Shown in pieces: positions 1 through 64,000 of a DNA stretch of 64,000 nucleotides (the stretch's first letter is position 1; each line of letters opens with the position of its first letter). The notes beneath the pieces were generated by a model. The model saw nothing but the letters and a program-made list of their open reading frames with translations. It made no database searches and had not been told where the DNA came from. This DNA comes from an uncultured Pelagibacteraceae bacterium. Lineage in GTDB: Bacteria > Pseudomonadota > Alphaproteobacteria > Pelagibacterales > Pelagibacteraceae. The translations under genes were made by a program, and so were the position numbers. The stretch spans positions 23,964 to 87,963 of the forward strand of contig CACEHK010000002.1 in assembly GCA_902559305.1 (NCBI GenBank), read 5' to 3'.

Positions 1-614
1 AAATAAAAAGAAAATAATATTAAGCCATATAAAATATAATAAGGATAACCAGCTAGAAGGATTAGCAATGTTGAAAAAAAGATTATCAAAGATGATTTGA
101 TTTTTTTATTATTTTCTATTGATAATGTCATTCCATAAAGTATCCATGGAAACCAACAAAAAGTATGAATAGCATTAGGAAACCTAAGAATTTCATTTAT
201 TTTAAGTCCTAGGCATGTAATTAGAGTTGCTATTAAGCAATATTTAATATCAATATTTAGTTTTCTTAACCAGATATATTGTCCAACATTATAAATAGAG
301 ACTCCGAATATAGTATAAAGTAAATACGTATGTTTACTTAAATCACCTATTATTAAACCAATTAAATATAACAACCAACTTAAAGGATAAAAGTATTGCG
401 CAAATGGATTAAAAATTAATGAATAGCCCAAACTTTCACTTGGCGACCAAAGTGGCAAATGTCCAACTTTAACAAATTCGAAAATGTATTTTTTATATGA
501 AAAATATAATAATTCAAAATCATTTCCCATTTCAATAAATTGAAAAGTGTGTGGAAATAAATAAATGTAGGGAGCAATTATTAAAATAATTAAATTTATT
601 CTATTATTAGGCAT
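1..614 (-). CDS. Partial YfhO-like polytopic membrane protein (runs off window start)
   Basis: Minus-strand frame open from ATG at 612-614 to the window edge: MPNNRINLIILIIAPYIYLFPHTFQFIEMGNDFELLYFSYKKYIFEFVKVGHLPLWSPSESLGYSLIFNPFAQYFYPLSWLLYL...; hydrophobic, with a PLWSP..G..L..NP....FYP motif as in YfhO-type proteins. Absent from the ORF track because it is truncated. Confidence 0.6.
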   Translation of the reverse strand, partial: MPNNRINLIILIIAPYIYLFPHTFQFIEMGNDFELLYFSYKKYIFEFVKVGHLPLWSPSESLGYSLIFNPFAQYFYPLSWLLYLIGLIIGDLSKHTYLLYTIFGVSIYNVGQYIWLRKLNIDIKYCLIATLITCLGLKINEILRFPNAIHTFCWFPWILYGMTLSIENNKKIKSSLIIFFSTLLILLAGYPYYILYGLILFSFY

Positions 615-642
615 CTGGTTTTTAGAATTTATATTTAACAGC

Positions 643-978
643 TTAATTATTAGTATTCATTAAATTTACTATCGAAACTCCAATAATTATTAAAATTAAG
701 CCTATAATTGTATAAAAATTTGGAATTTGATTAAATTTTATAGCACCTACAATAGACGTCGCAATAATACACAAACCCGCAAAAGATGCATAAGTAATTC
801 CAACTGGGATCTGCTTCATTACTAAAGACAATGCATACATACATCCAACTATAGTTACTGCTGTTAGAATGCTTGGAACTAATAAAGTAAAGCCTTGAGC
901 ACTTTTAGCAAAACCATTTGATGCAGTACCTAAAATGACTGCAAAAATTAAAGTAATATAAGCTGAAATATTGCTCAC
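643..978 (-). CDS. Small multidrug resistance (SMR/EmrE-like) family membrane protein
   Basis: 111 aa, 4 TM; KQIPVGITYASFAGL...TIIGLILIIIGVSIVNLMN aligns with EmrE AYIPTGIAYAIWSGV...AIIGMMLICAGVLIINLLS. Confidence 0.85.
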   Translation of the reverse strand: MSNISAYITLIFAVILGTASNGFAKSAQGFTLLVPSILTAVTIVGCMYALSLVMKQIPVGITYASFAGLCIIATSIVGAIKFNQIPNFYTIIGLILIIIGVSIVNLMNTNN

Positions 979-993
979 AAATAAACAATATTA

Positions 994-1215
994 TTATTTG
1001 GTAATTTTATCTACAAATTTTTTTGTCGGTGGCCCAACAACCAAAGAAGTAATTATTGCTATTGGCAAGCTTACCATCCAAGCTTTAAAAAATCTCTGCG
1101 TATATGCGCTATCCATGCCCGTATTAATATAAGTAATAATTAATGTCATAAATAAACTCATGCCAAATCCCATAATTAAAATAAAAATTAAATTTGAGTA
1201 TTTTTTTTTGAACAT
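994..1215 (-). CDS. DUF2798-type small membrane protein
   Basis: 73 aa, 2 TM, F.kaW..slpia...v.P..kk pattern. Confidence 0.5.
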   Translation of the reverse strand: MFKKKYSNLIFILIMGFGMSLFMTLIITYINTGMDSAYTQRFFKAWMVSLPIAIITSLVVGPPTKKFVDKITK

Positions 1216-1805
1216 TATTTTTTGGACCAGCTTATAGCATCTTCCATTCTATCATCACCCCAAAAGATTTCATTGCTTACTATAAACGAAGGACTTCCAA
1301 AAACTTTATTTTTACGAGCATTATCTGTATTTGATAAATATTCTTTTTCAATTTCCTTAGAATTTGCTTTTGAAATAATTTTATCTTTATCTAACTTAAG
1401 TTCTGAACAAATTTCAGAAATATTAGGTTCTGTTGCAGGCTCTTTTCCATCTTGAAACCATCTTTTATAAGTCGTTCTTACATAATCAACACCCCAACCT
1501 TCAATTAACCCAAGTATTGCTAATTTGTTTGCTAAATCAAATTCACTTAAAGGGTAGGGAACTGGGGTTTTAGCAAAAAAACCATAGCCTTCTGCACGTC
1601 TTTCAATATCTCTCCACATGTAATCAACTTTATTTTTTTTATCTTTTGGAAATGGAATATTATTCATTTCCTTCATAATTGCTCTTACACTAAATGGTTT
1701 CCAATTAAATTTTACAGAATGTTTTTTTTCAACATCTAAAATCCTAGTAACACTTAAATATGTGTATGTACTTCCAATTGAAAAATAAAAATCTATATTA
1801 TTCAT
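1215..1805 (-). CDS. 2-hydroxychromene-2-carboxylate isomerase / DsbA-like thioredoxin-fold protein
   Basis: DFYFSIGSTYTYLS...FGSPSFIVSNEIFWGDDRMED motif set. Confidence 0.85.
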   Translation of the reverse strand: MNNIDFYFSIGSTYTYLSVTRILDVEKKHSVKFNWKPFSVRAIMKEMNNIPFPKDKKNKVDYMWRDIERRAEGYGFFAKTPVPYPLSEFDLANKLAILGLIEGWGVDYVRTTYKRWFQDGKEPATEPNISEICSELKLDKDKIISKANSKEIEKEYLSNTDNARKNKVFGSPSFIVSNEIFWGDDRMEDAISWSKK

Positions 1806-2353
1806 ATACTTTCTTTCTTTATAAGTTCTTTAAGTTTTAGTATCATTAGTTCAGTTGATTGCATAGAAGGATAAATCTTTTCAACTTCTTTATAACTATT
1901 AATTGCATTTTTGTAATTATTCAAAGCTGTTTGTACAAGCCCTTGACCCGCTAAAGCTCCAAAATGTCTTTTTTCTAAACTTAATACCATATCAATATCA
2001 TTTTGAGATAAATCATAGTTTCCCATCAAATATAATACAGTTGCTCTTTTATTCCAAGCTTCTGCCCAGTTAGGATCCAGCTCAATTACTTTTGAAAATA
2101 CATTATGTGCACTAGTTAATTGGTTTTGTGACATATAATAAGAACCTTTTTTTAATAGATCTGTTAATGTAGGTTCTGATGGGTGAGTAGTCCAAAGTTT
2201 CCAAATTTTACTTTCAATTTCTTTTGCGGACAAATTGTTGTATGTATTTTTTAGTTGATTAAAAAGCTTATTTAACTCTTCTTCTCTATTTTCAGCTGCA
2301 TAAATATTATTTGAAAATAATAAAAATATAAAAATATAAAATATTTTTTTCAT
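1802..2353 (-). CDS. Secreted tetratricopeptide-repeat protein
   Basis: Signal peptide plus TPR-like repeats (AHNVFSKVIELDPNWAEAWNKRATVLYLMGNYDLSQNDID). Confidence 0.8.
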   Translation of the reverse strand: MKKIFYIFIFLLFSNNIYAAENREEELNKLFNQLKNTYNNLSAKEIESKIWKLWTTHPSEPTLTDLLKKGSYYMSQNQLTSAHNVFSKVIELDPNWAEAWNKRATVLYLMGNYDLSQNDIDMVLSLEKRHFGALAGQGLVQTALNNYKNAINSYKEVEKIYPSMQSTELMILKLKELIKKESI

Positions 2354-2736
2354 TTACTTAGAACAAATCTGGCAGCTATTTTATTGCCATCAGGATCACG
2401 GACGTAAGCATAATAGTTTCCGTCCGATCTTTCTCCTGGCGCTCCTTCGTCAATAGCTCCAATTTCTAGTGCTGTTTTATGAAATTTATTTACAGCTTCT
2501 TTTGATTCAGCTGATAATGCAATCATCGTTCCATTACCAACTGAGGCATTTTTTTTATCATGAGGTTTAGTAATATAAAATTTAACCGCAAGATCACCAT
2601 CTGAATGGCCGTACCCAATATATCTTTCAGTAATGGTTACTTTTTTTAATCCAAGATGAACCAAAATAGCATCATAAAACTTTTTTGATTTCCCAAGATC
2701 ATTTGTGCCAACCATTACAAAACCAACTATATTCAT
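2350..2736 (-). CDS. VOC/glyoxalase family protein
   Basis: 128 aa; FVMVGTNDLGKSKKFYDAIL...YYAYVRDPDGNKIAARF. Confidence 0.85.
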   Translation of the reverse strand: MNIVGFVMVGTNDLGKSKKFYDAILVHLGLKKVTITERYIGYGHSDGDLAVKFYITKPHDKKNASVGNGTMIALSAESKEAVNKFHKTALEIGAIDEGAPGERSDGNYYAYVRDPDGNKIAARFVLSK

Positions 2737-3057
2737 TTATTTAGATATAGGTGTTGCACCAGTTTCTAAACTTGTAATTTTACCATCTTTGTATTTATAT
2801 ACTGCCATAACTGCTTCGACATTTCCATCATCAAATGTTACGAATGCATGGTGAATACCAACTTCATCGTTTTCATAAACCACTCTTATTTTATCTTGTT
2901 TAATATCACCACTCATTGCCCATTTGATCACATCAGCTTTGCTTAAAGTATTACCTGATTTATGCATTAAAAATTTAAAATCATCATGCAAAAGTTCATT
3001 CATAGCTGCTTCATCTTTATTTTTCATTGCAGCGCTGTATTTTTCTAATATAGACAT
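2737..3057 (-). CDS. SnoaL/NTF2-like protein
   Basis: YSAAMKNKDEAAMNELLHDDFKFLMH...; size and fold pattern. Confidence 0.65.
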   Translation of the reverse strand: MSILEKYSAAMKNKDEAAMNELLHDDFKFLMHKSGNTLSKADVIKWAMSGDIKQDKIRVVYENDEVGIHHAFVTFDDGNVEAVMAVYKYKDGKITSLETGATPISK

Positions 3058-3059
3058 AT

Positions 3060-3350
3060 TTATACTCCTTTTATTATTATGTTACTTCCTTCGGAATTAT
3101 CCAAACGAATTTTTTTAACTGATTTATACTCCTCAGAATTATACCATTCCATTGCTTTTTCATAACTAGGAAATTTTATAATTACTACTCTAGAGAATTT
3201 ATTCTCACCCTCAACACACTGATTTTCTCCATTTCGAACAATGTATTCTCCACCGAAATTTTGAACAATTGGTGTTACTTTACTAACATATTCTTTATAA
3301 TTTTCAGGTTTTTTGACATTACACTGTAATATTACATAACCTGAAGGCAT
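3060..3350 (-). CDS. DUF1330 family protein
   Basis: YVSKVTPIVQNFGGEYIVRNG...VVIIKFPSYEKAMEWYNSEEYKSVKKIR is typical of DUF1330. Confidence 0.85.
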   Translation of the reverse strand: MPSGYVILQCNVKKPENYKEYVSKVTPIVQNFGGEYIVRNGENQCVEGENKFSRVVIIKFPSYEKAMEWYNSEEYKSVKKIRLDNSEGSNIIIKGV

Positions 3351-3352
3351 TA

Positions 3353-3730
3353 TTAATAAAGTGTTTGTATAACTTTTTTTACTTTTTCCTCGCCATCGGG
3401 CACAATTTTATTCACAAATGCATGACATGAATCTGTCTTTGCTTTATCATACTTAGATCCATAATATTTATCCACCCCTTTGTTCACTCCATCATCCCAC
3501 TCTTTTTCTTTAATACCTATTTCTAAAGCATAAGTTTTTAAAACTTTAACCGATGCCATAGATTTTTCTTTCATACTGTATTCAAATTCTTCTCCACTAG
3601 GTAGAAAATAATTTGCCATATAAATACCACTACAGTCATAAGCTTTTTTTTTGTCAGCATCTGACATGCCAGCTAATGCAATGTTTGATAAAAATAAACT
3701 TGATAAAATAATAAATAATAATTTTTTCAT
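3353..3730 (-). CDS. Hypothetical secreted protein
   Basis: 125 aa with signal peptide; two Cys in the mature part. Confidence 0.6.
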   Translation of the reverse strand: MKKLLFIILSSLFLSNIALAGMSDADKKKAYDCSGIYMANYFLPSGEEFEYSMKEKSMASVKVLKTYALEIGIKEKEWDDGVNKGVDKYYGSKYDKAKTDSCHAFVNKIVPDGEEKVKKVIQTLY

Positions 3731-4035
3731 TACATATCCATCTTAGTTAATTCCCAAGCGGTCATACTGTTTACACACTCATCAAAAATTGGTTTTCCAA
3801 CTGGATGTGTTCCAGACACCAATTGTTTCATTGCATCTACATTATGAACATGTACTTTAAACATTATTCCACCTTTATCAGGTGTTACTGAAGCAATAGT
3901 TTTTTCTGGATAAGCTGCTGATTTTCTTACACTCATTCCCTCATCAGATTGCATCCAACCCATGAATTTTTCAAGCTTACCATCTTTTAAATCAACATAT
4001 ACTAACATTTCTTTTTCCATTTTAATTCCTTTCAA
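3730..4035 (-). CDS. Hypothetical protein (ferredoxin-like fold suspected)
   Basis: 101 aa; overlaps neighbour by 1 nt. Start may be the internal ATG (MEKEMLVY). Confidence 0.5.
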   Translation of the reverse strand: MKGIKMEKEMLVYVDLKDGKLEKFMGWMQSDEGMSVRKSAAYPEKTIASVTPDKGGIMFKVHVHNVDAMKQLVSGTHPVGKPIFDECVNSMTAWELTKMDM

Positions 4036-4107
4036 TAGTTAATTTTTTTAATTTAAATTAAAGATTAATGAGTTCTAATGCTTTTGTTACAAATCAGATA
4101 TGCGTAA

Positions 4108-5109
4108 TTATATCCAATCAGGAAATGGGAGACCTTTTTCTTGTAGAAAAGATTTATTGAACATCTTTGAGTTGTATTTGTCAGATTTGTCGCACAAAAT
4201 TGTTACTATAGTTTTTCCTGGACCAAGTTCTTTTCCTAATCTAATTGCACCGGCAATATTAACCCCACAACTTGTGCCAAGACTTAAACCTTCATTTTGA
4301 ATTAGATCATATAGTATTGGTAAAGACTCATGATCACTTATTGAAAAAGCGCCATCTATTTTAGCTTCGGCAAAATTTGCTGTTACTCTGCTTGAGCCAA
4401 TTCCTTCTGTGATTGAGCCGCCTTCACTTTTTAACTCACTATTTGTTATATAATTATAAAGCGCAGATCCCGCTGGGTCTGATAGATAAATTTTAATATC
4501 TTTATTCTTTTCTTTTAAATAACTGCTCACTCCTCCAATAGTTCCACCTGTTCCTGAAGAACATACAAAACCATCAATTTTACCATCTGTTTGTTCCAAA
4601 ATTTCAGGTCCAGTTGTTTCATAATGGCCTTTAGCATTTGCCGTGTTATCAAATTGATTAGCCCAGACTACTCCATAATTATTTGAACTTTTAAGTTCGT
4701 CAGCTAATCTTCCAGCAACTTTTACATAATTACCATCATCTTTATATGGTTTAGGTGGAACCAATCTTAAATCAGCACCAATATTTTTTAGCATATCTTT
4801 TTTTTCTTGTGTTTGATTATCATTCATCACAATTATTGTTTTATAACCAATTGAGTTTCCAATTAAACATAAACCGATTCCAGTATTTCCTGCAGTTCCT
4901 TCAACTATTATTCCACCTTTTGAAATTAATTTTTTTTCTTCTGCATCTTTAATTAAAGCAAGAGCAGCTCTGTCTTTTACTGAACCTCCCGGATTTAAAT
5001 ATTCTGCTTTACCATAAATATTACATCCTGTTATCTCTGATGCTGCCTTAAGTTTTATTAAAGGAGTATTTCCAATTCCTTCTACAAAATTATTTTGAGA
5101 ATTTTTCAT
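4108..5109 (-). CDS. cysK: Cysteine synthase (PLP-dependent)
   Basis: GNTPLIKLK, NPGGSVKDRAA, GTAGNTGIGL, SSGTGGTIGGV. Confidence 0.9.
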   Translation of the reverse strand: MKNSQNNFVEGIGNTPLIKLKAASEITGCNIYGKAEYLNPGGSVKDRAALALIKDAEEKKLISKGGIIVEGTAGNTGIGLCLIGNSIGYKTIIVMNDNQTQEKKDMLKNIGADLRLVPPKPYKDDGNYVKVAGRLADELKSSNNYGVVWANQFDNTANAKGHYETTGPEILEQTDGKIDGFVCSSGTGGTIGGVSSYLKEKNKDIKIYLSDPAGSALYNYITNSELKSEGGSITEGIGSSRVTANFAEAKIDGAFSISDHESLPILYDLIQNEGLSLGTSCGVNIAGAIRLGKELGPGKTIVTILCDKSDKYNSKMFNKSFLQEKGLPFPDWI

Positions 5110-5675
5110 TAATTATTTCCATTAGATATACCATACGGTTTAAACTCATCTGTTGCTGTACCAACATTTTTTGCAGGTATACCAACCATTACTGCTTTTT
5201 CAGGAACATCTTTTGTTACAACGGCATTTGCTCCTATCTTTGCATTTTTACCAACTACTACAGGCCCTAAAACTTGTGCACCTGAACCTACAACTACATT
5301 GTCCATTAAAGTTGGATGTCTTTTAACTTCTCTTTGTTCATTTGAATTTATACTTGGTGAAATCCCTCCCAAAGTTGCCATATGATATATTGTAACATTA
5401 TCACCAATCTCTGAAGTTTCACCAATAACTACTCCCATACCATGATCAATGAATAAATTTTTACCTATTTTTGCTTTTGGATGTATTTCTATTCCAGTTA
5501 AAAATCTTGAAAATTGAGAAATTATTCTTGCGATTAAATCAAATTTAGCAACTGAAAAAAAATTTGCAATTTTATGAAAAAAAACTGCTTTAACACCTGG
5601 GTAAGTTAATATTACACTTAACTTTGATTTCGCAGCTGGATCTCTACTAATTATCGATTCTAAAAATTCATTCAT
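5109..5675 (-). CDS. cysE: Serine O-acetyltransferase
   Basis: [41 protein letters not shown]...[20 protein letters not shown] hexapeptide repeats. Confidence 0.92.
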
Positions 5676-5710
5676 GATATTTAAATTATATTGATTATTT
5701 AAATGATCAA

Positions 5711-5830
5711 TTAGCTGTTACAACAACAGCTACCTGATGTAGGATTGCAAGAGCATTCTTTGCTTCCGTCACAAGAGCATCCATCGTATGTACAGTTCGT
5801 ACATTTACATTTTGGGTTATTGCAAACCAT
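5711..5830 (-). CDS. Cys-rich 39-aa metallothionein-like micro-protein
   Basis: Translated by hand: [39 protein letters not shown]; 11 Cys in 39 aa with CxC/CxxC/CCC arrangement. Below the 60-aa ORF-track cut-off. Confidence 0.7.
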
Positions 5831-5883
5831 ATATATTATAATAATTACTGTGTTAAAAATTACAAGGTCAATTTAGCCGCAAA

Positions 5884-6576
5884 CTATAACTGATTAATTG
5901 TAAGACCTTTTAAGTTTGCAGGAACAGCTATATCCATCATTTTTGGATTTGCTAAATTAAGATTATTCATTATCTCAGCGTATTCCTCTTTTGAACCCAC
6001 TTGTAATCTTGGATTATTATTTTTTTCATTTTCAATTGTTGAGTATTTTTTTCCATTATAATCATGAGCAGGATATACTAATGTTTTTTCTGGTAACTTT
6101 AATAATTTATTGAATAGAGAGTCATAAGCATCATATGAACTTCCATTTTGAAAATCTGTTCTTCCAGTTCCATTTATTAAAAGAGTATCGCCAGTAAAAA
6201 CTCTATCATTCATTAAATAACTATAAGAACAATCTGTATGACCTGGAGTATAAATTGCCTTTAGTTCAATATTTTCTACATTTATTTTTTCGCTATCTTT
6301 AATTTTTAAATCAATTACTTCTGACTTAGAATTTTCTCCCATAATCCTTATACAGTTTGTTCTTTTATTAAGTTCATTTAATCCTGTGATATGATCAGCA
6401 TGAATATGGGTATCTATAACTTTTACTAATTTTAGTTCTAATTTTTCCAAAGTTTTTAAATACTTGTTTGTATGTTCTATAACAGGATCAATTATTAATG
6501 CTTCTCTACCTTTGCCGCTAGATATAATGTAAGTGTAGGTTGAAGATTTTGTATCAAATAGTTGTTCAAATATCAT
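5884..6576 (-). CDS. MBL-fold hydrolase, ETHE1/persulfide-dioxygenase-like
   Basis: THIHADHITG, YTPGHTDCSYSYLM, FTGDTLLINGTGRTDFQNG, VYPAHDYNG. Confidence 0.85.
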   Translation of the reverse strand: MIFEQLFDTKSSTYTYIISSGKGREALIIDPVIEHTNKYLKTLEKLELKLVKVIDTHIHADHITGLNELNKRTNCIRIMGENSKSEVIDLKIKDSEKINVENIELKAIYTPGHTDCSYSYLMNDRVFTGDTLLINGTGRTDFQNGSSYDAYDSLFNKLLKLPEKTLVYPAHDYNGKKYSTIENEKNNNPRLQVGSKEEYAEIMNNLNLANPKMMDIAVPANLKGLTINQL

Positions 6577-6658
6577 TAGTTAGTAATACTATAAAAAATT
6601 GCATAGCAAATCAATCTTGCTTATAATCATTCTAAAAAAAAATCTAAAGGAGAATTGA

Positions 6659-7321
6659 ATGACTTTAAAAATAAATAGTGTAGCTCCAGATTTCAAAGCA
6701 AAAACTCAAATGGGAGACATTTCGTTTCATGAGTGGCTTGGAGATAGCTGGGGTGTTTTATTTTCTCACCCAAAAGACTTTACACCAGTTTGTACAACTG
6801 AGCTTGGAGCATTAGCTAAAATGAAGCCAGAGTTTGACAAAAGAAATGTAAAAGTCATGGGATTGAGTGTTGACCCAGTTGACGACCATGTCAAATGGAT
6901 AGACGATATTACCGATGTATGTGGTATGAAACCCGAGTATCCAATTGTTGCTGATGAAAAATTAGAGGTTGCAAAACTTTATAATATGCTTGAAGCAGAT
7001 GCAGGTGTATCCTCAGGAGGTAGAACTGCAGTTGATAACGAAACAGTTAGAACAGTTTATGTTATAAGACCAGATAAAAGAATTGGTTTATTTTTAACTT
7101 ATCCTATGACAACTGGTAGAAACTTTCATGAAATATTGAGAGCTATTGATTCAATGCAAAGAACTATCAAACATAAAATTGCTACACCCGCAGACTGGAA
7201 GCCTGGAGAAAAAGTAATAATTGTTCCTAAAGTAACTAACGAGGAAGCAAAAAAAATATATCCAGATGGATGGGAAACTATAAAACCATACTTAAGAAAA
7301 GTTCCAGATCCACATAAATAA
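6659..7321 (+). CDS. 1-Cys peroxiredoxin (Prx6-like)
   Basis: LFSHPKDFTPVCTTELGALAKM; long C-terminal domain (HKIATPADWKPGEKVIIVPKV). Confidence 0.92.
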   Translation: MTLKINSVAPDFKAKTQMGDISFHEWLGDSWGVLFSHPKDFTPVCTTELGALAKMKPEFDKRNVKVMGLSVDPVDDHVKWIDDITDVCGMKPEYPIVADEKLEVAKLYNMLEADAGVSSGGRTAVDNETVRTVYVIRPDKRIGLFLTYPMTTGRNFHEILRAIDSMQRTIKHKIATPADWKPGEKVIIVPKVTNEEAKKIYPDGWETIKPYLRKVPDPHK

Positions 7322-7334
7322 GTACAAAAAATTA

Positions 7335-7372
7335 AACCAACAATCTTAGAAATAAGGTTGTTGGTTTTTTTT
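7335..7372 (+). terminator. Rho-independent terminator downstream of peroxiredoxin
   Basis: AACCAACAATCTT / AAGGTTGTTGGTT stem (one wobble), 6-nt loop, followed by a T run. Confidence 0.85.
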
Positions 7373-8066
7373 AACGTTTGTATTTTTTCATACAAACTTC
7401 AGCCAATAATAAATTTGGGTCAATAAAAAGCTTCGACTCTTTTGCTTTTCTAAAGGATTTGTATGCAAATATAGCTATTGGCAATTCAGTACATCCTAAA
7501 ATAATTTTTTTACACTTTTTTTTTATTAAATATTTTACCGCTTCTCTTAAAACTATTTCAGCCTCTTTAACCTTTCCCATTTTAACATATTTAATTGCTT
7601 TATTTACTGAGCTTTTTTGTAAATTTTTATCTGGGCTAATTAATTTAAAATTTTTATCAAAATAATTATTATAGATTTTTGTTTTTAAGGTAGCTTCAGT
7701 ACATAAAATACCAATAGTAGAATTTTTTTTACATTTTTTTTTAGTGTATAGATAAACTTCTTTGGGCATGCTTAATAAAGGAATTTTAATTTTTTTTTGA
7801 ATATCATTGTGCCAATAATGTGCAGTGTTGCATGGCATTACGATAAATTTACATTTATTTTTTTGTAACATTTTACAACCATCAACAAGTGCTTTTAAGA
7901 CATTAAAATACTTTTTTAAGTTTTCAGGTCTTTTTGGGGTGTTAGATTTATTGTAGAGAATAAACATAGGGTATTGTTGATCAAATTTTCCTCTATTAAG
8001 CTTAGCTAATTTATTAGAAAAATCTAAGCCTGCTTGTGTTCCCATTCCACCTAATATACCGATCAT
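7371..8066 (-). CDS. Aspartate/glutamate racemase family protein
   Basis: MIGILGGMGTQAG..., FIVMPCNTAHYW, KIILGCTELPI. Confidence 0.88.
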   Translation of the reverse strand: MIGILGGMGTQAGLDFSNKLAKLNRGKFDQQYPMFILYNKSNTPKRPENLKKYFNVLKALVDGCKMLQKNKCKFIVMPCNTAHYWHNDIQKKIKIPLLSMPKEVYLYTKKKCKKNSTIGILCTEATLKTKIYNNYFDKNFKLISPDKNLQKSSVNKAIKYVKMGKVKEAEIVLREAVKYLIKKKCKKIILGCTELPIAIFAYKSFRKAKESKLFIDPNLLLAEVCMKKYKR

Positions 8067-8146
8067 AGAGATTATTAGTTTTTGATTTTTGTTTTAAGCA
8101 TTTAAGTATACAACTATATTTTAATTATAATTATGCAAGAGATATC

Positions 8147-9313
8147 ATGAATAGAAATCTTTCATTACTTGTTTCAAGTCAAGTATTTGGCTTTACAGCT
8201 GCTACAGTAACTGTTTTTATAAGCGGTATTATTGGCGCTCAATTAAGTCCTATTAAAACATTATCTACTCTACCTCCTTCAATTTATGTTGTTGGCACTG
8301 CTGCTGCCACAATATTTGCTGCGAAGATAATGAGTATTGTTGGTCGTAGAATTGGATTTGTTTCAGCATCTGTTACAGGCTCAATGGCCTGTTTGATTGG
8401 TGCTTATGCAATAATGATAGAAAGTTTTTCTTTATTTTGTTTTTCTAAATTTATTTTAGGGGCCACTATGGCTTTTAATCACCAATATCGTTTTGCTGCA
8501 GCTGAAAGTGTAGAGAAAGAACAAGCTCCCAAAGCTATTTCATCACTATTATTAGCAGGTATCGTTGCTGCTTTTCTTGGTATAAGTTTATCAAATTATA
8601 CGAAAGATTTTGTAAGTGATTATTTATATGTAGGTTCATATTTAACTTTAGCAGTTTTAACATTAATACCTTCCTTTTTATTATTTTTTTTTAGAGATAT
8701 TAGAGAAGTTTCTTTTGTTTCTAATGAAGAAAATAAATCTAGGAATTATTTAGAATTTCTTTCTGATCCAAAATTTTTACAAGCAATTACTTCAGCAGCT
8801 TTTGCTTATGCAGTAATGTCTTTTTTAATGACAGCAACACCAATAAGCATGCATATTGTACATCATTTAAGTTTAGAAAAAACAGGCATAGTTCTTCAAT
8901 TTCATGTTCTGGCAATGTTTTTACCATCACTAGTTACAGGTAATTTAATTAAAAAATTTGGTTATAGCAAAATGATGTATGCAGGTGTTTTATTTTATAT
9001 TTTAACAATCTTAATGAGTTTTTTTGAACCATCTTTTTTAAATTATTTTATAGGCTTAATTTTTTTAGGTATTGGGTGGAATTTTTTATTTATATCTGGA
9101 ACTAGTTTGTTAGTTACTACTTACAAACCTGAAGAAAAGTTTAAAGCTCAAGGGTTTAATGATTTACTGGTTTTTTCTTCTATGGCTTTAGCAAGCTTGT
9201 CTGCTGGCATACTAATTTCTCTTACTAGTTGGAAAACAGTGAATTTACTTTGTATACCCTTTTTGGTCTTAATTATTGCATCAATAATAAACGCAGACCG
9301 TAACACTAAATGA
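8147..9313 (+). CDS. MFS transporter
   Basis: 388 aa, about 12 TM, duplicated MFS topology (GRRIGFVSASVTG). Confidence 0.8.
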   Translation: MNRNLSLLVSSQVFGFTAATVTVFISGIIGAQLSPIKTLSTLPPSIYVVGTAAATIFAAKIMSIVGRRIGFVSASVTGSMACLIGAYAIMIESFSLFCFSKFILGATMAFNHQYRFAAAESVEKEQAPKAISSLLLAGIVAAFLGISLSNYTKDFVSDYLYVGSYLTLAVLTLIPSFLLFFFRDIREVSFVSNEENKSRNYLEFLSDPKFLQAITSAAFAYAVMSFLMTATPISMHIVHHLSLEKTGIVLQFHVLAMFLPSLVTGNLIKKFGYSKMMYAGVLFYILTILMSFFEPSFLNYFIGLIFLGIGWNFLFISGTSLLVTTYKPEEKFKAQGFNDLLVFSSMALASLSAGILISLTSWKTVNLLCIPFLVLIIASIINADRNTK

Positions 9314-9924
9314 CTTTTTTAATACTTGGTTTTATCACAGGTTTGAGTTTGATTTTGGCTATCGGTGCTCAAAACATTTTTGTAATAGAGCAAGGTTTAA
9401 AAAAAAAATATATATTTTTAGTTTGTTTAATTTGCTCTTTATCAGATTTAATACTAATTTTCTTAGGAATATTTCTATTTGAATACTTTAAAATTTACTT
9501 AACAAAAAATGTTGAATTATTTTTTAATATACTGCTTTTCATCTTTTTAATTTACTTTATCTATAGCAAAGTAAGATCTTTATATCAAAGATCAGAGATA
9601 AACTTTGAAAGTGTTGATTTATCTCTCAAAAATATAATAATTAAAACTTTAGCATTTACATATTTAAATCCACATGTTTACTCAGATACAGTCTTTTTTT
9701 TAGGAAATTTTTCTAAAAATTTTTTAGTTTCACACAAATATTTATTTGGAATAGGTGCTTCTATCGCATCTTTTTTATTTTTTTTCTCTTTAGGTTATTT
9801 AGCTAAATTTTTTTCAAACTATTTAATCAATTCGAATACTTGGAAAATAATAAATTTTTTTATTATTATATTTATGACCGTTTTATCTAGCTATGTATTT
9901 ATGGAAATTATTTACTTAATTTAA
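9310..9924 (+). CDS. LysE/ArgO-family exporter
   Basis: FITGLSLILAIGAQNIFVIEQGLKKKY; overlaps the MFS gene by 4 nt. Confidence 0.88.
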   Translation: MTFLILGFITGLSLILAIGAQNIFVIEQGLKKKYIFLVCLICSLSDLILIFLGIFLFEYFKIYLTKNVELFFNILLFIFLIYFIYSKVRSLYQRSEINFESVDLSLKNIIIKTLAFTYLNPHVYSDTVFFLGNFSKNFLVSHKYLFGIGASIASFLFFFSLGYLAKFFSNYLINSNTWKIINFFIIIFMTVLSSYVFMEIIYLI

Positions 9925-10048
9925 AATTTTTGCATGTGGCAACTTGCTACATTAATCTACCTTGTTTTAATCATTTAAATTATTAGATAAATCTTATCTA
10001 TTATAAATAAAAGATCAGTGAGGATCTTTAAGAAAGGATTAAAAAAAA

Positions 10049-10489
10049 ATGTTAAAGAATAACTTAGTTAAATTTACAATTTTAATATCTTTATTTTTGT
10101 TTCCAAGTAATTTAATGGCGGCTGAAGAGACCATTGAAATGTTAAACAAACTAGGTAAGGAATCAATGGTTTACTCAAAAAAAATTGTAAGAGTTGATAT
10201 CGGAGACACTGTTTTTTGGAAATCAACAGACGCAGGTCATAATGTTGAATTTATTAAAGGTGGGGTGCCAGAAGGTGTTGAAAAATTTAAAACCAAATTT
10301 AATAAAGATGCAGAATATACTTTTAAAGTTCCAGGTATCTATGCTTACTGGTGTACACCTCATAAAAGTATGGGAATGATTGGCTTTGTAGTTGTTGGAA
10401 ATGATAAATCTAATTTAGAAGCAATAAAAAAAATTAAATATTATTCAAGGTCAAAAAAAATAGCTCCAGAATTAATTAGTTCATTGTAA
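10049..10489 (+). CDS. Pseudoazurin-like cupredoxin
   Basis: DTVFWKSTDAGHNVEFI...GIYAYWCTPHKSMGMIG type-1 Cu ligands H/C/H/M; signal peptide. Confidence 0.9.
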   Translation: MLKNNLVKFTILISLFLFPSNLMAAEETIEMLNKLGKESMVYSKKIVRVDIGDTVFWKSTDAGHNVEFIKGGVPEGVEKFKTKFNKDAEYTFKVPGIYAYWCTPHKSMGMIGFVVVGNDKSNLEAIKKIKYYSRSKKIAPELISSL

Positions 10490-10502
10490 TTAAGAAAAAT
10501 TA

Positions 10503-10530
10503 ACTAAGGCTATATAATTATAGCCTTAGT
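10503..10530. terminator. Bidirectional hairpin between convergent genes
   Basis: Perfect 12-bp stem ACTAAGGCTATA-taat-TATAGCCTTAGT between 10049+ and 10537-. Confidence 0.75.
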
Positions 10531-10536
10531 AAAATA

Positions 10537-11823
10537 CTAGTTTGAATAACCGTACTTTCTAAGTCTTACATCACCGGTTCTTGCGTGAGCTTCCATTCCT
10601 TCATACCTAGAAATTCTTGCAGCTGCAGCACCAACTTCTTTTGTAGATTCTTTAGTCATTCTTTGAAAACTTAATGTCTTGATAAATTTTCCAACAAACA
10701 ATCCGCCAGTATATTTTCCAGCTCCTTTAGTTGGAAGAATATGATTAGTACCTGAACATTTATCACCATAAGCTACTGTTGTTTCTTCACCTATAAATAA
10801 TGATCCATAATTTTTTAATCTATCATGGAACCATTTATCTTTTTTGGTTTGGACCTCTAAGTGTTCTGGAGCATATTCGTCACTAATTGAAGCCATTTCT
10901 TCATCTGTTTCACACAAAATTACTTCACCATAATCCCTCCAAGCAGCTTCCGAACTTGTTCTTGGTAGCTCAGGAAGATCTGCAATTAATTCTGGGACTC
11001 TTTTAATAACTTCATCGGCGAGTTTTTGGCTAGTTGTAAATAACCATGCAGGAGAATTATAACCATGTTCTGCTTGTCCAACTAAATCAAAAGCTACTAT
11101 TTCAGGGTCTGCAGTTTCATCTGCAATGACTGCTATTTCTGTGGGTCCAGCAAATAAATCAATACCAACTTTACCAAACAAAATTCTTTTTGCTTCAGCT
11201 ACAAATTGGTTACCTGGACCAACAAGTATATCTGCTGGTTCATTACCAAACATTCCATATGTCATGGCTGCAATTGCAGGAACACCTCCTAAATTTAAAA
11301 TAACATCAGCTCCACACAAGTTAGCAGTATAAATAATTGCTGGATGGGCACCAACATTTTCTTTTGGTGGACTGCAGGCTATAATATTTTTTACACCAGC
11401 AACTTTAGCTGTAGTAACACTCATTACTGCAGAAGCAATATGAGCGTACCTTCCACCAGGTACATAACAACCTGCTGTATTTACTGGAATAAGTTTTTGA
11501 CCAGCAAACAAACCTTTTGAAAGTTCAACTTCAAAATCTTGACCATAATTTTTTAATTGTGCTTCTGCAAATTTTCTAACTCTGTCGTAAGAAAATTTAA
11601 TATCGTCCTTAGTTTTTTGATCCAAAGATTTTGTTATTTCTTCTATTTTTTCTTTTGAAACAATAATTTCTCCCTCATACTTATCAAATTTCTTAGTTAG
11701 TTCTTTACATCCTTTTTCTCTAGATTTTTCTAATTCATTCAAAAGGTTTTGAACTATTTCTCTAGTTTTTAAATCATCAGTAGATGATGTTTTTGGTGAC
11801 TTTTTTAGATATTTGATTGTCAT
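10537..11823 (-). CDS. HisD-family dehydrogenase, probably sulfopropanediol (DHPS) 3-dehydrogenase HpsN-like rather than histidinol dehydrogenase
   Basis: HisD fold (AGCYVPGGRY, GPGNQFVAEAKR, GPTEIAVIAD) with SEAAWRDYGEVILC, TVAYGDKCSGTNHILPT and EGMEAHARTGDVRLRKYG, which I associate with HpsN-type sequences. Confidence 0.7.
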   Translation of the reverse strand: MTIKYLKKSPKTSSTDDLKTREIVQNLLNELEKSREKGCKELTKKFDKYEGEIIVSKEKIEEITKSLDQKTKDDIKFSYDRVRKFAEAQLKNYGQDFEVELSKGLFAGQKLIPVNTAGCYVPGGRYAHIASAVMSVTTAKVAGVKNIIACSPPKENVGAHPAIIYTANLCGADVILNLGGVPAIAAMTYGMFGNEPADILVGPGNQFVAEAKRILFGKVGIDLFAGPTEIAVIADETADPEIVAFDLVGQAEHGYNSPAWLFTTSQKLADEVIKRVPELIADLPELPRTSSEAAWRDYGEVILCETDEEMASISDEYAPEHLEVQTKKDKWFHDRLKNYGSLFIGEETTVAYGDKCSGTNHILPTKGAGKYTGGLFVGKFIKTLSFQRMTKESTKEVGAAAARISRYEGMEAHARTGDVRLRKYGYSN

Positions 11824-11848
11824 AATTTTTGAACTTTTAAATCATTAA

Positions 11849-12760
11849 TTAGTCTAATGCAACAACTGCCGCAGCCATAGATGCTAGTCTTGCTGGAGCT
11901 TCATCTGATCGACTTGTTATAACAACTGGAACTTTTCCACCAATAACTACACCAGCAGCACATGCTCCCATAAAGTAAATCATCATTTTAACTAATGCAT
12001 TTCCTGCTTCAACATTTGGTACTAATAAAACATCAGCTTGGCCCGCAACTGCATTTTTTATTCCTTTAATAGCTGCAGATTTTTTTGAAACACTATTATC
12101 AAAAGCAAGTGGACCAAATACATCTGCGTTTATATTTTCTTTTATTGCTAATTCAGTGATTTCTTTAGCTTCTAAAGAACTTTGAACACTATCTAGAACC
12201 TCTTCTGTTGCAGAAAGTACAGCAACTTTTGGTTTTTCGATTCCTATTCTATTGGAAAAATTAACTACATTTTTAAGTATATGCATTTTAGTTTTTATAT
12301 TCGGCATGACGTTTAGAGCTCCGTCAGTTATTATTAATGGATTATCCTCTTTATCCAAAGTCATATGCCAAACATGACTTAATCTTGTTTTACCTAATAA
12401 ATTATATTCTCTTTTTAATACTTCTTTCATTAAAACATCAGTGTGAATATGACCTTTAACGATTATTCTTACTTTGTTTTCTGATGCTAATTTTGCTGCA
12501 ATTTTTGCTGTATTATTTTCTATGGGTTCATGAATAGTTTCAAACTTTGAAATATCAAACTTTAAATTGTCAGCACATTTTTGAATTTCGTTTTTATCTC
12601 CAATAAAAATTGGAATGATTAAATTTTCATTAACAGCATCCATGACAGACAACATTGGAAGAGGCTTTCCTGCGTTAACTATCCCTGCAAACACACCTTT
12701 TTTTTTATGTGCAACATTAAGAAGGTTATTTGGACAAACTATTTCTTTATCTGAAAGCAT
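11849..12760 (-). CDS. Phosphate acetyl/butyryltransferase-like protein
   Basis: IIVKGHIHTDVLMKEVL, LLVPNVEAGNALVKMMIYFMGACAAGVVIGGKVPVVITSRSDEAPARLASMAAA. Confidence 0.85.
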   Translation of the reverse strand: MLSDKEIVCPNNLLNVAHKKKGVFAGIVNAGKPLPMLSVMDAVNENLIIPIFIGDKNEIQKCADNLKFDISKFETIHEPIENNTAKIAAKLASENKVRIIVKGHIHTDVLMKEVLKREYNLLGKTRLSHVWHMTLDKEDNPLIITDGALNVMPNIKTKMHILKNVVNFSNRIGIEKPKVAVLSATEEVLDSVQSSLEAKEITELAIKENINADVFGPLAFDNSVSKKSAAIKGIKNAVAGQADVLLVPNVEAGNALVKMMIYFMGACAAGVVIGGKVPVVITSRSDEAPARLASMAAAVVALD

Positions 12761-12835
12761 TTTTACGTTTTTTGTATATATAAATTTATTATAATTTATA
12801 GTAAAATAGATAAAGCTAAAAACTATGTCGGAACT

Positions 12836-13684
12836 ATGGAAATAGTAACAAAAATAGCACCTATTGCACTAGCATTGATAATGCTTGGTCTTGGATTAGG
12901 CCTAACAACCCAAGATTTCACTAGAGTATTAAAAGCTCCAAAAGATTTTTTAATAGGCTTTTTATCTCAACTGATTATTTTACCTACAGTTGCTTTCATG
13001 TTAATAAAAATTCTAGGAACATCTCCAGAAATTGCTTTGGGTGTAATGATAATCGCTGCTGCGCCTGGTGGAATCACATCAAATGTTTTAACAAAGTTTG
13101 CAAAAGGAGATGTAGCATTGTCAGTTTCATTAACAGCAGTAATAAGCATTATTAGCATTATAACAGTTCCATTGATTGTTTTTACTTCAGCTGATCTTTT
13201 GGGAGTTAGCTTTGCAAATGAAAATATTAATATAACTGGAACTGCATTAAAAATGGCATTGGTAGTTGCGGTACCGGTAATTTTAGGAATGATAATTAGA
13301 AAATTTGCAGATAATTTTATAAGTTCAAAAACTTCAATTATTGATAAAATTACAGGAATATTATTTTTAATTGTTTTTATTGCAATTTGGATTGAAGAAA
13401 AAGATAATATTTTTAATTATTTAGCACAAGCGGGTTTAGTAGTATTAACTTTAAATATAGTAATGATGATTATTGCTTTTTATCTTGCAAAAACTTTTGC
13501 AACAGGAATAGAGCAAATAAAATGTATTTCACTTGAATGTGGACTTCAAAACGGAACTTTAGCAGTTTTTGTTGCTACTGAAATTTCTAATGAAATTGTT
13601 TATATGATACCAACAGCTGCGTATGCATTAATAATGTATATAACTGGATTTATATTTATTTATATTTTAAGAAATAGAATTTAA
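12836..13684 (+). CDS. Bile acid:Na+ symporter (BASS/SBF) family transporter
   Basis: LGLGLTTQDFTRVLKAPKDFLIGFLSQLIILP, APGGITSNVLTKFAKGDVALSVSLTA. Confidence 0.88.
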   Translation: MEIVTKIAPIALALIMLGLGLGLTTQDFTRVLKAPKDFLIGFLSQLIILPTVAFMLIKILGTSPEIALGVMIIAAAPGGITSNVLTKFAKGDVALSVSLTAVISIISIITVPLIVFTSADLLGVSFANENINITGTALKMALVVAVPVILGMIIRKFADNFISSKTSIIDKITGILFLIVFIAIWIEEKDNIFNYLAQAGLVVLTLNIVMMIIAFYLAKTFATGIEQIKCISLECGLQNGTLAVFVATEISNEIVYMIPTAAYALIMYITGFIFIYILRNRI

Positions 13685-14676
13685 TAATTCCAAAAAGGGC
13701 ATTTGCTTTCTGCTAGAAGATATTTTTTTAAATTATTATTTAATTTAAAGGTTGTAATTGACATTCCTGCCATCTCCATGGAAGTTGCGTACCTTCCAAC
13801 ATAAGTTTTAACATTTTTTATTTTTGAATTAGATAAATTTTCGTTTACTCTTTTAGAGACAATATACAGTTCTTCAAGCGGTGTAGCTCCTAAACTATTA
13901 ATCATAACTGCAATATTGTCATTTGCTGTTAATTTAGAATCTTTAATTATTCTTTTATATAAATCATCAACCAAATCATTTGCAGGTCTTAACTTTTCTC
14001 TTTTTATTCCAGGCTCTCCATGTATACCCATTCCTATTTCGATTTCATCATCACTTATATTAAAAGTTGGTTTTCCAGCCTCAGGTAGAATACAAGGTGA
14101 TACAGCAACGCCAAGTGTTCGAATATTGTTATTAACCTCTGCTGCAGTTTTAAAAACATCTTCAAGAGATGCTCCAGTTTCGGCAATTGCTCCAGCAACT
14201 TTAAATACAAATATCATACCAGCGATACCTCTTCGTTTTTCTTTTTCAGACTCATTTGCACTCGCAATATCATCAGCAACAATTACTTTTTTCGTTTTTA
14301 TCCCTTCAGCCTCAACCATTTCACAAGCCATATCAAAATTCATGACGTCACCACCATAATTGCCGATAATACACAAAACTCCGTTACCATTATCAGCGTT
14401 TTTTATTGCTGAAACCATTTGTTCAACTGATGGAGATGCAAATACAGAGCCAATAGCACAAGCATCTAAAAATCCTTCACCAACATATCCTGTAAAGACT
14501 GGGAGATGTCCAGAACCACCGCCGGTTACTATTCCAACTTTTTTTGAAGCTTTATTTACTCTCGTTACAACTCTATTATTATCTTTAGCTAAAGAATAAA
14601 CTTCTGGGTGAGATTTAATAAGTCCGTCAATTGACTCTTCAACAAAATTAGCAGGATTGTTGATTATTTTTTTCAT
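13681..14676 (-). CDS. dhaK: Dihydroxyacetone-kinase-type DhaK subunit
   Basis: MKKIINNPANFVEESIDGL, GIVTGGGSGHLPVFTGYVG, GMGIHGEPG (substrate-binding His). Confidence 0.88.
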   Translation of the reverse strand: MKKIINNPANFVEESIDGLIKSHPEVYSLAKDNNRVVTRVNKASKKVGIVTGGGSGHLPVFTGYVGEGFLDACAIGSVFASPSVEQMVSAIKNADNGNGVLCIIGNYGGDVMNFDMACEMVEAEGIKTKKVIVADDIASANESEKEKRRGIAGMIFVFKVAGAIAETGASLEDVFKTAAEVNNNIRTLGVAVSPCILPEAGKPTFNISDDEIEIGMGIHGEPGIKREKLRPANDLVDDLYKRIIKDSKLTANDNIAVMINSLGATPLEELYIVSKRVNENLSNSKIKNVKTYVGRYATSMEMAGMSITTFKLNNNLKKYLLAESKCPFWNY

Positions 14677-14720
14677 ATCAATTTTTATATTTTAAATTTA
14701 AAAATATATATACTAGAAAA

Positions 14721-15860
14721 ATGACAAAATCTTTCAAAGTAAATATCTCAGAAGAAATTCTACAAAACATATATTCTAAAGTTAAAAATTACCAATGGCA
14801 CGAGATGCCAGATGACGGAGGCTGGGATTACGGGACAAATTTAGAATATATGAAGGAATTTTCGAAATTTTGGATTGATAAATATGACTGGAGAAGAACT
14901 GAAGAAAAAATAAACAAATTTAAAAATTTTAAATCTAATATAGAAGGAATTGATATTCATTTTATTCACGAAAAGGGAAGTGGATCTAATCCAAAGCCTT
15001 TATTATTAAATCATGGATGGCCTGGATCGATAGTAGAATTTTTACATATTATTGATCAACTTGCTCATCCTGAAAAATATGGTGGAAAAGAAGAAGATGG
15101 TTTTGATGTTGTTGTTCCATCTCTGCCAGGTTATGGATTTTCAGGACGCCCCACTAGACCAATTGGACCAAGAAAAATGGCTGGAATATTTAATTCGTTA
15201 ATGACAAATTTTCTTGGTTATAAAAAGTATATTTCTCAAGGTGGTGATTTTGGTGGAACTATATGTACATGGTTAGCATACGATCATCCAAAAAATTTAT
15301 TAGGAATTCATATTAATATTTTAATCACAAGACATCCAGATGGACCACAAACTACAGAAGAAAAAGAATGGCAAGAAAGGTTTAAAAAAGAACAAAAAAT
15401 TGAAGATGGTTATAGAACACAACAAGCAACAAAACCACAAACATTAAGTTATGCTATGATGGATAGCCCAGTAGGTGTTGCAGCTTGGATACTAGAAAAA
15501 ATGAGAGGTTGGTCTGATATTAAGAATGGTGACGTTGAAAGTATTTATTCAAAAGATCTTTTACTATCAAATATTATGATTTATTTAGTTACTAAAACTT
15601 TTAATACCGCTTCGTGGATTTACTATGGAAGAAGAGAAGAGGGAGGAAGATATCTTCCTAAAGATCATCTTCCTTTAAAAGTTCCAACAGCTATTGCAAA
15701 ATTTCCTAAAGAATATTTAGAATGGGCCCCAAAATCATATGTAGAAAGAATATATAACGTTCAACAGTGGACTGAAATGCCAGAAGGAGGCCATTTTGCA
15801 GCTTTAGAAAAACCTGAATTATTGATAAAAGATATAATAAACTTTTCGAAAAAAATATAA
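14721..15860 (+). CDS. Epoxide hydrolase (EHN-domain alpha/beta hydrolase)
   Basis: N-terminal W..Y.WRRTEEKIN, LLNHGWPGSIVEF, SQGGDFGG, GGHFAALEKPELL. Confidence 0.9.
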   Translation: MTKSFKVNISEEILQNIYSKVKNYQWHEMPDDGGWDYGTNLEYMKEFSKFWIDKYDWRRTEEKINKFKNFKSNIEGIDIHFIHEKGSGSNPKPLLLNHGWPGSIVEFLHIIDQLAHPEKYGGKEEDGFDVVVPSLPGYGFSGRPTRPIGPRKMAGIFNSLMTNFLGYKKYISQGGDFGGTICTWLAYDHPKNLLGIHINILITRHPDGPQTTEEKEWQERFKKEQKIEDGYRTQQATKPQTLSYAMMDSPVGVAAWILEKMRGWSDIKNGDVESIYSKDLLLSNIMIYLVTKTFNTASWIYYGRREEGGRYLPKDHLPLKVPTAIAKFPKEYLEWAPKSYVERIYNVQQWTEMPEGGHFAALEKPELLIKDIINFSKKI

Positions 15861-15869
15861 TTTTTTTAA

Positions 15870-16028
15870 ATGCAAAAAATAATTTTCATAACACTCTCTT
15901 TATTAATAATTGGGTATGTTGTTTATATGGGTGTGATGGCTGTGATAAGAGGAAAGAAATATAAAGAAGAAAACCAAGCTAAAGAAAACGAAGTTGAAAA
16001 AAATCAAAACCAGGACGAAAACAAATGA
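15870..16028 (+). CDS. Small single-TM protein (52 aa) with charged tail
   Basis: MQKIIFITLSLLIIGYVVYMGVMAVIRGKKYKEENQAKENEVEKNQNQDENK*; overlaps next micro-ORF by ATGA. Below ORF-track cut-off. Confidence 0.6.
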   Translation: MQKIIFITLSLLIIGYVVYMGVMAVIRGKKYKEENQAKENEVEKNQNQDENK

Positions 16029-16204
16029 ATTTAAGTACAATAGCAACCATTATTTACGCAGTTGGCATTATAATAGGAGCATTGTTTCTTGATATTTGGG
16101 GTGCCGAGACATCTTTAGCTAAAGCTATGGCAGGTGTAGCATGGACTGTATTTTTTTTGATATGTCTATTTTACTTTGAAAAAAAAGACAAAGAAAATAG
16201 ATAG
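16025..16204 (+). CDS. Small two-TM protein (59 aa)
   Basis: MNLSTIATIIYAVGIIIGALFLDIWGAETSLAKAMAGVAWTVFFLICLFYFEKKDKENR*; ATGA overlap with upstream micro-ORF. Confidence 0.65.
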   Translation: MNLSTIATIIYAVGIIIGALFLDIWGAETSLAKAMAGVAWTVFFLICLFYFEKKDKENR

Positions 16205-16206
16205 TA

Positions 16207-16779
16207 GTGAAAAAATTATTTTTAAAAATTAATTTTATAGTTTGCTTAATTTTTTTATTCTCATACTCTGTATTAATGGCAAGTGAAGAAGCAAAGTATG
16301 ATATAATAAAAAAAAATGATATTTATGAAATTCGTTATTATTCAGATAGGTTGATTGTTCAAGTAGCAAGCAAAGGTGATAACAGTAGTTTTCGAAAACT
16401 TTTTAAATATATTTCTGGAGAAAATAACAATTCCAAAAAAATAGCAATGACAATCCCAGTTACTCAAACAAATAAGGATGGTAAATTGTATATGCAATTC
16501 TATCTACCTTCAAAGTTTGATAAAGAAACGACTCCTTTACCAAACAATCCTGATCTTGAAATTACAACAATTTCTGAAGGTTATTTTGCAGTATTAAAAT
16601 TTTCTGGTAGGTCTTCTGATAAAAATTTTGAGAAACATAATGAAATTCTTAGACAACAACTTATGAAAGATAAGATTTCAATAAAAGGCTCTGCTATTAG
16701 AGCAACATACAATAGTCCTTTTACGCTGCCACCACTTAGACGAAATGAGACAATGTTTAATATTGATTTGAAGAATTAA
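16207..16779 (+). CDS. SOUL-family heme-binding protein
   Basis: YEIRYYSDRLIVQV...KIAMTIPVTQTN...YNSPFTLPPLRRNE; start codon GTG. Confidence 0.88.
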   Translation: MKKLFLKINFIVCLIFLFSYSVLMASEEAKYDIIKKNDIYEIRYYSDRLIVQVASKGDNSSFRKLFKYISGENNNSKKIAMTIPVTQTNKDGKLYMQFYLPSKFDKETTPLPNNPDLEITTISEGYFAVLKFSGRSSDKNFEKHNEILRQQLMKDKISIKGSAIRATYNSPFTLPPLRRNETMFNIDLKN

Positions 16780-16797
16780 GTAAATTATTTTTTAAAA

Positions 16798-16920
16798 ATG
16801 CCAAAAAAAAGAAATATTAAAGGAGAAAGTATTCCAAAAACATTTGTTAAAAAATATATTTATTTTTACTATGCGATTTTTTGGTTAATTATAATTATTT
16901 TTTTATTTTTAAAAGATTAA
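16798..16920 (+). CDS. Small single-TM protein (40 aa)
   Basis: MPKKRNIKGESIPKTFVKKYIYFYYAIFWLIIIIFLFLKD*; fills the gap before convergent bcp. Confidence 0.45.
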   Translation: MPKKRNIKGESIPKTFVKKYIYFYYAIFWLIIIIFLFLKD

Positions 16921-16923
16921 AAT

Positions 16924-17391
16924 TTAATTAATTTTTTTCACTTCTTCCAAGACTTCTTTTGCATGATCTTTTACTCTAACTTTATTCCAAATTTTAATAA
17001 TTTTGCCTTTAGAGTTAATTAAAAACGTAGTTCTTATAACTCCCATAAATTCTTTTCCCAAAAAAGATTTTTTACCCCAAACACCATACTTTTTTAAAAC
17101 TTCTTTTTTTTCATCAGAAAGTAAGTCGAATTTTAATTTATATTTTTTTTTGAATTTTAAATGACTATCAACATTATCTTTTGATATACCAAAAACGACA
17201 GTTTTATTTTTATTAATTAAACTATTTAACTTACTAAAATCTCTAGACTCAATGGTACAACCAGGTGTATCATCTTTTGGATAAAAATATAAAATAATAT
17301 TCTTTTTTTTTACTTTTTTTAATTCGAAAATATTACCATTTGTACTTACAAGTTTGAAGTTAGGTGCTTTATTATTTTCTTTTAATTTCAT
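16924..17391 (-). CDS. bcp: Peroxiredoxin (BCP type)
   Basis: LYFYPKDDTPGCTIESRDFSKL; 155 aa. Confidence 0.9.
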   Translation of the reverse strand: MKLKENNKAPNFKLVSTNGNIFELKKVKKKNIILYFYPKDDTPGCTIESRDFSKLNSLINKNKTVVFGISKDNVDSHLKFKKKYKLKFDLLSDEKKEVLKKYGVWGKKSFLGKEFMGVIRTTFLINSKGKIIKIWNKVRVKDHAKEVLEEVKKIN

Positions 17392-17474
17392 TTAAATTTT
17401 AAATATATGAAAATTACCTTGTGTCAATGGGGCTCATTGTAATTTTATATAAAAAAATATATTTTTAAAAATAT

Positions 17475-17930
17475 ATGAGAAGAGAATTTTTAAAATTATT
17501 TAGCTTATCTATATTTTCATTTTTATTGCTTCCTTATAAATTTTTGTACACAGCGACAAAAAAAATTATTAATCAAAATTTAACGGATGAGCAAAAAAAT
17601 ATACTTTTTAATGAAGGAACTGAGCGTCCATTTTCTAGTTCTTTATTACATGAAAAGAGAGATGGTTTTTATCACTGCGCTAACTGTGATGCTAAATTAT
17701 TTAGCTCTAATTCAAAATATGATAGTGGTACAGGGTGGCCATCTTTTACAGAAGCTCTACCAGGTGCTTTCAAGACTAAGATCGACTATTCTTTCGGAGT
17801 AAAAAGAACAGAATATCATTGCGCGACCTGTGGTGCGCACCATGGACATGTATTCGAAGATGGTCCTGGTGAAAACGGAAAGAGATTCTGCAATAACGGA
17901 CTTTGTTTAATTTTTAAACCTATAAATTAG
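17475..17930 (+). CDS. msrB: Peptide-methionine (R)-S-oxide reductase
   Basis: FSSNSKYDSGTGWPSFTEAL, GHVFEDGPGENGKRFCNNG; N-terminal signal/TM. Confidence 0.93.
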   Translation: MRREFLKLFSLSIFSFLLLPYKFLYTATKKIINQNLTDEQKNILFNEGTERPFSSSLLHEKRDGFYHCANCDAKLFSSNSKYDSGTGWPSFTEALPGAFKTKIDYSFGVKRTEYHCATCGAHHGHVFEDGPGENGKRFCNNGLCLIFKPIN

Positions 17931-17931
17931 T

Positions 17932-18429
17932 ATGAAAAAATTAATTTTATTATTTTTTATAATTCCAAATTTTTTGTTTGCAGCATCAATGAAAATGATA
18001 GGTGAGAAAGGTAAATTATCAGAAGTGAGCAGAACTATAGAAATAAAAATGTATGACAATTATTATGAACCTAAAGAAATTAATATTAGAAAAGGGGAAA
18101 CGATTAAATTTATTGTATATAACTATGGCAAGTTAGTTCATGAGTTTAATATTGCCACAAAAGAAATGCATATGAAGCATCAACCAGAAATGATGAAGAT
18201 GGTAGAGTATGAAATTTTATTAGCAGATAAAATAGATAAGAAAAAAATGAAAGAAATGGCAAAAAAAGATCATTCATTGGGTCACACCCACTCTAATAGT
18301 GTGTTATTAGAACCAAATCAAAGTGCAGAATTAATATGGAAATTTAGTACTGATATAAATCTTGAAGCAGCTTGTAATGTGCCAGGGCATTATCAATTAG
18401 GGATGGTTGCAAATATAAATAATATTTAA
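17932..18429 (+). CDS. Periplasmic cupredoxin-like copper-binding protein
   Basis: IRKGETIKFIVYNYGKLVHEFNI...CNVPGHYQLGMVANI; Met/His-rich insert. Confidence 0.82.
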   Translation: MKKLILLFFIIPNFLFAASMKMIGEKGKLSEVSRTIEIKMYDNYYEPKEINIRKGETIKFIVYNYGKLVHEFNIATKEMHMKHQPEMMKMVEYEILLADKIDKKKMKEMAKKDHSLGHTHSNSVLLEPNQSAELIWKFSTDINLEAACNVPGHYQLGMVANINNI

Positions 18430-18980
18430 TGAACAAAATTTTAACATTCCTATTTATTGGACTGTTAAATTTTACAAACTATGCATTTTCAAATGAAATA
18501 ATTTTAAGTTCACTTAAAGAAGGTAATAAATTAATTTTTATAAGACATGCAATTGCTCCTGGAAATGGTGATCCAGATAATTTCAATATTAAAGACTGTT
18601 CTACACAAAGAAACTTAGATCTAAACGGAATTAATCAATCAAAAAAAATTGGTCTTTTTTTTAAAAACAATAAAATAAAAATTGATAAAGTACTTTCAAG
18701 CGAGTGGTGCAGATGTAAAGATACAGCAAAGTATGCATTTGATAATTTTGAAATTTTTGATGCATTAAACTCATTTTATGACGAAAGATATGCTGCAAAT
18801 GAAACTAAACAAATTAATGATCTAAAAAAATATATTAAAAAATGGAATAGTGATAAAAATTTAGTTTTAGTTACTCACTATGTAGTAATCTCATCAATTT
18901 TAAATACAGGAACATCTTCAGGAGAAATTATAGTTTCAGACAAAAATTTTAATATAATTGGAAGTTTTAATAAAATGTAA
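18429..18980 (+). CDS. Secreted histidine phosphatase family protein
   Basis: LIFIRHAIAPGNGDPDNF...LSSEWCRCKDTA...LVLVTHYVVISSI. Confidence 0.82.
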   Translation: MNKILTFLFIGLLNFTNYAFSNEIILSSLKEGNKLIFIRHAIAPGNGDPDNFNIKDCSTQRNLDLNGINQSKKIGLFFKNNKIKIDKVLSSEWCRCKDTAKYAFDNFEIFDALNSFYDERYAANETKQINDLKKYIKKWNSDKNLVLVTHYVVISSILNTGTSSGEIIVSDKNFNIIGSFNKM

Positions 18981-18989
18981 GGAAGTCAT

Positions 18990-19112
18990 TTATAAATCCA
19001 TGTTTGGCCAATTATCTCTATCATTATACTTATCAAGTTCTCTTTTTGAAAAAGGTCTAAACAACACCCATCCAACGACTATAACTAAAGCTAAAAGTAT
19101 TAATGTTTTCAT
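18990..19112 (-). CDS. Small single-TM protein (40 aa)
   Basis: MKTLILLALVIVVGWVLFRPFSKRELDKYNDRDNWPNMDL*; below ORF-track cut-off. Confidence 0.5.
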   Translation of the reverse strand: MKTLILLALVIVVGWVLFRPFSKRELDKYNDRDNWPNMDL

Positions 19113-19145
19113 AAGTTAAAATCAATTTAAACTAAATAATTTCCT

Positions 19146-19733
19146 CTAAAATACTGAACTTAATCTATTTAAAGCAAACATTCCAGGATCATCTAAATCC
19201 ATAGTTTTATCTTCAAACATTCTAGCTCTCCCGATTTTAATTCTTTTACCTTTAAAATCTTCCAAAGCTTGTTTGGTTGATGATTTTAGTACTTCGGAAT
19301 AATTCTGATTATTTTTAAGATTTTTAATTATTAAATCTAAGCTATCTGCAATGGTTTTATCTCCAAGATTACTTTTTCCTCTCTCAAGTATTGTTTTTAA
19401 TGTAGTATCAAAAATTGCAACAATATCATCATGATTACATTCAGTTTTTCCTTTTAAATTTTTTGAAATATTCATAAAAGAAAAAGCAATTAAGGTGCCA
19501 AAACTTGATCCAGATTTTTTAACAAAAGCCTCTGAACAAAGCATAAAATTAGAACCCATATCATCATTAAATTTATTAATACTATTATTTACTTCTTCTA
19601 AACCATGCAAAATCGTAACTCCTAAATCGCCATCACCTATTTTTCCATCAGCTGAATTAAAATCATCATAAGAATTTTTCGCTTCTTCTAATAATTTTTT
19701 AAAAATATTAGTTAATACTTTTTTATTAAGCAT
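19146..19733 (-). CDS. dhaL: Dihydroxyacetone-kinase-type DhaL subunit
   Basis: DGKIGDGDLGVTILHGLEEV; KKSGSSFGTL; KTIADSLD. Confidence 0.85.
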   Translation of the reverse strand: MLNKKVLTNIFKKLLEEAKNSYDDFNSADGKIGDGDLGVTILHGLEEVNNSINKFNDDMGSNFMLCSEAFVKKSGSSFGTLIAFSFMNISKNLKGKTECNHDDIVAIFDTTLKTILERGKSNLGDKTIADSLDLIIKNLKNNQNYSEVLKSSTKQALEDFKGKRIKIGRARMFEDKTMDLDDPGMFALNRLSSVF

Positions 19734-20733
19734 TTAATTTTTTTAAATCCTCAACAATATTTGCTGGAAGATTAATCTTTTTATTAAGATTTTTTTTATA
19801 TCTTTTTTGTTTATTTTGACCAGGGTATAAAATTTCTTTTACACCTTTTATTTTAGGTAATCTTTTAATTCTTTTAATATTTTCTTTTATTCTCTTACTG
19901 TAATTTCCAACAAAAAGATTAGGCTTCATAACAAAAAATAAATGACCTATATTTTGAGGACCTGAAAAGTCATCAAATGGATCTTTTACTTTTCCTCCAT
20001 GATTTCCACCTGTAAAAACACCACTTAATATATCAACCATCCAAGCAAGTCCTGATCCCCTAAAACCTGCAATAGGTAATTGAACACCTTCTAATGCTTT
20101 TTTTGCATTTGTTGTAGGTTTTCCATATTTATCTAAAGCAACTCCCTCTGGAATTTTTTTTCCAGTTCTTGCAGCAACTCTTATTTTACCCCTATTAATT
20201 ACAGAAACGGAGGTATCTAGTATAAAAGGCACTTTTGAAAAAGTAGGCGTTCCAAAACATATAGGATTTGTTCCAAATAAACTTTTTTTTGAACCATGTG
20301 GCGCAATAGCTGGAGGTGCATTAGTAAAACAAAAAACTATTAAGTTTTTCTTTGTAGCTTGTTCAGCGTAATAACCCGATAAACCATAATGCCCACTATT
20401 TTTAATTCCAACTAAACCTATTCCTGTTTTTTTTGCATTAATTATCGCATGTTTTATTCCAATATCAGCAGCAACAAAACCAATACTATTATTTGCGTCG
20501 ATTTGTGAAATAGATTTAGAAATTTTTTTAATTTTAATTTTTGGTCTTGGATTTATTACTTTTTTTTTTATTCTGTCACAATACATTTTTAATCTAGATA
20601 ATCCATGAGAGTGAGCACCTACTATTTCCGCATTTATAATCGCTTCGGCGCAAATTTTAGAATGCTCATTAATTAAATTATGTTTTTTAAATATTTTAAT
20701 TACTAATCTTTTTAGAGATTTTGTATTGTTCAT
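19726..20733 (-). CDS. Ldh2/malate-lactate dehydrogenase family NAD(P)-dependent oxidoreductase
   Basis: SHGLSRLKMYCDRI, GIGLVGIKNSGHYGLSGYYAE, NAPPAIAPHGSKKSLFGTNPI. Confidence 0.88.
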   Translation of the reverse strand: MNNTKSLKRLVIKIFKKHNLINEHSKICAEAIINAEIVGAHSHGLSRLKMYCDRIKKKVINPRPKIKIKKISKSISQIDANNSIGFVAADIGIKHAIINAKKTGIGLVGIKNSGHYGLSGYYAEQATKKNLIVFCFTNAPPAIAPHGSKKSLFGTNPICFGTPTFSKVPFILDTSVSVINRGKIRVAARTGKKIPEGVALDKYGKPTTNAKKALEGVQLPIAGFRGSGLAWMVDILSGVFTGGNHGGKVKDPFDDFSGPQNIGHLFFVMKPNLFVGNYSKRIKENIKRIKRLPKIKGVKEILYPGQNKQKRYKKNLNKKINLPANIVEDLKKLNA

Positions 20734-20738
20734 TCTTA

Positions 20739-21500
20739 TTAATAATTTTTAATTGTTTTTTTTCTACTTTCAAACTTTCTTCTTAAATTAAAATATATTT
20801 TTTCAAACAAATTAAAGTTAATTTTATTTTGTAAATTTATTTTAATTCTATCTTCATTCTTTGAGATTTGTTTAATATTTTTTATTACCGATGTATCAGT
20901 AATAAAAGTATCAAAATTTTCAAAAGATTTAAAATCTAGTGTTAAAGCGTGATCAAAGTATTTTATTTGTTCTTCCCATATACAATGATTAAACATAGTA
21001 ACATGTAAATTTTGATCTATATTAGGATATAATTTTTTATATTTTGAATAAAATTCTGACCAACCATGATAATAATTTAATTTTTTTGCTTTTTCATATG
21101 AAGCAGAGATTTTTTCTGAGTCTCTATAAAGATATAAAAAAAGAGTATTTTTATTATTTAATAAAGGCCTTTTATAAACAAATTCGTTTGTATTTAGAAA
21201 AAAATTTTTATGTTTTTTTACAAAACTATTTAGATAACTAAAATGTTTTCCTATAAAATAATCTTCAGGATAAATTTCTTCATCTTGAAAACCTAAATAT
21301 TTAGATAAATTGTTTGTAACAAAAGTTGAACCTGACCTAGCTTGTGAAAAAAGCACAATATTTAATAACTTTTTTTCATTAAAATAATCTTTTACATACT
21401 CATAATTAATCAAGTTCAACTTTAGTTTATTTTCATTAAGCATTTTTATACCTGATTTGAAAATATTATCCTTTTCCACGCCAAGGAATTGTTTTGTCAA
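20739..21500 (-). CDS. Sulfotransferase-like P-loop protein
   Basis: IVLFSQARSGSTFVTNNL PAPS 5'-phosphosulfate-loop-like motif. Listed start overlaps tauC by 35 nt; a start near 21443 (MLNENK...) removes the overlap. Confidence 0.65.
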   Translation of the reverse strand: MTKQFLGVEKDNIFKSGIKMLNENKLKLNLINYEYVKDYFNEKKLLNIVLFSQARSGSTFVTNNLSKYLGFQDEEIYPEDYFIGKHFSYLNSFVKKHKNFFLNTNEFVYKRPLLNNKNTLFLYLYRDSEKISASYEKAKKLNYYHGWSEFYSKYKKLYPNIDQNLHVTMFNHCIWEEQIKYFDHALTLDFKSFENFDTFITDTSVIKNIKQISKNEDRIKINLQNKINFNLFEKIYFNLRRKFESRKKTIKNY

Positions 21501-23361
21501 TTATTTTTCTGATTGTAACATCAAATATTAGACCCAACATTCCCATTACGAATATCGTTATCCAAATAACCTCATACTGCATATATTTTCTTGCAACGTT
21601 TTCAACAAAACCAATACCTGAAGTACCAGCCAAAAATTCCGCAGCTACCAATGTCCCCCAGCACATTCCAACAGCAACTCTTACACCTGTTAATATTTCT
21701 GGTAATGAATTGGGAAATATTACCTCTCTCAATATTTGCCATCTAGATGCACCTAACGAATGAGCGGCATGAATTTTTGAAAGTTGAGTCCCTGATGCAC
21801 CCGCTCTTGCTGATATAATCATAATAGAAAACGAAACCATAAATAATAAAAATACTTTTCCAAGATTATCAATTCCAAAAACAGTAATTACTAATGGCGC
21901 CCATGCAAGTGGAGGAACTGGTCTATAAAGTTCTACTAATGGATCAAAAAATCCTTTAGCAAATCTATTTAATCCCATAAATAGACCTAAAGGAACTCCA
22001 AAAATAATTCCTAGAGTTAGTCCTAAAAATACTCTTAAGAATGAATCCCAAATATGTCCTGTAGGAACTGGAATTTTAAAAGCTTTAAATTCGCCTTTTA
22101 CAATATCTAAAACTTTACTTTTAAAATTAGGTTTTACTGTTCCGTCAGAACTATGAACTGGATATTTTCCTGGCAGAATATCTGCAATCCAATCTGGCAG
22201 TATAAATCCGACTATTCTATTCACTCCCATCATTTCATACCAAATCATTGGTATCATTTTAAAACCTACACTTGGTTTTAGAAGATCTCCAAAAATTCTA
22301 AAAGTATCAGAAGGTTTTGGTAACCATCTACCTGGACCATCTTCAGCACAGGTTGGACCACTAGCAACTATAGTTCCAGCAGGAAACAATAACATATCTA
22401 TATAAATTAAATTACCTTGCTCTTTTTTTTGAACAACGTCAAATTCTCTAATTGATTTTTCCATTTCATCAAGAGCGTTAGGTGGAAAAACACTTTCATA
22501 TTCAATTCTTTGTCCAAGTTTTTTAATTTCTTTTATATATGTCATTTCTAATTCTTGGTTATCATCCAGAGCATCTTTATACTCTTTGATTTCTTTTCTA
22601 ATTCTTTCTAATAATTTTAAATATTCTGGATTATGATTTCTTAATGAAAAAAACTCATCGCTAATTTCATTTAACTCTTGAGCGGCAGCATGAAATTTTA
22701 AACCCTTTTTGCTCTCTGGAAGAGGGGGTACTTCCATTCCTGTTGCCCCCCAACCAAGCTGTTTTTTTAACTCTTCTATCCTTTTATTTTCTTCTTCTAT
22801 ACTTTTTATAGGGGGAAAACTTACTTTTTGAAAATCTTCAGTTAACCAAGTAATTCTATTGGTTAAATCTTTAATTTTATTTTTTGTTTCAGTTTCTAAA
22901 AGTTTTTCATCGGTTAATAAAGGTATAGTTCTTTTAGTCTCGTTAAGTAATTTTATAAATAATTTTTTGTCTTTTTCTTTTAGCTCAGTTAAATTTTGAA
23001 TAAGAATTATTTTTTTTTGTATATTTATATTTTCACGCTTAATAAGAGCAGTACTTTTGTGTTGCCTCTCTTCAATTGGAAACAGGTATTTTAATGATAG
23101 CAATGACTCATTAACTTTAGCAACCTGGCAAAGTTCATTGGCAGATTTTGGATAAAATGCTTTTGCGATATCCCATGAATAATAAAGCCATGATAATAAC
23201 AGAAAACTTGAACCTACTATTACCCAATGAATACCACCTTTTGCTCTTTCTGGGTTTCCAAATACTGCATCACTTTTTTCAGTTTTAACCAGTCTTTGCC
23301 CATAAAGAATAGAACCTATAACAGCAAAAATAACCAAAAAAGTAATAATTCCAGTGATCAT
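21466..23361 (-). CDS. tauC: TauC-like ABC permease with long N-terminal extension
   Basis: C-terminal TauC/SsuC permease domain (SFLRVFLGLTLGIIFGVPLG...HAAHSLGASRWQILREVIFPNSLPEILTGVRVAVG). The N-terminal ~430 aa are additional, with TM segments and coiled-coil-rich sequence. Confidence 0.88.
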   Translation of the reverse strand: MITGIITFLVIFAVIGSILYGQRLVKTEKSDAVFGNPERAKGGIHWVIVGSSFLLLSWLYYSWDIAKAFYPKSANELCQVAKVNESLLSLKYLFPIEERQHKSTALIKRENINIQKKIILIQNLTELKEKDKKLFIKLLNETKRTIPLLTDEKLLETETKNKIKDLTNRITWLTEDFQKVSFPPIKSIEEENKRIEELKKQLGWGATGMEVPPLPESKKGLKFHAAAQELNEISDEFFSLRNHNPEYLKLLERIRKEIKEYKDALDDNQELEMTYIKEIKKLGQRIEYESVFPPNALDEMEKSIREFDVVQKKEQGNLIYIDMLLFPAGTIVASGPTCAEDGPGRWLPKPSDTFRIFGDLLKPSVGFKMIPMIWYEMMGVNRIVGFILPDWIADILPGKYPVHSSDGTVKPNFKSKVLDIVKGEFKAFKIPVPTGHIWDSFLRVFLGLTLGIIFGVPLGLFMGLNRFAKGFFDPLVELYRPVPPLAWAPLVITVFGIDNLGKVFLLFMVSFSIMIISARAGASGTQLSKIHAAHSLGASRWQILREVIFPNSLPEILTGVRVAVGMCWGTLVAAEFLAGTSGIGFVENVARKYMQYEVIWITIFVMGMLGLIFDVTIRKIIDKTIPWRGKG

Positions 23362-23362
23362 T

Positions 23363-24160
23363 TTAACTTTCTTTACCCATTATTTCTTCTTCCATATCCC
23401 AAATCATTGATAAAATTTCTTCTCTTTTAGATACGAAATCTTTGTTATTTTTAATTTCCCTTAAATCTTCTTTTAAACCCATATTTGCAAATGGAAGTTT
23501 GTACTCTTTATGTATTCTTCCAGGTCTAGGAGCCATTACATAAACTCGTTCTCCTAATAATAATGCTTCTTCGACAGAATGAGTAATTAAAATAATTGTT
23601 TTTCCAGTTTCTTTCCAAATTTTTAAAACTAAAGACTGCATTTTTTCTCTAGTCAAAGCATCTAGAGCTCCCAAAGGCTCATCCATTAATATTAGATCTG
23701 GATCATTGATCAAGCACCTTGCAAGAGCTACTCTTTGCTGCATACCACCCGATAGTTGATATGTTGGTGTATTGCCAAAACCTTTTAATCCAACAATGTC
23801 TAGCCATTCTTCAACTTTTTGAGCGGTTTTAATTGTATCTTCTTTTTTCATTCGTAAACCAAAATTTACGTTTTCTGCAACTGTTAACCACTCAAATAAA
23901 GCACCTTGTTGAAAAACCATTCCTCTTTCAACTCCTGGCCCATCTATTTCTTTATCACCTAGGGTAATATTTCCAGAAGTTGGACGAAGAAAACCTGCTG
24001 CAATATTTAATAAAGTTGTTTTTCCACAACCTGAAGGTCCAAGAACAGTTAATAATTCTCCTTTTTTTAAAGTAAAACTTATATCCTTAAGTGCATGAAC
24101 AGTTTCCCCCTTGGGAGACTTGAAGATCATATTTACATTTTGAGATACTAAATCACTCAT
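23363..24160 (-). CDS. tauB: TauB/SsuB-like ABC transporter ATPase
   Basis: VLGPSGCGKTTLLNI, YQLSGGMQQRVALARCLINDPDLILMDEPLGALD. Confidence 0.93.
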   Translation of the reverse strand: MSDLVSQNVNMIFKSPKGETVHALKDISFTLKKGELLTVLGPSGCGKTTLLNIAAGFLRPTSGNITLGDKEIDGPGVERGMVFQQGALFEWLTVAENVNFGLRMKKEDTIKTAQKVEEWLDIVGLKGFGNTPTYQLSGGMQQRVALARCLINDPDLILMDEPLGALDALTREKMQSLVLKIWKETGKTIILITHSVEEALLLGERVYVMAPRPGRIHKEYKLPFANMGLKEDLREIKNNKDFVSKREEILSMIWDMEEEIMGKES

Positions 24161-24202
24161 AATAAATAATACTAAGACTTTATATTAAAATTTTTATAAA
24201 AA

Positions 24203-24236
24203 AAATAGGCACCAATTTATTAATTGGCGCCTATTT
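24203..24236 (-). terminator. Intercistronic terminator hairpin between tauA and tauB
   Basis: Minus-strand RNA: AAATAGGCGCCAATT-aata-AATTGGTGCCTATTT then T run; 15-bp stem with one G.U that is a pair only in the minus-strand transcript. Confidence 0.8.
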
Positions 24237-24257
24237 AATATTCTATTTTCAACTCTA

Positions 24258-25235
24258 TTATGGAAGATAGCTAGTATCTACGACTTTAGAGTAATCTTTT
24301 AGAGCTGGGTTTTCAGATGTAGCAAACATTCCACCCATTACTTCTAGGTAAGTCATAAGTATACCACCTTTATTCATATACTTAGATTTCATAGTTGCTG
24401 CATTAGGGAATTCAAATCCACCCATTTGATTTTTTGTTGCGTCAAGACTCATAGCAGCATCTTTTGCTATTACATTCATATCTGATTTTCCAGCGTTGTG
24501 TTTAGCATTTGCTTCGTGAGTTACTTCAACAAAAGTTCTAACCATTCCAGGATTTTCTTTTAGGAATTTGTTAGTAACTGAAGTAATATCTATACCAGCA
24601 ATTCCTTCAGCTTTTGCCTCATCAACCGTTAACAAAGAAGCACCTTTTTCTTTAGCTGCTTTGATAGACTTACCACCAAACAAACATGCCATTGCAACGT
24701 CACCGTTTACAAATGCTGCAGATCCATCTTCTGGGTTCATATCAACAACTTTCATTTTAGAAATATCAGCTCCAACGACCCTCATTGTTTCTTTAAAAAC
24801 GTAGTCAGCCATTGTTCCTAAAGGAACAGCAACTTTTTGACCATCTAATTTTGAAGCTGCATTACCTTTATCAATGCCTTTAGCCGCAACACAAGTAGTT
24901 CCGCCCATTCCATAAATAACAGCTATATCTACAAGCTTAATAGGCGCTTTAGCATTAACCGCATTTACGAAAGGAGTTAAACCTTGTGAGTAAGATATAT
25001 CAATATCACCAGACAACATAGCTTCAGTCATCTCTCCACCTGTTGCGAAGTTAGTCCATTTTACAGGTACACCCAAAGCTTTATCAAAAGTCTTTTTAAC
25101 TTTTGCTTCTTGATTTGGAGTTGCCCACTCTAAGAAAAATGCTACTCTAACTTCGTTTGCAGCTGAATTAGCAACTGAAACAGACAAGTTTAAAGCAACA
25201 ATAGTTCCTAGAATAAAACTAATTATTTTTTTCAT
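24258..25235 (-). CDS. tauA: TauA-like periplasmic substrate-binding protein
   Basis: Signal peptide; GGEMTEAMLSGDIDISYSQGLTPFVNAVN, DLGVA-type tauA motifs (YGMGGTTCVAAKGIDK). Confidence 0.9.
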   Translation of the reverse strand: MKKIISFILGTIVALNLSVSVANSAANEVRVAFFLEWATPNQEAKVKKTFDKALGVPVKWTNFATGGEMTEAMLSGDIDISYSQGLTPFVNAVNAKAPIKLVDIAVIYGMGGTTCVAAKGIDKGNAASKLDGQKVAVPLGTMADYVFKETMRVVGADISKMKVVDMNPEDGSAAFVNGDVAMACLFGGKSIKAAKEKGASLLTVDEAKAEGIAGIDITSVTNKFLKENPGMVRTFVEVTHEANAKHNAGKSDMNVIAKDAAMSLDATKNQMGGFEFPNAATMKSKYMNKGGILMTYLEVMGGMFATSENPALKDYSKVVDTSYLP

Positions 25236-25436
25236 TTAATCTCCTCATGTTTTTTAAATTTAAAAACGTAATTAAAGTAGAAAAAAAGAGACTTGTAAAC
25301 GATAGTTTATTTGATCCCTGCGATGTAATAAACTATATACAACTTCCAAGTGTATAGATAAATTACGATTTTTATGGAGAGGATTTAAAAATTAGTCTAA
25401 GAAATTAAAAAAGATAACAAAAAAATTAAATAAATT

Positions 25437-26783
25437 ATGAGCTCTGAATCAAAATTTAAAATGCCAAATTCTTTAAATGAACATTGGATGCCATTTACTT
25501 CTAATAAAGATTTTAAAGAAAAACCAAGATTAATTACAGAAGCAAAAGGCGTTTATATGAAAAACCATCAGGGACAAACTTTAATTGATGCAAGCTCAGG
25601 ATTGTTTTGTAACCCACTAGGACACGGAAGAAAAGAAATTATAAACGCTATTACTCAGCAATTAGAAACTTTAGATTATTGTCAACCATTCCAACAAGGT
25701 TTTGGTGGATCTTTTGAACTTGCAACAAGAATTTCAAAACATACACCAGGAAACTTAAATAGAATATTTTATACTATTTGTGGTTCAACTGCTGTTGAAA
25801 CCGCAATTAAAATTGCCATTGCTTATCATAAGGCAAGAGGTGAAGGCCAAAGATTTAGATTTGTTGGTCGAGAAAGAGCATACCACGGAATGAATATTGG
25901 AGCGACTTCAGTTGGTGGCATGGTTAACAATGTTAAAACGTTTGCAAGTGTGTTAATGCCAGGAGTTGTGCACATGAGACATACACATTTACCTGAGCAT
26001 AAATTTATTTCAGGTCAACCTGAAACAGGTGCTGAATTAGCTAATGACTTAGAAAGAATTTGTACAAATTTTGGTTCAGAAAATATTGCAGCTTGTATTG
26101 TTGAGCCAGTCGCAGGTTCTACAGGAACGCTTGTTCCACCAAAAGGTTATTTGCAAAGGTTAAGAGAAATTTGTGATAAACATGGTATACTTTTAATTTT
26201 TGATGAAGTGATAACAGGTTGGGGGAGAATGGGCTCAGCATTTGGCGCTCAAGAATTTGGTGTAACTCCTGATCTTATGACAATGGCTAAAGCTACAACA
26301 AATGGAATAGTTCCAATGGGAGTTGTTGCATGTAAAGAAGAAATTTACGATGCAATTATGGAAAATTCTCCAAAAGGAACTATCGAACTATTTCATGGTT
26401 ATACTTACTCTGGTATTCCAGTTTCTGTTGCAGCAGCTCTAGCTGTACAAGATATATTTGAAAAAGAAGATATATTTAAAAGATCAAAAGAAATGGCTCC
26501 TTATTTTCAAGAAGCGCTATTTTCTCTAAAAGATATTGACGTAGTTGAAAACATAAGAGGCTATGGGATGATGGGTGGAATTGATATGAAAATGGATAAA
26601 AAACCAGGAGTTGCAGGTTTCACATGTTTTAAACATTGTTATGAAGCAGGAGTAAATTTTAAAGCTACTGGTGATTGTTTAATTATTGCACCGATGTTTA
26701 TTTCTGAAAAAAAACATATAGATGAAATAATCGAAAAACTTAGAGCTGGAATAAATAATTACGCGAAATCTAAAAAAAATTAG
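25437..26783 (+). CDS. Class III omega-aminotransferase (beta-alanine/taurine:pyruvate-type)
   Basis: LNEHWMPFTSNKDFK, GSTAVETAIKIA, LLIFDEVITGWGRMG; PLP Lys in MAKATTNG. Confidence 0.88.
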   Translation: MSSESKFKMPNSLNEHWMPFTSNKDFKEKPRLITEAKGVYMKNHQGQTLIDASSGLFCNPLGHGRKEIINAITQQLETLDYCQPFQQGFGGSFELATRISKHTPGNLNRIFYTICGSTAVETAIKIAIAYHKARGEGQRFRFVGRERAYHGMNIGATSVGGMVNNVKTFASVLMPGVVHMRHTHLPEHKFISGQPETGAELANDLERICTNFGSENIAACIVEPVAGSTGTLVPPKGYLQRLREICDKHGILLIFDEVITGWGRMGSAFGAQEFGVTPDLMTMAKATTNGIVPMGVVACKEEIYDAIMENSPKGTIELFHGYTYSGIPVSVAAALAVQDIFEKEDIFKRSKEMAPYFQEALFSLKDIDVVENIRGYGMMGGIDMKMDKKPGVAGFTCFKHCYEAGVNFKATGDCLIIAPMFISEKKHIDEIIEKLRAGINNYAKSKKN

Positions 26784-26789
26784 TTCTCA

Positions 26790-27905
26790 ATGAAAATTGG
26801 AGTTCCAAAAGAAATTAAGCCGCAAGAAAATAGAATAGGGCTTACTCCAGATAGTGTTAAATCTTTAATCTCAAATGGTCACCAGGTTTTAGTTGAAAAT
26901 AATGGTGGTTTTGAAGCTGGTTTTAATAATGAAGAATATGAATCTGCTGGAGCAAAAATTGTGCAGAAAGCAGAAGATATTTTTAATGACTCTGAAATAA
27001 TAGTTAAAGTTAAAGAACCATTATCTAATGAAGTTAAAATGATTAGAGAAAACCAAATTGTTTTTACTTATCTGCATTTGGCAGCAGCAAAAGAATTAAC
27101 TGAAGGGTTAATTAATTCAAAATCAATTTGTATAGCTTACGAAACAGTAACGGATAGTAATGGAAGACTTCCTTTACTTGCACCAATGAGTGCTGTTGCA
27201 GGAAGAATGTCAGTTCAGGCAGGAGCACATTGTTTAGAAAAAAATCAAAAGGGAAGAGGATTATTATTAGGAGGAGCACCAGGTGTTGAAGGTGGAACAG
27301 TGGTAATACTTGGAGGAGGAGTTGTTGGAGAAAATGCAGCTATTATCGCAACTGGTATGAAAGCAAAAGTTCATGTAGTAGATAAATCTGAAGCTAGATT
27401 AAAAGAATTATCAAAAATGTTTGGTGACAATATAATTCCCCAGCAAAGTGATAAAACAGATTTAAAAAAATTAATTTCAGAAGCTGATCTTTTAGTTGGT
27501 GGCGTTTTAATTCCAGGTGCTGAAGCTCCAAAATTAATTACAAAAGATATGCTAAAGTTAATGAAGCGTGGGTCAGTAATTGTTGATGTTGCAATAGATC
27601 AAGGAGGATGTGTTGAAACTAGTAAACCAACCACTCATGCCGAACCAACATATATTGTTGATGACATTGTTCATTATTGTGTAGCTAATATGCCAGGTGG
27701 AGTTCCAAGAACTTCCACTATAGCTCTAAATAATGCAACACTTCCGTTTTTAAATAAACTTGCAAAAAATGGTTACAAGAAAGCCTTAGAAGAAGATAAG
27801 AATTTTCTTGAAGGTTTAAATGTCTATAAAGGCCATATTACCTATAAAGCAGTAGCTGATGTATTTGGTCACTCTTTTGTATCTCCAGCAGATGCTATAA
27901 AATAA
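26790..27905 (+). CDS. ald: Alanine dehydrogenase
   Basis: MKIGVPKEIKPQENRIGLTPDSV, TYLHLAAAKELTEGL, DVAIDQGGCVETSKPTTH. Confidence 0.93.
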   Translation: MKIGVPKEIKPQENRIGLTPDSVKSLISNGHQVLVENNGGFEAGFNNEEYESAGAKIVQKAEDIFNDSEIIVKVKEPLSNEVKMIRENQIVFTYLHLAAAKELTEGLINSKSICIAYETVTDSNGRLPLLAPMSAVAGRMSVQAGAHCLEKNQKGRGLLLGGAPGVEGGTVVILGGGVVGENAAIIATGMKAKVHVVDKSEARLKELSKMFGDNIIPQQSDKTDLKKLISEADLLVGGVLIPGAEAPKLITKDMLKLMKRGSVIVDVAIDQGGCVETSKPTTHAEPTYIVDDIVHYCVANMPGGVPRTSTIALNNATLPFLNKLAKNGYKKALEEDKNFLEGLNVYKGHITYKAVADVFGHSFVSPADAIK

Positions 27906-27909
27906 AATA

Positions 27910-30345
27910 ATGAATAAAGAACTGCCAAGCAGTGCAAAAGTTGTTGTTATTGGCGGAGGAGTCACAGGTTGTTCAACAGCATATCATCTAGCTAAATTTG
28001 GCTGGAAAAATATTATTTTACTTGAGAGAGACCAGTTAACATCAGGTACTACCTGGCATGCAGCAGGTCTTGTTAGTCAATTAGGTCCATCAGCTGCAAT
28101 AACAAAAATAAGAAAATATTCATTGGAACTTTATAAAAAACTAGAAGAAGAGATAGATTTCTCAAGTGGATTGAAATTAAATGGTGCTCTTTCAATTGCA
28201 ACAACTAAAGGTAGATGGCAAGAACTTAAGAGACAAGCAACAACTGCTCAATTATTTGATGTTAATGTTGAAGTATTAAATATTAATCAAATAAAAAAAA
28301 TATACCCAATTATTAATGAAAAAAATATATTAGGTGGAATTTTTATGCCAGGTGATGGCCAAGCTGATCCTATAGGGGTAACAAATTTATTAGCCAAAGC
28401 AGCAAGAAAAGAAGGTGTTAAAATATTCGAAAAATCACCAGTAGAAAAAATAATAAAAAAAAATGGAAGAACCGCAGGAGTTATTGTTAACGGTAAAACT
28501 ATTGAATGTGAATATATTGTTCTTGCAACCGGTATGTGGTCTAGACAAATAGGTGAAGATTTGGGCTTCAGTATGCCTTTGTATCCAGCAGAACATTTTT
28601 ATGTAATTACAGAAGGAATTAATGAATTGCCTAAAAATATTCCAGTTCTAAGAGATTTTGATGACAGATTGTATTTAAAAGAAGATGCAGGGAAAATGTT
28701 AATAGGAATATTTGAAGACAAATCAATTCCTGCTTTTAATAAAACAAATAGAGTTCCAGAAGATTTTTCTTACGGTGAGTTTCCTGAAAACTTTGAACAT
28801 TTCGAACCTTATTTAGAAGCAGCTTTAAAAAGAGTTCCAATTTTAGAAAAAGCTGGAATTAGAAAATTTTTTGTAGGACCAGAATCATTTACCCCTGATA
28901 CAAATACTCTTTTGGGAGAAGTGCCTGGTTTTAAAAATTTATTTGCATGTTGTGGATTAAATAGTATTGGAATTGGAAGTGGAGGAGGCGTAGGTAAAGT
29001 TACAGCTGAATGGTTAATGAACGGACATGTTAATGAAGACTTATTTATTTATGATATTAAAAGATTTCAAAATTTTCATTCAGATATAAGTTTTATCAAG
29101 GAAAGAATAACTGAAACTTTAGGAGATTTATATGGAATGCATTGGCCATTTAAACAACACAAAACTTCAAGAGATCAAAAACTAGTTCCTTATCATGATG
29201 AACTAAAAAAAGCAGGAGCATGTTTTGGAGTCTCAGGTGGATATGAGAGACCAATGTGGTTTGCAAAAAATGGGGAAAGTTCAGAATATATATATTCTTA
29301 CAATTATCAAAATTGGTACCCGTCAGCAGAGTTTGAAACAAAAAATACAAGAGAAAATATTGGATTATTTGAATTAACTCCTTTTTCTAAATATGATTTA
29401 GAAGGTGAAACCGTTCATCAAGAACTTCAAAAAATTTGTACTGCTAATATTAAAAATGAAATTGGAAAATGCACCTACACTCAAATGTTAAACGAAGATG
29501 CTGGTATAGAAACAGATTTAACAGTTGTTTGTTTAAAGAATGATAAATATAGAATTATAACTGCTGCCGCAAATAGAGAGCATGATAAATTTCATATTGA
29601 AAAGTACTTATCAAAAAATATTAAGATATCTGATGTTACTGATGATTATTGTGTTTTAGGAGTATTTGGTCCAAAAAGTAGAAATTTAATGAAAGATTTG
29701 AGTAAAGATGACTTTTCTAATGAAAATTTCAAATTTGGTACAGCAAAATATATAAAAATTAATGAAATAAATGTTTGGGCTCAAAGATTATCTTATGTGG
29801 GTGAGTTGGGTTATGAACTTTATATAGAAAAAGATAAAGCCAAAGAAATATTTAATATAATTATAAGTAATGGGAAAAAATATCAATTAAGTCTTTGTGG
29901 TATGCATGCAATGGATATTATGAGAATGGAAAGTGGTTTTTTACATTGGGGACATGATATTTCACCTAAAGAAAACCAGTATGAAGCAGGTTTAAACTTT
30001 GCAATTAGTTATAAAAAAAATGTAGATTTTGTAGGTAAAGAAGCATTACTTAAAATTAAGGAAAAAAAACAAAAAAAAAAATTTGTAATGCTAACTTTAA
30101 AAGATAGCAAACCAGGTGAACCACTAATGTTGCACGATGAACCAATTTATCTTGATGGTAAAATAATTGGTAATACTACTTCAGGTAATTATACATTTAA
30201 TTTTAATAAAAATTTAGCATTTGGTTACGTAAAATTAGATGAGGATATAAATAATCAAATAGTAGAGATAGAAATAGAAAAAAATAAATATAAAGCTGAG
30301 ATACTTTCAAAACCATTAAACCAAAATAATTTTAAAAATTGCTAA
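27910..30345 (+). CDS. Dimethylglycine/sarcosine dehydrogenase-like flavoprotein (FAD oxidoreductase + GcvT)
   Basis: VVVIGGGVTGCSTAYHL, SGTTWHAAGL (covalent-FAD His), C-terminal GcvT (LSYVGELGYELYIE, GMHAMDIMRMESGFLHWGHDIS). Confidence 0.88.
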   Translation: MNKELPSSAKVVVIGGGVTGCSTAYHLAKFGWKNIILLERDQLTSGTTWHAAGLVSQLGPSAAITKIRKYSLELYKKLEEEIDFSSGLKLNGALSIATTKGRWQELKRQATTAQLFDVNVEVLNINQIKKIYPIINEKNILGGIFMPGDGQADPIGVTNLLAKAARKEGVKIFEKSPVEKIIKKNGRTAGVIVNGKTIECEYIVLATGMWSRQIGEDLGFSMPLYPAEHFYVITEGINELPKNIPVLRDFDDRLYLKEDAGKMLIGIFEDKSIPAFNKTNRVPEDFSYGEFPENFEHFEPYLEAALKRVPILEKAGIRKFFVGPESFTPDTNTLLGEVPGFKNLFACCGLNSIGIGSGGGVGKVTAEWLMNGHVNEDLFIYDIKRFQNFHSDISFIKERITETLGDLYGMHWPFKQHKTSRDQKLVPYHDELKKAGACFGVSGGYERPMWFAKNGESSEYIYSYNYQNWYPSAEFETKNTRENIGLFELTPFSKYDLEGETVHQELQKICTANIKNEIGKCTYTQMLNEDAGIETDLTVVCLKNDKYRIITAAANREHDKFHIEKYLSKNIKISDVTDDYCVLGVFGPKSRNLMKDLSKDDFSNENFKFGTAKYIKINEINVWAQRLSYVGELGYELYIEKDKAKEIFNIIISNGKKYQLSLCGMHAMDIMRMESGFLHWGHDISPKENQYEAGLNFAISYKKNVDFVGKEALLKIKEKKQKKKFVMLTLKDSKPGEPLMLHDEPIYLDGKIIGNTTSGNYTFNFNKNLAFGYVKLDEDINNQIVEIEIEKNKYKAEILSKPLNQNNFKNC

Positions 30346-30432
30346 TTAGAACAATTTTAAAGTAAATTATGACCCAAATTGGACTAGCAATAATTTGCAT
30401 GAATAGAATTTCTGTGGTTAAATTAACTTTTT

Positions 30433-30651
30433 ATGAGTGGAGAATACATAAATAATACAGTTGAGACCCAAAAAGCAGAAGGTGAACTTCACTCATATAA
30501 AAATCCTACATTAAATAAAAAAAGAGTTGATATAAATGTTTTACTTAACAAAGTAAGAATAGCTCAAAAAAAAGAAAAAATGGAATCAACTATTTTTTTT
30601 GGTTTAGTTGCAGCAGTCATAGTTGTAACTGGCATAATTGTTTCTATCTAA
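30433..30651 (+). CDS. Small tail-anchored membrane protein
   Basis: 72 aa; soluble N-terminus, C-terminal TM (STIFFGLVAAVIVVTGIIVSI). Confidence 0.6.
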   Translation: MSGEYINNTVETQKAEGELHSYKNPTLNKKRVDINVLLNKVRIAQKKEKMESTIFFGLVAAVIVVTGIIVSI

Positions 30652-31655
30652 CTAAAAAAAATTATATTATTAATTCTTGATATTGTAGAGCTTAGCTCCT
30701 TTATATTGTTTAATCTAAGTTTATTTAAGTCACTAACGAATTTTCCTTTTGTCATATAATAAAGATTATTTTCGTCTTTAAATATATCATTTTGTTTTGA
30801 CAATATTTTAAGTTTTCTAATTACAGTTGGTCTTGGAATTCCTGTCAGATCACTAATTGTCATAGCGTTTATTCCTTTTTTGTTTCCAATGTTAAAAACC
30901 TCATCTATCCATTCTTTTTGGTAATGCTTTTTATTTTCAGTTTTTTTTAAAAACATGATTTGGTTGTACATTAGGCAACCAGCAATGAAAAATAGTTCTG
31001 AATCATTATTAGCTAATACTTTCCTAACAAGCAAATAATCTATTTGATAGTCTAAAAAAATTGCCAAAATTTGAGTAAATCTATTTTTTATTTTTTTTAC
31101 AAAAAAATCTTTTTCATAATATTTTTTTACTTCTTTTTCTTTGTATAGTAACCACGAAACATACTGTAAAATTTTTGAGAAAGAATTAATAGTATTTTCT
31201 GGTTTTTGAAGAAGTCCTGCTTTCAACGTAACAGAAATTTTTTTTTTATTTTTTAAAAGTATACCTTCTTCTTGAAGTTCTAAAATTTTTCTTCTAGCAG
31301 TCTCTTTAGAGAGTCTAAGTTTTTGAGATATTTGAATAATATTAATTTTATCTAAATCAAATCTAGGATTAATATAAAATTCAGATAGAGATTTAACTTT
31401 AAATACTTCACTCAGTTCAACAAAATTTTCTTTATATAAATATACCAAAATATTATACTTATCTAAATCTTTTAAAGATTTATAAGCTTGTTGAAGCCAA
31501 TTGAACTGGAATTCTATAAATAAGTAATGGATAGAATCGTAATTATTACAATAAATATCATAAATTTTTTTTTCAGAAATTTTTGTTGGTACTATGCCTG
31601 TTTCATTCTTTGGTATTGTAACATCCGATAAAGAACTTATAATTTTATTATTCAT
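30648..31655 (-). CDS. Putative regulator with two winged-HTH segments
   Basis: IIQISQKLRLSKETARRKILELQEEGIL and AMTISDLTGIPRPTVIRKLKILSKQN. Confidence 0.7.
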   Translation of the reverse strand: MNNKIISSLSDVTIPKNETGIVPTKISEKKIYDIYCNNYDSIHYLFIEFQFNWLQQAYKSLKDLDKYNILVYLYKENFVELSEVFKVKSLSEFYINPRFDLDKINIIQISQKLRLSKETARRKILELQEEGILLKNKKKISVTLKAGLLQKPENTINSFSKILQYVSWLLYKEKEVKKYYEKDFFVKKIKNRFTQILAIFLDYQIDYLLVRKVLANNDSELFFIAGCLMYNQIMFLKKTENKKHYQKEWIDEVFNIGNKKGINAMTISDLTGIPRPTVIRKLKILSKQNDIFKDENNLYYMTKGKFVSDLNKLRLNNIKELSSTISRINNIIFFS

Positions 31656-31710
31656 TATTAATAATTTTTTTTAAAAAAATATTACAAATTATTTGTTAGA
31701 AATGAAACTT

Positions 31711-32745
31711 TTATTTAGAAAATGTATCGTTATATTGATTAGAAACTCTTACAAATGTTGTGCATTTGCTAAGTTGTTTTAATGAAGGTGCCCCAACATA
31801 AGTACAACTACTTCTTACACCACCTAATATATTTAGAACTGTATCTTTAATTTTTCCTCTATATTTTACTCTAACTGTTCTTCCTTCGCTACTTCTGTAA
31901 TCTGACAGTCCACCATAATGTTTTTTATTTGCAACATCTGAACTTGATCCATAAAATTCAATATATTTTGATCCGTTTGATTTTACTAATTTACCCTTAC
32001 CTTCGTCATGTCCAGCCAACATACCTCCAAGCATAACAAAATCTGCTCCTCCACCAAAACCCTTTGCAACATCTCCTGGACAGGTACATCCACCATCTGC
32101 AATTATATGCGCACCTAACCCATGAGCAGCATCAGCACATTCAATTACTGCACTTAATTGCGGATATCCTACACCAGTTTGTATTCTTGTAGTACAAACA
32201 CTTCCAGGACCAATACCAACTTTAACTATGTCAGCTCCACTTAAAACTAATTCTTGAGTCATATCTGCCGTAACAACATTACCTGCTATTATAGTTTTAG
32301 TTGGATATTTATCTCTTACAGATTTAATAAAACTTGTGAAATGCTCAGAATAACCATTTGCTACATCTATACAAATAAATTTAAAAAAACTAAACTCTTT
32401 CATTATTTTATCTAAATTTTGAAAGTCTTCTTTTTTAATACCAATGCTAATAGCAATATTTTGGTACATTGATTTTATTTTTTTAAAATGTTTGATTTTT
32501 TTTACATCATGCTGTTTTGTTAAACATGTAATCATCCCGTATTCATTTAATTTTTCTGCAATCCCTAGCTCACCAACCCCATCCATATTTGCAGCCATAA
32601 TTGGAACACCAGACCATTCATTTTTACTGTATTTAAATCTATATGTTCTTAATAAATTTACATCTTTCCTGCTTCTTAAAGTGCTTCTTTTTGGTCTAAA
32701 AAGCACATCTGAATAGTCCAATTTTAATTCTTCTTCAATTCTCAT
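31711..32745 (-). CDS. guaC: GMP reductase
   Basis: [84 protein letters not shown]. Confidence 0.95.
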
Positions 32746-32881
32746 CGATGATGAAACTATATATGAAACTCATTATTGCAATTGAAATTTTAGTTGTGGA
32801 TAAGTATTGAGTATCAAATTAAAGCCATTAAATATCGGTAATTTATTAAATAAATGTTAAATTGATTTAATAGTTAAAATT

Positions 32882-33769
32882 ATGAAAATTTACGATTGTA
32901 CTACTTTTTATTCTGAACACATGATGCTAGATGTTAGATTTCATATTTTAGATAAGCACGTTGAAAAATTTATTGTTTCAGAATCAACCTTTTCTCATAG
33001 TGGTAAAAGAAAAAAACTTAATTTTGATATTAATAATTATAAAAAATTTAAAGATAAAATAATATACCTGGTCATCGACAAAGAGCCTGAAAATTTAATA
33101 AATATTGATAAAGATCCTAGTTTAATTAACTCAAATAAAAGAATGAATAGTATTAAAAGAATTGAGTTATCTTACAACTTTATGGAAAATTCCATAAAAG
33201 ATATTGCTGAAGACGATATTGTTATTTTGAGTGATAATGACGAAATACCAAATTTAGATTCCAAACAATTTAAAAACTGTAAAAAAAAAATTATTTTATT
33301 TAAACAATTATTTTTTTATTACAAATTTAATTTATATTATGATTTAATGCCATGGTTTGGTTCCAAAGCCTGCACAAAGAAAAAATTAAAATCTTTTGCT
33401 TGGCTCAATAATCTCAAAGCAAAAAAATACCCTTTTTGGAGATTTGATACATATTTTTCTCAAAATAAATTAAATAATTTAGAAATTATTGATGATGGAG
33501 GCTGGCATTTTACTAATGTTAAAACAGCAGAAGATCTATATGAAAAATTTTCTAATTTTGGACATCATGACGAATTTGATGAGAGTGGAATAACTGTTGA
33601 TAAATTAAAAGATTATATTAATCAAGGTATAGTATTTTATAATCATTTTTTAGACCAAAAAAATAAAGATAAATGGAAAAATAATTATAAATTAAAAAAA
33701 ACTAACGACAAAATGTTACCAAAATATTTAATTGAAAATAAAGAAAAATATATTGATTGGTTTAGCTAA
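32882..33769 (+). CDS. Glycosyltransferase family 17-like protein
   Basis: MKIYDCTTFYSEHMMLDVRFHILDKHVEKFIVSESTFSHSG...DIVILSDNDEIPN. Confidence 0.85.
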   Translation: MKIYDCTTFYSEHMMLDVRFHILDKHVEKFIVSESTFSHSGKRKKLNFDINNYKKFKDKIIYLVIDKEPENLINIDKDPSLINSNKRMNSIKRIELSYNFMENSIKDIAEDDIVILSDNDEIPNLDSKQFKNCKKKIILFKQLFFYYKFNLYYDLMPWFGSKACTKKKLKSFAWLNNLKAKKYPFWRFDTYFSQNKLNNLEIIDDGGWHFTNVKTAEDLYEKFSNFGHHDEFDESGITVDKLKDYINQGIVFYNHFLDQKNKDKWKNNYKLKKTNDKMLPKYLIENKEKYIDWFS

Positions 33770-33780
33770 AAAAAATTAAA

Positions 33781-34764
33781 ATGATAAAATGGGGAGTTGT
33801 AGGACTTGGAAGCATGGCAAATAATTTTGCCGATGCAATTAAAGAAGTAAAAAATGCTAAGCTTATTTCTATTTCAAGTAAATCAAGCAATAAATTAAAT
33901 GAATTTGGAAAAAAATTTAATATACCCAAAGAAAATCAATTTAGCGATTATGATGAAATTATTAAATCAAAAGATTTAGACGCGCTTTACATATGTACAC
34001 TTAATAACACTCATATGGATTTAATTATTAAATGTGCAAAAAATAAAAAGAATATTTTATGTGAGAAACCTTTAGCAATTAATTACGAAGAAGCTTTAAA
34101 AATATCTGAAAATATAAATAAATTTAAAGTCAATTTTTATGAGGCAATTGCATATAGATCACATCCACAAACTCTTGAGTTAATTAAACTAATTAAAAAT
34201 AATAATATTGGAGAATTAAAATCTATAGAATGTTATTTTGGATTTAAAGTTAAAAGAATTAAACCAAAATCAAGACTATTTAATAAAGATTTTGGTGGGG
34301 GAGTATTATTAGATTTAGGTTGCTATCCAGTCAGCTTTATTGGTCTACTATGTAGCTATGATGACTTAAGAATAACAGATATAAACGGAAGCTTTTCAAC
34401 CACAAATGTTGATGATCATGTCGAAGTTGAATTTGAAGCAAAAAGAAATATTAAAACTAAGTTTATTATTAGCTTTAAAGAAAATTTAGATAATACTTGT
34501 TTAGTTTATGGTGAAAAAGGCTATATAAAAATTACATCACCATGGTTACCTGGAAAGAAAACATACATTGAAGTTGTAAATTCCAATTCTTATTTCAAGC
34601 AATTTATAAATTCAGAACATGGTGTCTATGCAAATCAAATTGAAAATGTCTCTTTAAATTTTAAAAATAAAAATAATAGTAGCATTCATAATTTAGTAGA
34701 TATTGAAGAGTCTTTAAAAATTAAGAAGACTTTAGACGAATGTTTTTCCAAGTTAAATAATTGA
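33781..34764 (+). CDS. Gfo/Idh/MocA family oxidoreductase
   Basis: WGVVGLGSMANNFADAIKEV, CEKPLAINYEEA, GGGVLLDLGCYPVS. Confidence 0.92.
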   Translation: MIKWGVVGLGSMANNFADAIKEVKNAKLISISSKSSNKLNEFGKKFNIPKENQFSDYDEIIKSKDLDALYICTLNNTHMDLIIKCAKNKKNILCEKPLAINYEEALKISENINKFKVNFYEAIAYRSHPQTLELIKLIKNNNIGELKSIECYFGFKVKRIKPKSRLFNKDFGGGVLLDLGCYPVSFIGLLCSYDDLRITDINGSFSTTNVDDHVEVEFEAKRNIKTKFIISFKENLDNTCLVYGEKGYIKITSPWLPGKKTYIEVVNSNSYFKQFINSEHGVYANQIENVSLNFKNKNNSSIHNLVDIEESLKIKKTLDECFSKLNN

Positions 34765-34808
34765 TTGAATCAATATTTAAAAGTAATATAACTCAACATA
34801 ATTTTAAT

Positions 34809-34885
34809 GGCGGGGTAGCTCAGTTGGTTAGAGCGCGGGACTCATAAGCCCGAGGTCAGTGGTTCGATCCCACTTCCCGCTACCA
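34809..34885 (+). tRNA. tRNA-Met (anticodon CAT; elongator-like, Ile-lysidine not excluded)
   Basis: 77 nt cloverleaf GGCGGGGTAGCTCAGTTGGTTAGAGCGCGGGACTCATAAGCCCGAGGTCAGTGGTTCGATCCCACTTCCCGCTACCA; anticodon loop CTCATAA; CCA encoded. Confidence 0.93.
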
Positions 34886-34895
34886 TTTTAAATTA

Positions 34896-35417
34896 TTATT
34901 TATCAATTATTGAATTAAAACTTAGATTTAATTTATCTTTTTTTGAAATTATTGGATTCTTAATTGGCCACTTAATATTTAATGTTGGGTCATTCCATAA
35001 AATTCCAGACTCTGTTTTTTTGTCTCTATAATTTGTACATTTATAATTCATAATAGTATTATTTTCTAAAGAGCAAAAACCATGTGCAAAACCTGGTGGT
35101 ATGTATATCGATTTATTTTCTTTAGCAGATAAAATTATTGAAAAATGTTTGCCAAAGGTTTTTGATTTTCTTCTTAAATCAACAGCAACATCAAAGACTT
35201 TCCCTCTCATTACAGTAATAAACTTACCTTGGGGCCTGTTTTTTTGAAAATGTAACCCTCTTAGAACATTTTTTTTAGAAAAAGACATTATTTCAAATAT
35301 AAATTTTTTTTTAATTAAATTATTTTTAAAAACTTCTCTTAAATATCCTCTTTTGTCGATATAAGTTTTTTTCTTTAAAATGATTAAATCTTTAAAATTT
35401 GTTTTAATTATTTTCAT
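34896..35417 (-). CDS. rfbC: dTDP-4-dehydrorhamnose 3,5-epimerase-like cupin
   Basis: DKRGYLREVF, VLRGLHFQKNRPQGKFITVMRGKVFDVAVDLR, IPPGFAHGF. Confidence 0.9.
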   Translation of the reverse strand: MKIIKTNFKDLIILKKKTYIDKRGYLREVFKNNLIKKKFIFEIMSFSKKNVLRGLHFQKNRPQGKFITVMRGKVFDVAVDLRRKSKTFGKHFSIILSAKENKSIYIPPGFAHGFCSLENNTIMNYKCTNYRDKKTESGILWNDPTLNIKWPIKNPIISKKDKLNLSFNSIIDK

Positions 35418-36606
35418 TTATTAATTTTTTAAAAGTTTTACATATATATTCTAATTCTTGTTTTTTCATACCTTGATGACACCCTAATAAAATACCATTT
35501 TTCATTACATCATCCGCGTTTTTATCAATAAACTTATATTTTTTATATATTCTGTTCTTCATAACTGGTTGCTTAAGAATATTTCCAGTGAATATTGTTC
35601 TTGTCTGAATATTGTGCTTTTCAAAAAATATTTGCATTTGTTTTCTATTAAAAATTTTATTCTTTTTTATAACCAATGGAAAAGCTAACCATGCAGTTCT
35701 AAGCCCTTTTTCTTGGAACGGTAATTTTAAGAATTGAGGATATTTAGAAAAAAAATCTTTTAAATATTTAAAATTGTATTCTCTTTTTGAAATGTTTTGT
35801 TTTAGTTTTTTAATTTGTTCTAGTGCAAATGCTGCTGAAATTTCTGAAGGTAAAAAGTTATATCCCATTTCAGAAAAAATATATTTTCCATCATAATCAA
35901 TACCTGATATCTTAGTTCTGAATCTTTTGTTTATATTTTCAGACTCATTATAAACTGCGGAAGATCTTCCCCATCCTCTTAATAATTTTGCTTTTTTATA
36001 TTCTTCAAGATTATTAAAACATACAATTCCACCAAAACCTGCTCCATTTATGATATGAGATGCGTAAAAACTATTAGTAACCACATCTGAATATTTACCA
36101 AAGTTTTTTGAATTATATGAATAACCAATAGTATCAGCACTATCTTCTAATACTTTTAAATTATATTTTTTTGCTAATTTATTAACTTTTATCCAGTTAC
36201 ATACATTTCCCAAAAGATTAGGCAGCATTATAGCTGCAGTTTTTTTATTAATGCATTTTTCAATTTGATCTATATCAGCAATAAATTGATTTTCTTTAAC
36301 CCCAATAAAATGTGGTATCAAACCCAGCTGATATATTGGTGCTACGGTTGTAGAAAAGGTTAAATTAGTAGTTATAATTTCTGATCCTTTTTTAAGATTA
36401 AAAGAAGATAATCCTAATAAATTTGCAGAAGATCCAGAATTAACCATTAATCCAAATTTTTTTCCAAAAATTTTTGAGACAGTTTTTTCAATTTTTTTAA
36501 CCTTTGGTCCGTCGATTAAAGATAAGTTGCTATTTCTTAAAACGTTAATTACAGCTTTAATTTCTTTATTATCGTAAACTGCTTTACCGTAGTAAATTTT
36601 TTTCAT
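35404..36606 (-). CDS. RfbH/ColD-like PLP sugar 3-dehydratase (DegT family, catalytic Lys replaced by His)
   Basis: VNSGSSANLLGLSS...LEDSADTIGYSY...NSFYASHIINGAGFGG; position of the DegT-family Lys is His. Confidence 0.8.
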   Translation of the reverse strand: MKKIYYGKAVYDNKEIKAVINVLRNSNLSLIDGPKVKKIEKTVSKIFGKKFGLMVNSGSSANLLGLSSFNLKKGSEIITTNLTFSTTVAPIYQLGLIPHFIGVKENQFIADIDQIEKCINKKTAAIMLPNLLGNVCNWIKVNKLAKKYNLKVLEDSADTIGYSYNSKNFGKYSDVVTNSFYASHIINGAGFGGIVCFNNLEEYKKAKLLRGWGRSSAVYNESENINKRFRTKISGIDYDGKYIFSEMGYNFLPSEISAAFALEQIKKLKQNISKREYNFKYLKDFFSKYPQFLKLPFQEKGLRTAWLAFPLVIKKNKIFNRKQMQIFFEKHNIQTRTIFTGNILKQPVMKNRIYKKYKFIDKNADDVMKNGILLGCHQGMKKQELEYICKTFKKLINENN

Positions 36607-36607
36607 A

Positions 36608-37468
36608 TTAGTTAATTATAAACTTGGCTAAATCTTTTATTTTACTATTATTTGGCCTCCAAAAAGGTAGCATTTTGTACTTATAAATTTTTTCTTTTAA
36701 ATTAATATTAGAAGACCATTGAACTTTTATTTTTTTATGCGATGTACTATTTATTAATTTTACTAAATTAGAAACTTTAACGTTTTCTTTGTTACACATC
36801 AAATAATTACCTGGCATAACTTTTTTTTTTAAAATTATATTTACTCCACTACATATATCTTTTACATTTAATAAATTCATACTTAATTTTTTCGAAACTA
36901 CCTTACTTGTTTTGTTATTTTTATAATTTTGCTTTAGTACTTGAATTATTTTTTTTCTCCTATCGTTATTACCAAAAGTTTCTGATAAAAAAATATTATA
37001 AAATTTTGATCTTGGGTAAATTTTTTTATAATAATCTAATATTTTTGAAAAAGATTGTTTATAGGACGAATATAGATTCTTTGCATTATTAAGTTTTCCA
37101 TTATAGTTTTCCCAAACAGTTGTAAAATTTATAAATTTTTTATATTTTAAGTATTTATTTAGGTCTAAAATTACATTACCCAAAAGAATATTGGAAACTG
37201 ACATTTTTTCTAAATCTTCAAAATTATGAGTTTTACAATAATGTGTTGCACAATGAATTACAAAATCTATCTTTTTTTTTTTAAAAAAACTTTTAAAATT
37301 TTTAGGTGAATTAAAAGATACAATATTTAAATTTTTATTTTTAATTTTTTTCAAGCGACTGTCTTTTTTTCTAACTATAACATAAAGTTTATAATAGGTT
37401 ATTAAATCCTTAATTAAATTTAAACCCACAAACCCCGATCCCCCAGTTAACAGTATTGTTTTTTTCAT
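36608..37468 (-). CDS. NAD-dependent epimerase/dehydratase (extended SDR)
   Basis: ILLTGGSGFVGLNLIKDL, YSSYKQSFSKIL (YxxxK). Confidence 0.85.
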   Translation of the reverse strand: MKKTILLTGGSGFVGLNLIKDLITYYKLYVIVRKKDSRLKKIKNKNLNIVSFNSPKNFKSFFKKKKIDFVIHCATHYCKTHNFEDLEKMSVSNILLGNVILDLNKYLKYKKFINFTTVWENYNGKLNNAKNLYSSYKQSFSKILDYYKKIYPRSKFYNIFLSETFGNNDRRKKIIQVLKQNYKNNKTSKVVSKKLSMNLLNVKDICSGVNIILKKKVMPGNYLMCNKENVKVSNLVKLINSTSHKKIKVQWSSNINLKEKIYKYKMLPFWRPNNSKIKDLAKFIIN

Positions 37469-37469
37469 T

Positions 37470-38333
37470 TTAAAGTTTTTTTAGGTAATTAGAGTAATTG
37501 CAATTACCATAAAATTTAATTTGATTATCCAAATGTTTTTTGCCTATCCATTTATTTTTATAAGCAATTTCCTCAATACATGCTATTTTGAAACCTTGGC
37601 GATTTTCAATAGTCGATATAAAATTTATTGTTTGATAATAATCTTCAATAGATCCAGTATCTAACCACGATCCACCTCTTCCAATAATTTCAGCATTTAG
37701 TTGCCTTTTTTTTAAGTATTTTTTAAGCAAATCTGTTATTTCTGTTTCTCCTCTTCTTGAAGGCTTTAATTCTTTTGCATATTTAACCACTTTATTATCA
37801 AAAAAATACAAACCTGTAATAGCATAGTTAGAAAAATTATTTTTTGGTTTTTCAACAATTTTTAAAATTTTATTATTGTTCGAAATTTTTGCTACTCCAA
37901 ATAGTTCGGGATTTTTTACATAATGTAAAAAAACTTTAGCTCCTTTTTTAATCTTTGTTCCTCTAATAAGAGTTTTCGTTAAATTTTGACCATAAAAAAA
38001 ATTATCTCCCAAAATTAAAGCAACATTACTTTTTGCAATAAATTTTTCTCCAATTTTAAAAGCCTCTGGCAAACCATTTGGTTTATCTTGTTCTTGGTAA
38101 GAAATTTTAATTCCTAGATTTTTCCCATCTGGTAAAAGTTTTTTATATTGTTCTTTTTGTCCCTTGTTAACTATGATTAAGATATTTCTTATTTTTGCTA
38201 GCATCAGAATACTCAAAGGATAATATATTAAAGGCTTATCATACAAAGGTAAGAGCTGTTTATTTACTGCTTTAGTAAGTGGACTCATTCTTGTTCCTTT
38301 TCCACCTGCTAAAATAATCCCTTTTTGCATCAT
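37470..38333 (-). CDS. rfbA: Glucose-1-phosphate thymidylyltransferase
   Basis: KGIILAGGKGTRMSPLTKAVNKQLLPLYDKPLIYYPLS; GDNFFYG; RGGSWLDTGS. Confidence 0.95.
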   Translation of the reverse strand: MMQKGIILAGGKGTRMSPLTKAVNKQLLPLYDKPLIYYPLSILMLAKIRNILIIVNKGQKEQYKKLLPDGKNLGIKISYQEQDKPNGLPEAFKIGEKFIAKSNVALILGDNFFYGQNLTKTLIRGTKIKKGAKVFLHYVKNPELFGVAKISNNNKILKIVEKPKNNFSNYAITGLYFFDNKVVKYAKELKPSRRGETEITDLLKKYLKKRQLNAEIIGRGGSWLDTGSIEDYYQTINFISTIENRQGFKIACIEEIAYKNKWIGKKHLDNQIKFYGNCNYSNYLKKL

Positions 38334-39355
38334 TTGATTAAACCAATTCTATTAATAATATCTTTTCTATTTAAAAAAGAAAAATAACTTAAATTTTCAA
38401 AATACCATAAAAAAGTTTTTTCAAGACCTTTATCAATTTTTACTCTAGTTTTCCATTTTAGTCTTTTATTAATTTTCTTACTATTCAAAGCATATCTAAT
38501 ATCATGACCAGGTCTATCTTTAACAAATTGTATTTTAACATTTTTTTCTAGCTTTATATATTTTTTAGAAATCTTAATAATTTTTTTTGCAATTTCTAAA
38601 TTCGATATATTTAGATTTGATCCTATATTATAAAATTCACCAATTTTACCTTTTTCAAATACTTTTAATATACCCAAACAATGGTCTTCAACATAAATCC
38701 ATTCTCTTGAATTTTTTCCATTTCCATAAATAGGTATTTTTTTATTATTTAAAATATTAAAAATAATTTTTGGGATCAGCTTTTCCGGGTGTTGTCTCGG
38801 GCCATAATTATTTGAACAGTTGGTTATTAAACATGGTAATTTAAATGTTCTAATATAAGAAGATATAATATGATCTGAAGATGCTTTACTTGCAGCGTAA
38901 GGAGAGCTAGGTTTATATTTCCATTCCTCAGTTGATCTACCTTTTAAAACATCACCATAAACTTCATCTGTAGAAACGTGTAGAAATTTAAATTTCTTGT
39001 TATTATTTAAATATTTTTTTGTGACCTCAAGTAAATCAATAAGCTCAAGAACATTAGAATAAAAAAATTTTTTTGGATTTTCTATTGATCTATCAACATG
39101 TGTTTCTGCGGCAAGATTAATTATACCTAAAGGATTATATTTTTTTAGAACTGAGAATACTTTATTTTTATTTCCTATACTGCATTTGATAAATTTATAT
39201 TTTTTATTATTTTTTAAATGCTTAACATTATATTGATTCGAAGAATATGTAGACTTATCAATATTTATGACATAATAGTTTTTTTTTATTAACAAATCTA
39301 TTAAGTTGCTACCAATGAAACCAAGGCCTCCTGTAACAATGATATTTTTTTTCAT
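38330..39355 (-). CDS. rfbB: dTDP-glucose 4,6-dehydratase
   Basis: IVTGGLGFIGSNLIDLL, HVSTDEVYGDV, PYAASKASSDH, NNYGPRQHPEKLIP. Confidence 0.95.
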   Translation of the reverse strand: MKKNIIVTGGLGFIGSNLIDLLIKKNYYVINIDKSTYSSNQYNVKHLKNNKKYKFIKCSIGNKNKVFSVLKKYNPLGIINLAAETHVDRSIENPKKFFYSNVLELIDLLEVTKKYLNNNKKFKFLHVSTDEVYGDVLKGRSTEEWKYKPSSPYAASKASSDHIISSYIRTFKLPCLITNCSNNYGPRQHPEKLIPKIIFNILNNKKIPIYGNGKNSREWIYVEDHCLGILKVFEKGKIGEFYNIGSNLNISNLEIAKKIIKISKKYIKLEKNVKIQFVKDRPGHDIRYALNSKKINKRLKWKTRVKIDKGLEKTFLWYFENLSYFSFLNRKDIINRIGLIK

Positions 39356-39393
39356 AATAGTGTTTTTTTTACATTATAATAAATTGGTTACAA

Positions 39394-40242
39394 ATGAATT
39401 ATAAAAAACTTACAGTAGGAATCGTAACTTACAAAAGTGAAAATGTCATATTTCAGTGCATAAAATCACTTGAAGGTTTTAAAAATATAATAATTTTAGA
39501 TACCTCTAACGACGAAAATCTAAAAAATAAAATTAAAAAAAAATACCCTAGAATAAAATTTATCCTTTCCAAAGAAAATCTTGGATTTGGTGTTGGTAGT
39601 AATAAAATAGCCTCATTATGTAAAACAGAATATTTATTTTTAATAAGTCCAGATGTTAGGTTAAATAAGTATTGTATAAAAAATTTACTTAAGGCCTCAA
39701 GGTCATTAAATGATAATTTTTATGTTTTATCTCCTGCGTCAAAAGATAAAAATTTTGGCTATTTAAAGAAAAATATTTTTAAAAAAAATACTAATATTGT
39801 TGAAATTGATTATGTTAAAGGTTTTGCAATGTTTTTAAATTTAAAAAAATTTAAAAAAATTAAATTGTTTGATAAAAATATTTTCCTTTATTTGGAAGAA
39901 ATTGATCTTTGTAAAAGAATTTTAAAAGATAAGGGAAAAATTTATTTAGTAAAAAATGCTATCTCAAGGCACCTTGGTGGCAAGTCATCAAATATCGGTT
40001 TTGAATATGAAAAATGTAGAAATTGGCATTGGATGTGGTCTAAAACTTATTTTAATTTTAAATACAAAAATTTTTTATATTCTTTGGCAAATTCTTTATT
40101 CGATATATTAACTAACTTAATAAAATGTATATTATATTTCATGATAAATAATAAAAAAAGTCAACTTTGTTATCTAAGATTTTTAGGAACTTTAAATTCA
40201 ACAATTAGAAATAAATCATACTACAGGCCAAAAATAAACTAA
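39394..40242 (+). CDS. GT2-family glycosyltransferase (rhamnosyltransferase-like)
   Basis: TVGIVTYKSENVIFQCIKSLEGF, ENLGFGVGSNKIA, GFAMFLNLKKF, LYLEEIDLCKRIL. Confidence 0.85.
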   Translation: MNYKKLTVGIVTYKSENVIFQCIKSLEGFKNIIILDTSNDENLKNKIKKKYPRIKFILSKENLGFGVGSNKIASLCKTEYLFLISPDVRLNKYCIKNLLKASRSLNDNFYVLSPASKDKNFGYLKKNIFKKNTNIVEIDYVKGFAMFLNLKKFKKIKLFDKNIFLYLEEIDLCKRILKDKGKIYLVKNAISRHLGGKSSNIGFEYEKCRNWHWMWSKTYFNFKYKNFLYSLANSLFDILTNLIKCILYFMINNKKSQLCYLRFLGTLNSTIRNKSYYRPKIN

Positions 40243-40766
40243 TGTCCTGGAAAATTAATCAAACTCTCAACTTTGTACTTCATATTTAGTAATTTATCAG
40301 CTCCACCCAGATCAAATAAGTTTATAACAAAAATAAATCCTGATACTTTAGCTTTAGAAATTTCAACAAGTTTTGCAGCAGCTTCTGCGGTACCACCTGT
40401 AGCTATTAAATCATCTATAATTAGTATATTATCATTTTCATTAAAGGAGTCTTTGTGAACTTCAATTGTTGCAGTGCCGTATTCTAATTGAAAATCTATT
40501 GAATGTGTGTCTGCTGGTAATTTATTTTTTTTTCTTAGTAATATAAAAGGTTTATTAATTAAATATGATACTGCTGAAGCAAAAACAAAACCTCTAGACT
40601 CAATGGCTGCTATTTTATCAACTTTAAATTCTTTAGATCTTTCAATTATTTGATTTATGCATTCTTTAAAGGCTTTTTCATTTTTAATTAAAGTTGTTAT
40701 GTCTCTAAAAAGAATCCCTTTCTTTGGATAGTCTTGAATTGATCTAATATAGTCTTTTAAATCCAT
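40239..40766 (-). CDS. apt: Adenine phosphoribosyltransferase
   Basis: GILFRDITTLI, ESRGFVFASAVSYL, ILIIDDLIATGGTA. Confidence 0.94.
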   Translation of the reverse strand: MDLKDYIRSIQDYPKKGILFRDITTLIKNEKAFKECINQIIERSKEFKVDKIAAIESRGFVFASAVSYLINKPFILLRKKNKLPADTHSIDFQLEYGTATIEVHKDSFNENDNILIIDDLIATGGTAEAAAKLVEISKAKVSGFIFVINLFDLGGADKLLNMKYKVESLINFPGH

Positions 40767-40807
40767 AATAAATTACGATATATAAATAAATAAATTATTT
40801 TTTTAAT

Positions 40808-41680
40808 ATGGCAAACAATAAATTAGCAATAATTGGTGGAAGCGGCCTATATGACGTTGAGGAATTCAAAGAAAGAGAACTGTTAGATATAAATACACCA
40901 TGGGGCAAGCCTTCTGACCAAATTTTAAAAACTAATTTTAATAATAAAGAAGTTTTTTTTTTACCAAGACACGGAAAAGGTCATTTTATAAATCCGTCTA
41001 ATATAAATTTTAGAGCCAATATAGACGCTCTAAAACAACTTGGCGTAACAGATATTGTGTCTGTTTCTGCAGTTGGTTCTTTAAAAGAAGATTTGCCTCC
41101 AGGTAAATTTGTAATTATTGATCAATTTATCGATAGAACTTTTGCAAGAAATAAAACATTTTTTAATGATGAAATAGTTGCTCATGTTTCTATGGCACAC
41201 CCAACATCAACTGGACTTATGAATGCATGTGAGGAAGCTATAAAAAAAGAAAATATAGATTATCAAAGAGGAGGAACTTATGTTGTAATGGAGGGTCCAC
41301 AATTTTCGACACTAGCAGAGTCAAATTTATATAGATCTTGGAAAGCTGATGTAATTGGCATGACTAATATGCCCGAGGCAAAATTAGCAAGAGAGGCTGA
41401 GATTAGATATGCATCTGTTTCTATGGTTACAGATTATGATTGTTGGCACCCTGACCATGAAAATGTAGATGTCCAACAAGTTATAAAAGTTCTTTTGGGA
41501 AATGCTGCTAAAGCTAAAAGTATGATTAAAAATTTAATAGAAAATTTTGAAAAATACATAGATCAAAATGATCCTGCAAACAATTGTTTGGATGTGGCAA
41601 TAATTACTGCTCCAGAAAAGAGAACTCAAAAGACTAAAGATAAGTTAAAAACAATTGCTGGAAGAGCTTTGAACAAATGA
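40808..41680 (+). CDS. mtnP: S-methyl-5'-thioadenosine phosphorylase
   Basis: AIIGGSGLYDVEEF, LPRHGKGHFINPSNINFRANIDALKQLG, VVMEGPQFSTLAES, MTNMPEAKLAREAEI. Confidence 0.94.
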   Translation: MANNKLAIIGGSGLYDVEEFKERELLDINTPWGKPSDQILKTNFNNKEVFFLPRHGKGHFINPSNINFRANIDALKQLGVTDIVSVSAVGSLKEDLPPGKFVIIDQFIDRTFARNKTFFNDEIVAHVSMAHPTSTGLMNACEEAIKKENIDYQRGGTYVVMEGPQFSTLAESNLYRSWKADVIGMTNMPEAKLAREAEIRYASVSMVTDYDCWHPDHENVDVQQVIKVLLGNAAKAKSMIKNLIENFEKYIDQNDPANNCLDVAIITAPEKRTQKTKDKLKTIAGRALNK

Positions 41681-42129
41681 ATAAAAAAATTGTTTTTAAT
41701 GGATCTTGTGGCTGTGGAAATGTAAAATATAAAATTATCAATGAACCTTTATTCACCCAAGCTTGCCACTGTAAAGATTGTAAAAAATCTACAGGTTCTT
41801 CATTTGTTATACACACAATGGTTCTTTCAAATGAATTTCAAGTCAACGGAGATGTTGCATCAATAGATTTGCCGACAGGCAGTGGAAAAGGAGTTAATGC
41901 TTATTTTTGTATTATTTGTGGTGTTTATGTTTTTTGTAAATATAAAGTTTCTGAAGGAAGAATTGCAGTTAGAACTAAAACTCTTGAAAATCCTTTAGAG
42001 CCTCAAGCACACATTTTCGTTAAAGATAAAGATCCATGGATAGAAATCAAAGACAAAACAATTTGTCATGATGAGATGTATGACAGGGAAAAAACATGGT
42101 CCAAAGAAAGTCTTGAAAGAATTAAATGA
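41677..42129 (+). CDS. GFA-domain (Zn-binding, formaldehyde-activating-like) protein
   Basis: SCGCGNVKYKIINEPLFTQACHCKDCKKSTGSSF...YFCIICGVYVF Cys clusters. Confidence 0.87.
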   Translation: MNKKIVFNGSCGCGNVKYKIINEPLFTQACHCKDCKKSTGSSFVIHTMVLSNEFQVNGDVASIDLPTGSGKGVNAYFCIICGVYVFCKYKVSEGRIAVRTKTLENPLEPQAHIFVKDKDPWIEIKDKTICHDEMYDREKTWSKESLERIK

Positions 42130-43196
42130 AAATAAAAGGAAAAGAATACTGTACAATTTGGTTTGAAAATAATGTTGTAAAAATTATTGATCAAACAAAA
42201 CTTCCACATAAATTTATTATTAAAGAACTAAAAACTGTAAAAAATTCTATTAATGCTATTAAAACAATGGAGGTAAGAGGTGCACCTTTAATTGGTGCTA
42301 CTGCAGCTTACGGGTTAGTTTTAGCTATTCTTGAGAATAATGATCAGTCTTTTTTAAAAAAATCGGCAGAAGATTTAATTAATTCTAGACCAACAGCCAT
42401 AAATTTAAAGTGGGCGATTGATAGAATGATGAATAAATTATCAGGCGTTAATAGTGATAAAATTTTAGAAATAGCATTAAATGAAGCAAAAGAAATTTGT
42501 GAAGAAGATGTTAATTTCTGTGAGAATATTGGATTAAATGGTCTTAAAATAATTGAGGAAATTTATAACAAAAAAAAAGATACAGTAAATATTTTAACTC
42601 ATTGTAATGCTGGTTGGCTTGCAACAATTAATTGGGGAACAGCAACTTCTCCAATTTATCATGCACATAAAAAAGGTATACCTGTTCATGTATGGGCTGA
42701 CGAAACAAGACCAAGAAATCAAGGAGCTAATTTAACTTCCTATGAATTAAATGAGGAACAAATTCCAAATACAATTATTGCAGATAATACTGGTGGTATT
42801 TTAATGCAAAGAGGTCAAGTTGATATGTGTATTGTCGGAACGGATAGAACGTTAGCTAATGGTGATGTTTGCAACAAAATCGGAACTTACCTTAAGGCGC
42901 TTGCTGCTTATGATAATAATGTTCCTTTTTATGTGGCACTGCCGAGCTCAACAATTGATTGGAATATCAAAAATTACAAAGACATACCAATAGAAGAAAG
43001 AAATTCCGAAGAGCTGTCACACATCGAAGGCTTGGACGAAAATGGAAATGTAAAAAAAATTCAAATTTATCCAAAAAAAAGTAAATCAATGAATTTAGCC
43101 TTTGATATTACACCTGCAAAATATGTAACAGGTTTGATTACTGAAAAAGGATTATGTGAAGCTTCAGAAAAAGGCTTAAAAAATTTATTTAAATGA
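42126..43196 (+). CDS. mtnA: S-methyl-5-thioribose-1-phosphate isomerase
   Basis: MEVRGAPLIGATAAYG, ILTHCNAGWLATINWGTA, VWADETRPRNQGANLTSYEL, IVGTDRTLANGDVCNKIGTY. Confidence 0.94.
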   Translation: MKIKGKEYCTIWFENNVVKIIDQTKLPHKFIIKELKTVKNSINAIKTMEVRGAPLIGATAAYGLVLAILENNDQSFLKKSAEDLINSRPTAINLKWAIDRMMNKLSGVNSDKILEIALNEAKEICEEDVNFCENIGLNGLKIIEEIYNKKKDTVNILTHCNAGWLATINWGTATSPIYHAHKKGIPVHVWADETRPRNQGANLTSYELNEEQIPNTIIADNTGGILMQRGQVDMCIVGTDRTLANGDVCNKIGTYLKALAAYDNNVPFYVALPSSTIDWNIKNYKDIPIEERNSEELSHIEGLDENGNVKKIQIYPKKSKSMNLAFDITPAKYVTGLITEKGLCEASEKGLKNLFK

Positions 43197-43858
43197 ATAA
43201 TTTAAAGGAAAGACAGGAAGTAATAGAGTATTCAGTAAAATTGAATACTACCAATTTATCTCCATTAAGATCAGGCAATATCTCTGTAAGGGGAATAGAA
43301 GATGGAGTTGAAGGTTTTTTTATAACTCCTTCAGGTAAAAAATATGAAACATTAAAACCAGAGGATATTGTTTTCTTATCTTTAAGCGAAGAAAAGGATT
43401 TTTTATCTTGGTTTAATTCTGGGAAAAATCCTTCTTCAGAATGGAGATTTCATCAAGATATTTATAAACATAAAAGAACAGCTCATGCTATAGTTCATAC
43501 ACACTCACCTCATGCATCAGCTGTATCATCTCATGGAAAATCAATACCTGCTTTTCACTATATGATAGCGCTAGCTGGTGGTGATGATATAAAATGTGCT
43601 GAATACGCAACATTTGGAACAAGAGAACTATCTCAAAATATTATTAATGCATTAGAAAAAAGAAAAGCATGCTTGATGTCAAATCACGGTCAGGTTGCTT
43701 TTGGGTATAATTTGAAACAAGCCTTTGAGTTAGCACAAGAGGTAGAAAATATTTGCCAACAATATATTATTGCTCTAAAGTTGGGAAAACCTAAGATTCT
43801 TTCATTTGCAGAAATGGAAAAAATTTTAGACAAAGTGAAAAATTATAAAAGCGGGTAG
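43193..43858 (+). CDS. Class II (FucA-like) aldolase; candidate 5-methylthioribulose-1-phosphate aldolase
   Basis: SGNISVR, FITPSGKKYE, PSSEWRFHQDIYKHKRTAHAIVHTHSPHASAVS, YATFGTRELSQNI, SNHGQVAFG. Confidence 0.88.
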   Translation: MNNLKERQEVIEYSVKLNTTNLSPLRSGNISVRGIEDGVEGFFITPSGKKYETLKPEDIVFLSLSEEKDFLSWFNSGKNPSSEWRFHQDIYKHKRTAHAIVHTHSPHASAVSSHGKSIPAFHYMIALAGGDDIKCAEYATFGTRELSQNIINALEKRKACLMSNHGQVAFGYNLKQAFELAQEVENICQQYIIALKLGKPKILSFAEMEKILDKVKNYKSG

Positions 43859-43862
43859 TAAT

Positions 43863-44903
43863 ATGATTAAAGTGGGGGAGCATGTTACCTTAGATATAAT
43901 TGGCACAAAAAAAGAATACGAACCTTCTTTTTTTGAAAATTTAGTTCATAAAATTGCAGAAAAAGCAAAGGTAACAGTACTAAATATTGCTAAATATAAA
44001 TTTGAACCCCAAGGATTTACATTAGTTGCCTTGTTAGCTGAAAGTCATATTAGTTTTCATACGTATCCAGAAAAAGGAATAATTAGCTTTGATTTTTATA
44101 CTTGTGGAACCGTTTCACCATCTATTGCTCTAGATGTTATAAAAAAGGAAATTGATCATAAAAGAATAATCAAAAAAGAATTAAATAGAGATACAATTTC
44201 TTTTCATTATGACAACACAAGTACCAATGGATTAAAAAAAAATTATCTAGTTAAAGAAGTTCTAGAAGATTTTAAATCAAAAGTAGGCCAGCATATTGAA
44301 ATATTAAATTTAATTGAGTATGGAAAATCATTATTCATAGATGGTGATTTACAAGTTGCTGAAAGTGATGAACATTTATATAGCGGTACGTTTGTAAATT
44401 CTGCAATGAAATTGAATAAAAGTAAAGATAGGGCTGCAATTATAGGTGGTGGAGATGGTGGAGTAGCAAGAGAATGCATAGCTAAAGGTTTTGGATTTAT
44501 TGATTGGTATGAACTAGATCCTGAAGTTGTAGAGGTTTGTAAAAAACATATTGGATCTATTGGAAAAAATGCAACTGAAAAAAATTCTGTAAAATGTGTT
44601 TGGGGTGATGCTTTTGAAAGTATTAAAAAAGTGGAAGATGACAGTTATGATAAAATATTTATTGATTTGAATGATGATCAGTTTTGTATAGACCTTGCAG
44701 CAAAAAATATGAATTCTTTGGTAAGAATCCTTAAACCAGACGGAGTTATAACTGCTCAAGTTGGAAGCCAAGATAAAAAACCTAAACAGGTTGATAATTG
44801 GCTAAATGTTTTTAATAAAAATTTTGGTAATGCTACCTTAGATAGAGTTTATATCCCAAGCTTTGATAGTTCTTGGAACTTTTACTCATCAATTAATCAT
44901 TAA
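43863..44903 (+). CDS. Fused S-adenosylmethionine decarboxylase - spermidine synthase
   Basis: N-terminal SpeD (LLAESHISFHTYPEKG, FDFYTCGTVSP) fused in frame to aminopropyltransferase (LFIDGDLQVAESDEHLYSG, AIIGGGDGGVAREC, DKIFIDLND). Confidence 0.92.
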   Translation: MIKVGEHVTLDIIGTKKEYEPSFFENLVHKIAEKAKVTVLNIAKYKFEPQGFTLVALLAESHISFHTYPEKGIISFDFYTCGTVSPSIALDVIKKEIDHKRIIKKELNRDTISFHYDNTSTNGLKKNYLVKEVLEDFKSKVGQHIEILNLIEYGKSLFIDGDLQVAESDEHLYSGTFVNSAMKLNKSKDRAAIIGGGDGGVARECIAKGFGFIDWYELDPEVVEVCKKHIGSIGKNATEKNSVKCVWGDAFESIKKVEDDSYDKIFIDLNDDQFCIDLAAKNMNSLVRILKPDGVITAQVGSQDKKPKQVDNWLNVFNKNFGNATLDRVYIPSFDSSWNFYSSINH

Positions 44904-44974
44904 TTTTATCTTTTTAAATCTTAAATTTTGTGGAATAATGACTAATAATTAATATTAATTAGAGGGGAAAAATA

Positions 44975-45838
44975 ATGAAATTGAAAAAAATTATATTAAG
45001 TGTTTTTGCTTCTATATTTCTTTTTAGTTCAACCCTATCTGCGGATACTATTAGAATTGCAACAGAGGGAGCATATCCTCCGTGGAATTCTAAATCTGAA
45101 GATGGAAAACTGATTGGATTTGAAGTTGAGCTTGCAAACTGGCTATGCATTTACATGGAAAGAGATTGCAAAATTGTTGAACAAGACTGGGATGGAATGA
45201 TTCCTGCACTAAGAATGAGAAAATACGATGCTATTATGGCAGGTATGTCAATTACTGATGAAAGAAAAAAAGTAATTACTTTTTCTCAAGGTTATGCTGA
45301 TGAAGTTGCATCTCTTGCAGTTATGAAAGGTTCTGACCTGGAAGGAATGGATACACCAGAAGGTATTAATTTATCTTTAGGTGGAAAAGATGTTAACGCT
45401 GCTCTTAAAACTATTACAAGCGCTTTAGCTGGTAAAACAGTTTGTACACAAACTGGAACTATTCATCAAAACTTTTTAGAGTCGGGTGATGTAGGAAAAG
45501 TTGATGTTAGAACTTATAAAACTCAAGATGAGGTTAACTTAGATCTAGCAGCTGGTAGATGTGATGCAGCATTAGCAGCAGCAGTAGCATTTACAGATTA
45601 CGCTGAAAAATCTGGTAAAAATGTTGTGTTAGTTGGACCAACTTTTTCTGGTGGACATTTTGGAAATGGCGTAGGCGTTGGTTTAAGACAAGATGCACAA
45701 TTTGGTTCAGATTCTGCTCTTGGAAAAAGAGATGCTCAATTACTTAAAGATTTCAATGCAGCTATTGATAAAGCAAGAAAAGCTGGAAAAATTAGTGAAC
45801 TTGCTACTAAGTGGTTTGGCTTCGACGCGTCAATGTAA
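44975..45838 (+). CDS. Polar/basic amino-acid ABC transporter substrate-binding protein
   Basis: Signal peptide; IRIATEGAYPPWNSKSEDGKLIGFEVELANWLC, WDGMIPALRMRKYDAIMAGMSITDERKKVITFS. Confidence 0.92.
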   Translation: MKLKKIILSVFASIFLFSSTLSADTIRIATEGAYPPWNSKSEDGKLIGFEVELANWLCIYMERDCKIVEQDWDGMIPALRMRKYDAIMAGMSITDERKKVITFSQGYADEVASLAVMKGSDLEGMDTPEGINLSLGGKDVNAALKTITSALAGKTVCTQTGTIHQNFLESGDVGKVDVRTYKTQDEVNLDLAAGRCDAALAAAVAFTDYAEKSGKNVVLVGPTFSGGHFGNGVGVGLRQDAQFGSDSALGKRDAQLLKDFNAAIDKARKAGKISELATKWFGFDASM

Positions 45839-45850
45839 ATTTATAATTTA

Positions 45851-45880
45851 AAAGGCGGTTAATTTTTAACCGCCTTTTTT
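45851..45880 (+). terminator. Intercistronic intrinsic-terminator hairpin between binding-protein and permease genes
   Basis: AAAGGCGGTTAA-ttt-TTAACCGCCTTT then TTT; 12-bp perfect stem, permease ATG at 45882. Confidence 0.9.
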
Positions 45881-45881
45881 C

Positions 45882-46574
45882 ATGGAATTATTATCATTTG
45901 GAGATAAAGGTTGGGGAGATGAGCTATTTATAGCCACTCTAATGACTATTGCTGTTGCAATTACAGCAATGTTGATTGGTTTTCTATTTGCATTAATTTT
46001 TACACCTCTAAAACTTTCAAAATATAAAATTTTAAATTTAATTTCTAACTTTTATACTACAGTTGTCCGAGGGGTTCCGGAACTTTTAGTTATATATCTT
46101 TTTTTTTTTGGTGGCAGTGGAGCAATAATGTATGTTGCCCAGATTTTTGGTTATTATGATTACATTGAAATAAATGCTTTTTTAACTGGAGCAATTTCAA
46201 TTGGTATAATTTCAGGCGCATATTCAACTGAAGTATTTCGTGGAGCAATTCAATCAATAGATAAAGGGCAATTTGAAGCTTGCCATGTTTTAGGTTTAAA
46301 AAAATATATATTTTTTTTTAAAGTAATAATGCCTCAAATGTTAAGACTAGCAATTCCAAATTTAAGTAATGTTTGGCAGATTACACTTAAAGATACTTCA
46401 TTAATATCTGTGACTGGATTGGTAGAAATAATGAGACAATCTTATATAGCGGCTGGGTCAACCCGAGATCCACTTTTATTTTATTCAGTTGCTGCAGTTT
46501 TATATTTATTGCTGACTTACTTAAGCATGAAATTAATAAATAGATTAGAAAGAAACTATAGCAGAGGTTATTAA
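45882..46574 (+). CDS. Amino-acid ABC transporter permease (HisQ/OccQ-like)
   Basis: YTTVVRGVPELLVIYLFFFGG, GAYSTEVFRGAIQSIDKGQFEACHVLGL. Confidence 0.9.
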   Translation: MELLSFGDKGWGDELFIATLMTIAVAITAMLIGFLFALIFTPLKLSKYKILNLISNFYTTVVRGVPELLVIYLFFFGGSGAIMYVAQIFGYYDYIEINAFLTGAISIGIISGAYSTEVFRGAIQSIDKGQFEACHVLGLKKYIFFFKVIMPQMLRLAIPNLSNVWQITLKDTSLISVTGLVEIMRQSYIAAGSTRDPLLFYSVAAVLYLLLTYLSMKLINRLERNYSRGY

Positions 46575-47248
46575 TGGATTTTGATTTAATTATAACAAGC
46601 TTTCCTAAGTTATTAAGCGCAACATTAATTACTTTAAAACTTTTATCAGCCTCATTATGTTTTGGTATGATTTTAGGTTTATTTTTTGCAATATTAAGAT
46701 TAAATAAAAATAAATTAATAAGTGGTTTTGCATATGTTTATTCATATGTATTTAGAGGTACACCACTTTTAGTTCAGATATTTATTATTTATTTTGGTCT
46801 TGGACAAATTGAGTATTTAAGAACAACTTTTTTATGGGTTATATTAAAAGAACCTTATTGGTGTGCAATTATTGCATTTTCACTAAATACTGGAGCCTAT
46901 ACATCTGAAATATTAAGATCTGCATTTCAAACAATAAAACCTGGTATAATTGAAGCTGGTAATAGTTTAGGATTAAATAAATTAATTATATTTACTAAAA
47001 TTCAAGTTCCAATAGCAATTAAACAATCTCTTCCTGCTTATGGGAATGAAATAATATTAATGCTTAAAGGCACGTCTTTAGCAAGTACTGTAACACTTAT
47101 GGATATAACTGGTGTTGCAAAATTTATTATTTCTACAACATTTAGACCAATCGAAGTTTTTATAATTGCTGGTAGTATTTATTTATTTATAACTTTTCTA
47201 GTTCACAACTTAATTAAATATTTAGAAAAAAAATATAAGTATCAATAA
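46574..47248 (+). CDS. Amino-acid ABC transporter permease (HisM/OccM-like)
   Basis: YVFRGTPLLVQIFIIYFGLG, GAYTSEILRSAFQTIKPGIIEAGNSLGLN. Confidence 0.9.
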   Translation: MDFDLIITSFPKLLSATLITLKLLSASLCFGMILGLFFAILRLNKNKLISGFAYVYSYVFRGTPLLVQIFIIYFGLGQIEYLRTTFLWVILKEPYWCAIIAFSLNTGAYTSEILRSAFQTIKPGIIEAGNSLGLNKLIIFTKIQVPIAIKQSLPAYGNEIILMLKGTSLASTVTLMDITGVAKFIISTTFRPIEVFIIAGSIYLFITFLVHNLIKYLEKKYKYQ

Positions 47249-47631
47249 CTAGTATATTCTTTGATTTCTTTAATCTTTGACCCGGTGTAATTATTTACTT
47301 CCAGTTTAATTTTTGCCCTCTTATCATTAAGAAAATGAATATCTCTTGATAGTTTAATAAAATTTTCTCCAAAATCTTTATTTTTTTCACACATTCTTTT
47401 ATCATCTTCAATAGCCCAAAGTTTAGAATTAATTTCTTTAAGCGAATTAAAAAGATTTTTTAAGTTTTCATCATTTTTTACATTTTTACTTAATTCTGCT
47501 TTTAAAATATCATATTCGTTTTTAATAAATTTAAGACTTTCCTCATCTTTAATTTTTTCTTGCTTGATTTCTAAAATAGAAATCTTATCTAAAAGCTCAC
47601 CAACTGATACTTCAACTAGAATTTTATTCAT
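47242..47631 (-). CDS. DUF6165-type protein
   Basis: VEVSVGELLDKISILEIKQEKI...LWAIEDDKRMCEKNKDFGENFIKLSRDIHFLNDKRAKIK. Confidence 0.75.
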   Translation of the reverse strand: MNKILVEVSVGELLDKISILEIKQEKIKDEESLKFIKNEYDILKAELSKNVKNDENLKNLFNSLKEINSKLWAIEDDKRMCEKNKDFGENFIKLSRDIHFLNDKRAKIKLEVNNYTGSKIKEIKEYTSY

Positions 47632-47663
47632 AAAATTTTATAGTGTGTTAAGTTGTTAAAAAT

Positions 47664-48599
47664 ATGTCTAATATTTTAATCATAAAACATGGCTCTTTAG
47701 GAGATATAGCTCAAGCTTGTGGTGCAATTCAAGATATATCTGAAAACCACAATAAAGATCAAATTTACTTATTAACCACAAAGCCATACTTTGATTTATT
47801 TAAAAAAAATCCATATTTAACAGATGTAATATTAGATAAGAGATTATCCAGGTTAAATCTAATTTATCTTTACTTTTTAATGAGAAAAATAAGAAAACTA
47901 AATATTTATAAGGTTTATGATTTACAAAATTCTTCTAGGACAAGTTTTTATAAAAAAATTCTATTTCCAAATTCAAACTTTAAGATCTGGTCTTCATCTG
48001 AAACAACTCTTCCAAAAGATAAAACAAAAGAAGAATTTGATAAAAAGTCTGTTTTAGAAAGATTTAATCATCAATTACAAACCTCAAACATAAATACAAA
48101 TCATACAATGTTTCCTAACTTTTCCTGGAGTTGCTCTGACATTTCTAAAATAAAATCAGAATATAAATTAGAAAAATATATTATTTTATTTCCATTTTGC
48201 TCACCACATCTTGCTCAAAAAAAATGGCCTTATTACAATGAGCTAATTGAAAAAATAAAAAATCAATATAATGAACAGTACAAATTTGTAGTAGCACCTG
48301 GTCCTGATGAAATTAATGAGTCAAAAGACATTAATGCATTATGTATTTTAGATAATGGGAAAGCTTTGGATATTTCTCAACTTTCATCATTAATAAAAGA
48401 TAGTTCATTTGTTGTTGCAAACGACACTGGCCCGGCGCATATGGCAGCACATTTAGGAGCCAAAGGTTTAACTCTATTTGGATCCCACACAACAGCTTAC
48501 AAAGTTAGTATTGAAAGAGAAAATTTTAAAGCAATTCAAGTTAGTGATTTAACAAAACTAACTACGGACAAAGTTTTGGAAAAAATTAATTTAAATTAA
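47664..48599 (+). CDS. Glycosyltransferase family 9 (heptosyltransferase-like)
   Basis: ILIIKHGSLGDIAQACGAIQDI, FVVANDTGPAHMAAHLGAKGLTLFG. Confidence 0.9.
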   Translation: MSNILIIKHGSLGDIAQACGAIQDISENHNKDQIYLLTTKPYFDLFKKNPYLTDVILDKRLSRLNLIYLYFLMRKIRKLNIYKVYDLQNSSRTSFYKKILFPNSNFKIWSSSETTLPKDKTKEEFDKKSVLERFNHQLQTSNINTNHTMFPNFSWSCSDISKIKSEYKLEKYIILFPFCSPHLAQKKWPYYNELIEKIKNQYNEQYKFVVAPGPDEINESKDINALCILDNGKALDISQLSSLIKDSSFVVANDTGPAHMAAHLGAKGLTLFGSHTTAYKVSIERENFKAIQVSDLTKLTTDKVLEKINLN

Positions 48600-49009
48600 A
48601 TATAAATTTTATCTGCTAATCCGTAACAAAGAATTGCACTTAAAATTGTAAAAACTAATGGTGCAATTACACCTTCGTTTGAGTCATTTTTTATTCCAGT
48701 TTTATCAATCTTTATAGAATAAGTATTCACTAAAAAGATGCATAAGTTTTGTACAAAAACTAAGTTAAAAAATCCCCATGTTCCCTCAACTCCTCCTGGT
48801 CTAACAAACATAATGTAAATTGCCATTAAGACTGCTCCGAGAAAAAGAGCTCCACACATTCTCATCATAGTAGATGCTGTTTCATCTATTTGAAATTTTT
48901 CACGAAATTTTTTTGTTCCTATTATTAATTGGAAAGCGTAAACACCTAATCCAATAAAATGAACTAAGAAAATTATTAAGTAGATTATTCCATTAAATTT
49001 TTCGATCAT
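48596..49009 (-). CDS. Four-TM membrane protein of unknown function
   Basis: 137 aa, hydrophobic segments. Confidence 0.6.
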   Translation of the reverse strand: MIEKFNGIIYLIIFLVHFIGLGVYAFQLIIGTKKFREKFQIDETASTMMRMCGALFLGAVLMAIYIMFVRPGGVEGTWGFFNLVFVQNLCIFLVNTYSIKIDKTGIKNDSNEGVIAPLVFTILSAILCYGLADKIYI

Positions 49010-49020
49010 TATTTAACTTA

Positions 49021-50103
49021 TCACAAAATTTTTAAATATTCCTTAGTAATATTGTTCCATTCAAATTTAGTTGAGTAATCTTTAGCCTTTTTACCCATTT
49101 CTAAATGTGAATTATTTTTTAAAATTAAATCTATACTAGAATAAATTTCTTCTAAATTATTACCATCACAGATAATTCCTGTTTCATTATTTTTTATAGC
49201 ATCTGATGCACCACCATCTTTCCCTCCAATAGAAGGTATTCCATATTGAGCAGCTTCAACATACGCAATACCAAATCCCTCAACTGAAGTTTTATGAATT
49301 ATTGATGGCATTACAAAAAGATTTGACTTTGAAACCAGAGCATTTTTTAAGTCGTGAGATATATTTTTTAAAAATATTACTTGTTCATTTAAATCTAGTT
49401 CATTTGTAAGTTTTTTAATGTTTTCTTCTTCTTCACCATAGCCAATACAAGTATAAATAATATTTGGATACATTTGTTTGAGATTTCTTAGTGCCATTAT
49501 TACTTTTTCATGGTTTTTTCTTTTATCAAACCTTGAAACTGTAATTAATCTTGGATTTTTATTTTTTAATAAATTTTCAGCTTCTTTAATTGATGATTTA
49601 TTTATTTCTTTTGGAGGAAATACACCTGGATTAATAACAATAATTTTATTTTTATCTATCCCAATTTCTGTTGCAAGATTTTTTGTATATTCAGAATTAG
49701 CAACAACTTGATCAATATTATTAAACACCTTTAAAACTCTTCTATTAGCAAACGATCCTTTTTTATGGTTTATTTCTTTTGAATGAATTAAACAAATTTT
49801 TTTCTTTTCTGTTTTTATTAACTCTAAACTTTTCCAGTGATCGGCAATAATACAATTTATATTTTTATTTTTTTTTATAAATTCATTTACAAGATAAGAT
49901 TTTCTATGTTTTCTAAATAACTTTATTCCGCCAACTCTATCAATAGAAAAAGATACTTTTTGATCATGCTCTTTATAATTTTCATGGAAGTCAGCGAATA
50001 CTTTTACTAAATTATATTTTGCTAAAGAGCAGGTAAGTCCCCACATCAAGTTTTGCATTCCACCAATTTCTGGAGGAAAAGATCTGGTAACTATTAAATA
50101 CAT
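49021..50103 (-). CDS. GT4-family glycosyltransferase
   Basis: SRFDKRKNHEKVIMAL, SVEGFGIAYVEAAQYGIPSIGGKDGGASDAI. Confidence 0.92.
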   Translation of the reverse strand: MYLIVTRSFPPEIGGMQNLMWGLTCSLAKYNLVKVFADFHENYKEHDQKVSFSIDRVGGIKLFRKHRKSYLVNEFIKKNKNINCIIADHWKSLELIKTEKKKICLIHSKEINHKKGSFANRRVLKVFNNIDQVVANSEYTKNLATEIGIDKNKIIVINPGVFPPKEINKSSIKEAENLLKNKNPRLITVSRFDKRKNHEKVIMALRNLKQMYPNIIYTCIGYGEEEENIKKLTNELDLNEQVIFLKNISHDLKNALVSKSNLFVMPSIIHKTSVEGFGIAYVEAAQYGIPSIGGKDGGASDAIKNNETGIICDGNNLEEIYSSIDLILKNNSHLEMGKKAKDYSTKFEWNNITKEYLKIL

Positions 50104-50660
50104 TAATTATTTAACCACTTTATATTACAACCCATGCTTGGAATTTGATTTTCTGGTCCTTTACCAGTTTCAGAAATTTGTTTCATAGCTTTAAATAGTT
50201 CACTTTCTTCTCTTCTCACTGGTTTTAAATCCTTTAATTCCCTAATTCTACCTCTGTATTGTAATTCTAAATTTTCATTGTAACCAAAAAAATCTGGAGT
50301 ACATACAGCATCATAATTTTTTGCAACTTCTTGAGTTTCATCAATTAGGTATGGAAATTTAAATTTATTCTCTTCTGAAAATTTAATCATATTATCAAAT
50401 GAGTCTTCAGGATAATTTTTTACATCATTTGAACTTATGGCTACTGATTTTATTCCAAAATTATTTAAGTTATTTGTATCTTCAACAATGTCTCTTATTA
50501 CTGCTTTGACATAAGGACAATGATTGCAAATGAACATTATTAAAGTTCCATTTCCCCCTTTGATGTCGTTTAATGAAATTATTTTGTTATCAGTTGATTT
50601 TAATTGGAAATTTTCAGCTTTTTTTCCAAAATCACATATTGGAGTTTTTGTTAGTGCCAT
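50103..50660 (-). CDS. Thioredoxin-fold/AhpC-TSA family protein
   Basis: TLIMFICNHCPYVKAVIRDIVE; DAVCTPDFFGYN. Confidence 0.88.
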   Translation of the reverse strand: MALTKTPICDFGKKAENFQLKSTDNKIISLNDIKGGNGTLIMFICNHCPYVKAVIRDIVEDTNNLNNFGIKSVAISSNDVKNYPEDSFDNMIKFSEENKFKFPYLIDETQEVAKNYDAVCTPDFFGYNENLELQYRGRIRELKDLKPVRREESELFKAMKQISETGKGPENQIPSMGCNIKWLNN

Positions 50661-50679
50661 GTTAAGTATTATATAAGAT

Positions 50680-51192
50680 ATGTTTTACGATTTGGAAAAT
50701 AAAAAACCAAAAAATTCGGGTGAAAATTGGGTGGCTCCAAATGCAACTATAATAGGTGATGTAACTTTAGATAAGAATTCTAGTATTTGGTTTAACGCTG
50801 TTTTAAGAGGAGATATTGAAAATATTCATATCGGTGAAGGATCTAATATCCAAGATGGTAGTGTTTTGCACACTGATCCTGGATGTCCTCTAAAAGTTGG
50901 AAAAAATGTAACTGTAGGACATTTAGTTATGCTTCACGGATGTACAATAGGGGACAATAGTTTAATAGGAATTGGTGCAGTAATTCTAAACAAGGTGAGG
51001 ATTGGAAAAAATTGTATAATAGGCGCTAAAGCTTTGATTACAGAAAATAAAGAAATACCAGATAACTCATTGGTTGTTGGATCTCCAGGAAAAGTGATTA
51101 GAGAAGTAACCGAAAAAGAAAAAAAAGAAATTTTTGAAAATACCAAGCATTATCAGGACAATTGGAAAAAATACTCAAAATCTATATTTTAA
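50680..51192 (+). CDS. Gamma-carbonic-anhydrase-like hexapeptide protein
   Basis: VAPNATIIGDVTLDKNSSIWFNAVLRGDIENIHIGEGSNIQDGSVLHTD...VGHLVMLHGCTIGDN. Confidence 0.92.
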   Translation: MFYDLENKKPKNSGENWVAPNATIIGDVTLDKNSSIWFNAVLRGDIENIHIGEGSNIQDGSVLHTDPGCPLKVGKNVTVGHLVMLHGCTIGDNSLIGIGAVILNKVRIGKNCIIGAKALITENKEIPDNSLVVGSPGKVIREVTEKEKKEIFENTKHYQDNWKKYSKSIF

Positions 51193-51197
51193 TCATT

Positions 51198-51641
51198 ATG
51201 CCAACTTATACAGTAACAAACTCAAACTTTAATTTAACCTCAAAACAACAAAAAAATTTAGCAAAAGGAATTACCAAAGTTCATAATATTGTTACGGGTG
51301 CAAATACGTATTTCGCTCAAGTAATATTTAATAAAACAAAAAAAAATAATCATTTTATGGGAGGCAAGAAAGTAAAAGAGTCATCTATATTTTTACTTGG
51401 TCAAATTAGAGCAGGAAGACCTAAAAATATAAAAGATAAATTAATATCAGAATTAAAAAATGTTTTATTAAAAGAGTCAAAATTAGATGAAACTCAAGTA
51501 TGGGTTTATATTATAGATTTACCACCGTCACAAATGATAGAATATGGAGCAGTTTTACCTGAGTCTGGTAAAGAGAGTGAATGGTTTAAAAATTTATCCT
51601 CAAAATTAAGAAAGAAACTATCAAATATAGAAAAAAATTAA
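51198..51641 (+). CDS. Tautomerase-superfamily protein (cis-CaaD-like)
   Basis: Start revised from 51162 to ATG 51198 so that Pro1 is exposed (MPTYTVTNSNFNLT...). Confidence 0.75.
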   Translation: MPTYTVTNSNFNLTSKQQKNLAKGITKVHNIVTGANTYFAQVIFNKTKKNNHFMGGKKVKESSIFLLGQIRAGRPKNIKDKLISELKNVLLKESKLDETQVWVYIIDLPPSQMIEYGAVLPESGKESEWFKNLSSKLRKKLSNIEKN

Positions 51642-52237
51642 GGAACTAACCAAGCATTTTTGTTAGATTCTAAATCAAATTTTGCTCTTCGATGTCCTTT
51701 GGCCGCAAGATAAAGCCATTCAATAGATTTAATTTTACATTTAATTACAGTAAAATTTTTATAACCTTCTTCACTTTGCTCCATTGTATAATCAAAATCT
51801 TCTAATTTAGATATCATTCCAGAGGTTGGATTATCAGATACTGTTCCTGGAGGACTATCAGTTAAATAGCACCTTCTACTTATATGTTGAGTTTTTTTCC
51901 AAGATTCTTCTGTAGTAGAATTTTGATTATTAACTTCACATTCTACTTTTACTCTTAATTGTATTTTTTCTTCTTTATCGTAGAAAACTAGAGAAGCTTT
52001 ATTTTTTTTTTTAAGAATATCCACCTTGGGAGATCTTAAATCAGTGTGAAATTGTAATAGATTATTTGTTCTATCTGATTTACGTAAAACAACAATTCTA
52101 CCATCTACTTCATCTTGATGAGCACATATGAAAACAGGAATTCTAAATGGTGAACTTCTGTTAGTCACCGCATCATCTAACATAGACCAGTACTTATTCT
52201 GAATTTCTTCTAGATTTTCATAGTATGCCGGCTGCAT
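51638..52237 (-). CDS. Pyridoxamine 5'-phosphate oxidase family flavoprotein
   Basis: RIVVLRKSDRTNNLLQFHTDLRSPKVDILKKKNKASLVFYD...SIEWLYLAAKGHRRAKF. Confidence 0.85.
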   Translation of the reverse strand: MQPAYYENLEEIQNKYWSMLDDAVTNRSSPFRIPVFICAHQDEVDGRIVVLRKSDRTNNLLQFHTDLRSPKVDILKKKNKASLVFYDKEEKIQLRVKVECEVNNQNSTTEESWKKTQHISRRCYLTDSPPGTVSDNPTSGMISKLEDFDYTMEQSEEGYKNFTVIKCKIKSIEWLYLAAKGHRRAKFDLESNKNAWLVP

Positions 52238-52240
52238 ACA

Positions 52241-53110
52241 TTATTTTCTAAATCTTTTTATTAAACTTGAAGTATCCCAACGATTTCCACCCATATCTTG
52301 AATTTCACCATAAAATTTATCTACTAGCTCTGTAACAGGTAATAATGAACCATTATTTTTAGCCTCATCCATTGCAATCTTTAAATCTTTTCTCATCCAA
52401 TCAACCGCAAAACCAAAATCAAATTTATCATCAATCATAGTTTTAAATCTATTATCCATTTGCCAAGATTGAGCAGCTCCTTTTGAAATAACTTCAATAA
52501 CATCTTCCATTTTTAATCCAGCTTTCATTCCAAAATTAATTCCTTCTGACAGTCCTTGTACTAGACCAGCAATACAAATTTGATTAACCATCTTAGCTAA
52601 TTGTCCAGAACCTGCTTTACCAAGTAATTTCATTTTTTTACTGTAGCAATCAATTTTATCTTTTGACTTATCAAAATCAGCTTGATCTCCACCAATCATA
52701 ACTGTTAATGCGCCGTTTTCCGCACCAGCTTGACCACCAGAAACTGGAGCGTCTAATGAACCAAAACCATTTTTTTTTGCGTAGTCATAAATTTCTCTTG
52801 CTATTGTTGCAGAAGCTGTTGTGTTATCAATATATACAGCTCCTTTTTTAATTGTTTTAAAAGCTCCTTGTTCACCAAATGTTACTTCTTTAAGATCATT
52901 ATCGTTTCCAACACATGTAAAAACATATTCTGCATCCTTAGCAGCTTCTGCAGGTGTTTCTGCAATATTACCCTTATATTCATTCACCCATTTTTCGGCT
53001 TTAGATTTTGTTCTATTAAAAACAGTTACTTTGTGCCCACCTTTTGATATATAACCAGCCATTGGATAACCCATTACACCAAGACCAATGAAAGCAACTT
53101 TACAAGTCAT
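52241..53110 (-). CDS. 3-hydroxyisobutyrate dehydrogenase/tartronate-semialdehyde reductase family
   Basis: VAFIGLGVMGYPMAGYISKGGHKVTVFNRT, DAPVSGGQAGAENGALTVMIGG. Confidence 0.92.
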   Translation of the reverse strand: MTCKVAFIGLGVMGYPMAGYISKGGHKVTVFNRTKSKAEKWVNEYKGNIAETPAEAAKDAEYVFTCVGNDNDLKEVTFGEQGAFKTIKKGAVYIDNTTASATIAREIYDYAKKNGFGSLDAPVSGGQAGAENGALTVMIGGDQADFDKSKDKIDCYSKKMKLLGKAGSGQLAKMVNQICIAGLVQGLSEGINFGMKAGLKMEDVIEVISKGAAQSWQMDNRFKTMIDDKFDFGFAVDWMRKDLKIAMDEAKNNGSLLPVTELVDKFYGEIQDMGGNRWDTSSLIKRFRK

Positions 53111-53118
53111 AAATAAAT

Positions 53119-54327
53119 ATGTTTAAAAATTTAAGTTTAAAAGTAGTTATATTTGGATTTATATTTACATTTTTTTCCAGTTTTGGACAGAGTTTTTTTT
53201 TAGGAATATTTAATCCCAGTATAAGAAATGAATTATCTATTACGCATGGACAATTTGGCTCAGTTTATGCTTCGGCTACTCTATTAAGTAGTTTTATATT
53301 AATTTGGGTTGGTAAAAAAATTGACGATATAGATATTTCTAAATTTGCTTTTTTTGTTATTTTATTACTTGCATTATCTTGTTTTTTCTTTTCTAAAATT
53401 TATTCAATACCATTATTATTTATAGCAATATTATTAATGAGATTTTCTGGACAAGGAATGATGTCTCATACAGCAACTACTACGATTTCTAGATATTTTA
53501 CAAAATCTAGAGGAAAAGCTTTAAGCACTGGATGGTTTGGATTATCAGCAGCTGAATTTGTTTTGCCAGTTTTTATGATTTATCTTTTAACAATTACAAC
53601 ATGGCAAAGTGTTTGGGTTGGAATTTCAATTACAGTATTAATTTTTTTACCCTTATCTTCTTATTTTTTAGTTAAAAATCTTAACTTTGATTCAAGAGAA
53701 AAAGGGGAAGATGATAATTTAAATGAAAATGATTTTAAACAATGGAAAAGAATTGAAGTAATAAAAGATTATAGGTTTTATATAGTTTGTGCAAATATGT
53801 TAGCCATGCCATCTATTGCTACTGGTACTTTTGTTTATCAATCTTTTATACTTTCATCAAAAAATTGGGGCCCATATATAATTGCACAATCATTTATGTC
53901 TTATTCTATACTTTCAGTTATAGCTTTGATTTTCTCTGGATTTTTAATTGATAAATTTACCAGCAGAAAAATTTTAGTTTATATGAACATTCCTCTATTT
54001 CTTGCTGCATTGGTTTTATTTTATTTTGATAATCCTCTTTCATCATTTATATTTTTTGGATTGATTGGTATTACAAATGGATTTTGTAATGTACTTGGTT
54101 CATCTACTTGGGCTGAAATATATGGTGTAAAATATATAGGATCTATAAAAGCTCTGACTACTGCTTTAATGGTATTTGCTACCGCTTTTGGTACTGCTAT
54201 TTTTGGTTTTTTAATAGATAAGGGCTTTACTATAGAACAAATCTCTTTGGTTTCAGCGACTTATATTTTAGCTTCAATAATTTCTTTATTTTTTATTAGA
54301 AAAAACTTAAACCCTCAAAAAGTTTAG
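53119..54327 (+). CDS. MFS transporter
   Basis: 402 aa, about 12 TM; RFSGQGMMSHTATTTISRYFTKSRGKALSTGWFG. Confidence 0.88.
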   Translation: MFKNLSLKVVIFGFIFTFFSSFGQSFFLGIFNPSIRNELSITHGQFGSVYASATLLSSFILIWVGKKIDDIDISKFAFFVILLLALSCFFFSKIYSIPLLFIAILLMRFSGQGMMSHTATTTISRYFTKSRGKALSTGWFGLSAAEFVLPVFMIYLLTITTWQSVWVGISITVLIFLPLSSYFLVKNLNFDSREKGEDDNLNENDFKQWKRIEVIKDYRFYIVCANMLAMPSIATGTFVYQSFILSSKNWGPYIIAQSFMSYSILSVIALIFSGFLIDKFTSRKILVYMNIPLFLAALVLFYFDNPLSSFIFFGLIGITNGFCNVLGSSTWAEIYGVKYIGSIKALTTALMVFATAFGTAIFGFLIDKGFTIEQISLVSATYILASIISLFFIRKNLNPQKV

Positions 54328-54369
54328 AAAATACTTGATTTTATTATATTCAAAGTATAAACAGCTCGC

Positions 54370-54906
54370 ATGGCAAGAGTAACAGTTGAAGATTGTATTG
54401 ATAAAGTAGAAAGCCCCTATGAACTTGTTTTGGTTGCTAAAGAAAGAGCAACTCAACTTAATTCAGGATTAGAACCTACCATAGAGAGAGAAAAAGATAA
54501 AAATACAGTGATATCTCTTAGAGAGATAGCGGATGAAAAGATTCAAGTTAAAGATTTAATTGAAAGTGCTGTTTATAAACTTAGAAAACATGTAGAGCAA
54601 ATTAATGATGCTTCGGAAGATGATGAAGTAGTGGGAGATGATTTTGAAAATCTTTATAAAGGAGAAATTTCAAAAAGTGGTGTACCTATATTACCTTCTA
54701 AAAGAGCAAGAAAAATTCCTGAAAAGATACAAGTTTCCAAAGAAGATCTTGCCGAAATACAAAATTCTCCAGAGGAAAAAACAATAGAAAATGAAACAGT
54801 AACTGAATCACAAGAAACTGAAAATGAAGATATTTCTTTAGATAATTTAAAAGAAGAAGAAATAGCCAACACAGAACAAGAAGATTCAGAGTCTACAAAT
54901 AGCTAA
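54370..54906 (+). CDS. rpoZ: RNA polymerase omega subunit with acidic C-terminal extension
   Basis: [33 protein letters not shown]...[14 protein letters not shown]; long Glu/Asp-rich tail. Confidence 0.9.
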
Positions 54907-54931
54907 TTAAATAATATAACAATCTTATATT

Positions 54932-55924
54932 ATGAATAGAAAAGTATCAGTAGCACCAATGATGGATTGTACGGATCGTCATGAAAGATATTTTTTAAGA
55001 TTAATTAGTAAGAATGTCCTTTTATATACTGAAATGATTGTATCTGAAGCTATAGATAGAGGAGATACAAAAAAACTTTTATCATTCAATATTAATGAAA
55101 AGCCAGTAGCCCTTCAAGTTGGAGGATCGTCACCTAAACTTTTAGCTAAAGCAGCAAAACTTGGAGAAGAATTTGGTTATGATGAAATTAATCTTAATTT
55201 AGGTTGCCCTAGTAAAAAAGTTCAAAAAAATAAATTTGGTGCTTGTTTAATGAAAGAACCAGATCTAGTAGCAGATTGTTTAAGCAAAATGTTATCTTCT
55301 ACCAAGCTACCAATAACTATAAAAACTAGAATTGGTTATGATAATCAAGAGGATTATGAAACTTTATTTAAATTTATTGAAAAATTAAAAAATACTGGAG
55401 TAAAAACTTTTATTATTCATGCAAGAAAAGCAATGTTAGGTAAGTTTACTCCTAAACAAAATTTAAATATTCCACCATTGAAATATGATTTTGTTTACGA
55501 TTTAAAAAAAGATTTTAAAGATCAAGAAATAATCATAAATGGAGGCATAACTTCAACAGATCAAATTAAAGATCATTTGGCAAAAGTTGATGGAGTAATG
55601 ATTGGAAGATCAGTTTACCACTCACCTTACTTTTTAGCTGAAATTGAAAAAGAAATTTTTAAAAATAATAATACTCTTTCAAGACAGGAAGTTATTGAAA
55701 ATTTAGTTCCTTATGTAAAAGAAGAAACAAAAAAAGGCACAAGATTAAATCAAATTATGAGACACACTTTAGGATTATTTCATGGTCAAACAGGATCTAA
55801 TTTTTGGAAAAGGTACTTGAGTGAAAATTTATGTGTTAGAGATGCAGATGTTAAAAAAATAGACCATATTATGGATAAAGTTAAGTTAGCTCCTCAAGCA
55901 CATTTAGCAGGTCAAATTGATTAG
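54932..55924 (+). CDS. dusA: tRNA-dihydrouridine synthase A
   Basis: VSVAPMMDCTDRHERYFLRLIS, EINLNLGCPSKKVQKNKFGACLMKEP, HARKAMLGKFTPKQN. Confidence 0.95.
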   Translation: MNRKVSVAPMMDCTDRHERYFLRLISKNVLLYTEMIVSEAIDRGDTKKLLSFNINEKPVALQVGGSSPKLLAKAAKLGEEFGYDEINLNLGCPSKKVQKNKFGACLMKEPDLVADCLSKMLSSTKLPITIKTRIGYDNQEDYETLFKFIEKLKNTGVKTFIIHARKAMLGKFTPKQNLNIPPLKYDFVYDLKKDFKDQEIIINGGITSTDQIKDHLAKVDGVMIGRSVYHSPYFLAEIEKEIFKNNNTLSRQEVIENLVPYVKEETKKGTRLNQIMRHTLGLFHGQTGSNFWKRYLSENLCVRDADVKKIDHIMDKVKLAPQAHLAGQID

Positions 55925-56750
55925 TTCAATTTTATCTAACGAATATTCATTTTTTATTCTTTTAATGATTCTGACGGCTTTTCCAGTTGGTTTTCTTGCA
56001 GGATTGTTTGGAATTGGAGGTGGCCTTATTACAGTTCCTTTTCTATATTTTATCTTTGAAAGTCTAAACATAAACCAGAATTACTTGATGCATTTAGCTG
56101 TTGGAACTTCATTTGCGATAATTGTCCCTACATCTATTGTTTCTTTAATAACTCACAAAAAACACGGATCAGTTGATTTTAGTGTGATCAAAAATTATGC
56201 AATTTTTGTAATTATAGGAGTTTTGACCGGAACTACTTTTGCCGCAGTAGTGGATAGCAAATCTCTTTTGTTGTTTTTTACTATAATAGTTTTTTTGTGT
56301 GGAGCTTACTTATTAAACATAAAAGATAAAACAGATCAATTAAAAGTAAATTTTAACCTAATGCCTAGAATTTTATTTGGTTTTGTTTCAGGTTTCATTT
56401 CATCAACTATGGGAATAGGTGGAGCAATCATGAATGTTCCTATATTAAAATATTTCGGCTACCCAATTAATAAAGCTATAGGTAGTGCTGTTGCTATTGG
56501 ATCTGTAATTTCTTCATTTGGTGCAATAGGTTTTTTTATTACTGGCTGGATTCTAAAAACTAATTTACCATTAAGTGCTGGATTTATAAATATTCCTGCT
56601 TTTCTAATATTTATTCCAATAACTATGTTTATGGCAAGAATAGGAGCGAATACAGTGCATAAAATTGATAAATCAAAATTACAGAGATTTTTTGGAATTT
56701 TTTTATATATAGTTGGAACTATATTTTTATATAGATATCTAAATTTATAA
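55917..56750 (+). CDS. TauE/SafE-family membrane transporter
   Basis: VGFLAGLFGIGGGLITVPFLYFIF...ISSTMGIGGAIMNVPILKYFG. Confidence 0.9.
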   Translation: MISSILSNEYSFFILLMILTAFPVGFLAGLFGIGGGLITVPFLYFIFESLNINQNYLMHLAVGTSFAIIVPTSIVSLITHKKHGSVDFSVIKNYAIFVIIGVLTGTTFAAVVDSKSLLLFFTIIVFLCGAYLLNIKDKTDQLKVNFNLMPRILFGFVSGFISSTMGIGGAIMNVPILKYFGYPINKAIGSAVAIGSVISSFGAIGFFITGWILKTNLPLSAGFINIPAFLIFIPITMFMARIGANTVHKIDKSKLQRFFGIFLYIVGTIFLYRYLNL

Positions 56751-56769
56751 AAATAATTATATTAAGCTT

Positions 56770-57567
56770 ATGAAAAAATTTTCTGTACTATTATTTGTTT
56801 TCTTTGCATTAAGTCAAAATATTTTAGCTAATACAAAAATTATAAAAGATACTTATTACGAAGGTGAAATCAAATTTTACAATTTAAAATACAATCTTCC
56901 CGAAGGTAAATGGTTGTCTTTAGGTAAATATACTTACAGTATAGGACAAATTCCAAATATAGGAATTTCTTGTATTGATTTTATTCAATTAGAAAAAAAA
57001 ATACTTAAGTCTAGCTTAGAAATTTGTGAAATACATACAAATGGGACTTATACTAATTATATAGGAATGTATTTAAATAAGTACTTAATAAAAGGAAGGT
57101 ATGACTCTTGTACACTTAGATCTGAATATTATTATACAAAACTTTGGACAAAAGGTATGTCATCAAATTGTTTTAGAGTTAGACATATTGATGTGAATAA
57201 GGAAGTCTATTTCCCTGATGATCCAGAAGATACTATGACCTTTACAAGAAAGGCTATAAGGGATTATGCAATTATTATACCAAAAACAATGCTTGCATCG
57301 AGCCACATTTATTTTGCTCCCAACGTTAGTGATAGAGGTTACGAAGTACATTATTTAATAAATCCAGAGTTACATGGAGCTTCAGAAACACTATATGCTG
57401 ACGAAAATAAAAGTGAATATCACAGAAATAACATCGAAGAATATCCTAGTAAAAAGAGATTTATGATTAATTGGACAAAAAAATCAGCTAAGGAACACCA
57501 ATTTTTTGAATTAAAACTTAGAGCCAAAGGTAAACATAAATTAAATTTTGAAGATCTAGATTTATAA
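56770..57567 (+). CDS. Hypothetical secreted protein
   Basis: 265 aa with signal peptide; no family recognised. Confidence 0.6.
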   Translation: MKKFSVLLFVFFALSQNILANTKIIKDTYYEGEIKFYNLKYNLPEGKWLSLGKYTYSIGQIPNIGISCIDFIQLEKKILKSSLEICEIHTNGTYTNYIGMYLNKYLIKGRYDSCTLRSEYYYTKLWTKGMSSNCFRVRHIDVNKEVYFPDDPEDTMTFTRKAIRDYAIIIPKTMLASSHIYFAPNVSDRGYEVHYLINPELHGASETLYADENKSEYHRNNIEEYPSKKRFMINWTKKSAKEHQFFELKLRAKGKHKLNFEDLDL

Positions 57568-57590
57568 TTATTTTAGCGTAAATAAAAAAA

Positions 57591-57620
57591 GAGGCGGTTT
57601 CAGTCTCCCTCCACCGCCCC
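57591..57620 (-). terminator. Terminator of the 57682- gene
   Basis: Minus-strand RNA: GGGGCGGT-ggagggagactgaa-ACCGCCTC followed by TTTTTTT. Confidence 0.75.
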
Positions 57621-57681
57621 TTAGATTTTTTATATGCGATTCTCTAAATTTATTTAAACTCGTAATAGTTGAATTTATGAT

Positions 57682-59136
57682 TTATATTTTTTGATCGTAT
57701 TCACCAATTTTACCAGTTTTTTGTAGTAAATTATCAATGAACTCAAAGATCTTTTTCTTTCTATCATTAGATGTAGGACTCTCAGTAACAACCACTAACG
57801 AAGGTTTATTTGATGAGGCTCTAATTAATCCCCAAGAGCCATCATTAAATGAAAACCTAACACCATTTACCGTTAATACTTCAGTAATTTCCTGACCATC
57901 AACTTTAGTTTTATTGTCTTTAATTTCTTTAACTTGATTTACCAATTCGTCAACTACTTGATATTTTTCTTCATCTTTACAGAATGGAGCCATAGTAGGG
58001 GATTGATATGTATTAGGTAATTCTTTTATTATTTCACTCATTTTTTTATTTTGACTATCAAGTAAACGACAAATTTGAATTGCTGAATTAATTCCATCAT
58101 CATAACCATAACCTAACGGTTGATTAAAAAAGAAATGTCCACTCTTTTCAAATCCAGCTAAGGCCTTTTCATTATTTACTTTTCTTTTAATATGTGAGTG
58201 TCCAGTTTTCCAATAAATAGTTTCGCAATCATTTTCTAATAGAATTTTATCATTTGAGTAAAGACCTGTAGATTTAACATCAACTATAAACTTAGAGCCC
58301 TTATGTTTAGGAGATAAGTTTCTAGCGATAATTAATCCTATTTTGTCTGAAAATATTTCGTTACCTTCATTATCAATAACACCACATCTATCTCCATCTC
58401 CATCAAAACCAAAACCAATGTCTGCATTATTATCTATTACAGCTTTTGATATTGAATGTAACATTTCAAGATCCTCAGGATTTGGATTGTATTTTGGAAA
58501 ACTCCAATCTAATTTACAGTCGATTTCAATTACTTCACATCCTATATCTCTTAAAATGTCTGGAGCAAATATTCCTGCTGTTCCATTTCCACAAGCAACA
58601 ACAGCTTTTATTTTTTTGTTTATCTTATTTTTATTTATTAAATCATTTTTATATACTTCTTGAAAATTGTTTATTTGTTTGTCGCTTCCTTTTCCTTCTA
58701 TAAATTTTTGATTTAATGTTATATCCTTTAATTCTTTCATTTCTTCAGGTGCATGGGTTAAGCCTTTTTTTATTCCCATTTTAACACCAGTCCAGCCATT
58801 CTCATTATGACTAGCTGTTACCATCGCTATTGCATCTGAATTTAAATTAAATTGTGCAAAATATACCATGGGTGATAATGATAAACCAACATCTTCAACA
58901 AAACATCCTGTTGAAACTAGTCCTTTTTTTAAAGCTGATTTTATTTCTTCACTATAAGATCTGTAATCATGTCCAACTACTACTCTTGGATTGTTTTTTT
59001 TTGTATGATTAATAATCTGAGTTCCAAGTCCTTTACCGAGATTCTCTATTCCTAAAAGATTAATGTCTTTATCATATAACCATCTAGCGTCATATTCTCT
59101 AAACCCAAATGGATCAATTTTTATGGAATTTTTCAT
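57682..59136 (-). CDS. Phosphomannomutase/phosphoglucomutase
   Basis: GFREYDARWLY, VTASHNENGWTGVKMG, GFGFDGDGDRCGVID, FEKSGHFFF. Confidence 0.92.
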   Translation of the reverse strand: MKNSIKIDPFGFREYDARWLYDKDINLLGIENLGKGLGTQIINHTKKNNPRVVVGHDYRSYSEEIKSALKKGLVSTGCFVEDVGLSLSPMVYFAQFNLNSDAIAMVTASHNENGWTGVKMGIKKGLTHAPEEMKELKDITLNQKFIEGKGSDKQINNFQEVYKNDLINKNKINKKIKAVVACGNGTAGIFAPDILRDIGCEVIEIDCKLDWSFPKYNPNPEDLEMLHSISKAVIDNNADIGFGFDGDGDRCGVIDNEGNEIFSDKIGLIIARNLSPKHKGSKFIVDVKSTGLYSNDKILLENDCETIYWKTGHSHIKRKVNNEKALAGFEKSGHFFFNQPLGYGYDDGINSAIQICRLLDSQNKKMSEIIKELPNTYQSPTMAPFCKDEEKYQVVDELVNQVKEIKDNKTKVDGQEITEVLTVNGVRFSFNDGSWGLIRASSNKPSLVVVTESPTSNDRKKKIFEFIDNLLQKTGKIGEYDQKI

Positions 59137-59186
59137 GTTGATATATGTACATTTTTTTTATTTTTTTATTGATATTTATTTATTAT

Positions 59187-59201
59187 GTTCTATAAATGTT
59201 C
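59187..59201 (+). promoter_or_regulatory. Candidate alphaproteobacterial LexA-type box GTTC-N7-GTTC
   Basis: tGTTCTATAAATGTTCtat in the divergent pgm/nrdA spacer; by base composition about one such match is expected by chance in the whole window. Confidence 0.35.
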
Positions 59202-59289
59202 TATTGATTTCTAATTTATATAGTATATTAAAGAAATCTGCATACAACATGTAGTTGTTTTACAAAAAAACTGTTAAAAAGGGAGTTAA

Positions 59290-61227
59290 ATGAACAAAGT
59301 ATTGTCTCAAGCCATTAAGAAAGCTGTCTCTGAATTTTCGCCAACATCTCAAGAGAACCATTTAGATAAAAGACCAGACTTATTCTCTTTAAATAATGAA
59401 ACAGAACTATTTCAAAATTCAAAAGGTATAACCATTAAAATTGACCGAACCAAAGATGAAAACCTAACGTCTTTTGGTAAAGCAACTTTGAGTGACAGAT
59501 ATTTAGGTTTTAATGAGTCTTTTCAAGATTTATTTGCAAGGGTAGCAAGTCATTATGCTGATGATAATTTACATGCTCAAAGATTATATAATTATATAAG
59601 TAACCTTTGGTTCATGCCAGCAACACCTGTACTTTCTAATGGTGGAACTAAAAGAGGTTTGCCGATTTCATGTTTTTTAAACGAAGCAAATGATAGTCTC
59701 CATGGAATTTTAGATCTTTGGAGTGAAAACGTTTGGTTGGCGGCCAAAGGAGGAGGCATTGGAAGTTATTGGGGAAACTTAAGATCTATTGGAGAAAAAA
59801 TAGGAAGAGTAGGAAAGACTTCAGGTATAATTCCTTTTATTAAAGTTATGGACTCATTAACAATGGCAATTAGCCAAGGATCACTTAGAAGAGGTTCTGC
59901 AGCATGCTATCTTCCAATTGATCATCCAGAGATTGAAGAGTTTATTGAAATGAGGAGACCAACCGGAGGGGATCCAAATAGAAAATCATTAAATCTTCAT
60001 CACGGTGTTCTTGTAAGCGATGCGTTCATGAGAGCAGTTGAACTTGATGAACAATGGGCATTAAAAAGTCCTAAAGATGGAGCAGTTCAATCAACTGTTT
60101 CTGCGAGAAATTTATGGATAAGATTGCTAACGGCAAGAATAGAAACAGGAGAGCCTTACATAATTTATATTGATACGGTAAATAGACTTATTCCTCAACA
60201 CCACAAACTTGCTGGATTAACGGTTAAGACTTCTAATTTATGTAGCGAAATTACTTTACCAACAGGAGTGGATAAAGATGGTAGAGATAGAACTGCTGTG
60301 TGTTGTTTGTCTTCTCTAAATATAGAAAAATATGACGAATGGAAAGATGATAAAAATTTTATAGGTGATGTAATGAGATTTTTAGACAATGTTTTAACAG
60401 ACTTTATCGAAAAAGCACCTGAAGAATTTAGTGACGCAACATATTCTGCAATGAAAGAAAGAAGTGTAGGGTTAGGTGTTATGGGTCTTCACTCATTCTT
60501 TCAACAAAAAATGATTCCACTCGAGTCTGTCATGAGTAAAGTTTGGAATAAAAAGATTTTTGAACATATTCAAAAAGATGTAGATAAAGCCTCTATAGAG
60601 TTAGCAGAAGAAAGAGGAGCTTGCCCTGATGCTGCCGACTATGGAATAAAAGAAAGATTTTCAAATAAAACGGCAATAGCTCCTACAGCTTCAATATCGA
60701 TTATTTGTGGAGGAACTTCGCCGGGAGTTGAACCAATTGCAGCTAATAGCTTTACACACAAAACACTTTCAGGCTCTTTTAATGTTAGAAATAGATATCT
60801 TGAAAAAATATTAGAAAAACATAATAAAAACGATGATGAAACATGGTCAAGTATTACAACCAATCAAGGATCTGTATCACATTTAGATTTTTTAACCCAA
60901 CAAGAAAAAGACGTATTTAAAACTGCTTTTGAATTAGATCAAAAATGGATTGTAGAATTGGGTGCTGATAGAACACCTCATGTGTCTCAAGCGCAATCTA
61001 TCAATATATTTGTACCTGCAGACATACATAAAAAAGAGCTGCATCAAATTCATTTTCAAGCATGGAAAAAAGGTCTTAAGAGCCTTTATTATTGTAGATC
61101 TAAATCAATCCAGAGAGCTGAAAATGTTAATGATGCAAAATTAACTGATGTCACAGCTAATGTTTATAAATCTCAAAATCAACAAAACAAAGAACAAGAA
61201 TATGAGGAATGTTTATCATGTCAGTAA
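59290..61227 (+). CDS. nrdA: Ribonucleoside-diphosphate reductase alpha subunit
   Basis: FMPATPVLSNGGTKRGLPISCFLNE, NLCSEITLP, C-terminal ECLSCQ; SD-like GGGAG upstream. Confidence 0.93.
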   Translation: MNKVLSQAIKKAVSEFSPTSQENHLDKRPDLFSLNNETELFQNSKGITIKIDRTKDENLTSFGKATLSDRYLGFNESFQDLFARVASHYADDNLHAQRLYNYISNLWFMPATPVLSNGGTKRGLPISCFLNEANDSLHGILDLWSENVWLAAKGGGIGSYWGNLRSIGEKIGRVGKTSGIIPFIKVMDSLTMAISQGSLRRGSAACYLPIDHPEIEEFIEMRRPTGGDPNRKSLNLHHGVLVSDAFMRAVELDEQWALKSPKDGAVQSTVSARNLWIRLLTARIETGEPYIIYIDTVNRLIPQHHKLAGLTVKTSNLCSEITLPTGVDKDGRDRTAVCCLSSLNIEKYDEWKDDKNFIGDVMRFLDNVLTDFIEKAPEEFSDATYSAMKERSVGLGVMGLHSFFQQKMIPLESVMSKVWNKKIFEHIQKDVDKASIELAEERGACPDAADYGIKERFSNKTAIAPTASISIICGGTSPGVEPIAANSFTHKTLSGSFNVRNRYLEKILEKHNKNDDETWSSITTNQGSVSHLDFLTQQEKDVFKTAFELDQKWIVELGADRTPHVSQAQSINIFVPADIHKKELHQIHFQAWKKGLKSLYYCRSKSIQRAENVNDAKLTDVTANVYKSQNQQNKEQEYEECLSCQ

Positions 61228-62225
61228 TAAAAAATGTTAAAAAAGAAATAATTACTCCAAAAAAAATGGGTCTTTTAGTAGAGAACCCAGTATATAAGCC
61301 ATTTAGATATCCATGGTGTTATGATGCCTGGCTAACTCAGCAAAGAATTCATTGGCTACCAGAAGAAGTACCATTAGGTGATGACGTAAGAGATTGGCAA
61401 AAAAATTTATCACAAGCAGAAAAAAATTTACTAACTCAAATTTTTAGATTTTTCACTCAAGCTGATGTTGAAGTTAATAATTGTTATCTAAGGCACTACA
61501 CAACAGTTTTTAAACCAACTGAAGTTTTAATGATGATGACAGCATTTGCATCAATGGAAACAGTTCATATTGCAGCTTATTCTCATTTGCTTGATACAAT
61601 TGGAATGCCTGAGTCAGAATATTCAGCATTTATGAAATATAAAGAAATGAAAGATAAGTATGATTACATGCAAGGATTTAATGTTAATTCAAAAGCAGAC
61701 ATTGCAAAAACAATGGCAGTTTTCAGTGCATTCACTGAAGGATTACAATTATTCGCAAGTTTTGCAATCTTACTTAACTTTCCAAGATTTAACAAAATGA
61801 AAGGTATGGGTCAGATAGTTACTTGGTCAGTAAGAGACGAAACTTTACATTGTAATTCTATGATAAGATTGTTCAAAGAATTTATAAAAGAAAATCCAGA
61901 AATTTGGACACCTCAACTTAAAAAAGAACTTTATGAAGCTTGTAGAACTATAGTTCATCATGAAGATGCTTTTATTGATCTAGCTTTTGAAATGGGACCT
62001 ATGGAAGGTTTAACTGCAAAAGAAGTTAAAGACTATATAAGATTTATTGGAAATAGAAGACTTGCCCAATTAGGCTTAGAACCAATTTATGAAATAGATA
62101 AAAATCCTCTAACCTGGCTTGATACTATGTTGAATGCAGTAGAGCATATGAATTTCTTTGAAGGAAGAGCAACAGAGTATTCAAAAGCATCCACTCAAGG
62201 AAATTGGACTGAAGCTTTTAGCTAA
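61218..62225 (+). CDS. nrdB: Ribonucleoside-diphosphate reductase beta subunit
   Basis: YPWCYDAWLTQQRIHWLPEEVPLGDDVRDW, ASMETVHIAAYSHL (ExxH...Y). Start revised from 61209 (MFI) to 61218. Confidence 0.93.
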   Translation: MSVIKNVKKEIITPKKMGLLVENPVYKPFRYPWCYDAWLTQQRIHWLPEEVPLGDDVRDWQKNLSQAEKNLLTQIFRFFTQADVEVNNCYLRHYTTVFKPTEVLMMMTAFASMETVHIAAYSHLLDTIGMPESEYSAFMKYKEMKDKYDYMQGFNVNSKADIAKTMAVFSAFTEGLQLFASFAILLNFPRFNKMKGMGQIVTWSVRDETLHCNSMIRLFKEFIKENPEIWTPQLKKELYEACRTIVHHEDAFIDLAFEMGPMEGLTAKEVKDYIRFIGNRRLAQLGLEPIYEIDKNPLTWLDTMLNAVEHMNFFEGRATEYSKASTQGNWTEAFS

Positions 62226-62228
62226 TAT

Positions 62229-63353
62229 TTATCTTTGATTTAAAAGCATAACTTTCCTATGCTTTGCTCCACTATATTTAGAAAGTGGTCTAATTAATTT
62301 GTTTGCCGCATGTTGTTCCATTATGTGTGCAGACCAACCAGTAATTCTTGATATTACAAAAATAGGTGTGAAGAAATCTGTGTCAAATCCCATCAGATGA
62401 TAAGTAGGTCCAGTAGGGTAATCAACATTTGGGTGTATATTTTTTTTCTCAATCATAACTTTTTTAACAATGTCATAAATTTTAATAAACTTTTTATCTT
62501 TTTTTATTGATGAAACTTTTTTAAAGTATTTCTCCATTGTAGGAACTCTAGAATCTCCTCTTTTATAAACTCTATGACCAAAACCCATTACAACATCTTT
62601 ATTTTTAAGTGCTTTATTGATCCAATTTAGAGCATTTTCAGGTTTTTTAATTTTATTCATCATACGCATTACTTCTTCATTGGCACCACCATGCAAAGGC
62701 CCTTTTAAACTTGCTATAGCACCAGTAATTGCTCCATGAATATCAGATAAACTACTAGTGATAGTCCTTGCCGTAAAAGTTGAAACATTAAAACTATGTT
62801 CTGCATAAAGAATCAGTGATACATCAAATGCTTTAACAATTTCTTTACTTGGAACTTTTCCAAAACACATGTAAAAAAAATTTTCAGAGAAAGATAAATT
62901 TTTTTTTGGAGCTATAATTTTCTTGCCCTTTCTAGCTCTAAAAAAAGCAGCTAAAGCAATAGGGGTTTTTGAAAATATTCTTATAGCTTTTCTCATGTTA
63001 GCTTTTGGAGAATTATCTTTTGTTTCTTTATCTTCTAAAGCCATGAGACTCACAGCTGTTCTAACTACATCCATTGGATGAGCTTTTTTTGGCATTTTTC
63101 TAATGTCACTTAAAATTTCTTTTGAAAGTTTTCGATCTGATCTTTCTTCTTTAATAAAATTTTTTAACTGTTTTTTATTTGGAAGCTCACCATTTAAAAC
63201 AAGGTAAGCAACCTCTTCAAAATTACATTTTGCACAAAGATCCTGAACAGCGTAACCTCTGTAAGTAAGAGAGTTTATGTCAGGCATTACTTGAGAAACT
63301 GTAGTTTCATCAACAACAATACCTAATAAACCTTTTTTAATATCCTCACCCAT
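62229..63353 (-). CDS. prpC: 2-methylcitrate synthase/citrate synthase family
   Basis: LTYRGYAVQDL, LYAEHSFNVSTFTARTITSSLSDIHGAITGAIASLKGPLHGGANEEVM, MGFGHRVYK. Confidence 0.88.
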   Translation of the reverse strand: MGEDIKKGLLGIVVDETTVSQVMPDINSLTYRGYAVQDLCAKCNFEEVAYLVLNGELPNKKQLKNFIKEERSDRKLSKEILSDIRKMPKKAHPMDVVRTAVSLMALEDKETKDNSPKANMRKAIRIFSKTPIALAAFFRARKGKKIIAPKKNLSFSENFFYMCFGKVPSKEIVKAFDVSLILYAEHSFNVSTFTARTITSSLSDIHGAITGAIASLKGPLHGGANEEVMRMMNKIKKPENALNWINKALKNKDVVMGFGHRVYKRGDSRVPTMEKYFKKVSSIKKDKKFIKIYDIVKKVMIEKKNIHPNVDYPTGPTYHLMGFDTDFFTPIFVISRITGWSAHIMEQHAANKLIRPLSKYSGAKHRKVMLLNQR

Positions 63354-64000
63354 TATTCATGACCTTCTGTACTAAAGTTATAAATTTTTTCATCTAGTGA
63401 GTTATATTTTTCGTACTCAACTAAATCATACAATCTTTTTCTCGTTTGCATTTTATCAATAATATTATTTTGGTGTCCATCGTCAAAAATAGCACGTAGG
63501 CCATCTTCAACGTTTTTCATAGCTAATCGTTGAGTAGTTACAGGATAAATTACTATATTGTAACCTATATTTTCTAACTCTTTATAATTTAATAATTTCG
63601 ATTTACCAAATTCAGTCATGTTAGCTAGCAGATAACAATTTAGTGACTTTCTTACTTTTTCAAATTCTTTTTCATCATGTAATGCTTCAGGAAAAATAAT
63701 TTCTGCTCCAGCTTCAACATAGCTTTTGCATCTGTCAATCATTTTATCAATACCCTCAACACTTTTTGCATCTGATCTTGCAATCACTTTAAAGTTTTTA
63801 TCTTTTTTTGAGTTTACACATTCTTTGATTTTTTTTATCATTTCTTCTTTAGTGACCAATTCTTTATTTTCTAGATGTCCGCATCTTTTTTGCGATACTT
63901 GGTCTTCGATATGAACTCCAGTAATTCCCACTTTTTCAAAAGTTTCTATAGTTTCTTTGCAAGATTTAAATCCTGTATCAATATCAACAATTGTCGGTAA
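63353..64000 (-). CDS. prpB: 2-methylisocitrate lyase-like (PEP mutase/ICL family), truncated by window end
   Basis: LPTIVDIDTGFKSCKETIETFEKVGITGVHIEDQVSQKRCGHLENKELV; frame remains open to 64000, beyond the listed GTG start at 63931. Confidence 0.88.
   Translation of the reverse strand, partial: LPTIVDIDTGFKSCKETIETFEKVGITGVHIEDQVSQKRCGHLENKELVTKEEMIKKIKECVNSKKDKNFKVIARSDAKSVEGIDKMIDRCKSYVEAGAEIIFPEALHDEKEFEKVRKSLNCYLLANMTEFGKSKLLNYKELENIGYNIVIYPVTTQRLAMKNVEDGLRAIFDDGHQNNIIDKMQTRKRLYDLVEYEKYNSLDEKIYNFSTEGHE

Follow-up and report, generated by a model that had tools for sequence, protein, structure and literature searches.

The stretch analysed here (64,000 nucleotides, hereafter the window) belongs to an uncultured Pelagibacteraceae bacterium and contains, on its minus strand, an intact but unannotated open reading frame of 39 codons (positions 5711 to 5830; ATG at 5830, TAA at 5713-5711), which encodes a micro-protein with 11 cysteines and is conserved in Pelagibacter. 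This micro-gene lies downstream of an MBL gene of the ETHE1/persulfide dioxygenase type (5884 to 6576) and 35 nt upstream of cysE (5109 to 5675), encoding a serine O-acetyltransferase recognized above cut-off by TIGR01172 and NF041874. It is followed by cysK (4108 to 5109), encoding cysteine synthase A and recognized above cut-off by NF007989, and all four genes are carried by the same strand. An earlier examination of these letters without database searches, hereafter the sequence-only reading, had already placed a co-oriented 39-codon ORF between an ETHE1-like gene and cysE-cysK, and each of these elements was recovered in window coordinates. As judged by PDB matches, the MBL product is closer to ETHE1 and persulfide dioxygenases (4ysb, E 6e-68; human ETHE1 4chl, E 2e-51) than to the hydroxyacylglutathione hydrolase GloB (E 1e-13).

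With profile searches, the micro-gene was detected in 81 of 399 Candidatus Pelagibacter genomes, as a single copy in each, and in one genome of the sister genus; samples of the class (337) and the phylum (399) gave no more members, just weak unrelated matches. When 101 genomes comprising the window's own and its relatives were searched, 17 had a match at E<=1, and 16 of these proved to carry the family, at the locus seen in the window; the G040 match and an additional one in G009 were rejected as family members. In SAR11, the neighbours of the micro-gene are the ETHE1-type MBL gene, a peroxiredoxin gene, cysE and cysK, and in each of the 104 family-bearing loci read other than the window, cysE was directly downstream. 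Scanning named genomes via the MBL gene provided 80 Pelagibacteraceae loci, mostly from single-cell genomes, including 72 in which MBL adjoins cysE. The peptide was found between these two genes in 50 loci (match-to-match gap of about 200 nt, with one of 323 and one of 258) and was missing from the other 22 (match-to-match gap of 24-52 nt, corresponding to an actual MBL-cysE spacer of 20-48 nt). On a tree of MBL and cysE (72 rows), its presence takes 3-4 changes, a pattern suggesting mostly vertical inheritance with a few gains or losses. The micro-gene is absent from several single-contig genomes of the genus and from Ca. P. ubique SCGC AAA795-F16 (L087). Genes other than cysE follow MBL in L019, L020, L025, L026, L042, L077 and L078, with a homologue of the window ORF 3730-4035 occupying this position in L020 and L025. 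In the sister genus (L122:1501-2592), promoter-like boxes, peptide and cysE stay together and an MsrB-like gene comes next, while MBL and cysK are not adjacent. The SAR11 peptides range from 36 to 44 residues in length, and a 44-aa variant (L093), with an extra Cys-containing insertion and 13 or more cysteines, shows that the body of the micro-protein tolerates an added unit.

Sequence variation within the family is characteristic of a translated product. Across 38 distinct members of the 39-aa form, the 11 Cys positions are near-invariant and their codons change almost solely by synonymous substitution (pN 0.004 versus saturated pS). The dN/dS ratio was 0.16 overall and 0.44 at non-Cys codons in this set, for which pS is near saturation and ratios are thus approximate; the corresponding values for a 36-aa subfamily (28 members) were 0.15 and 0.26. 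The comparison of homologues by which the sequence-only reading proposed to judge the ORF points to purifying selection. A chance ORF or a non-coding spacer would be short, unannotated and missing from family libraries, as is the case here, but this explanation is refuted by conservation, by the synonymous-only change of Cys codons and by clean presence/absence, and its probability is negligible. Because it occurs in 81 of the 399 genus genomes, in a constant place upstream of cysE and with near-invariant Cys codons, the ORF is, on sequence grounds, a real gene under protein-level selection. Two-fold codons ending in C are enriched in the family compared to the genes of the window (AAC, 0.43 versus 0.16; GAC, 0.43 versus 0.17; TGC, 0.38 versus 0.19), and four-fold codons exhibit no shift. 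The shift at two-fold codons exceeds that of EF-Tu in the same genome. High expression of the micro-gene is suggested, and put no higher than this, because the C-ending shift of EF-Tu is smaller and concerns few codons.

The micro-protein falls outside known families, since no model of Pfam, NCBIfam (none at E<=1 in either) or PHROG matched it, and a PDB profile search with the peptide retrieved chance matches to LDL-receptor and mucin alone. It was not matched by the profile of bacterial metallothioneins (PF02069), and 26 aligned members displayed no invariant His and no invariant hydrophobic column. Both results bear out the view that this is a separate family and not one of the SmtA type. 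Histidine and hydrophobic residues as in SmtA are more common among bacterial metallothioneins (PMC10612145). With SmtA/BmtA, the micro-protein shares a very small size, a high cysteine content, CxC/CxxC motifs and a plausible metal-thiolate cluster. Unlike them, it has no conserved His or zinc-finger-type part, is shorter, has a body with repeated CxC and, in SAR11, ends in CCC and stands before cysE. Small size, cysteine richness and conserved CxC/CxxC arrays are nevertheless traits of the functional metallothionein class, and the micro-protein may plausibly bind metals or thiols. Literature searches found no description of a SAR11 metallothionein, only incidental co-mentions, and nothing linking metallothioneins to phage auxiliary metabolic genes.

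Relatives of the micro-protein were found in marine viruses. Searches of phage and plasmid records by tblastn with the peptides gave nothing useful, a result that does not demonstrate absence, as queries this rich in cysteine are probably masked by the low-complexity filter. A scan of IMG/VR with a degenerate DNA pattern covering the N-terminal half identified 48 loci, nearly all of them short Cys-rich ORFs. A second pattern added further loci, and 84 viral loci with 59 distinct peptides were retained, one or two of which (e.g. L170) may be chance matches. SAR11 and viral peptides share the spacing CxNxxCxCxNC..DxCxC.....CxC, and the viral consensus, MxCxNPECxCENCTCDPCxCTxxNPCGC, is in the same register from C3 to C28. 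N12, D16, C26 and C28 are common to viral peptides even though the first scan pattern did not require them. Alignment of the SAR11 and viral profiles with hhalign gave a probability of 97% and an E-value of 2e-11, both inflated by the pattern-based choice of the viral set. For this reason, viral peptides were compared to shuffles keeping all Cys and N5: real sequences scored 50.9 bits versus 42.8, and for 9 of 17 peptides the real score was higher than that of any of the 30 shuffles.

These viral contigs (L139-L186, L191-L283) encode a family of 20-60-aa Cys-rich peptides with the consensus NPxCxCENCTCDPCxC....PCGC and no PHROG or Pfam model. From our own reading of the neighbouring structural and nucleotide-metabolism ORFs, the hosts of the peptide genes are probably T4-like marine phages, and nucleotide matches of the contigs are to cyanophages and other marine phages. 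The viral half would thus be a widespread, unnamed micro-protein family of these phages. Most phage peptides have C3, N5, C8, C10, N12, C13, D16, C18, C20, C26 and C28 spaced identically to those of SAR11, from which they differ by the usual presence of C15, a PCGC ending, the lack of a CCC tail and, usually, a Shine-Dalgarno start. They lie near Fe-S carrier or structural genes and never near cysE; neither cysE nor cysK nor MBL was near any copy at the viral loci. Because phage homologues occur away from cysE, a metal- or thiol-binding role gains in plausibility, and the body is best interpreted as having a metallothionein-like function at the protein level. The region from C3 to C28 would most likely bind a small number of metal ions (Zn, Cd or Cu) or act as a thiol buffer, in either case through CxC/CxxC thiolates.

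The phage neighbourhoods also raise the possibility that the body carries or chaperones Fe-S clusters or sulfane sulfur and is linked to Fe-S assembly in phages and to cysteine/persulfide metabolism in SAR11. Genes for IscU, IscA or Nfu were identified near 24 of the 84 viral family loci, all within about 2 kb in the available DNA, and near none of 57 other viral loci, a control set unmatched for phage type. Their identities come from reading translations, one being labelled NifU-like in a public record of a phage. In one viral group the start of Nfu overlaps the end of the peptide, and Fe-S neighbourhoods were noted at L152:6396-5859 on the minus strand, L144, L205 and L221, with the Nfu overlap, IscA and IscU. 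The SAR11 neighbours, namely the ETHE1-type MBL, peroxiredoxin, cysE, cysK and the MsrB-like gene of L122, are in line with such a function, but the viral controls are unmatched and adjacency is not function, and we regard a sulfur or Fe-S carrier as quite improbable.

While the sequence-only reading was right that the gene is real, under selection, outside known families and not of the SmtA/BmtA type, it had overlooked a promoter, the probable position of the micro-gene as first gene, its cysteine tail and an RNA hairpin. On the minus strand, a putative -35 element (TTGTAA, 5860 to 5865) and a putative -10 element (TATTAT, 5838 to 5843) precede the micro-gene. Comparison of 83 distinct flank pairs revealed that T, T and G at -34, -33 and -32 before the ATG are kept in 98, 90 and 88%, and that TATAT at -12 to -8 is kept in 93-96%. 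A strict promoter consensus matched 37 of 72 upstreams, 35 of these matches ending 4-9 nt before the ATG. In a regional scan, the number of promoter sites was no higher than in shuffles, so that the case for a promoter rests on conservation and not on consensus matching. Given the conserved positions of the two boxes, the nominal start point is the ATG, and the transcript is inferred to begin there or within a few nucleotides of it, as a leaderless mRNA. A Shine-Dalgarno core was present in 0 of 72 SAR11 upstreams versus 39 of 58 in phages. The micro-gene would accordingly be the first cistron of a transcript presumably shared with cysE and cysK.

At the other end of the micro-gene, codons 35-37 form a Cys-Cys-Cys tract, TGT TGT TGT, in the window (5720 to 5728, minus strand). 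A terminal CCC or CCCC run was found in 104 of 105 SAR11 members and in 0 of 84 viral ones; its codons are mostly TGT (95 of 114), those of scattered cysteines being more mixed. RNA folding pairs this run with the last codons and the stop, in a predicted hairpin with an 8-bp stem and a 5-nt loop (5712 to 5732, minus strand in the window). Compared to recodings that keep the protein, the hairpin of 62 distinct tails has a mean z of -1.63, with p<0.1 in 61%, and that of the window reaches a z of -4.1 against synonymous recodings. Three control windows inside the same ORFs gave z values of +0.5, -0.24 and -0.95. Hairpins as a general feature of SAR11 gene ends were rejected, since 69 control gene ends of the window had a mean z of 0.02, with p<0.1 in 9%. 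In an alignment of 30 tails without gaps, 89.6% of cells are paired, and changes on both sides of a pair number 11 versus 2.5 in shuffles, counts in which the relatedness of sequences is only partly corrected for. Pair 5-21 occurs as G-C, C-G or A-U, and pairs 3-23 and 4-22 break in about one-quarter of sequences. The hairpin folds in another register in the 36-aa clade and is weak or absent in CCCC-tailed clades.

Several observations bear on how this structure might act on the downstream genes. A classical intrinsic terminator was sought by scanning the window, where none was found, and is not supported there; most clades have no U-tract after the hairpin, and some have a T-run at this place. 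The gap between stop and cysE, folded alone, has no consistent structure (median z -0.18), and the cysE start, 25-44 nt downstream, is not visibly covered by the hairpin and has no obvious Shine-Dalgarno sequence. A search of Rfam around the locus returned no match.

The combination of tail, hairpin and cysE recalls the polycysteine leaderless ORFs of Mycobacterium smegmatis (Canestrari 2020, as summarised in PMC9031893), the architecture of which is also treated in PMC9094748. The likeness lies in a leaderless start, inferred in SAR11, in a polycysteine run near the 3' end (104 of 105 members), in the position as first cistron ahead of cysteine genes, with cysE immediately following at all family-bearing loci, that of the sister genus included, and in an RNA structure over the run, indicated by recoding and covariation and weak in CCCC clades. 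The SAR11 micro-gene differs in belonging to another phylum, in its single copy per genome, in its protein-conserved and phage-shared body, and in a hairpin that covers its own stop and not any recognizable RBS of the gene that follows. As attenuation is generally understood, the hairpin would stay open for as long as a ribosome is stalled on the run. The CCC codons of SAR11 would provide the 5' arm and loop of a hairpin closing over the stop codon: with scarce charged tRNA-Cys, ribosome stalling within the tract would prevent its closure and cysE-cysK expression would rise, while with plentiful cysteine it would form and expression would fall, the direction and the level (transcription or translation) of such control being conjectural. 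We read the tail as a putative cysteine sensor because it is found only before cysE, because its hairpin is selected, and because the architecture is mycobacterial-like. The conserved promoter, the probable leading position, the overlap of CCC tail and hairpin, and the lack of this tail in viral homologues suggest that the micro-gene may also, or instead, control cysE-cysK in response to cysteine.

An ORF that serves purely as a cysteine-sensing leader, in which only the codons matter and the peptide is a by-product, would account for the leaderless promoter, the terminal polycysteine tract with its hairpin, the adjacent cysE and the resemblance to mycobacterial polycysteine ORFs. Such an ORF is improbable: residues well away from the tract (Cys 3, 8, 10, 13, 18, 20, 26 and 28, as well as N5) are invariant, dN/dS is below 1 at non-Cys codons, and the body is kept in phages without cysE. 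The opposite view, of a purely metallothionein-like protein, accommodates these phage homologues, which have neither cysE nor a CCC tail, as well as the purifying selection on non-Cys residues and the hint of high expression in C-ending two-fold codons. In that case, the downstream position of cysE-cysK would ensure that cysteine synthesis accompanies that of a 28%-Cys product, and the hairpin would tune mRNA stability or lower cysE relative to an abundant small protein. This view is rather unlikely, as it leaves unexplained a CCC tail strictly limited to cysE-linked members, a hairpin placed exactly on the tract and an association with cysE that holds at all loci.

The reading that we favour, though we give it slightly less than an even chance, joins a phage-shared metallothionein-like body to a cysteine-sensing tail ahead of cysE-cysK. 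In this combined reading, the retention of the body by phages that lack a neighbouring cysE is the reason for taking it as a metal-thiolate protein. Metal binding and cysteine sensing are compatible, and we hold them jointly with moderate confidence. We regard the micro-protein as a new family that, in SAR11, probably serves in addition as a leader sensing cysteine for cysE-cysK; the specific proposal of a dual-function micro-gene whose own translation senses cysteine for cysE-cysK, through tail and hairpin, is put forward tentatively, as a serious possibility with the balance somewhat against it. SAR11 bacteria have few known regulators and tiny spacers. If the combined reading is true, a 39-codon gene that both holds metals or thiols and reads the cysteine supply would be an economical form of control in very abundant cells. 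To our knowledge, no cysteine-responsive polycysteine attenuator is known outside mycobacteria, and this one would be the first beyond that group, with a leader peptide that is itself a conserved functional protein.

In SAR11 genomes without the micro-gene, the cysE ATG is often preceded, at a distance of about 6-10 nt, by a TATATA box, as in the peptide-less L053, L055-L064, L069, L084, L092, L095 and L098, which suggests that cysE itself is leaderless in these genomes. Because peptide-less genomes carry this box, the micro-gene may have been placed between an old promoter and cysE.
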